Source: an uncultured Bacteroidia bacterium (lineage in GTDB: Bacteria; Bacteroidota; Bacteroidia; Bacteroidales; F082). Taken from it: 33,930 nucleotides of DNA. The stretch covers positions 1 through 33,930 of the forward strand of contig CADCML010000060.1 in the NCBI GenBank assembly GCA_902802535.1, written 5' to 3'. Under the pieces are notes generated by a model, which saw only the letters and a list, made by a program, of their open reading frames with translations, did no database searches and was not told where the DNA came from. How positions within the stretch are numbered: position 1 is the stretch's first letter; every line of letters begins with the position of its first letter. The position numbers were made by a program, and so were the translations under genes. Of this stretch, positions 1 to 33,930 are shown piece by piece.

Positions 1-1
1 A

Positions 2-1063
2 TGGGCCAACTCCCTGTTTGAGGACAACGCCGAGTACGGTCTCGGTATGGCCACGGGTGCCCGCAAGCTCCGCGAAGGCCTCCGCAAGAAGGCTGAAGAA
101 TTGGTGAACACGACCGTCTTCGACTGGATGAAGGAAGCCACGCAGAATTGGCTGAACACCTACAACGACACGGTCGCCAACCGCAAGGCTACTGACGAGT
201 TCGTCGCCGCCCTCGAAAAGGCCATTATGCCTATCGATGCTTGCGTCGACTTCTGGAACGGAGAAGGCAAGAAACTTTATGGTGCCGAAGTGGCAGCCCA
301 GAAGCTGCAAGAAGCCAAGGATGCCAAGGCTGCTGGTAGCAAGATTTGCCCCTGCCACGGCTGCGCTCTCGAGCAAGAACTGTTGGACAACAAGGACTTC
401 CTCGCCAAGAAGAGCCAGTGGATCTTCGGTGGTGACGGTTGGGCTTACGACATCGGTTTCGGTGGCCTCGACCACGTGTTGGCCAGCGGCGAAGACGTCA
501 ACGTTCTCGTCCTCGACACCGAGGTTTACTCGAACACGGGCGGTCAGAGCTCCAAGGCTACGCCTGCCGGTGCTGTCGCCAAGTTTGCTGCCTCTGGTAA
601 GAAGGTCCGCAAGAAAGACCTTGGCATGATTGCCAAGAGCTACGGATACGTCTATGTGGCTCAGGTTGCCATGGGTGCTTCGCAAGCCCAGTACTTCAAG
701 GCCATCAAGGAAGCTGAGGCTTATCCTGGCCCGTCGCTGGTGATTTGCTACGCTCCGTGTATCAACCACGGCATCAAGATCGGTATGGGTCACTCACAGA
801 TGGAAGAGAAACTCGCCGTCGACTGCGGTTACTGGCACCTCTGGCGTTTCAACCCCGCCGAGGAAGACGCTGGCGAGAACGGCTTCCACTTGGATTCGAA
901 GGAACCCAACTGGGCCGAGTTCCAGAACTTCATCATGGGTGAGGTGCGTTACAACTCGCTCGTGAAGACCTTCCCCGAGGAAGCCAAGGAACTGTTCGCC
1001 AAGACCGAGCAGTTTGCCAAGCTCCGCTATGAGGGGTATAAGAAGCTGGCTATGGGAGAATAA
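2..1063 (+). CDS. nifJ: Pyruvate:ferredoxin (flavodoxin) oxidoreductase, C-terminal part
   Basis: This is the 3' end of a gene whose start lies before the window; the frame is open from base 2 (first residues WANSLFEDNAEYGLGM). The enzyme converts pyruvate and CoA to acetyl-CoA and CO2 and reduces ferredoxin or flavodoxin in the cytoplasm. The fragment holds the thiamine-diphosphate-binding domain: GGDGWAYDIG is encoded near 428-457 and DTEVYSNTGGQ near 515-547, followed by the typical YAPCINHGIK stretch. A Cys-rich CPCHGC motif (347-364) sits just before this domain; I cannot say whether it binds metal. The gene is GC-rich (about 58% in one 60-base sample), unlike the island that follows, and a strong terminator sits 22 bases after its stop. 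Identity is secure; only the N-terminal pyruvate-binding, CoA and 2[4Fe-4S] regions are out of view. Confidence 0.96.
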   Translation, partial: WANSLFEDNAEYGLGMATGARKLREGLRKKAEELVNTTVFDWMKEATQNWLNTYNDTVANRKATDEFVAALEKAIMPIDACVDFWNGEGKKLYGAEVAAQKLQEAKDAKAAGSKICPCHGCALEQELLDNKDFLAKKSQWIFGGDGWAYDIGFGGLDHVLASGEDVNVLVLDTEVYSNTGGQSSKATPAGAVAKFAASGKKVRKKDLGMIAKSYGYVYVAQVAMGASQAQYFKAIKEAEAYPGPSLVICYAPCINHGIKIGMGHSQMEEKLAVDCGYWHLWRFNPAEEDAGENGFHLDSKEPNWAEFQNFIMGEVRYNSLVKTFPEEAKELFAKTEQFAKLRYEGYKKLAMGE

Positions 1064-1085
1064 ATCCTAATTATGCTAATGAAAA

Positions 1086-1120
1086 ACGGCGCATCCGATG
1101 GGGTGCGCTGTTTTTTTATT
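1086..1120 (+). terminator. Rho-independent terminator of the PFOR gene
   Basis: An 11-bp stem (1086-1096 with 1101-1111, including two G-T pairs) closes on the loop GATG and runs into TTTTTTTATT. It lies directly after the PFOR stop and separates that gene from the AT-rich island. Confidence 0.9.
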
Positions 1121-1124
1121 GATA

Positions 1125-1156
1125 TTGGTGCTTGTTCAAGATTTTGTTTATTTTTG
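1125..1156 (+). promoter_or_regulatory. Possible promoter of the AT-rich island operon
   Basis: TATTTTTG (1149-1156) fits the Bacteroidetes -7 box TAnnTTTG. A weak -33-like TTGG lies about 20 bases upstream (1125-1128). It is placed between the PFOR terminator and the first island gene at 1218. The sequence here is AT-rich, so a chance match is possible. Confidence 0.35.
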
Positions 1157-1217
1157 CGTTTTGAAATTAACTTCATAGGTCTGTCAAAGAGACTATTTCT
1201 GCTTCAAATAAATAAAT

Positions 1218-2864
1218 ATGAATAATTCTACATTCTGCCCCGAGAAAGTCTATTATAGCACTACTTATGTTCGAGATATTTCAGGTAATAATAGATCGGC
1301 TTTAGTTAAAATTGGGGAAAGAAGGAAAAACATAGCCATTGTCTATGACTCCAGTAATAATGGATTGTGTTTGATTAATGGAGAAAATGAGATAATTTAC
1401 AAATCGAAACTTGAGGATATTAGTTCTGGCATCGGTAGGCATAATGGATTTAGTTGTAATATTCGACGTACTATAAAAGGTTTCTATATTGTTAGTAGAA
1501 TCGACTATTATAGAAAGATAAATGTGGGGAAAGATGATCAAGATGTCGAAGAAGAAACATTCATTGTGTTAGATGAAGACGGTGAAATAGTTCCTGAAAT
1601 TTCACTTGAAAATGCTGGAATTGGACAATATTCTTATGAACTTGGAAACAAATTGGTTGTATATGATAATGTATGCTATGATATTGAAAGTTTAAAACCT
1701 GTTTTCACAATCCCCAATAAGTATAGAGTTTGTAGTATAATTCAAAACGGGTTAATTTATCTGGAAGTCCCTGGAGATTATAAGCAAATTATTGTTGCTG
1801 TTCAAAACCACGAAATCATCCATCAATATTCTATTGAAGAATTTGACTCTTTAAAAAATAGCATTCAAACGACAAAAGAGTTCATTGATAGTAAAAACGA
1901 AGAGTATTTAAAGAAGTATGGCTCTATCGTGTTTTCAAATTTATTATTTGACCGTTCCATCACAATAAGTGACACAAATGATTCATGGTCAGATCAAGAA
2001 GTACTATTTAATAATATGCAAGAGATAGACTCCAAGCATATGGATATATTAAAGTACATATATAACGCTCTCAAGAAATCAAATCATCCTAGAACCTCGC
2101 AAAATGGAGCAGAACGTTATGTCTCATGTTTGACTAATAGAATAATTGTATTATTCTATGAAAATTTGTTGGTACTTTCTTTATATGGAGATAGTTATTA
2201 TAATTATAGGTTCTTTAATTTAGAAGGTAAACCTCTGCATGATGGTACATTCACATCTTTTAAACCATTTTATTTATATGATGACAAGGCTTTTACCCGT
2301 TGCATTTTTATTATGCAAAATTCACAAACAAAAGAAAAGTGTATAATTCATACTCTCCCTGACAGAATTGAGATTACAAACATTCCATATAATATCAATG
2401 TATATGATCATTTTGGCTATTTAGAGATGAAAGACAATAATTCAGGTAAAAAATGGGATTGTGACTATAGTTTGAATAGATTAACAACAAAGTATGTAAT
2501 GTGTCATGTCGTCCCTCTAATAAACAACTATCTTTATACACTACGAGATTTATTCCTTTACAAAGGTAGTATTGTTAGAGAGAATGGTATCATTTCTAAT
2601 ATGTCACCAGATAAAATCCTAAAAAACGGAGAACTATTATTGCCTTTTCCGAAATCATACAAAGAATGTATTGAAGAAATAGAAACAAGACATAACAATC
2701 GCCCTAACTATATTTCTGATATAGAAAAGGTCGCTGATTATGAAATAGATGGACGTTTGATGTCTTTCTATAAGTTTTCATGTAAACCATGGGCTTATTG
2801 TGACGAAAATGGTCGTATCTATTATGATTTTGATCCTGACAACATTGATTTAACTTCAAAATAG
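1218..2864 (+). CDS. Uncharacterised 548-aa protein, first gene of AT-rich island
   Basis: I do not recognise this family. The protein is rich in beta-strand-like stretches with recurring aromatic/Asp-Gly patterns, such as FIVLDEDGEIVPEI near residues 114-127 and FFNLEGKPLHDG in the middle. This would suit a beta-propeller or similar all-beta repeat fold, but no clear repeat can be proven by eye. No signal peptide or membrane segment is seen, so it is probably cytoplasmic. The start ATG follows an AT-rich leader with no clear Shine-Dalgarno, as is usual in this phylum. It is the first gene of a tight five-gene run (only 6 bases before the next start). Sampled lines have about 30-37% GC against about 58% in the upstream gene, which suggests horizontal transfer. 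Function unknown; a sensor or recognition role in the island is only inference. Confidence 0.85.
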   Translation: MNNSTFCPEKVYYSTTYVRDISGNNRSALVKIGERRKNIAIVYDSSNNGLCLINGENEIIYKSKLEDISSGIGRHNGFSCNIRRTIKGFYIVSRIDYYRKINVGKDDQDVEEETFIVLDEDGEIVPEISLENAGIGQYSYELGNKLVVYDNVCYDIESLKPVFTIPNKYRVCSIIQNGLIYLEVPGDYKQIIVAVQNHEIIHQYSIEEFDSLKNSIQTTKEFIDSKNEEYLKKYGSIVFSNLLFDRSITISDTNDSWSDQEVLFNNMQEIDSKHMDILKYIYNALKKSNHPRTSQNGAERYVSCLTNRIIVLFYENLLVLSLYGDSYYNYRFFNLEGKPLHDGTFTSFKPFYLYDDKAFTRCIFIMQNSQTKEKCIIHTLPDRIEITNIPYNINVYDHFGYLEMKDNNSGKKWDCDYSLNRLTTKYVMCHVVPLINNYLYTLRDLFLYKGSIVRENGIISNMSPDKILKNGELLLPFPKSYKECIEEIETRHNNRPNYISDIEKVADYEIDGRLMSFYKFSCKPWAYCDENGRIYYDFDPDNIDLTSK

Positions 2865-2870
2865 TGTTAT

Positions 2871-3929
2871 ATGTCTAAACAAACAGTGTGTCAAAAGACA
2901 AGCAACCCAACTAATAAGAATATTTGTTGCTTATGTCAAAGGAATGAGGCTACAAAAACAAATTCTCATATTGTGCCAAGTTTTTTAGGAGCACGTGTAT
3001 TCAGTTATGATGGCAGTGGTAAACGGGGTAAAGAGGTGGCTTTCACATTAACTGCTTCAAGACAAAAAGTACATACTGGTGATTTGCCATCGACAAAGTT
3101 TGAAGAATTGTTTGATGAAAAGAGTCTTACCGATGAACGAATTGAGGAGTTGAGGGTTGATTCGCTGGCGAAAGATTATTACTTATGTCCTAATTGTGAG
3201 AAACTGCTTGCTGATTATTTGGAATCTCCATACGCTTCTCTTTTTAAAAATGAAAAACAAATTCCAGGGGATATTGCATTATTCTTCTGGATGTCTGTTA
3301 TATGGAGAATATCAATTACAAGAGTATTAGGAGATTGGCTATCTACTGATGTTGAAGACAGCATGCGTACTTACTTGTTTTCATTTCTTGAGCAGAAACA
3401 AAAAGGACAAGACACATCGACTTTAAAAGAAAGCACACCATTTGTATATAAAGTGCTATTTAACTCTGATTATCTAAAAGAGAACGCTGGCTTTGTTAAT
3501 TTCAAAACAAATGAAACGCATGATTGCGCGGCTTTTCTTTGTGGAGATATTGCAGTATTTATGGGCCAAAAGGATTGTGTTTGTGATTTTTGGGGACTTG
3601 AAGAATATGTTGAGAATGCTCCGATGAACAATGGCCTATTGATAGAGAAAAGATGTATTATTCCGATAGATACTTTTTTGAACGCAAAAAATGCAATCAT
3701 CAATGAATTTAAGGAGAAAAAAATGGAATTTGAACGAAACCTTCTTAATCAAGTATGGAAGAAACTGAATCTCAAAGGAGAAATGCCAATAGAATTGCAG
3801 AATGAAATTATTTATTCTATACATGGAGATGGACTAAAACTCGGTGACAGGGGTGAAGTTATGATGTGGTCTCCTATTATTTATGAAAAGATTTCCAATT
3901 TTTTAAGACGAAATATAATAATACTATGA
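2871..3929 (+). CDS. HNH-endonuclease-like Cys/His-motif protein
   Basis: The 352-aa protein begins with a CxxC pair (C19, C22), then NSHIVP (residues 31-36), and a second pair CPNC (106-109). A CxxC...SHIxP...CxxC arrangement is typical of zinc-stabilised HNH/His-Me-finger nucleases, where the His in the SHIVP segment would be catalytic; that assignment rests on motif similarity only. The C-terminal two thirds (about 135-352) is mixed helical and unrecognised. The gene starts 6 bases after the 548-aa gene and its last four bases (ATGA) overlap the next start, so it is translated with the rest of the island. HNH proteins next to ABC-type ATPases are known from the Septu defence system (PtuA/PtuB), but here the order and gene set differ. 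It could instead be a non-catalytic zinc-binding protein. Confidence 0.75.
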   Translation: MSKQTVCQKTSNPTNKNICCLCQRNEATKTNSHIVPSFLGARVFSYDGSGKRGKEVAFTLTASRQKVHTGDLPSTKFEELFDEKSLTDERIEELRVDSLAKDYYLCPNCEKLLADYLESPYASLFKNEKQIPGDIALFFWMSVIWRISITRVLGDWLSTDVEDSMRTYLFSFLEQKQKGQDTSTLKESTPFVYKVLFNSDYLKENAGFVNFKTNETHDCAAFLCGDIAVFMGQKDCVCDFWGLEEYVENAPMNNGLLIEKRCIIPIDTFLNAKNAIINEFKEKKMEFERNLLNQVWKKLNLKGEMPIELQNEIIYSIHGDGLKLGDRGEVMMWSPIIYEKISNFLRRNIIIL

Positions 3930-4261
3930 ATGATAAAGACATATTTGACTTCATTAATGCCAACTTCACAATGCGTAACAATGCTGATTGTTTCAGTAAG
4001 CTCAATTGTTTTGTTGATGCAATGCATAGAGGACAATACTACCCAATTACCGACGAAGAAATACATCGAGGGGTGGAATATAAGAAAGCCGAAGGCAAAG
4101 CACTATTGAAAGCCCTTGACCCCATCATCCCTGACAAAGATAAGAAATTAGCTGAAGCGATGGTTGAAACCTTTTGCAATCAAAGCTTGCAGCAGTTTTT
4201 ATATTACAATCATTCATACGAAAACCGAAATAATCTCGTTCAACAAGAAATATCAGAATGA
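3926..4261 (+). CDS. Small uncharacterised protein (111 aa) of the island
   Basis: The protein is soluble, mostly charged and probably helical; no family is recognised and there is no signal peptide or membrane segment. Its start overlaps the HNH-like gene by 4 bases, and its stop overlaps the ATPase start by 4 bases (ATGA both times). Expression is therefore expected to be coupled to both neighbours. Wedging between a putative nuclease and an ATPase would suit an accessory or regulatory subunit, which is inference. The AT-rich base use matches the rest of the island. Confidence 0.75.
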   Translation: MNDKDIFDFINANFTMRNNADCFSKLNCFVDAMHRGQYYPITDEEIHRGVEYKKAEGKALLKALDPIIPDKDKKLAEAMVETFCNQSLQQFLYYNHSYENRNNLVQQEISE

Positions 4262-5571
4262 ATATGAGTCCTATCCAAATATCAATAAAAGATTATAAGG
4301 CTGTAAAATCAGCAGAGATTGGTTTAAATGGCATTACGCTAATCTCTGGTATAAACGGTTCTGGAAAGAGTAGTATATCCAAACTGCTTTATTATGCTTT
4401 CAAATATGCAAATGACTATGAGAGCATAGCGAGTGATTCAGTCATGCCAGAGTTAAGACAAATTGGACGACTTGTCAGCAATTTAACAATGGGATTAAGA
4501 CGAGGTGTGTCTTCTGCTGAAATGAGGAACTATTATCGACATGCGGAAGATGCCAACTCAATTGAGGTGAAAATTGATGCGTATTGTGCCGCACTTGAGT
4601 TGTTCAAGGAATCCGTTGTGGGAAACGAAAACACCTTGGATTCCAACGATGAGAATGTGCTTAAGCGTATTAGAAGCATTATTGATGACAGCATATTAGA
4701 CAAGAGGAAAAACAAGGATGCTTCTTTAAGTGAAATGTTAGAAGATGTCATCAAGAAAACGCAAGGAATAAAAGAAAAAGTCCTAGGATTATCGTCAGTT
4801 CGGGGGTATGCTTTATACAGACAATACTTAACGGAAGTATTAGAGAGCGATTTGAAAGGTGTGAGGATTGCTGAGTATGGAGTCCCTTTTGTAGGAAAAG
4901 AAGTGTCTAATGTTCCTGTACTTAGCTTCATACAACAAGCTGTCTATATTGACACTCCAATGATTGTCGGAATGAATAGGCGTGTGTGGTATCCAATAAT
5001 GGAGTATTGGAAAGACTTAAATGATCTTTTGGAAATCCCGGTGCAGAAATCATACAGTCATGCGATTAACCAATATATAAAGAATGTTATTCATGGTGGC
5101 TCATACTACGATGATTCTTTATCATTTAAAGGAAACATGAAATACAAAAGAGATGACGGTCTTGTAATTGATTTGTTGGATAGTGCTACGGGAATAAAAT
5201 CATTCTCTTTGTTGCAGACATTGTTAAGGAATGGTGTCCTTTCGGAAAACACTTTGCTTCTTATCGATGAGCCAGAAGCTCATTTGCATCCGCAATGGAT
5301 TGTGGAATACGCAAGAATCATAATAATGTTGCATAAAAAACTCGGAACGAAATTCTTTATTGCATCTCATAGTACCGACTTCGTTAGCGCTATGAAGTAC
5401 ATCGCAGAAAAAGAAAAAGTCAGTAAATCAGTATCATTCTATTTAGCTGAGGAAGATTTGAATAAACCATTCTCATACAACTACAAATCTATTGGGACAG
5501 ACATTGAGCCGATATTTGCCTCGTTTAATAAATCACTTGATAAAATAGGAGAATATGGCGGCTGGCAATAA
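4258..5571 (+). CDS. ABC/OLD-like ATPase (AAA_21-type) of the island
   Basis: The 437-aa protein has a P-loop GINGSGKSS (31-39), a signature-like SATGIKSFSLLQ (309-320), a Walker B LLLIDEPEAHLHP (333-345) and an H-loop-like ASHSTDF (369-375). This order is that of RecF/OLD-type ABC ATPases, with a helical insertion (about 85-290) between the two halves. Such stand-alone ATPases pair with nucleases in many defence systems (PtuA in Septu, AriA in PARIS, retron and Gabija ATPases). No TOPRIM domain is visible at the C-terminus, so the nuclease activity would have to come from neighbours. The start overlaps the previous stop by 4 bases and its 3' end overlaps the next gene by 17 bases. Family assignment is firm; the role in defence is inferred. 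Confidence 0.92.
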   Translation: MNMSPIQISIKDYKAVKSAEIGLNGITLISGINGSGKSSISKLLYYAFKYANDYESIASDSVMPELRQIGRLVSNLTMGLRRGVSSAEMRNYYRHAEDANSIEVKIDAYCAALELFKESVVGNENTLDSNDENVLKRIRSIIDDSILDKRKNKDASLSEMLEDVIKKTQGIKEKVLGLSSVRGYALYRQYLTEVLESDLKGVRIAEYGVPFVGKEVSNVPVLSFIQQAVYIDTPMIVGMNRRVWYPIMEYWKDLNDLLEIPVQKSYSHAINQYIKNVIHGGSYYDDSLSFKGNMKYKRDDGLVIDLLDSATGIKSFSLLQTLLRNGVLSENTLLLIDEPEAHLHPQWIVEYARIIIMLHKKLGTKFFIASHSTDFVSAMKYIAEKEKVSKSVSFYLAEEDLNKPFSYNYKSIGTDIEPIFASFNKSLDKIGEYGGWQ

Positions 5572-6082
5572 TAAAAACTCAGGTGAGAAGTGGCTTTATT
5601 CTGCTGGTATTACAGATGGTAGCAATATCAAACAGAGACACCCAAAAACATACCAACAAATTGCAGAAATAGTAAAAGAAGAGAAATGCAAAGGCAAAAC
5701 ACCTTTCACCAAAGAAAAAGCATTATATTTGGAATTAGTTGAGTTTGAACTCGCTAAGGGAAAGCGTGACTTGTGTCCCATTGTCGATTTTACATTCGGC
5801 ATTGCACGTAATAATTCAAAGAAATACCGACTTGTTGAGGCGAAGTTTGATGTGGATGATTTGAAAAACATTGATGAGAAAAACATTAGGGATAAGGTTA
5901 GCCATTCAAGAGATGTGATGAAAGAAGACGGGATTCCCGTAGATAATGGTGCTGTCGTTTTGGTAAATAAGAGCAAGATAGTTGAACAACAAAAGAACTG
6001 GTTTTCTCGGCGATTACAGCCTTATGGCAATTATCAAATAATGACCATTGACGATTTGTATTTTCATTATTTTGTTTCGTAA
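5555..6082 (+). CDS. Small protein with PD-(D/E)XK-like motif, last gene of the island operon
   Basis: The gene begins inside the ATPase gene (17-base overlap, different frame), so the pair is probably co-translated. The 175-aa protein holds IVDFTFG (76-82) and, after an interval of basic residues, RLVEAKFDV (92-100). The spacing D78 ... E95-x-K97, with helix glutamates E60/E63 upstream, matches the PD-(D/E)XK nuclease core; a later strand NGAVVLVNK (131-139) also fits. The alternative is a non-catalytic restriction-like fold or a chance match. I recognise no named family. As the partner of an OLD/RecF-like ATPase it would be the likely effector. The start ATG at 5555 is preceded by an A/G-rich stretch (AAATAGGAG) that could serve as ribosome binding site. 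Confidence 0.8.
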   Translation: MAAGNNKNSGEKWLYSAGITDGSNIKQRHPKTYQQIAEIVKEEKCKGKTPFTKEKALYLELVEFELAKGKRDLCPIVDFTFGIARNNSKKYRLVEAKFDVDDLKNIDEKNIRDKVSHSRDVMKEDGIPVDNGAVVLVNKSKIVEQQKNWFSRRLQPYGNYQIMTIDDLYFHYFVS

Positions 6083-6090
6083 TATGTTGT

Positions 6091-6471
6091 TTGTTCCCAC
6101 AACGGAAATCACCGCGTGCCCCATGGCACGATTACAATGGCGGAAGGTATTTCGTGACCTTTTGCACGAAAAACCATGAATTGTATTTTGGCGATGTGGT
6201 TGATGGTAGGATGGAATTGTCGGAAATCGGGGAATATGCGTTAAAATGCATTGATAAAATCCCGGAAATCAATGATAATGTCGCGGTTCCTGAATTTGTG
6301 GTAATGCCGAATCACGTTCACATTATTGTTATTATTGATAATCCAATTGAATGGCCGGATGACCAGCGGCTGCCACGGTGTGACAGCCTTACACCCCAAA
6401 ACGGAAATATGATGTATAATTTCGGGTTTTTATGCCTCCCATACCACGGCAGCCGCAAATCTCGACAATGA
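6091..6471 (+). pseudogene. Truncated REP-associated tyrosine transposase (RAYT, Y1/HUH family)
   Basis: The reading frame begins RKSPRAPWHDY...GRYFVTFCTKN and contains the HUH motif VMPNHVHIIV (about 72-81), as in IS200/RAYT-type transposases. After about 95 residues the similarity ends; the catalytic Tyr region and the usual C-terminal half are missing and the frame stops at 6471. The only possible start in frame is TTG at 6091, 8 bases after the previous stop. It is thus probably a remnant. An inverted 9-bp pair GCGGCTGCC/GGCAGCCGC (6366-6374 and about 6448-6456) lies within the foreign tail and could be a REP-like hairpin. The fragment marks the right edge of the AT-rich island, next to the terminator of secG. 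Confidence 0.75.
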
Positions 6472-6480
6472 AATGGTTGA

Positions 6481-6517
6481 AAAAACAAAAAAGAGGACGA
6501 CCGGAATCATCCTCTTT
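6481..6517 (-). terminator. Rho-independent terminator of the secG operon
   Basis: Read on the minus strand, an 8-bp perfect stem AAAGAGGA/TCCTCTTT (6517-6510 with 6497-6490) with a 12-base loop is followed by a T-rich run (TTTTGTTTTTT). It lies 25 bases after the secG stop. Confidence 0.85.
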
Positions 6518-6541
6518 ATCATTTGTTCGATTGTCTGTCTA

Positions 6542-6895
6542 TTATTCAGCTGGCGTCTGAGCGGGAGTCTCCGAAGCGGCGGGCATTTCCATCGCAGCGG
6601 CAGGAGCTTCGGCAGTCGGCAAGGCTGGAATGATGCCTTCAACCTCACTCTTAGGAGCACCTTCCTTGGAGTTCTTAGGCAGGCTGATACTCGAAACCAG
6701 GCAGAGCACAACCAAGATGCCAGCCATCGTCCATGTGGCTTTTTCAAGGAAATCGGTCGTCTGACGAACGCCCATCATCTGATTGGCACCTCCAAAATTG
6801 GAAACCAAACCACCACCTTTTGAGTTCTGAACCAGAACAATCAATCCTAATAACACACTGACAATCAGGATTAAAATTACTAATACTGTGTACAT
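6542..6895 (-). CDS. secG: Preprotein translocase subunit SecG
   Basis: SecG is the small membrane subunit of the SecYEG channel. The 117-aa protein has two membrane segments (about 4-25 and 55-76) around the conserved NSKGGGLVSNFGG loop (24-36), which is diagnostic. A Pro/Ala/Glu-rich tail (about 80-117) is common in Bacteroidetes forms. The gene starts 17 bases after the TPR gene and is the last of the minus-strand block regulator-lptE-TPR-secG, closed by a hairpin terminator. Confidence 0.95.
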   Translation of the reverse strand: MYTVLVILILIVSVLLGLIVLVQNSKGGGLVSNFGGANQMMGVRQTTDFLEKATWTMAGILVVLCLVSSISLPKNSKEGAPKSEVEGIIPALPTAEAPAAAMEMPAASETPAQTPAE

Positions 6896-6912
6896 TTTTA
6901 TTGATTTAATGT

Positions 6913-7737
6913 TTAACTTTCTTTTATCCTTTCAATTTGGGCTGCAAAATAACGACTTTTTTCTGGATATTTCAAGCTTAATTTTTCATAAATTGACATT
7001 GCCTTCTCCAAATACCCCTGTTTTTCATAGATTTTGGCCAAAGTTTCGCTGACGATGTTCTCTTGGTCGATGATGCTGTTTTGCGCCACCGAGATGGGAT
7101 TGTAGAACTCTGCCTTGGGTCGCGTGATGCTGGGATTTTCAAGTATAAACTTGTCTATCAGTTCCTTGCGTGAAAGTTTCTTGGCCTTGGGTTGTTCGGT
7201 TTCCTTGCGTTGTTTTTCTTCCTCGATTTCTCTCAGACGGTTGGCGATGATGGCTTTCAACTCGTCGAGCGACTTGCGCTTTTCTTCCAGTAGCGCCATT
7301 TCGGCCGAAAGTTCCTCACGACTGCCCCTAAGGTCAATTTCGGGGATGATGAACACCTTCTCGCGGATGATGTCGTTGTCATGTTCTTCATGGGTCTCGA
7401 TGGCTTCGATGGAGGAAAAGACATTGTCGCTTGGCTCGGCGATTTCTCTTGGCGTGCGTTCTTCAGTTGCAACAGGCGCTTTCGACTCGCTTTCCAATCG
7501 ATGATGGGCTAACATGGTGAGGATACGCAACTTGTTACGGTTGGGCGTAATGGCGGCGGTGTGCTTCAGCTGTTCGTCGTAACGTGCATCGTCGGTATTG
7601 TGATAGGCGATGGTCAACAGGGTTTGCCCGATGGCGAAATAAGGATAGTCGGCCACCAACTGCTCCATCTCTTTCACGGCGCCGTCTTTCAACGTCTCGG
7701 GTCGTGTCATGTATCCTATCAATTGCTTGCTGTCCAT
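6913..7737 (-). CDS. TPR-containing hypothetical protein (Bacteroidales secG neighbour)
   Basis: The 274-aa protein has an N-terminal helical region (MDSKQLIGYMTRPETLKDGA..., 1-75), a charged low-complexity linker with a Glu/Lys/Arg coiled-coil-like stretch (about 125-185), and a C-terminal TPR-like unit. In the latter, ETLAKIYEKQGYLEKAMSIY and YEKLSLKYPEKSRYFAAQIE (about 232-268) show the A/Y/P pattern of a tetratricopeptide repeat. There is no signal peptide, so it is probably cytoplasmic. It lies between lptE and secG, a gene order I know from Bacteroidales genomes. Specific function unknown. Confidence 0.85.
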   Translation of the reverse strand: MDSKQLIGYMTRPETLKDGAVKEMEQLVADYPYFAIGQTLLTIAYHNTDDARYDEQLKHTAAITPNRNKLRILTMLAHHRLESESKAPVATEERTPREIAEPSDNVFSSIEAIETHEEHDNDIIREKVFIIPEIDLRGSREELSAEMALLEEKRKSLDELKAIIANRLREIEEEKQRKETEQPKAKKLSRKELIDKFILENPSITRPKAEFYNPISVAQNSIIDQENIVSETLAKIYEKQGYLEKAMSIYEKLSLKYPEKSRYFAAQIERIKES

Positions 7738-7746
7738 ATCGGTTAA

Positions 7747-7770
7747 GGCCCCATAGTCTGTCGAAGGGCC
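7747..7770. repeat. REP-like palindrome (TGTCGAA family) between lptE and the TPR gene
   Basis: GGCC...TGTCGAAGGGCC: a short element with complementary GGCCC/GGGCC ends around a TGTCGAA core, filling much of the 44-base gap between lptE and the TPR gene. The same core recurs at 8447-8471 and 19641-19683. Confidence 0.5.
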
Positions 7771-7781
7771 GGTTTGTTGAT

Positions 7782-8285
7782 TTACCAGTTTACTAATGCC
7801 TTGTTGAATATATCCTCCACCAATTGCTCGGTGATGGTTGCGGTCAGCGATTCTTGCACCGAGCTCAGCTCTTGGTCGCTGGGGTAGTCCTCATAGCGCG
7901 AGAAGGATTGCTCGAAGTCTTTTGTGTCGTCAATGCGGTTGCTGAACCTGACCATCACCGTGATAGTAAGTCGGTTCATGGCGGCGGTCTGCCCCGAGGT
8001 GATGGCCACAGGCATGGTCTTGTAGTCGGTGATTTCGCCTTCAAAGGCAATGTCGCCGCCGGCCTCCACCATGTCCAAGGTGGTTTGGTTGGTCAGTGCA
8101 TCGCGCAAGGCGTTGGTGAAGACGTTGCTCAGGGTTGGGTTGACGAGTTGGGCATGGTTGGGGAAGTAGTCCACGGAAACGGTTTTGGCCTCGGCGGGAA
8201 TCGATGCGCCCGAGAAGGAATAAAAGCCGCAACTGTGGCTCATAAGAGCCAAAACAACAATCACTATTAACGCCTTGATTTTCAT
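7782..8285 (-). CDS. lptE: LptE family LPS-assembly lipoprotein
   Basis: The 167-aa protein starts with a hydrophobic signal (1-18) ending in SHSC, so Cys19 is the likely lipidation site. It continues CGFYSFSGASIPAEAKTVSVDYF, the characteristic start of Bacteroidetes LptE. LptE partners LptD in the outer membrane to insert lipopolysaccharide. The start overlaps the stop of the upstream sigma-54 regulator gene by 4 bases (ATGA), so its translation may normally be coupled to that gene, which is damaged here. Length is normal for the family. Confidence 0.9.
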   Translation of the reverse strand: MKIKALIVIVVLALMSHSCGFYSFSGASIPAEAKTVSVDYFPNHAQLVNPTLSNVFTNALRDALTNQTTLDMVEAGGDIAFEGEITDYKTMPVAITSGQTAAMNRLTITVMVRFSNRIDDTKDFEQSFSRYEDYPSDQELSSVQESLTATITEQLVEDIFNKALVNW

Positions 8286-9449
8286 AAATCTATGCCGTAT
8301 TCGTTGATTTTGCGGTAAAGTGTGCGTTCACTAATGCCCAAAGCCTTGGCCGCGTCCTTTCGCTTACCGCGATGGGCTTCCAAAGCCTTGATAATCATTT
8401 CTTTCTCATGGTGTTCGAGGGAAAGCGTTTCGGGCGTTGAGCTATTGGTCATTGAGCTTGTCGAAACGACCCCATAGTGCGAAGTTTCCTCGGCGGGAAT
8501 GAACTCGGCATATTCCTGCTCACTGACCTCTGGCTCATCTTGGCTTACCCGCGTAACTACCGTGTCGCCGATTTGTGTGACCGAATTGGGTTGCACGTAT
8601 GTCGGCTCCATCGGGCGACTGCCGCTCATATTATTGACTTGCGCGCGCAATTCGGCGATGTCTTTTTTCATGTCGAACAGCACTCGGTAGAGCAAGTCGC
8701 GCTCCGACATGCCTTCGGGCGTGTCCTCGCGAGGTAACAATACGGGTAAATTGTTTATCACCCTGTTAGGCAGATACTTGGCCAAGGTTTCAGTCGTGAT
8801 GTTGCGGTCGGTTTCCATGATGGAAATCTGCTCGGTCACGTTTTTCAGTTGGCGCACGTTGCCGTCCCAACGGTAGTTTTCCAGCATTTTTGTGGTTGCG
8901 CTCGGCGAAATCGGCGGCAAACTTCCTGAACAAGAGGGGAATGTCGGCCTTCCTTTCGCGCAAGGCGGGGATATGGATCGGGATGGTGTTCAACCTATAA
9001 TACAGGTCTTCGCGGAAACGCCCACGCTCGATGGCCACGGGCAAATCCACATTGGTGGCGGCCACGATTCTGACATCGGTTTTCATCACCTTGTTGCCGC
9101 CCACACGGATGAACTCACCGTTTTCGAGCACACGCAAAAGTCGTGCTTGGGTGGAAAGCGGCAACTCGCCGACCTCGTCCAAAAACAAAGTGCCTTTGTC
9201 GGCAATCTCGAAATAGCCCTTGCGCTCATTGACGGCACCCGTGAAGGAACCTTTTTCATGGCCAAACAGCTCAGAATCAATGGTTCCCTCGGGGATGGCA
9301 CCGCAGTTCACGGCGAAATATTGTCCGTGTTTGCGGGTGCTGTTTTGGTGGATGATCTTCGGAAACACGTCCTTGATGCCGATGGCGCGGTCCAATTCGG
9401 GGTCGGTGCCGATGATGCCGAAGGTGCGTTTTATTGCTTGTACGTCCAT
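8282..9449 (-). pseudogene. Sigma-54-dependent Fis-type transcriptional activator, two lesions
   Basis: Two overlapping frames make up one gene. The first (9449 down to about 8890) has the AAA+ core: GSFTGA loop (67-72), Walker B LFLDEVGE (88-95), and the [21 protein letters not shown] segment. The second (about 8908 down to 8282) continues with [12 protein letters not shown] and ends in a Fis-type helix-turn-helix (HRGKRKDAAKALGISERTLYRKI). Two changes set it apart from its family. At about 9372-9383 the text jumps from ELDRAI to [10 protein letters not shown], so the usual segment holding the Walker A GESGxGK is gone (about 23-25 residues, in frame). At about 8886-8905 the frame shifts, with loss of the usual MPPI...-like linker. 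As written it cannot bind ATP or reach its DNA-binding domain. Both may be real decay or consensus error. Confidence 0.85.
8447..8471. repeat. REP-like TGTCGAA element inside the sigma-54 regulator coding region
   Basis: GGTC-ATTGAGCT-TGTCGAAAC-GACC: an element with GGTC/GACC ends and the TGTCGAA core. It lies in the part that encodes the low-complexity STSSMTNSSTPET linker of the regulator, before the helix-turn-helix domain. It keeps the frame open. Confidence 0.45.
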
Positions 9450-9452
9450 GAC

Positions 9453-9492
9453 AGTTGTTCAGTTAGTCAGTTAGTCAGTTGTTCAGTTTGGC
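9453..9492. repeat. 8-bp tandem repeat upstream of the sigma-54 regulator
   Basis: Five units of eight bases: AGTTGTTC, AGTTAGTC, AGTTAGTC, AGTTGTTC, AGTTTGGC. The array starts 3 bases before the regulator's ATG (minus strand, 9449), in the place of its leader. Slippage here would change leader length but not the protein. Confidence 0.8.
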
Positions 9493-9589
9493 TGATGGCC
9501 GATGGCTGATGACTATGGCAACTTAAACCAAGGGTAGAGGTTTGTGCCTTTGATAAAATTGCCATAGTCATAGGCCATAAGCCATGGTC
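9490..9589. repeat. Long imperfect inverted repeat between pheT and the sigma-54 regulator
   Basis: TGACTATGGCAA (9510-9521) and TTGCCATAGTCA (9559-9570) are perfect inverted copies 37 bases apart. Outside them the match continues imperfectly (GATGGCTGA... against ...TAGGCCATAAGCC). It fills the gap between the pheT stop and the regulator. It could be a small hairpin element or a weak terminator of pheT; there is no clear T-run. Confidence 0.6.
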
Positions 9590-9592
9590 CTT

Positions 9593-12061
9593 TTATCTTA
9601 AAACTCCTCCCAACTGCTGTTCAAACGCACTTTGAATCTTCCCCATCGTCTTCTCGATCACCTTGTCGGTGAGGGTGGTGGTGGGCGACATCAGCACGAA
9701 GCTCATGGCGTATTGTTTCTTGCCTGCCGGAATCTTCTCACCTTCGTAAACGTCGAACAGGCTCATGGATTGCAAAATCTTGTTCTCGGCACTCATGGCG
9801 ACTTTCTTCACCGCATCGAAAGTGACGTTCTTGTCGAAAATCATGGCGAGGTCGCGGCGCACGGCGGGGAACTTCGACAACGGCTCGAAATGCACTTCCT
9901 TGGCTTTGGCTAAGCATTGCATCATCATGGTCCAGTTGAAGGTGGCGTAATAGACGTCCTTCTTCAGGTCGAAGTGCTTCAAGGTCTTCTTGCTGAGTTT
10001 GCCGAGGGTGACAATCTCCTTGCCATCAACGCTATAGGTGGTGGCAAAGTCGAAATGCGGCAGGTCGGCTTCCTTGGCTTCGAGGGCGTTGCAGTCGAAC
10101 TTGAAGTGATTGAGCACGCCCATGACGTATTCTTTAAGGTCGAAGTAATCGAGGGCTTTGCTCGGAGCGTTCCACAGTTCGGCCTGCTTGTTGCCGGTAA
10201 GGAAGAGGTCGAGGCAGGTGTGCTCGTTATAGGGTTTGAGCGGTTTGGTCTCGTCGCCGACTTTGCTTGCGTCGAAGAAATAGACGTTACCAAACTCGAA
10301 GAATTTCATGTCGCTGACCTTGCGGTTTTGGTTGAAGGCGATGCTCTCCAGTCCGCCCCACATCAAGGTCTGACGCATCACGTTGAGGTCGCTGCTGAGC
10401 GGGTTTAATATCTTCACGTTCTTCTCGGGCTCAAAGGCAGGGAAGGCCTCGCTGTAGGCGGCCTTGGTGAGCGAGTTGTTCATAATCTCGTAGAAGCCGT
10501 TGGCAACGAGCATGTCGCTGATCTTCTGCTGCATCTTGTCGGCGTCGGGCTTGGTGGCGCGGCTGATGGAGGCATGGATGCGGCTCGGGATTTCGATGTT
10601 GTCGTAGCCGTAAATGCGCAAGATTTCTTCGACCACATCGGCAGGACGAGTCACATCGACCTTGCTGGTGTGCACATCGACCACAATGTGTTTGTCATCT
10701 TGTTCAACGACTTGACATTCAAGGCTCTTTAGTATGTTGACGGCTTGGACAGGGTCGATGACCTTGCCAGCCAGTTTGTTCAAATAGTCAAATTTCAAAT
10801 CCACGCGGGCAGGGGCGAAGTCGCCGTTTTTCACGTCCTTGATTTCGGAGGAAATCGTTCCGCCGGCCAACTCCTTTATTAATAAGGCGGCGCGTTTCAG
10901 GGCGTAAAGGGTGATGTTCGGGTCGGCACCGCGCTCGTAGCGGAACGAGGCATCGGTTTGCAGGCCGTGGAACTTGGAGGTCTTGCGGATGCTGGTGGGG
11001 TTGAAGTACGCACTCTCGAGGAAGACGTTGGTGGTTTCCATCGTCACGCCCGACTTCTGTCCGCCAAACACACCGCCGATGCACATGGGTTCTTCGGCGT
11101 TGCAAATCATCAGGTTACGGCTGTTGAGCTTGCGCTCCACGCCATCGAGGGTGACAAAAGGCGTGCCCTCGGGCAGACATTTCACCACGACCTTCTTGCC
11201 CGTGATTTTGTCGGCATCGAAAGCGTGCATGGGCTGTCCGACTTCCATCAGCACGAAGTTGGTGATGTCGACGATGTTGTTGATGCTGCGGATGCCGACG
11301 GCAGCAAGGCGGTTCTTCAGCCAGGCCGGCGACTCGCCGACTTTCACGCCGCTGACGGTCACGCCAGAATAACGCGGGCAGGCTTGCGTGTCTTCAACGA
11401 CCACGTCGATGTCGTAGTTGTGGTTTTCCACCTTGAAGTCGTCCACCGAGGGGCGGATGAGGTGGTATTTTGTGGTGTTCTCACGCTGGTTGAGGGCGGC
11501 CACGAGGTCGCGGGCCGAGCCGATGTGTGAGGTGGCGTCACTGCGGTTGGCGGTGAGGCCGATTTCAATCGTATAATCCTCTTCCACAGGGAAATAGAAG
11601 GATGCGGGCTTGCCCACTTCATAGTCGTTGGGCAGCACCATGATGCCCTCGTGGGAGGTGCCGAGTTGCAACTCTTTTTCCGAGCAAATCATGCCTTCAG
11701 AGACCTCACCCCGAATCTTGCCCTTCTTGATGGTGATGTGTTCGTCGCCAATCCAAAGTTCAGTGTTAATGGTGGCCACGAGCACCTTTTGGCCAGCCGC
11801 CACGTTGGGTGCGCCGCACACGATGTGCAATGGTTCCTCGCCGCCCACATCGACGGTGGTGATGTGCAGGTGGTCGGAATTGGGGTGGTCGACGCAGGTG
11901 AGCACCTTGCCCACGACGACGCCTTTCAGTGCGCCTTTCACCGACTCGAAGCGCTCCAAATCTTCCACTTCGAGGCCCGTGGAGGTGAGCACCTCGCTGA
12001 CTTTCTCAGCCGAATAATCGCAGTTGACGTATTGTTTCAACCAGTTATAAGAAATCTTCAT
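9593..12061 (-). CDS. pheT: Phenylalanyl-tRNA synthetase beta subunit
   Basis: PheT forms the alpha2-beta2 enzyme that charges tRNA-Phe. The 822-aa protein starts MKISYNWLKQYVN and has, in order, an EMAP-II-like tRNA-binding domain (about 40-150, VVVGKVLTCVDHPNSDHL), the B3/B4 editing region (about 210-370, with GVFGG near 350), B5 (about 405-475), the catalytic-like core (YGYDNIEIPSRIH ... about 490-680), and a C-terminal FDX-ACB anticodon-binding domain (about 730-822, FEPLSKFPAVRRDLA). The length is normal. A further in-frame ATG lies directly before the chosen one (12064) and another at 12106; homology begins at MKISYN. It is transcribed away from the ATPase gene, and shares a repeat-rich intergenic region with it. 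Confidence 0.96.
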   Translation of the reverse strand: MKISYNWLKQYVNCDYSAEKVSEVLTSTGLEVEDLERFESVKGALKGVVVGKVLTCVDHPNSDHLHITTVDVGGEEPLHIVCGAPNVAAGQKVLVATINTELWIGDEHITIKKGKIRGEVSEGMICSEKELQLGTSHEGIMVLPNDYEVGKPASFYFPVEEDYTIEIGLTANRSDATSHIGSARDLVAALNQRENTTKYHLIRPSVDDFKVENHNYDIDVVVEDTQACPRYSGVTVSGVKVGESPAWLKNRLAAVGIRSINNIVDITNFVLMEVGQPMHAFDADKITGKKVVVKCLPEGTPFVTLDGVERKLNSRNLMICNAEEPMCIGGVFGGQKSGVTMETTNVFLESAYFNPTSIRKTSKFHGLQTDASFRYERGADPNITLYALKRAALLIKELAGGTISSEIKDVKNGDFAPARVDLKFDYLNKLAGKVIDPVQAVNILKSLECQVVEQDDKHIVVDVHTSKVDVTRPADVVEEILRIYGYDNIEIPSRIHASISRATKPDADKMQQKISDMLVANGFYEIMNNSLTKAAYSEAFPAFEPEKNVKILNPLSSDLNVMRQTLMWGGLESIAFNQNRKVSDMKFFEFGNVYFFDASKVGDETKPLKPYNEHTCLDLFLTGNKQAELWNAPSKALDYFDLKEYVMGVLNHFKFDCNALEAKEADLPHFDFATTYSVDGKEIVTLGKLSKKTLKHFDLKKDVYYATFNWTMMMQCLAKAKEVHFEPLSKFPAVRRDLAMIFDKNVTFDAVKKVAMSAENKILQSMSLFDVYEGEKIPAGKKQYAMSFVLMSPTTTLTDKVIEKTMGKIQSAFEQQLGGVLR

Positions 12062-12084
12062 CATTGTACAATTTAAATGAGCGG

Positions 12085-12092
12085 CAAAAATA
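12085..12092 (-). promoter_or_regulatory. Possible -7 box of the pheT promoter
   Basis: On the minus strand TATTTTTG (12092-12085) fits TAnnTTTG and lies 23 bases before the ATG at 12061. A TTTG copy upstream is at too short a spacing (about 11 bases), so the -33 element is unclear. Confidence 0.45.
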
Positions 12093-12156
12093 CGAAATTC
12101 TGACAAAATGTCACGAAGATTTCTTTCGCAAAAAGTGAAAATCTCAAATAACTATT

Positions 12157-12248
12157 CCGTAACCCAAAAATTTTCGGCGTTACGGAGTAGATATTTATCG
12201 ATAATCGCTCCGTAACTATGTTTTTTTTTGAGTTACGGAGTAAGTATC
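12157..12248. repeat. Paired GTTACGG palindrome module upstream of the AAA ATPase gene
   Basis: Two palindromes in a row. The first is CCGTAAC (12157-12163) with GTTACGG (12179-12185). The second is CCGTAAC (12210-12216) with GTTACGG (12232-12238), extended outward by GATA...CT and AG...TATC (12200-12248). The second ends just before the -33 region of the ATPase promoter, so an operator role is plausible. The same two-palindrome arrangement recurs at 14449-14537 and a related single palindrome at 13759-13807. Confidence 0.85.
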
Positions 12249-12252
12249 ATGT

Positions 12253-12279
12253 TTTGTATGGAGAAAAAAACTATCTTTG
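12253..12279 (+). promoter_or_regulatory. Promoter of the AAA ATPase/DUF234 gene
   Basis: TATCTTTG (12272-12279) is a clear TAnnTTTG box, 26 bases before the ATG. A TTTG (12253-12256) lies upstream at a 15-base gap, shorter than the usual 19-21, so the promoter may need an activator. It abuts the right arm of the upstream palindrome. Confidence 0.6.
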
Positions 12280-12305
12280 CACCGTGAATTACAACTTGTA
12301 AGTTT

Positions 12306-13751
12306 ATGGAAAACAACAAACTTATTGGCCGAAAAAATGAACGTGAACAATTTGATGACATTTACGCAACGAAGAAACCTGCCTTGGTCGCGGTGTATGG
12401 CCGTCGTCGTGTAGGCAAGACTTTCTTGGTGAGACAACACTTCAACAACAACTTTGACTTCTCATTTACAGGCAATTATCAGATGTCGCGGCAAGGACAA
12501 CTTTCCCTTTTCAATCAGGAATTGCGTCGCTTTTCGGGACAGGATTATCCTCTGGTCAAAGACTGGTTTTCGGCGTTTGAACAATTGCGCCAATACTTGT
12601 CGTCGCTTGACAATGAACGGCTTGTCCTCTTTTTTGACGAATTACCGTGGATGGAAACGCCGAAATCGAATTTCATCCAAGCGTTTTCCTACTTTTGGAA
12701 TACTTGGGCCTCCACGCGCCAAGGCTTGAAATTGTTCGTTTGTGGCTCGTCCACCACATGGATGATGGAAAAACTGATTGGCGACAAAGGCGGACTATAT
12801 GGCCGCGTGACACACACTATCTATTTGGCTCCGTTCACTTTAGGCGAAACGGAAGCGTATCTCCATGCCAATGGTATCCGTTGGAACCGATACCAAATGC
12901 TTGAAACTTACATGATTATGGGCGGCATACCCTTCTATCTGGAAATGTTGAAGCCAAAACTGACTTTTGACCAAAACATTGATAACTTGTTTTTTGCCGC
13001 CAACGCTCCGCTGAGGATGGAATACGGGTTTTTGTTTAGGTCGTTGTTCAATGACGCGCAACTTTATCGTCAAGTGGTGGAAACCATCGCAAAGCACTCG
13101 CAGGGGATGACCCGCCAGCAAATCAAAGAGGAATTGGGGATGGCCGATGGGGGAGCGCTTACCGTCGTGCTTGAAAATCTGGTCCGATGCGACTTTTTGC
13201 GCCGTTATGCCGCTTTCGGGAAAAGCGAGCGTAACGCCTTGTATCAACTTACGGATTTGTTCAGCCTGTTCCATTTGCGCTTTGTGGCCGACAACAACGG
13301 TCAGGACGCGCAGTTTTGGAGCAACATGCGCGAGAACCCTTCGCGAGTGGCATGGCGCGGCTATGCTTTCGAGCAGGTGTGCTTGCACCATATCCCGCAA
13401 ATCAAAGAGGCCATTGGCATCAAGGCGGTACTGAGCAATGTTTGCTCGTGGTCGTGCCCGACCTTCACCGACAAGGACGGCAACCCGTGGCAAGGCACAC
13501 AAATAGACCTGCTCATCGACCGCCGCGATCAAGTCATTAATATATGTGAGATGAAGTACGCCAATGATGTGTATATCATTGACAAGGACTATGAGGAGCG
13601 GCTGCGCAGGCGATTGTCCACTTTCCAGCACTTGACACGCACCCGTAAAGCCTTGCATCTCACCTTCATAACTACTTACGGACTGAGCCGGAACACCCAC
13701 AGTGGCAATGTGCAAACCGAGGTGACTATGGGCGACCTGTTTGACCGATAG
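12306..13751 (+). CDS. AAA ATPase with C-terminal DUF234 (PD-(D/E)XK-like) domain
   Basis: The 481-aa protein belongs to the archaeal-type ATPase/DUF234 family, often present in several copies in Bacteroidales genomes. Walker A is GRRRVGKT (32-39), Walker B LVLFFDELPWM (106-116), and a sensor-like CGSSTTWM lies at 146-153. A winged-helix part (about 255-300) follows. The C-terminal domain has GTQIDLLID (397-405) and ICEMKYA (413-419), so D401, E415 and K417 make a PD-(D/E)XK-like set, suggesting a nuclease fold. Cellular role is not established; mobile-element or defence functions are possible. It stands alone, with its own promoter, and is bracketed by GTTACGG palindromes on both sides. Base use is closer to the core genes than to the AT-rich island. 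Confidence 0.9.
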   Translation: MENNKLIGRKNEREQFDDIYATKKPALVAVYGRRRVGKTFLVRQHFNNNFDFSFTGNYQMSRQGQLSLFNQELRRFSGQDYPLVKDWFSAFEQLRQYLSSLDNERLVLFFDELPWMETPKSNFIQAFSYFWNTWASTRQGLKLFVCGSSTTWMMEKLIGDKGGLYGRVTHTIYLAPFTLGETEAYLHANGIRWNRYQMLETYMIMGGIPFYLEMLKPKLTFDQNIDNLFFAANAPLRMEYGFLFRSLFNDAQLYRQVVETIAKHSQGMTRQQIKEELGMADGGALTVVLENLVRCDFLRRYAAFGKSERNALYQLTDLFSLFHLRFVADNNGQDAQFWSNMRENPSRVAWRGYAFEQVCLHHIPQIKEAIGIKAVLSNVCSWSCPTFTDKDGNPWQGTQIDLLIDRRDQVINICEMKYANDVYIIDKDYEERLRRRLSTFQHLTRTRKALHLTFITTYGLSRNTHSGNVQTEVTMGDLFDR

Positions 13752-13758
13752 AAACTGC

Positions 13759-13807
13759 GATACTCTATCCGTAACCCCAGAATTTTTGGCGTTACGGATA
13801 GAGTATC
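13759..13807. repeat. Perfect 17-bp palindrome directly after the ATPase gene
   Basis: GATACTCTATCCGTAAC (13759-13775) and its exact inverse (13791-13807) flank a 15-base spacer that itself can pair (CCA/TGG). It starts 8 bases after the ATPase stop. There is no T-run after it, so it is not a normal intrinsic terminator. It shares the CCGTAAC/GTTACGG core with the modules at 12157 and 14449. Confidence 0.9.
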
Positions 13808-13833
13808 CAGCAATAAAGTGCTGCTACATTCAT

Positions 13834-13990
13834 AAAAGTCCCTTGAAAAAGTGTTCGCATGTGCGAAAAAGTCCCTTGAAAAAATGTATCCATCGACAGC
13901 CAAGTGCCTTGATGAAAACTCGCCAAGTGCCTTGATGAAAATTGGCCAAGTGCCTCGATGAAAATCGGCCAAGTGCCTCGATAAAATTTT
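13834..13990. repeat. Intergenic tandem repeats: two 33-bp-spaced units and four 23-bp units
   Basis: Two copies of AAAAGTCCCTTGAAAAA begin at 13834 and 13867; between them is the small palindrome TTCGCATGTGCGAA. Four 23-base units that start GCCAAGTGCCT follow at 13899, 13922, 13945 and 13968, with sequence drift (TTGATGAAAA or CGATGAAAA) between units. The 23-bp period is not a multiple of three, so this is not a repeated protein. There are no unique spacers, so it is not a CRISPR array. Confidence 0.85.
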
Positions 13991-14021
13991 CAAAAAGTAT
14001 TCATAATCAAAAAGAAATTAT

Positions 14022-14029
14022 TATTTTTG
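14022..14029 (+). promoter_or_regulatory. Possible -7 box before the small ORF/XRE gene pair
   Basis: TATTTTTG (14022-14029) matches TAnnTTTG and lies 31 bases before ATG 14061. No good -33 TTTG is seen about 20 bases upstream. Confidence 0.45.
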
Positions 14030-14060
14030 CGGTGGAGGAAAACAACTTAACCATCTGATT

Positions 14061-14222
14061 ATGTCACAAAACTCACAAAACCCGCAAAACCTTTTTTTGG
14101 AATGTGGGAAGCCCGCCAACCGGCGGCTTCCGGCGGCGCACGGTTGTGCAGCCGCCACTTTTGGCTTTTTTGAGGTTTTGCCTTGTTTTGAAAGTTTTGT
14201 GATAAAAAAGAATCGCTTATGA
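14061..14222 (+). CDS. Possible 53-aa ORF overlapping the XRE gene start
   Basis: An open frame of 53 residues (MSQNSQNPQNLFLECGK...) runs from ATG 14061 to TGA 14220-14222, which overlaps the XRE start (ATGA). The spacing and the promoter-like box upstream would suit a leader or partner gene. However the whole frame lies in a structured palindrome (14064-14212), and its Cys/Ala/Phe-rich tail looks like read-through of hairpin DNA. Coding is therefore uncertain. XRE genes of this small type are often preceded by a DUF2975 membrane-protein gene, which is absent here. Confidence 0.35.
   Translation: MSQNSQNPQNLFLECGKPANRRLPAAHGCAAATFGFFEVLPCFESFVIKKNRL
14064..14212. repeat. Structured palindromic element with CAAAAC arms and two GC-rich hairpins
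   Basis: The left arm has three CAAAAC blocks (TCACAAAAC, TCACAAAAC, CCGCAAAAC from 14064), and the right arm has three GTTTTG blocks (about 14174-14208), so the ends can pair imperfectly. Inside are two GC-rich hairpins: GAAGCCcGCC with GGCGGCTTC (about 14108-14130) and GGCGGCGCAC with GTGCaGCCGCC (about 14132-14156). The arrangement resembles a small non-autonomous mobile element or a folded RNA. It sits directly before the XRE gene. Confidence 0.7.
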
Positions 14223-14428
14223 TAATCTTGAATTTAGACGTAATGCTGGCGAAGCGCAAAATGCGCTCCAACGAATTGGCCGAGCGCATCGGCCTCACCC
14301 AAGCCAACCTCTCCATCCTCAAGACGGGCAAAGCGAAGGCCATCCGCCTCACCACCTTAGACGCCATCTGCCGTGAGTTGGATTGTACTCCAGGGGATTT
14401 GCTGGAATATCGGGAGGATGAGGAATGA
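14219..14428 (+). CDS. Small XRE-family transcriptional regulator
   Basis: The 69-aa protein is a single helix-turn-helix domain: SNELAERIGLTQANLSILKTGKA (about 17-39) is the HTH and LTTLDAICRELDCTPGDLLEY (44-64) the typical end of YozG-like Cro/C1 proteins. It would bind DNA as a dimer. The ATG overlaps the stop of the preceding small ORF by 4 bases. The palindromes at 14449-14537, 20 bases downstream, are possible targets, but that is only proximity. Such proteins often regulate a neighbouring membrane protein gene; none is adjacent. Confidence 0.9.
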   Translation: MIILNLDVMLAKRKMRSNELAERIGLTQANLSILKTGKAKAIRLTTLDAICRELDCTPGDLLEYREDEE

Positions 14429-14448
14429 AAATGGAAACGATATATTCT

Positions 14449-14537
14449 CCGTACCCCCAAAAAATCATTGTTACGGATAAATTTTCATAGATAACAGCTC
14501 CGTAATTCGAAAAAAATCGGGTTATGGAGCAAGTATC
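14449..14537. repeat. Second, diverged copy of the paired GTTACGG palindrome module
   Basis: First palindrome: CCGTACC (14449-14455) with GTTACGG (14470-14476). Second palindrome: CCGTAAT (14500-14506) with GTTATGG (14521-14527), extended by GATAACAGCT (14490-14499) and AGCAAGTATC (14528-14537). The spacing between the two is 23 bases, against 24 in the copy at 12157-12248. Several arm positions have changed, so it looks like an older copy. It lies between the XRE gene and the pseudokinase promoter. Confidence 0.8.
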
Positions 14538-14616
14538 GAATACGATTTGAGGAGAAACAACGAAACAGATTGATTCCCAATCACTTTTTGCCCATTTTTT
14601 CAGTTTCCGAACAAGT

Positions 14617-14650
14617 TTTGCCGTTGGTTCGGAAAAATGCACTATATTTG
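14617..14650 (+). promoter_or_regulatory. Promoter of the pseudokinase gene
   Basis: TTTG (14617-14620), 22 bases, then TATATTTG (14643-14650) fits the Bacteroidetes TTTG/TAnnTTTG consensus. It lies 19 bases before the ATG at 14670. Confidence 0.7.
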
Positions 14651-14669
14651 CGCCCAAATATTATGAAGA

Positions 14670-15887
14670 ATGTCAGAAAACAATTTTTCAAACGACTACA
14701 CCAACCTTCGGCTTCTCCATACCTCGCGCTATGGCAACAGCCGTGTCTTTACCGCTAACTACAATGGTAAGAAAGTCATTGTCAAAACATTGAAGGCCGA
14801 GTGTGCCAACAATCCCGACTGCAAGGCTTCGCTGCGCCAGGAGTTTGAGACCACCTCGATGCTCGAAAACAAATATATCCGCAAAGCCCTCGATTTTGTC
14901 CAAATCGAAGGCTTGGGCGACTGCATCATCTTCGAATACATCGAAGGCAAGTCGTTGGCCGAGCATGTGCGCGTGGGCACGCTCACCGAGAAACAGGTGA
15001 AGAGCGTCCTCACCGAGGTGTGCGACGCGCTCAACTACCTGCACCGCAACGGTATGGTACACAGCAACCTGAATCCTGAGAACATCATGGTGACCGCCGC
15101 CGAAGGCCGAGCCAAGCTCATCGACTTCGGCGTTCCCGAAACCAAGCAGGATGCCGACCGCGAGCTGCTCATCAAGGAGATGGCGTTTGTGGCCCCCGAA
15201 ATCATCAAGGGCGAGGACTTCGATTCGCGTGCCGACGTCTATTCCTTGGGCAAAATCATGGAATTCATTGGCGAGCGCAACATCACCAAGCAATTTAGCG
15301 CAGTGGCCACCCATTGTACGCAGTTCTCGAAGGAGCAACGCTACGACACCATCAGCGATGTGAGGTCGGCCGTCAGCAAGGGCCATTCCTTTGTGAAAAT
15401 CATCATCTTGCTCGTCGTGGCGGCTGTTCTTGCGGTGTTGGCGTTCATCTATGTGCCGAAAATCAGTGCCAACGTGGAGAAGGAAAGGTCTGAGCGCCGT
15501 GTCGTGGAGTTTAACCGCGAATTGGAGAATATGAAGGCCGAACTGCCCGAACTTTGCAAGAAATATGAGCTGAAGTCGATAGACGAGCCTGTCAAGGTGG
15601 ACTGGTCGGACGACAGCATCAGATATGCGAATGTCTTGAACCAATACCTTGGTCATGACGAGACGCTTTATGGTTTCGAAGACATTCATCCCAAGGCCAT
15701 GCGTTTTTATCAAGAGCAACGTGCGGGCATCGAGAAAAGTCGTCGGGCCGACTTCGACCGTCTGCTGCTCAACGAGTTCAAGACCAGTACCGACAGCATC
15801 GCCGTGCAGATGCGTTCCGCCTTGGTGGAACCTACCGATGAAGCTCTCCTCATCGAAGCAACGAAATGGTTCGGACAACGCCAATGA
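14670..15887 (+). CDS. Membrane-anchored protein kinase-like protein, probable pseudokinase
   Basis: The 405-aa protein has a eukaryotic-type Ser/Thr kinase fold (about 10-235): the VAIK-like lysine is kept (VIVK, K39), as are PEN (136-138), DFG (152-154) and APE (175-177). The catalytic loop, normally HRDLKPEN, reads HSNLNPEN (131-138), so the proton-accepting Asp is Asn133 and the following Lys is Asn135. This suggests loss of phosphotransfer while ATP binding may remain. A membrane segment (about 242-263) and a charged extracytoplasmic part (264-405) follow, giving a cytoplasmic kinase-like domain tied to an outside sensor-like domain. It lies upstream of porW (69-base gap) and may be co-transcribed. 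Alternative: a divergent active kinase. Confidence 0.88.
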   Translation: MSENNFSNDYTNLRLLHTSRYGNSRVFTANYNGKKVIVKTLKAECANNPDCKASLRQEFETTSMLENKYIRKALDFVQIEGLGDCIIFEYIEGKSLAEHVRVGTLTEKQVKSVLTEVCDALNYLHRNGMVHSNLNPENIMVTAAEGRAKLIDFGVPETKQDADRELLIKEMAFVAPEIIKGEDFDSRADVYSLGKIMEFIGERNITKQFSAVATHCTQFSKEQRYDTISDVRSAVSKGHSFVKIIILLVVAAVLAVLAFIYVPKISANVEKERSERRVVEFNRELENMKAELPELCKKYELKSIDEPVKVDWSDDSIRYANVLNQYLGHDETLYGFEDIHPKAMRFYQEQRAGIEKSRRADFDRLLLNEFKTSTDSIAVQMRSALVEPTDEALLIEATKWFGQRQ

Positions 15888-15955
15888 CTTTTCTGAAGCT
15901 CCTTTGAAATATTCAGACCAAAATGGAGTTATCTTCTTTATAAAACGACAACGAA

Positions 15956-18634
15956 GTGCATAAAAGATTCAACATAATCGTAACGATGGGTTCCCTAATC
16001 GCGCTGCTGCTTTTCAGTGGTTGCTCGACCAAGAAAAACACGCTCACGCGACGAATGTACCATAACCTGACCAGTCATTACAACATCTATTTCAACGGAG
16101 AAGCGAGCGTCAAAGACGGCGAGAAGCAGCTCCGAACCCAAGTGAAGGACGACTATTCCAAAGTGTTGCGCGTCTACAACTACGGCACGCAGCAGAACGG
16201 TCTGGCGATGAACTCCGTCATGGACCGCGCTTTGGAGAAAACTGCCATCTGTGTCCAGAAGCACTCCATGAATTTCGGCAACCGCGAGCGCGTGAGATGG
16301 ATTGACGACGCTTATCTCGTTATGGGCAAGGCGCATTTCTACAAACACGACTACATTCCGGCCAAGCGCACCTTCGACTACGTGGCCACCGAATACAGCT
16401 ACAACGACCTCTCATACGTGGCCACCATGTGGCTCATCAAGACGTATATCCAAACGGAAGAATATCCAAAGGCCGTGGCCATGATTGAGCAATTGCAGGC
16501 CAAGACCGCCGGACTCAGCAAACCGCCCAAGGAACTGTTGCGCAATGTCGACTTCACCATTGCCGATTACTTCATTGCCGTCAAGGACTACAACAACGCG
16601 GTTAAATACCTGAAAAACGGTATCCTGTTCAACAACGACCGCGACCTTCGCACCCGCGCCATGTTCATCTTGGGACAAATTTATATGTTGCAAAACGATT
16701 CGGAGCGCGCCACAGAACAGTTCAAAAAGGTTATCAAGCGCAATCCCGAATACGAAATGGTCTTTGAATCGCGGATGAATATGGCCAAGGTCGGCACCGC
16801 GGACAACGCCGCCGAGCTTTACAAAATGATGAACAAGATGCTCCGCGATTCGAACAACGAGGACTATCGCGACCGTATCTATTACGCCATGGCCGAGCTT
16901 GCCCTGCGCGAAGGCGATGAAACCAAGGCCATCAGGTATCTTCGCAAGTCGGTGGCCGCCTATAAGGACAACCAGATTCAGAGGATGATGTCGTCGCTGA
17001 AGGTGGCAACGATTCTCTTCGAAGACAGCGAATACGAATTGGCGCAAGCCTACTACGACACGGCAGTCACCAGCATGGATCGTACGTATGAAGGCTACGA
17101 CAGCATCATGAACATCTCCCAGACCTTGAACGAATTGGTGATGTATGCCAGCGTGGTTCGCGACCAAGACAGTTTGCTTCGCGTGGCCGCCATGGACTCT
17201 GTCAGTCGTAACATACTCATCGACAAGATTATCGCCCAAGTCATTGAACAAGAGGAGATGGAAAAAGCCCAGCGCGAATACGAGGAGCAACTGGCCTTGA
17301 TGGGCTCGGCGGTGCCTGAAGAGCAACCCAAGTCGGAACCGTCCAGCTCTTCCAAAACGGCGAGCTCGTGGTATTTCTACAACCCGACCTCCGTTTCGAA
17401 AGGTGTTACCGAGTTCACCCGCAAATGGGGTATGCGTAAGAACGAAGACAATTGGCGCATCAGCGACAAGCGCAGCATAAAGACCGCCTTGTCGGGCGAC
17501 GAAGACGACGAAAGCCTCACCGACGAAAAGAACGCCAAAGCCCAGCAAGACTCGTTGAATGCTACCTACACCGACCACGACCGCGGTTATTACCTGCAAG
17601 ACCTGCCATTCACGGTGGAGCAAATAGAGGTGTGCGACTCGCTCATCGCCGACGGACTTTATCATCTGGGCTTCCTTTACATGGACCGCCTCAACGACCT
17701 GCCGCGTTCCATCGAATCCTACGAAAAACTCGACAACCGCTATCCGGGCAACGAAAAGGAGCTGCCCACGTGGTATGCACTCTATAAGATGCACAAAGAC
17801 CTCAACCACGAAGAAGAAGCGTTGGTTTACAAAGGCAAAATCTTCGACAAGTATCCCACTTCAAGTTACGCCGAGTTCATCAACGACCCGAGCTATTTCG
17901 AGAAGCTGCAAGCCAAGGAGAGAGAAGCCTCCGATTTCTACAGCAAGACTTACGAGGCCTTCGAGCAGGGGCAGTATTACCGCGTGAAGATGAACTGCGA
18001 GCGCGGCATGCAGCTCTATGAGTCCGACACGGCGTTCATGCCACGTTTTGCTTTCCTCCATGCTGTCGCCGAAGGTCGTCTGATTTCCATCGACACGATG
18101 GCGTTCTCCTTGTACAGCTTGGTGCGCAACTATCCGCAGAGCAGCATCACGCCCTATGCGCAGCAGGTGTTGGAAACCATCAACGAGGAATACCATCTCG
18201 GCTTGGTTTTGACCGACATCAACAACGAAAAAGGTGGAGAAGAACCTGAAGTGAAAAAGGAGTCCCCCTATACCTATGAGCCGAATAGCGAGCATTTCGT
18301 CATGATTGTGTGCGACACCAGGTCGGTGCGCATTGACCCATTAATGGTGCGTATCAGCGACTTCAACAAGAAGGAATTCAGGACGCGCACCTTCAATGTC
18401 AAGAGCGTTGTGCTTGACGATGCGCACACCATCGTCACCATCGGCAGTTTCGAAAACCAAAGCAAGGCTGCGGACTACATCACTGCGTTGTTCCTCACCG
18501 ACTATGTCTTTGGCGGCATCGACAAGGCAAAATACAACATCACACCTATTTCCCTCAAGAATTATCCTATCTTCTATCAGTCGAAAGACTATGAAGAATA
18601 CAATACCTTTTTTGAGTCAAACAATAAAAACTAA
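15956..18634 (+). CDS. porW: Type IX secretion/gliding lipoprotein PorW/SprE-like TPR protein
   Basis: The 892-aa protein begins with a signal peptide whose lipobox FSGC puts the lipidated Cys at 23. It is followed by STKKNTLTRRMYHNLTSHYNIYFNG, the hallmark of SprE/PorW proteins of the type IX secretion system. Many TPR-like helical pairs follow (about 95-400 and 560-730), with an Asp/Glu- and Ser-rich linker near 435-540 and a C-terminal domain (about 770-892). PorW is thought to act in the periplasm or at the outer membrane. The start is GTG at 15956: the next ATG (15986) would leave a signal too short and without positive charges. Stop and bactofilin start are 6 bases apart. Confidence 0.9.
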   Translation: MHKRFNIIVTMGSLIALLLFSGCSTKKNTLTRRMYHNLTSHYNIYFNGEASVKDGEKQLRTQVKDDYSKVLRVYNYGTQQNGLAMNSVMDRALEKTAICVQKHSMNFGNRERVRWIDDAYLVMGKAHFYKHDYIPAKRTFDYVATEYSYNDLSYVATMWLIKTYIQTEEYPKAVAMIEQLQAKTAGLSKPPKELLRNVDFTIADYFIAVKDYNNAVKYLKNGILFNNDRDLRTRAMFILGQIYMLQNDSERATEQFKKVIKRNPEYEMVFESRMNMAKVGTADNAAELYKMMNKMLRDSNNEDYRDRIYYAMAELALREGDETKAIRYLRKSVAAYKDNQIQRMMSSLKVATILFEDSEYELAQAYYDTAVTSMDRTYEGYDSIMNISQTLNELVMYASVVRDQDSLLRVAAMDSVSRNILIDKIIAQVIEQEEMEKAQREYEEQLALMGSAVPEEQPKSEPSSSSKTASSWYFYNPTSVSKGVTEFTRKWGMRKNEDNWRISDKRSIKTALSGDEDDESLTDEKNAKAQQDSLNATYTDHDRGYYLQDLPFTVEQIEVCDSLIADGLYHLGFLYMDRLNDLPRSIESYEKLDNRYPGNEKELPTWYALYKMHKDLNHEEEALVYKGKIFDKYPTSSYAEFINDPSYFEKLQAKEREASDFYSKTYEAFEQGQYYRVKMNCERGMQLYESDTAFMPRFAFLHAVAEGRLISIDTMAFSLYSLVRNYPQSSITPYAQQVLETINEEYHLGLVLTDINNEKGGEEPEVKKESPYTYEPNSEHFVMIVCDTRSVRIDPLMVRISDFNKKEFRTRTFNVKSVVLDDAHTIVTIGSFENQSKAADYITALFLTDYVFGGIDKAKYNITPISLKNYPIFYQSKDYEEYNTFFESNNKN

Positions 18635-18640
18635 AGAGTT

Positions 18641-19009
18641 ATGGCAATAATGGAATCACAAGCACGGAACCTCATTGGCAACGGCACCACCATCAAAGGT
18701 GACATAGAATCGAATGGCGACATCCGCATCGATGGCCGTTTGATTGGGTCGCTGAAATCGAATGGCAAGGTCATAATAGGCCAGACCGGTGTCATGGAAG
18801 GCGACCTCAACTGCAAACAAGCCGAAATAGCTGGTGTCGTGAAGGGCAACATCATGACCGAGGAATTGACGGCCCTGAAGTCGACCTCGAAAGTGGAAGT
18901 TGACCTGACCACCAAGCAGTTGCTCATCGAGGTGGGTGCCCAGTTCACGGGCAAGTGCATGATGGGTCAGCAATCGACCGTGGCAATGCCCAAGCAAAAA
19001 ATTGGTTGA
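18641..19009 (+). CDS. Bactofilin (polymer-forming cytoskeletal protein)
   Basis: The 122-aa protein has the bactofilin core of right-handed beta-helix turns: [38 protein letters not shown] and [15 protein letters not shown] (about 19-75). It forms nucleotide-free filaments in the cytoplasm and can organise cell-wall or secretion machinery. The gene starts 6 bases after porW, and its stop overlaps the folE ATG, so the three look like one transcript. Length is normal. Confidence 0.95.
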
Positions 19010-19632
19010 TGATGGACGAAATGCACAGGAAGCGTTTAGGCTACGAAGCCGTTGAGCAGTTCGATATGGAGAAGTTGGCAAAGCTTCAGGAACACTATGC
19101 GGCCATTTTGGAGATTTTGGGCGAAGACCCTCAGCGCGAGGGCCTTCAGAAGACACCTTTGCGCGTGGCCAGGTCGATGCAGTTCCTAACACAAGGATAT
19201 GAACAGGATCCGATGGAGATTCTGCTTTCTGCCAAGTTCAAGGAGGACTATCGGCAGATGGTGATTGTCAAGGATATAGAGGTGTATTCTTTGTGTGAGC
19301 ATCACCTGATTCCATTTGTCGGCAAGGCGCATGTGGGCTATATTCCCAACGGCTACATCACGGGTTTGAGCAAGATTGCCCGCGTGGTGGAGGCCTATTC
19401 GCGCCGTCTTCAGGTGCAGGAACGCCTAACCACCCAAATCAAGAACGCCATCAACGAGGCTTTGCATCCTTTGGGCGTGGCGGTCGTCATTGAGGCGCGG
19501 CATTTGTGCATGTCGATGCGCGGCGTGCAGAAACAAGGCGCAGTGACTACCACGAGCGACTTCATAGGTGCCTTCGAGCGCGAATCGACACGAGAAGAGT
19601 TTTTCCAGCTGATAGGGTCTAATTTGCATTAG
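19009..19632 (+). CDS. folE: GTP cyclohydrolase I
   Basis: The enzyme turns GTP into 7,8-dihydroneopterin triphosphate, the first step to folate (or to queuosine/biopterin). The 207-aa protein has [10 protein letters not shown] (94-103), giving zinc ligands C96 and H99 plus C167 in [11 protein letters not shown], and the [23 protein letters not shown] signature (119-141). The start ATG at 19009 overlaps the bactofilin stop (TGATG), and a second ATG follows directly; a longer upstream frame is possible but would run into bactofilin. Length is typical. Confidence 0.95.
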
Positions 19633-19640
19633 ATGCGTCC

Positions 19641-19683
19641 CTTCGACAAACTCAGGAACCTAAGGCCATTGAGCCTGTCGAAA
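19641..19683. repeat. REP-like palindrome after folE
   Basis: CTTCGACAAACTCAGG (19641-19656) and CATTGAGCCTGTCGAAA (19667-19683) form an imperfect inverted repeat. It belongs to the TTCGACA...TGAGCCTGTCGAA type that is common in bacterial intergenic DNA. It begins 9 bases after the folE stop and may act as a transcript end. Confidence 0.65.
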
Positions 19684-19735
19684 TCGAAGATTCAACGAAG
19701 TTAAATGCCGACCGAAATAGAATCTTTAAATCTTG

Positions 19736-19770
19736 AATCTTAAATTTTAAATTTTGAATTTTGAATTTTT
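19736..19770. repeat. 7-bp tandem repeat (AATYTTN) upstream of fabD
   Basis: Five heptamers in a row: AATCTTA, AATTTTA, AATTTTG, AATTTTG, AATTTTT, preceded by a looser unit. The array ends 17 bases before the fabD ATG. An equivalent array lies before the tlpA-like gene (23298). Confidence 0.8.
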
Positions 19771-19787
19771 AAATATCCAATCAAACA

Positions 19788-20672
19788 ATGATTAAAGCAT
19801 ACGTTTTTCCAGGCCAGGGTGCCCAATTTGTAGGGATGGGCAAGGATTTGTACGACAAGTTCCCGAAAGCCAAGGACATGTTCAAGAAAGCCAACAACAT
19901 CCTGAAGTTCAAGATTACGGACGTGATGTTTGAGGGCACGGAGGATGACTTGCGCCAAACCAAGGTGACGCAGCCTGCCGTTTTCCTACATTCCGTCATT
20001 TTGGCCTCGATGCTTGAGGAGTTCGACCCCACCATGGTGGCAGGTCATTCTTTGGGCGAGTTTTCGGCGCTTGTTGCCAACAAGGTGCTCGGTTTTGAGG
20101 ACGGTTTGCGCTTGGTGAGCAAACGCGCCATGGCCATGCAGAAGGCTTGCGAGGCCCAACCAGGTACGATGGCAGCCGTTATTGGCATGGAAGAGGCTGC
20201 CGTCGAAAGCATTTGCGCTTCGGTAAAGGACGCGGTGGTGGTTCCCGCCAACTACAACAGTCCAGGCCAGTTGGTCATTTCTGGCTCGTTGGAAGGCGTG
20301 GCCGCTGCATCCGAAAAGTTGAAGGAAGCGGGTGCCAAGCGTGTACTGCCGCTGAGTGTGGGTGGTGCGTTCCACAGCCCATTGATGGAGCCTGCTCGTG
20401 TCGAGTTGGCCGAAGCCATCAGGGAAACCTCCTTCAGCCAAGGCATTTGCCCGATTTACCAGAATGTGACGGGTCAGTCGGTCAACGACCCCGAAATCAT
20501 CAAGAAAAACCTCATTGCCCAATTGACTTCACCTGTCATGTGGACGCAGACCATGAGCAACATTCTTGCCACGGGCGTGCGTACCGTCATTGAGGTAGGT
20601 CCGGGCACAGTGCTGCAAGGCTTGTTCCGCAGGGTGGACAGAAATCTCGACTTGTCGAGCGCAACAGTCTGA
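19788..20672 (+). CDS. fabD: Malonyl-CoA:ACP transacylase
   Basis: FabD transfers malonyl from CoA to acyl carrier protein for fatty acid synthesis. The 294-aa protein has the oxyanion motif PGQGAQ (8-13), the nucleophile elbow GHSLGE (86-91, Ser88), the malonate-binding Arg113 (SKRAMAMQ) and the catalytic His196 in GAFHSPLM. The end GTVLQGLFRRVDR is typical. The gene has its own AT-rich leader with a heptamer array, and ends 15 bases before the protease gene. Confidence 0.96.
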   Translation: MIKAYVFPGQGAQFVGMGKDLYDKFPKAKDMFKKANNILKFKITDVMFEGTEDDLRQTKVTQPAVFLHSVILASMLEEFDPTMVAGHSLGEFSALVANKVLGFEDGLRLVSKRAMAMQKACEAQPGTMAAVIGMEEAAVESICASVKDAVVVPANYNSPGQLVISGSLEGVAAASEKLKEAGAKRVLPLSVGGAFHSPLMEPARVELAEAIRETSFSQGICPIYQNVTGQSVNDPEIIKKNLIAQLTSPVMWTQTMSNILATGVRTVIEVGPGTVLQGLFRRVDRNLDLSSATV

Positions 20673-20687
20673 AAGTCAGTATAAAGT

Positions 20688-22319
20688 ATGGAGAATTACA
20701 GAATTAGGCCCATTTTGATTGTCTTGCTGTTGATGGCAGGCATCCTAATGGGTCTTTATATTAATAAAGGTGTAGGCAAGTCCCAGGTCAGCCTCGAAGG
20801 CGGTAGCAAGTTCGATGAGGTGATGTGGTATGTGGGCAACGACTATGTTGATAAACCGGATGCCCAGAAGTTGCAGGACGAAGCCATCGCCTCCATGATG
20901 GAGAAACTGGACCCGCACAGCGCTTACATATCCTTGGACGAGTTCAACGAGGTGAACGACCCGCTTTTGGGCAGCTTCGATGGCATTGGGGTGCAGTTCC
21001 GTTTGGAAAAGGACACCATCGCTGTCGTCAGCGTCATTAAAGGTGGCCCTTCCGAGAAAGTGGGTATCCTTGCCGGCGACCGTATCGTCTATGTCGACGA
21101 TACCTTGGTGGCCAGCAAGAATTTGACCAACGAGGATGTGATGCGCAAGCTGAAAGGTCCCAAAAACACCAAGGTGCGTGTGCGCGTGCTACGCCATGGG
21201 GTAGAAGGCCTGCTTGACTTTACCATTACCCGTGCAGCCATCCCAACATATAGTGTCGATATTGCCTATATGCTTAATGAAAGTGTTGGTTATCTGAAAC
21301 TTAGCAAGTTTTCTGCTACCACCGCTGACGAGTTCAAGAAGGGCATTCGTGACTTGAAAGCCCAAGGTATGCAGCAACTTGTGTTCGACTTGCGCGGCAA
21401 CTCAGGCGGCTATCTCAGTGCGGCAGTCAACATTGTCGACGAGTTTTTGCCCAAGGGCAGCCTCATCGTCTATACCGAAGGTCGCAACCGCCCGCGCCAG
21501 TACATGAAAGCGCAACGGCGCGGTATGTTGGAGGATATTCCCGTGGCGGTGCTTATTGATGGCGAATCGGCCAGCGCGAGTGAGATTGTGGCTGGTGCTT
21601 TGCAGGACAACGATCGCGGCACCATCATCGGTCGACGTTCTTTCGGCAAGGGATTGGTGCAGGAACAAATCATGCTTAGCGACAACTCAGCGATTCGCCT
21701 CACGGTGGCACGCTACTACACGCCCACCGGCCGTTGCATCCAGAAACCTTTCGACGGCGACATCGAGAAGTATTTGCTTGAGTCGCTCGAACGCTATGAA
21801 AACGGGGAGCTGTTCCATCCCGATAGCATCCATTTCGCCGATTCTCTGAAGTTCACCACGCCCAAGGGGAAGACCGTTTATGGCGGCGGTGGCATCATGC
21901 CCGACATCTATGTGCCGCTGGTTGACGACAGCACGGAGTATTATTTCAATCGCATCGTCAACAAGGGCTTGGTTTACCAATATGCCTTCGATTACACCGA
22001 CAAACATCGTAAACAACTTCAACAATACAAGACCGTCAAGGCTTTCGACCAGTCGTTTGCGGTGAGCGATGCCATGTTTGAGGCTTTGGTGAAGATGGCC
22101 GAGGAGAAAGGCATCAAGGGAACGGAAGAACAACTGCAGGTGGCACGCCGCAAAGCCAATACCTTGCTGAAGGCCTACATTGCCCGCAACCTCTTTGACG
22201 ACGAAGGATTCTACCCGATTTACGCACCAATGGACGAAGACTTGCAGCGAGCCTTGAATTTCTTTATTTTTGCACCGACAAATTCCGATGATCATGCAGA
22301 CAGTGCTTTACCCTCTTAA
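20688..22319 (+). CDS. C-terminal processing peptidase (S41 family)
   Basis: The 543-aa protein has an N-terminal membrane anchor (about 8-26), a PDZ domain (about 92-170) and the S41 protease domain. In the sequence ESASASEI (293-300) Ser296 is the nucleophile, with K321 in FGKG and D307 as the third residue of the Ser/Lys/Asp set, matching spacing in E. coli Tsp. The C-terminal part (about 360-543) is a helical extension common to Bacteroidetes forms. It should process or degrade periplasmic proteins. The 3' end contains the promoter of manA. Confidence 0.93.
   Translation: MENYRIRPILIVLLLMAGILMGLYINKGVGKSQVSLEGGSKFDEVMWYVGNDYVDKPDAQKLQDEAIASMMEKLDPHSAYISLDEFNEVNDPLLGSFDGIGVQFRLEKDTIAVVSVIKGGPSEKVGILAGDRIVYVDDTLVASKNLTNEDVMRKLKGPKNTKVRVRVLRHGVEGLLDFTITRAAIPTYSVDIAYMLNESVGYLKLSKFSATTADEFKKGIRDLKAQGMQQLVFDLRGNSGGYLSAAVNIVDEFLPKGSLIVYTEGRNRPRQYMKAQRRGMLEDIPVAVLIDGESASASEIVAGALQDNDRGTIIGRRSFGKGLVQEQIMLSDNSAIRLTVARYYTPTGRCIQKPFDGDIEKYLLESLERYENGELFHPDSIHFADSLKFTTPKGKTVYGGGGIMPDIYVPLVDDSTEYYFNRIVNKGLVYQYAFDYTDKHRKQLQQYKTVKAFDQSFAVSDAMFEALVKMAEEKGIKGTEEQLQVARRKANTLLKAYIARNLFDDEGFYPIYAPMDEDLQRALNFFIFAPTNSDDHADSALPS
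22242..22272 (+). promoter_or_regulatory. Promoter of manA inside the protease gene
   Basis: TTGC (22242-22245), 19 bases, TATTTTTG (22265-22272). A transcript would start near 22279, which supports a manA start at 22288/22294 rather than the TTG at 22270. Confidence 0.55.
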
Positions 22320-23289
22320 GTTCAAGCCCATCTTCAAGAGCAAGATTTGGGGCGGACGCAAAATCAAAGAACAACTTGGCATGGACTTCGGCCCGATGCC
22401 CAATTGCGGCGAAATGTGGTTGCTCTCAGGCATTTGGGACGAACAGAGCGAAATTGCCAATGGCGACTTCGAGGGCGACGAAATCAACGACCTTGTGGAA
22501 ACCTTCATGGGCGATTTGGTGGGTGAGAGCGTGTTCGACAAGTACGGTGAGCAATTCCCCTTGCTGCTGAAAATCATCGATGCCAACGACTGGCTTTCTG
22601 TGCAGGTGCATCCCGATGATGAACTGGCCGAAAAACGAGGTTTGGGCAACGGCAAGACCGAAATGTGGTATGTGATGCAAGCCGACCGCGATGCCGAGCT
22701 CGTCATGGGCTTCAATCGGGAGCTGACGCGAATGGATTATGTCAATGTGTTGAAAAACAACTCGTTGCAATCAGTGCTGAACCATGAGCAAGTGAAAAAA
22801 GACGATGTGTTCTTCATTCCTGCGGGGCGCATCCATGCGCTTGGCCCTGGCATCATGGTGGCTGAAATCCAGCAGACGAGCGACACCACCTACCGCATCT
22901 ACGATTGGGATCGCATTGATGTGGCGGGCATGAGCCGCGAATTGCACATTCCGCAGTCGGTGGAGGCCATCGACGGCACTATGCCCGAAAACTACAAGAT
23001 TGGGGTGGAGGATGTGATGAACAGAACCGTTCCTGTCGTTGATTGTCAGTATTTTGTGACCAATCTCCTGCAATTGCAGGGCGAGATGGAAAAAGACTAT
23101 TCCAACCTCGATTCCTTCGTGATTTTGATGGTTTTGGAAGGAAATTGCACCTTGAATTGGGAAAATGGCGCGGTTTTTGTAAATCAAGGTGAATGTGTCC
23201 TGATTCCGAACCTCATCAAAAAGGTGGCAATTAGGGCCGAAAAATACTGCAAACTGCTTGAAGTATATTGCCAAATCGAAGAAAATTAG
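22294..23289 (+). CDS. manA: Mannose-6-phosphate isomerase, type I
   Basis: The enzyme interconverts mannose-6-phosphate and fructose-6-phosphate and uses zinc. The 331-aa protein has KSKIWGG (16-22), LSVQVHPDDELAEKRG (metal-binding Gln/His) near 102-117, a TEMWYVMQA segment, and the motif FFIPAGRIHALGPG, followed by EIQQTSDTTYRIYDWDR. The start is chosen at ATG 22294 (MQTVLYPLKF); ATG 22288 adds two residues, and a TTG at 22270 would start within the -7 box. Its 5' end overlaps the protease gene by 26 bases. Length normal for the short bacterial class. Confidence 0.93.
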   Translation: MQTVLYPLKFKPIFKSKIWGGRKIKEQLGMDFGPMPNCGEMWLLSGIWDEQSEIANGDFEGDEINDLVETFMGDLVGESVFDKYGEQFPLLLKIIDANDWLSVQVHPDDELAEKRGLGNGKTEMWYVMQADRDAELVMGFNRELTRMDYVNVLKNNSLQSVLNHEQVKKDDVFFIPAGRIHALGPGIMVAEIQQTSDTTYRIYDWDRIDVAGMSRELHIPQSVEAIDGTMPENYKIGVEDVMNRTVPVVDCQYFVTNLLQLQGEMEKDYSNLDSFVILMVLEGNCTLNWENGAVFVNQGECVLIPNLIKKVAIRAEKYCKLLEVYCQIEEN

Positions 23290-23297
23290 AAATAATG

Positions 23298-23332
23298 AAT
23301 TTTAAATCTTAAATATTAAATCTTTAAATTTC
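23298..23332. repeat. 7-bp tandem repeat (AATNTTN) upstream of the TlpA-like gene
   Basis: Heptamers AATTTTA, AATCTTA, AATATTA, AATCTTT and a looser AAATTTC run from 23298 to 23332 and end 8 bases before the ATG at 23341. Confidence 0.75.
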
Positions 23333-23340
23333 AAATCAAT

Positions 23341-23844
23341 ATGAAAAAGCTAATGACCCTTTTGCTGATGGCTCTTGTAATGACGGGCCTTCACGCGCAA
23401 TCGAAATCGGACCTTCCGAACGTGACCATCAAGAATCTCGATGGCAAGGACGTGAACATTGCCAAACTTACCAACAACGGCAACCCCATCGTGCTGACCT
23501 TCTGGGCCACTTGGTGCGGTCCCTGCATTAAGGAGCACAATGCCCTGAACGACGTGTATCAGGACTGGCAGGACGAAACCGGCGTGAAGATTTACGCAGT
23601 TTCCATCGACGACTCTCGCTCCACCGCCAAGGTGAAACCCACCGTTGAAGGCAAGGGCTGGGACTTCAACATCCTGCTCGACGTGAACAGCGACCTCAAG
23701 CGCGCCATGAACGTGAGCAACCCGCCCCATACCTTCCTCTTCGACGGCTCCGGCAAGCTCGTCTACCAGCATACGGGCTACTTCGAGGGTGCCGAAGACG
23801 ATCTCTACGAGGAAATCCTTAAAGTTGCAAAGAAGAAAAAGTAA
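23341..23844 (+). CDS. TlpA-like periplasmic thiol-disulfide oxidoreductase
   Basis: The 167-aa protein has a signal peptide (1-19, cut after HA) and a thioredoxin fold with the active site WCGPC (58-62) and a cis-Pro region NPPHTFLFDG. It should act in the periplasm as a reductant of disulfides in exported proteins. It is followed after 11 bases by the DUF6029 gene and then an Omp28-like gene, a three-gene cluster seen in Bacteroidales; the substrates are not known. Confidence 0.92.
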   Translation: MKKLMTLLLMALVMTGLHAQSKSDLPNVTIKNLDGKDVNIAKLTNNGNPIVLTFWATWCGPCIKEHNALNDVYQDWQDETGVKIYAVSIDDSRSTAKVKPTVEGKGWDFNILLDVNSDLKRAMNVSNPPHTFLFDGSGKLVYQHTGYFEGAEDDLYEEILKVAKKKK

Positions 23845-23855
23845 ATCAACAACTT

Positions 23856-25592
23856 ATGCGAAAACATATACTATTCGTCCTCGCACTCGCCCTGACCACG
23901 CTCGGAGCGAGTGCTCAGTCGTTCCTTGAAAACAGTCAGGTGAGCGGCAGTTTCCAAACGGATGCGCAATACTACATGCTTGACAAAGGCATCGGCATTA
24001 CCGACCTCAATGGCAAGAAGTTTGGTATCAACGGCTTTGGAAAAGTGAATTACACCAACGGCAATTTCTCTGCAGGCCTTCGTTTTGAGGCTTTCTTGCC
24101 CGAATTGAACGGCTTCCGTAGTGAGCTGAATGGCGTGGGTCTGGCCAATTTCTTCGCCACCTACGACAATGGTTTCATCGGCATGACCGTAGGTGACATC
24201 TACGACCAGTTCGGTTGCGGTTTCGTGTTCCGCACCTACGAGGAATGGTCGTTGGGTATGGATAACGCCCTGCGCGGTGCGCGTGTGGTGTTGCGTCCTA
24301 CCCAAGGCGTGACCTTGAAGGCGGTGTACGGCCGTCAGCGTTATTATTGGGCTCCTTATCTGGAGCGCGATTTTGCCACCGACGACTATCGTGGCATCGT
24401 GCGTGGCGTGGATGCCGAATGGGATCTCAACCAAAGCATTCCTTCGATGAACGATTCTAAATTCAGGATGAGCCTCGGTGGTAGCTTCGTCAGCAAGAAA
24501 CAGGCCGACCAAAGCTCGTTCTATAACATTCCTGAAAACGTGGGTGCAGCAGCGGCGCGTATCAATTTGGGTTACGGTCGCGTGTCATTCAGCACGGAAT
24601 ATGCCTATAAGATCAACGACCCGTCGGCCATCAACAATTTCATTTATAAGGAAGGACGCGCCTTGATGTCGTCGTTGAGTTATTCACAAAAAGGCTTTGG
24701 TGCTGTCCTCCAAGTGAAACGTGTTGACAACATGAGCTTTAAGTCAATGTACACAGGCAAACAGAATGATTTGGACATCAACTTCATTCCACCTATTAAC
24801 TATACGCACACGCATAGCTTGCCCTCAATGTACACTTATTCGACCCAGCCCAATGGCGAAATGGCGGCTCAGTTGCAAATCAACTACACCATCCCCAAGG
24901 GTACGGCTCTCGGCGGCAAATACGGCACCAAGCTCGCCTTCAACATGAGTCAGGTGAACGACATTGTGCGCGACTCCGTCAAGTATGGCAATTTAATGGC
25001 GCTCAACCAACCTGGCACCTTGGGATACACTTCAAGGTTCTTTGCCATCAGCAAACATCGTTTTTTCCGTGACATCAATTTCGAAATTGACAAGAAAATC
25101 AGCAAGGACTGGCACTTGACTGCGCAATACATCAACTTGTATTATGACATCGAGACCATCGAAGGCCATGCCGGTGCTCCTGTCGTGAAGGCCAACATCG
25201 CTTTCTTGGACGTGACTTACAAGATTGACAAGAAGCAAAGCTTGCGCCTCGAATTGCAAGGCTTGTGGGAAAACGAAGTCCACAAAGGTTATGTGGTCGA
25301 GGAAAGCGAGAAAAAGGACTACCAGAAGCGCGGCGACTGGTTGGCGGCTTTGTTGGAATATTCCATCACGCCCCACTGGTCGTTCTCCATTGCCGACAAA
25401 TGGAATTACGGCAATCCCGTCGAGGAATACCGCGACCATTATTTCACTGGCACGATTACTTACATCCACGAAGCCACCCGCGTCATGCTGAGCGCAGGCC
25501 GTCAAAGCGAGGGCGTGGTTTGTGTGGGCGGTGTGTGCCGCACAGTGCCTGCATCAAGCGGCATTTCGCTGACCGTTTCAACGAGTTTTTAA
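23856..25592 (+). CDS. DUF6029 family outer-membrane-like protein
   Basis: The 578-aa protein has a signal peptide (1-20, ending ASAQ) and a long series of amphipathic strands with alternating aromatic residues, ending in a Ser/Thr/Phe-rich strand (ISLTVSTSF), as in beta-barrels. The start SQVSGSFQTDAQYYMLDKGIGI matches the DUF6029 family of Bacteroidetes. Function unknown; the position between a TlpA-like and an Omp28-like gene suggests an envelope complex. There is an internal CVGGVC pair near the C-terminus that could form a disulfide. Confidence 0.85.
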   Translation: MRKHILFVLALALTTLGASAQSFLENSQVSGSFQTDAQYYMLDKGIGITDLNGKKFGINGFGKVNYTNGNFSAGLRFEAFLPELNGFRSELNGVGLANFFATYDNGFIGMTVGDIYDQFGCGFVFRTYEEWSLGMDNALRGARVVLRPTQGVTLKAVYGRQRYYWAPYLERDFATDDYRGIVRGVDAEWDLNQSIPSMNDSKFRMSLGGSFVSKKQADQSSFYNIPENVGAAAARINLGYGRVSFSTEYAYKINDPSAINNFIYKEGRALMSSLSYSQKGFGAVLQVKRVDNMSFKSMYTGKQNDLDINFIPPINYTHTHSLPSMYTYSTQPNGEMAAQLQINYTIPKGTALGGKYGTKLAFNMSQVNDIVRDSVKYGNLMALNQPGTLGYTSRFFAISKHRFFRDINFEIDKKISKDWHLTAQYINLYYDIETIEGHAGAPVVKANIAFLDVTYKIDKKQSLRLELQGLWENEVHKGYVVEESEKKDYQKRGDWLAALLEYSITPHWSFSIADKWNYGNPVEEYRDHYFTGTITYIHEATRVMLSAGRQSEGVVCVGGVCRTVPASSGISLTVSTSF

Positions 25593-25621
25593 TTGATGTT
25601 TAAACCTAAACGATTGGAACT

Positions 25622-26892
25622 ATGAAAAGATTATTTAGAATAGGTATGGCGTTGATAGCCACTTCATTTATAAATTCGAGATGAATGGCATCGTTGGCAC
25701 GATTGACGAGGATGCCAAGATTGTGGTGCTGGATTTCCCGGCAGGAACGGATGTGACCCACATGACGCCGACCATCTCCATCTCAGCTTATGCAACCATT
25801 GAACCGGAGTCGGGCGTAGCCCAAGATTTTACCAATCCTGTGTATTATACCGTAACGGCTATGGACGGCACTACGGCACAATACATGGTCACAGCGGTGG
25901 TACATGATGCCGACAACGAAAAGAGCATCTTGTTGTTCCGCTTCGACGCATTGGATGATGACGGTGTGATCGATGAAATTCTCCATCGGATTGACTTCGT
26001 GTTGCCTGCCGAGACCGATATTACGCAACTGGTTCCCACCATTGTAGTGTCGGAAGGTGCTACAGTGAACCCTGCTTCAGGTGTGGCGCAAGACTTTACC
26101 AACCCCGTAACCTATACTGTGACGGCACAAAATGGTACCACGGCGGAATATACCGTGACGGTCATTTTGGAAGGTGGCGAAGTGGTGCCCACAGGCAAGA
26201 CGGTGCTCATTAAGGACTTCACCGGTGCCCGTTGCGTCAACTGCCCGGCTGCAGCCGAGTATGCCCACAATCTACAGCACCAATTAGACGAAGATCACAT
26301 CTTCATCATGAGCGTCCATGCTGGCTATTTGGCCCAGCCGATAGGCTCGTTCCCCGACTTTCTCACCGACGAAGGCACTGCTTGGTATAACAACCAAGAC
26401 AGAAATCCTTTGTTTACCGTTGACCATGTGGCTCTGACCGAAGGCAACACCCTCAACGAGGGACAAATTGATGCCCCAGTGGTTGCCGCTTTGGATGAAG
26501 AACAGTCGTTTGAGATTCTGGTGATTCCCGACTATGACGAGACAACACGTCAACTGAATGTGGAAACCAGAGCCGTAGCGTTGACGGAAATGGATGGAGA
26601 GTTCTACGTCACGGTTTGTTTGGTTGAAGACAATATCGTAGGCTGGCAAACTATTCCGGGTGGTGTCGACAAGGAATATGTGTTCCGCAACGTGTTCCGA
26701 GGCACACTCAATGGCGCATACGGCGAGGCGTTCGAAGAATACCATGTGGATTCCGACGATACTTTCTCTTTCAGCTATAGCACTGAAATCAATGCCGACT
26801 ATAATGCTGACGAGTGTTACCTGATGGTCTACGTCTACGACAAGAGCCAAGGCGACAAGATCCTGCAGACGGCAGTAAAGAAAATCAAATAA
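25622..26892 (+). pseudogene. Omp28-like protein with DUF5018-type repeats, N-terminal frameshift
   Basis: A lipoprotein-like start MKRLFRIGMALIATSF (25622) is read in one frame and stops at 25682-25684. The rest is in another frame, beginning ...YKFEMNGIVGTIDE from about 25669 and open to 26892. The usual C of the lipobox and a short linker are missing, so a deletion with a frame change near 25665-25675 is likely. The body has two DUF5018-like repeats (FPAGTDVTHMTPTI... and LPAETDITQLVPTI..., about residues 19-75 and 103-160 from 25681). A C-terminal Omp28/thioredoxin-like domain follows, with GARCVNCP (about 181-188). As read, translation could restart only at ATG 25681, giving a protein without export signal. 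Confidence 0.8.
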
Positions 26893-26910
26893 TTTGATGC
26901 GGAAGGTCGT

Positions 26911-28329
26911 ATGGTTTTCAATTCCATAGAGTTTCTCATCTTCCTGCCTATTGTGGTGACACTCTTTTATGTGCTGCCACAAAAGTTGCGATGGCTGATG
27001 TTGCTGGCGGCCAGCTGCGTGTTCTACATGTGGTTTGTGCCCAAATACATCCTCATTCTGCTCGTCACCATTGTCATCGATTTCTCGGCAGGGGTGCTCA
27101 TTGAGAACTACGCCGACCGACCCAAACTGAAGAAAACCTTTCTCGTCATCAGCATCGTGAGCACGCTCATGGTGCTGATGATTTTCAAATATTTGAATTT
27201 CCTCACGGAGAACCTGTCGCTGCTTTGTGCCCAATTAGGTATCGAGCGGCGCTGGGTGACCAACATCATCCTGCCCATCGGCTTGTCGTTCCACACTTTC
27301 CAGAGCATGAGCTATGTGATTGAAGTGTATCGCGGCCACCAAAAAGCTGAGCGGCATTTCGGCTACTATTCACTTTATGTGATGTTTTTCCCGCAACTGG
27401 TCACGGGTCCCATTGAGAGGCCAGGCAATCTGTTGCGGCAACTGCACGAAAAGAAGGATTTCCGCTACGAGAACATCTCGAAAGGCATGAGGCTCATCAT
27501 TTACGGCTTCTTCATCAAGATGGTGGTGGCCGACCATTTGGGTGCATACGTCGACAAGGTGTATGCCGCCCCCTCGGCCTACAACTCGTGGAGCGTGATG
27601 CTGGCCATGGCGTTCTATAGTTTCCAGATTTATTGCGACTTTTTCGGCTATTCCACCATCGCCTTGGGTGCTGCGAAACTGATGGGTTTCGACATCAGCG
27701 ACAATTTCCGCACGCCTTATTTGGCAAAGAGCATCGCTGAATTTTGGCATCGTTGGCATATTTCGCTGTCCACATGGTTCCGCGATTATGTCTACATCCC
27801 ACTCGGTGGCAGCCGTGTGAAGTTTGCCCGTTGGGCATTCAATATTTTGGTCGTTTTTGTGCTCAGCGGTATTTGGCATGGCGCGAACTGGACTTTCCTA
27901 TTTTGGGGCTTCGCACATGGATTGCTGCACATCGTTGAAAAGGCTTTGCGCAATCGTTTCCCTGAAAAGGAAATGAAATCCAAGTGGCTGAATGTCAGTC
28001 TCGATGCCTTGCGTATGGCCAAGACCTTTGTGCTGGTTACGCTGTTTTGGGTAATGTTCCGTGCTACGGACTTTGCCAACATGAAGGAAATGTTTGTGGC
28101 GGCCGTCACCAACTTTGGTGGTGGCGAAAGCCTTGGCGTGAAGCCCGAAATATGGCTCTATCTCGGCCTCTTCATCCTTTCCGACTTGCTGCTTTTCAAC
28201 ACCCGCTTCGACCAATGGTGTGAGAATAAGCCACTGGTTGTGAGGTGGTTAGTGTATGCGGTGCTTGTCTTCATGACCATCGCCTGTTCGAGTGTCAATA
28301 GTTTCCCATTCATCTATTTCCAGTTTTGA
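26911..28329 (+). CDS. MBOAT family O-acyltransferase (AlgI-like)
   Basis: The 472-aa protein is strongly hydrophobic with about ten membrane segments. It has the MBOAT signature: FWHRWHISLSTWFRDYVYIPLGG (H280/H283) and SGIWHGANW with the invariant His323. Such proteins move acyl (mostly acetyl) groups across the membrane to sugars of exopolysaccharide, LPS or other glycans. The following gene encodes an SGNH-like protein, the normal partner that places the acetyl group on the polymer. The ATG at 26911 lies 18 bases after the Omp28-like gene. Confidence 0.95.
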   Translation: MVFNSIEFLIFLPIVVTLFYVLPQKLRWLMLLAASCVFYMWFVPKYILILLVTIVIDFSAGVLIENYADRPKLKKTFLVISIVSTLMVLMIFKYLNFLTENLSLLCAQLGIERRWVTNIILPIGLSFHTFQSMSYVIEVYRGHQKAERHFGYYSLYVMFFPQLVTGPIERPGNLLRQLHEKKDFRYENISKGMRLIIYGFFIKMVVADHLGAYVDKVYAAPSAYNSWSVMLAMAFYSFQIYCDFFGYSTIALGAAKLMGFDISDNFRTPYLAKSIAEFWHRWHISLSTWFRDYVYIPLGGSRVKFARWAFNILVVFVLSGIWHGANWTFLFWGFAHGLLHIVEKALRNRFPEKEMKSKWLNVSLDALRMAKTFVLVTLFWVMFRATDFANMKEMFVAAVTNFGGGESLGVKPEIWLYLGLFILSDLLLFNTRFDQWCENKPLVVRWLVYAVLVFMTIACSSVNSFPFIYFQF

Positions 28330-28331
28330 CC

Positions 28332-29801
28332 ATGAAGAAGTTCTTGATACGCATATTGATGGCTGCCGCGATGCTTTTCGTCCTCAACTGGATATACACC
28401 AAGTGGTTTTTCAAGAAGGACGTGGCTGAACATTCCGACATTTTGGAATTGGTGTGGCAGGTGACGGAAGACAGTTGTCGCATCGTCTATCTCGGCGAAT
28501 CGTCGAACAACACCTGTGGAGGCCAGGAAACCGACAAAAGGAAAATCAGTGCCTATCTTGGCGAGTATTTCCCTGAAGTGAAGACGGGCGACATGACCAA
28601 GGCGGCCTCACATGCACAGACCTATTATTACCTGCTGAAAAACATTCCCAAGAAATCGACGGTGGAGACTGTGGTGGTGACCATGAACCTCCGTTCATTC
28701 GATGCCCGTTGGATTTATTCCAATCTTGAAACCCCGTTGCGGAAACAACTGGTGCTCATGGAAAAATATCCGCCATTGATAAACCGTTTTTTACTTGCCT
28801 TGAAGGCCTATCCCATCAGGAGCGAGGCGGAACTTGACTCACTGACGCGACAGCATTGGCGCGAAGACCCGCTGGTGTTTCCCTACGAATTTGAATGGGA
28901 CAACGTGTACCAATGGGATTCGGCCACGGCTTGGCAGGGACGCAACAATTACGAGGGCCAATACGACCCGAAATGGACGGAGCTGGTTTGCCATTACATC
29001 AAAAGCTACGGCTTCTTTCTCACAGACGACAACCCGCGCTTGAAGGACTTCGACGACATCGTCGCCTTGAGCCGCAAACGAGGCTGGCATTTGGTCTTCA
29101 ACCTTATGGCGGAAAATGTGGATAAAGCCAATTGTTTGGTAGGCAAGGACTTGATGTATCTGATGAAACATAACCACGACTATCTGATGAACCGTTACGG
29201 CCATTTGGAAGGTGTGACCGTGGTCGACAACCTCAATCTGGTGCGCGATGTCAACTTCATCGACCAGGACTGGACCACCGAGCATTATTATGAGGAAGGC
29301 CGTCGCATCATTGCCAAAAATGTGGCCGAGGCATTGAAAGCCTATTATCCCGATGAATACCGAGAAATTGACCTGAAATGCGACGAAGGGCATTACTTTT
29401 TTGGCGACGACGAATGCCAACTTGATGCGGACACGCCGTATGGTCCCACGCTGACCTTGTCTGCCGACAGCCTTCAAGAGGATTGGGAGCGGGTGAACGT
29501 CGCTTTCATGATGAGGCAAACAGACACTTTACATAAAACGCAACTCGTTGTTTCACTGCTTGTTGCTCAAGATAATGCCATAAATGCATGTTATGACGTC
29601 AAGCCGCAAATCCAGAAGATAGGAGCGTGGGATTTTGCCACCTTCGACTTGCCCGTCGATTCAACCATGCGGACGGCGCAACAGGTTAGGATATTTGTTC
29701 AAAACCCCTCCAAAAATGCCGTACAACTGAGGTGTATGGACATTTCTTTCCGTCCAGCCTATCTGACACCTGGCATTAAAGGGCAATCGATAACACGGTA
29801 A
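28332..29801 (+). CDS. SGNH-hydrolase-like partner of the MBOAT acyltransferase
   Basis: The 489-aa protein has one N-terminal membrane segment (about 5-22), placing the rest outside the membrane. IVYLGESSN (52-60) is a GDS/SGNH block I-like motif with Ser57, and DWTTEHY (Asp313, His318) a block V-like pair. This matches AlgJ/AlgX- or DltD-type proteins that work beside MBOAT enzymes. The C-terminal part (about 360-489) is a separate beta-rich domain, possibly carbohydrate-binding. The ATG at 28332 lies 2 bases after the MBOAT stop; a TTG at 28326 would overlap it. The 3' end overlaps trmO on the other strand by 26 bases. Confidence 0.8.
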   Translation: MKKFLIRILMAAAMLFVLNWIYTKWFFKKDVAEHSDILELVWQVTEDSCRIVYLGESSNNTCGGQETDKRKISAYLGEYFPEVKTGDMTKAASHAQTYYYLLKNIPKKSTVETVVVTMNLRSFDARWIYSNLETPLRKQLVLMEKYPPLINRFLLALKAYPIRSEAELDSLTRQHWREDPLVFPYEFEWDNVYQWDSATAWQGRNNYEGQYDPKWTELVCHYIKSYGFFLTDDNPRLKDFDDIVALSRKRGWHLVFNLMAENVDKANCLVGKDLMYLMKHNHDYLMNRYGHLEGVTVVDNLNLVRDVNFIDQDWTTEHYYEEGRRIIAKNVAEALKAYYPDEYREIDLKCDEGHYFFGDDECQLDADTPYGPTLTLSADSLQEDWERVNVAFMMRQTDTLHKTQLVVSLLVAQDNAINACYDVKPQIQKIGAWDFATFDLPVDSTMRTAQQVRIFVQNPSKNAVQLRCMDISFRPAYLTPGIKGQSITR

Positions 29802-30444
29802 GCTGTATTCCTTCCACCTTAAACTTTACTTCCATTTCGCCAAAAGCCATGCCGTAGACGCGCTCAGGGTCGGCTTGGTATTGCGGTCGTGGGTCGTGGG
29901 CTAAGACATCGATGAGACATTCCCTTTGGTTTTCAGGGACTTGTTGCAACAAAGCTTCGGGAAAATCGACTTCCAGAAGGTACTCTGCAGGTGTGGAGGC
30001 AAAACCACTGACCGCATCGGGATGGCTGTCGGTGTAGGCGATGTAAGGTTTGATGTCGTAGACGGGTGTGCCATCCATCAAATCTGCGCCTGATACATGA
30101 AGCACGGGCCCTAATTTCGGGTCGAGCTCGATGCTTTCCAACCTTACTGAGGAGAGCCCGATGGGGTTGGGACGGAATGGTGAACGGGTGGCAAACACGC
30201 CTTTGCGCACGTTGCCGCCCAAACGAGGCGGACGCACGGTGGGCGACCACGAATCGCGAACGGCCTCCGAGAACTGCCACAAGAGCCAGATGTGCGAGAA
30301 CTCGTCCAAGCCGCGCACCGCTTCGGGGCTGCGGTATTCAGGCTCGAAGACAATGGCAGCTTGCAGCGACGGGATGATGCCGCTTTGCCTCGGGATGCCG
30401 AACTTGGTTGGGAAGTCGGTGTGGATGTGGGCGATGACTTTCAT
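29776..30444 (-). CDS. trmO: tRNA (N6-threonylcarbamoyl-A37)-N6-methyltransferase TrmO
   Basis: The 222-aa protein belongs to the TsaA/VirR family. It has KFGIPRQSG (14-22), the LDEFSHIWLL segment, and the motif RSPFRPNPIGLSSVRL (about 87-102), which with DGTPVYDIKPYIAYTDSHPDA forms the SAM and substrate site. It methylates t6A37 in some tRNAs. I chose ATG 30444 (MKVIAHIHTDF) because similarity starts there; a longer frame to 30564 would overlap the asparaginase promoter. It is divergent from ansA. Confidence 0.93.
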   Translation of the reverse strand: MKVIAHIHTDFPTKFGIPRQSGIIPSLQAAIVFEPEYRSPEAVRGLDEFSHIWLLWQFSEAVRDSWSPTVRPPRLGGNVRKGVFATRSPFRPNPIGLSSVRLESIELDPKLGPVLHVSGADLMDGTPVYDIKPYIAYTDSHPDAVSGFASTPAEYLLEVDFPEALLQQVPENQRECLIDVLAHDPRPQYQADPERVYGMAFGEMEVKFKVEGIQLTVLSIAL

Positions 30445-30448
30445 ACCG

Positions 30449-30456
30449 CAAAGGTA
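30449..30456 (-). promoter_or_regulatory. -7 box of trmO
   Basis: TACCTTTG on the minus strand (30456-30449) lies only 4 bases from the trmO ATG, so the transcript would have almost no leader. No clear -33 TTTG is seen at 19-21 bases. Confidence 0.45.
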
Positions 30457-30484
30457 ATGAAATCTTTGATCCAATGGCGTTAAT

Positions 30485-30517
30485 TTTGTGGCGCAAGCGA
30501 AAAAAGCCTTACCTTTG
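30485..30517 (+). promoter_or_regulatory. Promoter of the asparaginase gene
   Basis: TTTG (30485-30488), exactly 21 bases, TACCTTTG (30510-30517): a full match to the Bacteroidetes promoter consensus. The leader to ATG 30539 is about 15 bases. It argues against the longer GTG-initiated frame from 30488. Confidence 0.85.
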
Positions 30518-30538
30518 CACCCACAAAAACGCATCTTT

Positions 30539-31573
30539 ATGCAAAACAACGAAGATATTTCCATTTTGGTGCTCTATACAGGCGGCACCATCGGCATGAT
30601 GCAAGACCCCAAGACGGGTGCTCTTGTGCCGTTCGATTTCGACAATATCTACGCCCATCTTCCTGTATTGAGGAATTTTGGCTATCAAATTGATTTCTAC
30701 AGTTTTGACCCACTCATCGACTCGTCAAACATGTCACCCGACTTTTGGATTCGTCTGGCGACCAAGATAGGGGAGGAGTATGAGCATTACGACGGTTTTG
30801 TGGTGCTTCACGGTTCCGACACCATGGCCTACACCGCTTCGGCTTTGAGTTTCATGCTCGAAAACCTCAACAAGCCTGTCGTGTTAACTGGCTCGCAGCT
30901 GCCTATGGGCATGGTGCGCAGCGACGGTCGCGAGAATTTCTTGGCTGCCATCGAAATTGCCGCTGCCAAAGATGACGACACGCCTATTGTCCCGGAAGTG
31001 AGCATCTTTTTCCAAAACCAACTGCTGCGCGGCAACCGTGCCACTAAATTCAACGCTGAGAACTTCAACGCTTTCATTTCGTCGAACTATCCCAACCTCG
31101 CCGATGTGGGCATACACATTAAATATAATAAGGAGCGCATCCTGAAGCCCAACTTCAAGAAACTGAAGGTGCACACCGAAATGGACCGCAACATCGGCAT
31201 CTTGAAGCTCTTCCCAGGCATTTCAGAGGATTTTGTGCGCCACGTGTTCAAGACCCCCAACCTGAAAGCCTTGATCCTGGAAACTTTCGGCTCAGGCAAC
31301 GCCACCACCGCCGGATGGTTCCTCAACGCGCTCAAGGAAGCCATTGAGGGCGGGCTCATCATCCTTAACATCACGCAATGCAAGGCCGGTTCTGTGGAAA
31401 TGGGGCGCTACGAAACCAGCCTCGACATGGCCCGTATCGGCGTCATCAGCGGCTACGACATGACCACTGAGGCTGCCGTCGCCAAGCTTATGTATCTCAT
31501 AGGAACAGGCCTCCCGAAGGAGAGAATCCTCGAAATACTGCAGATTTCCATACGAGGCGAGATGACCGTTTGA
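30539..31573 (+). CDS. ansA: Type I (cytoplasmic) L-asparaginase
   Basis: The enzyme hydrolyses asparagine to aspartate and ammonia. The 344-aa protein starts MQNNEDISILVLYTGGTIGM with the catalytic TGGT (14-17) and has HGSDTMAYTAS (90-100, Asp93/Thr94) and GSQLPMG with the SDGRENF segment. No signal peptide is present, so it is the cytoplasmic type. It has its own perfect promoter and is followed by a tRNA-Ser gene after about 120 bases. Confidence 0.95.
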   Translation: MQNNEDISILVLYTGGTIGMMQDPKTGALVPFDFDNIYAHLPVLRNFGYQIDFYSFDPLIDSSNMSPDFWIRLATKIGEEYEHYDGFVVLHGSDTMAYTASALSFMLENLNKPVVLTGSQLPMGMVRSDGRENFLAAIEIAAAKDDDTPIVPEVSIFFQNQLLRGNRATKFNAENFNAFISSNYPNLADVGIHIKYNKERILKPNFKKLKVHTEMDRNIGILKLFPGISEDFVRHVFKTPNLKALILETFGSGNATTAGWFLNALKEAIEGGLIILNITQCKAGSVEMGRYETSLDMARIGVISGYDMTTEAAVAKLMYLIGTGLPKERILEILQISIRGEMTV

Positions 31574-31623
31574 CCCTATAAGTCAAGCAATTGAAAATTT
31601 GTTGCAAGAAAAAATCAAATATT

Positions 31624-31656
31624 TTTGTTTGCCAAATGAAAAATTGTGTACTTTTG
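31624..31656 (+). promoter_or_regulatory. Promoter of the tRNA-Ser gene
   Basis: TTTG (31624-31627), 21 bases, TACTTTTG (31649-31656), a good consensus match, 40 bases before the tRNA. An 8-bp inverted repeat TTGCCAAA/TTTGGCAA (31629-31636 and 31653-31660) overlaps it. Confidence 0.75.
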
Positions 31657-31696
31657 GCAACGATTTCAGATAAGGTAGAGGGGTTAGGCAAGCACT

Positions 31697-31850
31697 GGAG
31701 AGATGTCCGAGTGGTTTAAGGAGCACGCCTGGAAAGTGTGTGTACTCCAAAAGGGTACCGCGGGTTCGAATCCCGCGTGGTTTAAGGAGCACGCCTGGAA
31801 AGTGTGTGTACTCCAAAAGGGTACCGCGGGTTCGAATCCCGCTCTCTCCG
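31697..31850 (+). tRNA. tRNA-Ser(GGA) with internal 66-bp duplication
   Basis: The 5' acceptor strand GGAGAGA (31697-31703) pairs with TCTCTCC (31843-31849), followed by the discriminator G. The anticodon stem CACGC/GTGTG with loop CTGGAAA gives anticodon GGA. The long variable arm of a serine tRNA and the T arm GCGGG-TTCGAAT-CCCGC are clear. Between the D arm and the acceptor 3' strand a 66-base block occurs twice, exactly (31711-31776, 31777-31842). Without one copy the gene is 88 nt, normal for tRNA-Ser; with both it is 154 nt. The first copy lacks an acceptor 3' strand. No CCA is encoded. Confidence 0.9.
31711..31842 (+). repeat. Exact 66-bp tandem duplication inside tRNA-Ser
   Basis: Both copies begin GTGGTTTAAGG in the D loop and end CCCGC at the T stem; they are identical over all 66 bases and directly adjacent. 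Confidence 0.95.
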
Positions 31851-31923
31851 CGGAAAGAAATGAATAGTTTAATCGGAACAAAGTAATTCATAATAGTAAT
31901 AATTAAAACATTCAAGCTAAACT

Positions 31924-32760
31924 ATGAAAAAATTAATTGCTTTCCTCATGGTTGCTGGCCTTATGACTTTTGGCTTCAGCAATCTCGTTGTTGCTCAAGA
32001 TGAGCAAGCGCAAACCGAGCAGACGGAACAGACCGTTGCTCCTGAACAAACTGAAGTTGCTCCTGCTGCAGCAGAAACAGTCCAAGACATCACTCCTGCT
32101 GTTCAAAATGACGCTAAGCCTACGACTTTCCGTGAATCCATCAAGAAGCAATTCATCGATGGTGGTCCTGCCTTCATGGGTATCGTGTTGATCATCCTCT
32201 TGATTGGTATGGCTATTTCCATTGAAAGAATCATTTATCTGACCCTGGCTACTGCCAACTCCAAGAAGCTTTTGGCTGGTATCGAAGCCAAGATGAAGAA
32301 TGGCGATGTTGAAGGTGCCAAGAAGCTTTGCAAGGAAACTCGTGGTCCCGTGGCCAGCATCTTCACCCAAGGCCTCATTCGTTATCAGGATGGTCAGTCG
32401 CTCGAAGAAGTCGAAAAGGCTATCGTCTCCTACGGTTCTGTCGCAGGTGGCAAGCTTGAAAGCGGTTTGAGCTGGATTGGTCTTTGCATCAGCTTGGCTC
32501 CTATGTTCGGTTTCATGGGTACTGTTATCGGTATGATCCAGGCCTTCGACGACATCGCCGCCGCTGGTGACATGAGCCCTCAGATTGTGGCCTCCGGTAT
32601 GAAGGTCGCTCTGTTGACCACCGTGTTCGGTCTTATCGCCGCTATCATCCTTCAGATTTTCTTCAACTTTATCGCTGCTAAAATCGAAAGCATCGTGAAC
32701 GACATGGAAGACGCTTCCATCTCCTTCATGGACATCCTCGCTAAGTACAACAATAAATAA
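31924..32760 (+). CDS. exbB: MotA/TolQ/ExbB proton channel protein
   Basis: The 278-aa protein has a signal-like N-terminus (1-24, ending VVAQ), a Gln/Glu/Ala-rich linker (25-65), then three membrane segments (about 82-106, 183-207, 226-250). The segment GLSWIGLCISLAPMFGFMGTVIGM is the ExbB/TolQ family core. With ExbD it uses the proton gradient to drive TonB at the outer membrane. A first hydrophobic N-terminus plus linker is usual in Bacteroidetes. It is followed by a small membrane protein and two exbD genes. Confidence 0.94.
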   Translation: MKKLIAFLMVAGLMTFGFSNLVVAQDEQAQTEQTEQTVAPEQTEVAPAAAETVQDITPAVQNDAKPTTFRESIKKQFIDGGPAFMGIVLIILLIGMAISIERIIYLTLATANSKKLLAGIEAKMKNGDVEGAKKLCKETRGPVASIFTQGLIRYQDGQSLEEVEKAIVSYGSVAGGKLESGLSWIGLCISLAPMFGFMGTVIGMIQAFDDIAAAGDMSPQIVASGMKVALLTTVFGLIAAIILQIFFNFIAAKIESIVNDMEDASISFMDILAKYNNK

Positions 32761-32774
32761 AACAAGTATCAATC

Positions 32775-33233
32775 ATGAACGGTAAGCTTAATATTTCAAA
32801 GTGGGTATTTCTGGCCTTGGCTTTGGTTACTGTCGCTATTGCGGTGATGTTCTACCTCGTTGTAGGTACGATTAAGCCGGAATTCGACCTCGGTAATCCC
32901 ACGCCTCGCGCAGACTTATTCCTGAATTGGGGCTACATCTTGATCATACTTGGTATTGTCATTGCATTGATTTCAGTCTTCTTCACCGCTGCCGTCAAAG
33001 GTGTCAACGGTAAGACATTGTTGATTGCCGTCATTGCATTCGCTATTATTGCAGTTGTAGCTTATCTAATGTCGAGTGGCTCTTTCGCCAAACCTTATCC
33101 TGCCGGAGATATCGTATACTCGGGCAAAACACATGGATGGGTCGAACTCGGCCTCAACTTCTTCTATATCACGCTGGGTGTTGCCCTTCTTTCAATCTTG
33201 TTCTCTGTAATTTACAAGGCACTTAAAAAGTAA
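32775..33233 (+). CDS. Small four-helix membrane protein of the exbB-exbD cluster
   Basis: The 152-aa protein has four predicted membrane segments (about 9-30, 52-76, 84-104, 123-148). It has no named family that I know, but a membrane protein of this size commonly stands between exbB and exbD in Bacteroidales. It starts 14 bases after exbB and ends 11 bases before exbD, so co-transcription is likely. Function unknown; probably an ExbB-associated component. Confidence 0.85.
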   Translation: MNGKLNISKWVFLALALVTVAIAVMFYLVVGTIKPEFDLGNPTPRADLFLNWGYILIILGIVIALISVFFTAAVKGVNGKTLLIAVIAFAIIAVVAYLMSSGSFAKPYPAGDIVYSGKTHGWVELGLNFFYITLGVALLSILFSVIYKALKK

Positions 33234-33244
33234 ATCAATTCATC

Positions 33245-33818
33245 ATGGCAAGAAAAGTTCCAGAAATCAATTCGAGTTCGCAGGCTGACATAGCATTCTT
33301 GCTGTTGTGTTTCTTCCTGATGACGACCTCGATGGATGGATGTGGACTACGGTATTACCCGTCGTCTGCCTCCTCCTGTCGAGCAAAACGTCGAGGATGT
33401 CAAGGTCAAGGAAAGAAATGTGATGAATGTAATGGTAAACAAGAGCGACAAGTTGTTGGTCAATGGTCGTCCGATGGATATCTCCCAGTTGAAGGACGAA
33501 GCCAAGCGCTTTATGACCCCGCGTCCAAGCGACGAAACCGCTCCTGAAGTGGAAGCCAAGACCTTCGGTGAAGGCATTGGTGAAATCCTCACATCGAAGG
33601 GTGTCATTTCACTTCAGAATGACCGCGGCACCTCGTATGCTATGTATATCAGTGTGCAGAATGAGTTGGCACGCGCCTTCAATGAAATGAAGGATGAACT
33701 GGCCAAGAAGACTTGGCATAAGTCACTCGACCAACTCACTGAAGATCAAACCAAGGCTCTCAACGAGGCAGTGCCTGTGCGTGTCAGTGAGGCCGAACCC
33801 GTTGACTACAAAAAGTAA
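33245..33818 (+). pseudogene. exbD: ExbD-like biopolymer transport protein, frameshifted at (GATG)3
   Basis: The start MARKVPEINSSSQADIAFLLLCFFLMTTSMD (33245 on) is the ExbD membrane anchor with its conserved Asp (D15). The periplasmic part continues in another frame as DVDYGITRRLPPPVEQN to the stop at 33818. The switch falls in GATGGATGGATG (33331-33342). Removing one four-base unit joins the two frames to a normal ExbD (about 189 aa). As written the first frame ends at 33547 with nonsense residues. It could be slippage, a switchable gene, or a consensus error. Confidence 0.88.
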
Positions 33819-33832
33819 AGGAGGATAGAGAT

Positions 33833-33930
33833 ATGGCAAAATTCAGAAAAGAAGGAAAGAAGGAAGTGCCGCAAGTGAGCACCTCTTCACTGCCTGACAT
33901 CGTTTACATGTTGATATTCTTCTTCATGAT
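33833..33930 (+). CDS. exbD: Second ExbD-like protein, N-terminal part
   Basis: From ATG 33833 the frame reads MAKFRKEGKKEVPQVSTSS then LPDIVYMLIFFFM, the start of a second ExbD with its membrane segment and conserved Asp (LPD). The start is preceded by AAAGGAGG (33817-33824), a good ribosome binding site. The gene runs off the window. Tandem exbD genes are usual in this cluster. Confidence 0.88.
   Translation, partial: MAKFRKEGKKEVPQVSTSSLPDIVYMLIFFFM

Follow-up and report, generated by a model that had tools for sequence, protein, structure and literature searches.

Do five closely packed genes in an AT-rich tract of an uncultured Bacteroidia genome constitute one new immune system? The tract lies within the window, the 33,930-nucleotide stretch of DNA analysed here, and a first-pass annotation had read it as a candidate defence system: five plus-strand genes with gaps or overlaps of +6, −4, −4 and −17 bases, and low GC against GC-rich neighbours. 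The arrangement was borne out by the open reading frame coordinates listed below, as was the composition, with a GC of 0.30–0.38 in the tract versus 0.57 in the first kilobase to its left and, to its right, 0.42 at 6001–7000 and values exceeding 0.5 between 7001 and roughly 12000. The five neighbours, however, are probably not one new immune system. We consider it likely that the tract consists of cargo of composite origin, lodged where the 3′ end of PFOR forms a recombination hotspot, with genes 4 and 5 as a complete two-gene module, gene 3 as a swapped accessory, and genes 1 and 2 as independent passengers. The features are as follows.

1–1063, plus strand: PFOR (pyruvate:ferredoxin oxidoreductase), 3′ part; left edge of the hotspot
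1081–1116, plus strand: terminator-like hairpin of PFOR, 16 pairs, behind the PFOR stop at 1063
1149–1156, plus strand: possible operon promoter, TATTTTTG, fitting the −7 element TAnnTTTG
1168, no strand: left breakpoint, where DNA similarity with locus L101 and with locus L107 both stops
1218–2864, plus strand: gene 1, 548 aa, function not assigned; not tied to genes 4 and 5
2871–3929, plus strand: gene 2, 352 aa, Cys/His protein (CxxC...SH...CxxCEK) of a rare family
3926–4261, plus strand: gene 3, 111 aa, small leader gene associated with the hotspot
4258–5571, plus strand: gene 4, 437 aa, ABC ATPase of SMC/RecF/PtuA type
5555–6082, plus strand: gene 5, 175 aa, putative nuclease with a predicted PD-(D/E)XK fold; adjoins gene 4 in all loci examined
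6091–6471, plus strand: truncated RAYT/IS200-like open reading frame, 126 aa; right hotspot edge in many relatives

The identity of PFOR was established from Pfam POR domains in a full-length relative (L162:3905-7462), and the hairpin behind its stop agrees with the PFOR terminator that had been placed at the left border; the hairpin scan returned 4 terminator-type sites vs 2.9 in shuffles. By eye, PFOR-type hairpins are present in many related flanks. The possible promoter matches TAnnTTTG, which we take to be the Bacteroidota −7 promoter element and which occurs in the whole window at chance frequency (21 found, 20.1 expected); motifs resembling it were seen by eye at the same place in several relatives. 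At the right border, the reading frame described as a truncated RAYT is indeed short (126 aa vs 218 aa in L101), and its first part falls inside the block shared with L101. The RAYT name itself fared less well: Pfam Y1_Tnp reached only E = 0.05 on the window fragment, the 218-aa relative had no Pfam match at E ≤ 0.001, and the name otherwise rests on what we presume to be RAYT motifs.

We then characterized the products of genes 4 and 5. Gene 4 carries stretches that we take to be Walker A (residues ~31–38), signature (~310–316) and Walker B (~334–345), together with H371, and its proposed identity as an ABC ATPase was confirmed, the type being SMC/RecF. For gene 5, the PD-(D/E)XK guess agreed with the structure model (pLDDT 92.6), whose predicted fold has the alpha-beta-beta-beta-alpha-beta core of that superfamily, with a D and a (D/E)xK on or beside the central strands. 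The motif residues are E43, E60, D78, E95-x-K97 and K114; D78, an E or D at 95, and a K or R at 97 are kept in all 61 gene 5 relatives. The model and the conserved catalytic-type motif point to gene 5 being a predicted PD-(D/E)XK-fold nuclease.

Genes 1 and 2 proved to have few relatives. Those of gene 1 are two shorter proteins from the same genus, one behind PFOR (L057) and one elsewhere (L044). The relatives of gene 2, which had been called HNH-like, retain C-x2-C ... SH ... C-x2-C-E-K. An HNH motif usually has an Asn or His after the second CxxC; because the relatives keep C-x2-C-E-K there, this residue is not seen, and profile searches of gene 2 gave no HNH or PtuB family match, so an HNH nuclease was rejected. 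The only family that it reached was DUF6896 (E 9e-4, below that family's cut-off), and weak matches were obtained from phrog_26326 to gene 2 and from phrog_19960 to its relatives, both of unknown function. Weak Pfam matches of genes 1, 3 and 5 (CBM_21, DNA-PKcs and IL10; E 0.05–0.11) were discarded. By eye, the gene 2 relative in L008 adjoins apparent type I restriction genes. No relatives of genes 1, 2 or 4 were found on the viral contigs searched, and genes 2 and 5 had no matching plasmid record; among phage records, one contig matches 28% of gene 4 at 36% identity.

The neighbourhood survey of ATPase homologues that the first-pass annotation had proposed was run on the 80 gene 4 loci retained after scanning 84,980 species genomes. 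A gene 5 homologue or fragment lies immediately after gene 4 in 80/80 loci; homologues of genes 1 and 2, searched for with profiles of 3 and 4 sequences, were found in 0/80, of which 58 extend 3 kb or more to the 5′ side of the match. The survey does not support two nucleases and a new large protein in one system. The reading in which all five genes are one defence system, and other arrangements are degraded or partial copies, takes its appeal from the overlapping or nearly overlapping genes, the single strand and the low GC, but we judge it very improbable given that absence and the relatives of gene 2 (L006, L007, L008) and gene 1 (L044, L057), whose fetched stretches contain no other member of the set. 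Genes 1 and 2 are missing beside genes 3–5 in a relative with 98% protein identity, and L101 shares window positions 3910–6456 (genes 3–5 without 1 and 2) at 94% DNA identity. Of the earlier defence reading, the part that stands is an ABC ATPase with a nuclease-fold partner in a defence-like setting. Gene 3 adjoins gene 4 directly on its 5′ side in the window, L108, L110 and L186, as would be expected if the three genes formed one system and gene 3 served the ATPase–nuclease pair specifically, as its regulator or sensor. It is present, however, in only 3/80 gene 4 loci, and it stands in front of other pairs as well, AbiL/RloAB in L107 and one that is PDC-M29-like in L212; it is therefore not specific to genes 4 and 5, and we regard the three-gene system as improbable. 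In this genome and its relatives, gene 3 lies directly 5′ of three different ATPase pairs. It is probably an accessory or leader exchanged among several such pairs at the PFOR site, whereas genes 1 and 2 look like passengers independent of the others, now probably transcribed from one promoter with the rest.

Genes 4 and 5 (4258–6082), by contrast with the five-gene set, are a self-contained and widespread ATPase plus PD-(D/E)XK two-gene module. Pairing was constant in the examined loci, the fold of gene 5 was modelled with confidence, its catalytic-type motif is conserved, and the two genes have recently been transferred together; the pair may fight viruses. An explanation that we consider unlikely, though deserving of attention, is that the pair has no antiviral role and is either a selfish addiction/toxin–antitoxin module, whose ATPase restrains a nuclease toxin for self-maintenance, or a Rad50–Mre11-like DNA-repair pair. 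It gains from the pair's frequent occurrence as a solo cassette amid housekeeping-like genes (12 flanks, by eye), from SMC/Rad50 heads that match the gene 4 structure as well as PtuA does, and from several gene 5 copies that are split or short beside a long gene 4 reading frame (e.g., L111, L131, L142, L160, L170, L183); the loci, however, were chosen by gene 4, so that broken gene 5 and broken gene 4 are not fairly comparable, and some of the breaks are possibly assembly errors. The PFOR site also houses recognised defence genes, and for a repair system a patchy distribution and recent transfer would be unusual. If the pair is antiviral, the gene 4 ATPase would form an SMC-like dimer that keeps the gene 5 nuclease silent and senses infection through phage DNA ends, a phage protein or DNA damage; an ATP-driven rearrangement would then free the nuclease, in the manner of Septu and PARIS, to cut nucleic acid and halt the phage, perhaps at the cell's cost.

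We investigated the PFOR 3′ end as the hotspot in which the composite cargo would lie. The last 163 bp of PFOR is present in 26 of the 27 other loci searched (two pairs being the same place), and AT-rich DNA stands at the start of 25/45 examined PFOR flanks, with about 19 unrelated first genes; the L101 and L107 flanks open with the same gene. Cargo at the site includes AbiL and PDC-M29-like ATPases. PFOR pieces are repeated on both sides of the cargo in seven loci, hinting that recombination within PFOR moves the cargo; the left PFOR copy is incomplete in L111, L173 and L212. A right-hand PFOR copy still in the window was ruled out, as the full PFOR query finds the left copy and its next match has E 0.1. 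Possibly, though we hold this only tentatively and with some doubt, the PFOR 3′ third is a landing pad for defence cassettes that have no recombinase of their own and rely on homologous recombination to move. Each would comprise a PFOR coding-end piece, a swappable leader (gene 3 or a gene of T5orf172 type) and an ATPase–nuclease pair. Entering by recombination within PFOR, it would provide the left-hand PFOR end, and to the right a second, truncated copy would remain. Three recombinase queries revealed no tyrosine recombinases in the PFOR-site stretches searched (~10 kb each), but such genes lie near the gene 4–5 pair in L120 (two), L150, L165 and L129, loci away from PFOR, which argues against a pure "no recombinase" reading of the cargo. 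These recombinases and the incomplete left PFOR copies count against both the landing pad and the composite-cargo explanation. If the landing pad is real, Bacteroidales would have a system for exchanging cassettes. Literature searches found no work on nifJ (PFOR) as a defence island or hotspot, and nothing on PFOR as an integration site of antiphage genes, including in Prevotella.

One candidate is thereby removed from the list of five-gene systems and replaced by a two-gene ATPase–PD-(D/E)XK pair, small enough for immediate cloning and testing. The site behind PFOR in Bacteroidales is a place where a genome scan could yield more defence candidates, and the duplicated PFOR ends are a testable clue to cargo movement.

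Finally, we compared the pair with known systems. The Septu plan is likewise two genes, an ATPase and a nuclease, in which PtuB is an HNH protein, an identity also given in PDB titles among our Foldseek matches. The resemblance to Septu that had been suggested may hold for the ATPase fold, PtuA being the top Foldseek match of the gene 4 model in a tie with SMC heads, but it does not hold for the partner, as gene 5 has no PtuB or HNH match and is predicted to be PD-(D/E)XK. PARIS also places ATPase and effector on separate genes, and its AriA profile matches gene 4 (E 1e-17), whereas gene 5, with its conserved motif and predicted PD-(D/E)XK fold, has no match to AriB, described as a Toprim protein in PMC10568477, or to Toprim. 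AbiL (RloA–RloB) similarly combines an ABC ATPase with a small partner, and in L107 it occupies this PFOR site, where gene 3 again precedes it, but RloB belongs to another family than gene 5. OLD, Gabija GajA and the retron Eco8 effector have a related ABC ATPase domain, but their chain also carries Toprim at its C-terminus (PMC10568477); gene 4 (437 aa) ends after its ATPase elements and has no Toprim match, and neither of its window neighbours is a helicase (no GajB).

In profile comparisons, the closest catalogued entry is the PADLOC candidate HEC-02, HEC standing for Hma-embedded candidates (Payne et al. 2024 preprint, as cited in PMC12988326). Literature searches gave no match for HEC-02 as an embedded defence candidate, a description in a preprint being possible, and in a search on HEC-01/PDC-M29/HEC-06, PDC-M29 was absent among the matches listed. 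Window gene 5 matches no HEC-02B model at E ≤ 1; these models match 2, 1 and 1 of 61 gene 5 relatives (best E 7e-5), which barely reach HEC-02B, and a 344-position HEC-02B model matches the ATPase rather than gene 5. Two HEC-02B models of gene 5-like size (171 and 182 positions) match the small partner protein in L050, a more distant relative (E 2e-5). HEC-02A is the best PADLOC match of window gene 4 (E 1e-26; best stretch residues 269–393), and its models, which have no official cut-off, match 28/28 gene 4 relatives at E ≤ 1e-10, as AriA and NsnB models also match 28/28.

The five open reading frames (ORFs) that follow the end of the pyruvate:ferredoxin oxidoreductase gene (PFOR) agreed with the first-pass annotation in spacing (+6, -4, -4 and -17) and low GC when ORFs and GC were computed. 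The features of this part of the window are as follows.

1081-1116: terminator-like hairpin 3' of PFOR (hairpin scan of the window)
1149-1156: TAnnTTTG box, a motif at chance frequency across the window
1218-2864, plus strand: gene 1
2871-3929, plus strand: gene 2
3926-4261, plus strand: gene 3
4258-5571: gene 4, ABC ATPase
5555-6082: gene 5, predicted PD-(D/E)XK-fold protein
6091-6471: truncated RAYT-like gene

The window, contig C60, belongs to a 3.7 Mb draft genome (G000; 85% completeness, 6.3% contamination), and its PFOR and right-hand genes show about 73-97% protein identity to same-genus genomes. A second PFOR gene of this genome (G000:C95:1160-2164, stretch L208) is 87% identical to the first and has other genes downstream; given the contamination, it may derive from another organism.

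We scanned 84,980 species genomes with a gene-4 alignment, in which six proteins aligned well, and took the best 80 loci of at least 415 relatives. A gene-5 profile match adjoins gene 4 in all 80 of these best loci, its start lying from 142 bases upstream to 205 bases downstream of the gene-4 end, as counted from first possible start codons; some matches are partial, where a contig ends or the gene is split (e.g. L111, L131, L142, L160, L170). The profile was iterated on the same 80 loci, but 74 matches had already come from the first round, for which five proteins were the seed. Across 187 loci (1.67 Mb) it matched 97 times: the 80 loci account for 82 of these, and the remaining 15 lie in overlapping loci, all holding gene 4, from the window and six further genomes. 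Gene-4 neighbours were gene-5-like by BLAST in G185 and G170, and by profile in G185, G093, G170 and G189; G105 gave a gene-5 piece of only 96 aa by profile. Single-sequence search found gene 5 rarely (4/291 genomes of the order, own genome counted), once within a 1,298-aa ORF. Among the best 80 of at least 415, titles of pair-bearing records are mostly Bacteroidales or other Bacteroidota, with Fibrobacter, WOR-3 and a few Firmicutes-labelled MAGs; the nearest named records are rumen and gut Bacteroidia MAGs.

These comparisons indicate that genes 4 and 5 form a unit, with genes 1, 2 and 3 probably outside it. The proposal of one five-gene defence system with an ATPase and two nucleases is not supported, whereas its ATPase-nuclease core is, the nuclease-fold gene 5 adjoining gene 4 throughout the best 80 of at least 415; in the same loci, profile search placed genes 1 and 2 in none, with less than 3 kb of DNA before the match in 22 and more in 58, and gene 3 in three (L108, L110, L186). 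Gene 1 relatives occur in only two same-genus genomes, behind PFOR (L057) and elsewhere (L044), with matches in 2/295 genomes in one search and 3/119 in another; gene 2 matched 4/295 (own genome counted throughout). In L044 (6466-8632) the gene 1 relative is followed by a 277-aa protein that by eye recalls RES-domain NAD-cleaving toxins and had no PHROG match. The gene 2 relative in L008 adjoins apparent type I restriction genes (by eye) and precedes an 844-aa protein (9244-11778) similar by eye to a 921-aa PHP-domain and SMC-type ATPase protein that, in the PFOR hotspot, stands after a gene 4-5 pair (L045:4866-7628). At L113:10846-11742, about 1 kb past the pair, is a protein that by eye resembles an HNH_5-type nuclease.

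Gene 3 also stands upstream of an AbiL/RloAB pair (L107) and of an ATPase pair resembling by eye that of L094 (L212); further copies are in L100 and, split in two pieces, L210. The leader role is also held by a gene for a protein with a C-terminal T5orf172/MUG113 domain, at the following positions.

L111:6783-7943: before gene 4-5 relatives
L173:6840-7985: before gene 4-5 relatives
L094:1234-2388: before PDC-M29 ATPase
L095:8517-9341 (leader assigned by likeness): before PDC-M29 ATPase

The site behind PFOR is a hotspot. PFOR matched in 47 of 60 same-genus genomes, weakly in at least three, and we examined 45 same-genus flanks, including the window, L208 and L209 (second copy in one genome); L045 (another family), L211 (PFOR end not found) and L212 (later addition) are outside this set. 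First-kilobase GC was below 0.40 in 25 of the 45, and, since PFOR-end GC spans 0.43-0.59, a few flanks show only a weak contrast (L201, L205, L206). First genes picked in 24 of the 25 AT-rich flanks formed 20 clusters, really about 19 because L101 and L107 share one; L091, where none was picked, has by eye a helicase like that of L089. In eight of the other 20 flanks PFOR leads directly into either of two recurring genes, as if the site were empty:

First recurring gene: L097, L105, L188, L198, L209
Second recurring gene: L189, L192, L196

PADLOC (E<=1e-4) matched 7 of 10 cargo proteins picked by eye from seven flanks; the L092 protein and the small partner proteins of L094 and L095 gave no match. 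Matches include:

L107: AbiLi and AbiLii
L094, L095: PDC-M29A ATPases
L090: TIR-like
L088: HNH
L089: helicase

L104 holds an HsdM methylase, and the AT-rich flank L199 begins with a gene for a BspA-type leucine-rich repeat protein, which is not among recognised defence genes. A PFOR end lies near the pair in 8 of the best 80 of at least 415 gene-4 loci (L108, L110, L111, L112, L162, L167, L173, L186); L167 is labelled Erysipelothrix with a Bacteroidales-like PFOR end, possibly through a binning error. In the literature collection searched, neither the PFOR hotspot nor HEC-02, a PADLOC candidate, was described.

Genes 3-4-5 and the RAYT-like gene start are 94% identical in DNA over 2568 bp between the window and L108/L101, versus 86.5% for adjoining PFOR; two other small genes replace genes 1-2 there. 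Window position 1168 is the left breakpoint against both L101 and L107. PFOR pieces recur right of the cargo in seven loci:

L045:2799-2876 and 8480-8565: two extra PFOR tails beyond AT-rich cargo (78 bp, 85%; 86 bp, 80%)
L162:10082-11056: codons 780-1105, gene-5 stop to contig end, 88.7% protein identity
L173, L167: from codons 780 and 778, junction at gene-5 stop
L186: from codon 801, about 10 bases past gene 5
L111: codons 848-970, 51%
L212:3762-4016: codons 1102-1186, at the stop of the ATPase pair's last gene

In L212 (3762-8246) the DNA between the two PFOR tails encodes a 394-aa protein that by eye resembles a restriction endonuclease, along with a homologue of gene 3 and an ATPase with small partner, PDC-M29-like by eye. 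The PFOR query found no right-hand copy in the window.

Our reading of these pieces is that cassettes were inserted through recombination within PFOR, each carrying a PFOR end of its own. Among the left copies, that of L162 is whole and those of L186, L045 and L212 are long, the last breaking near codon 1100, while L111 and L173 have just the final 41 codons; such incomplete left copies, and right copies that start at different points, do not match one clean event. Similar traces would remain after site-specific integration followed by loss of the integrase, or after repeated transfer of flanking DNA. Tyrosine recombinase genes occur within about 8 kb of the pair in 4 of the best 80 of at least 415 loci, all away from PFOR, and the PFOR-site stretches searched gave no match to these queries:

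L120:9971-10909 and 16232-17170 (two copies)
L150:5480-6868
L165:4242-5450
L129:13182-14306

An antiviral role for the pair is suggested by its parts (PtuA-like ATPase, nuclease-fold partner, a defence candidate as best catalogue match) and by its company at the site. More distant ATPases have small partners that, judged by eye, show a comparable D...ExK pattern (L050:10279-10941, L051:7467-8099, L052:4483-5097, L054:4622-5308), and the pair may therefore be part of a wider ATPase-PD-(D/E)XK group including HEC-02. Septu was compared through its general features and PDB titles. For PARIS, OLD and Gabija, the compared features are those in the relevant part of PMC10568477; HEC, for Hma-embedded candidate, was coined in Payne et al. 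2024 (bioRxiv 10.1101/2024.01.29.577857), according to a passage of PMC12988326.
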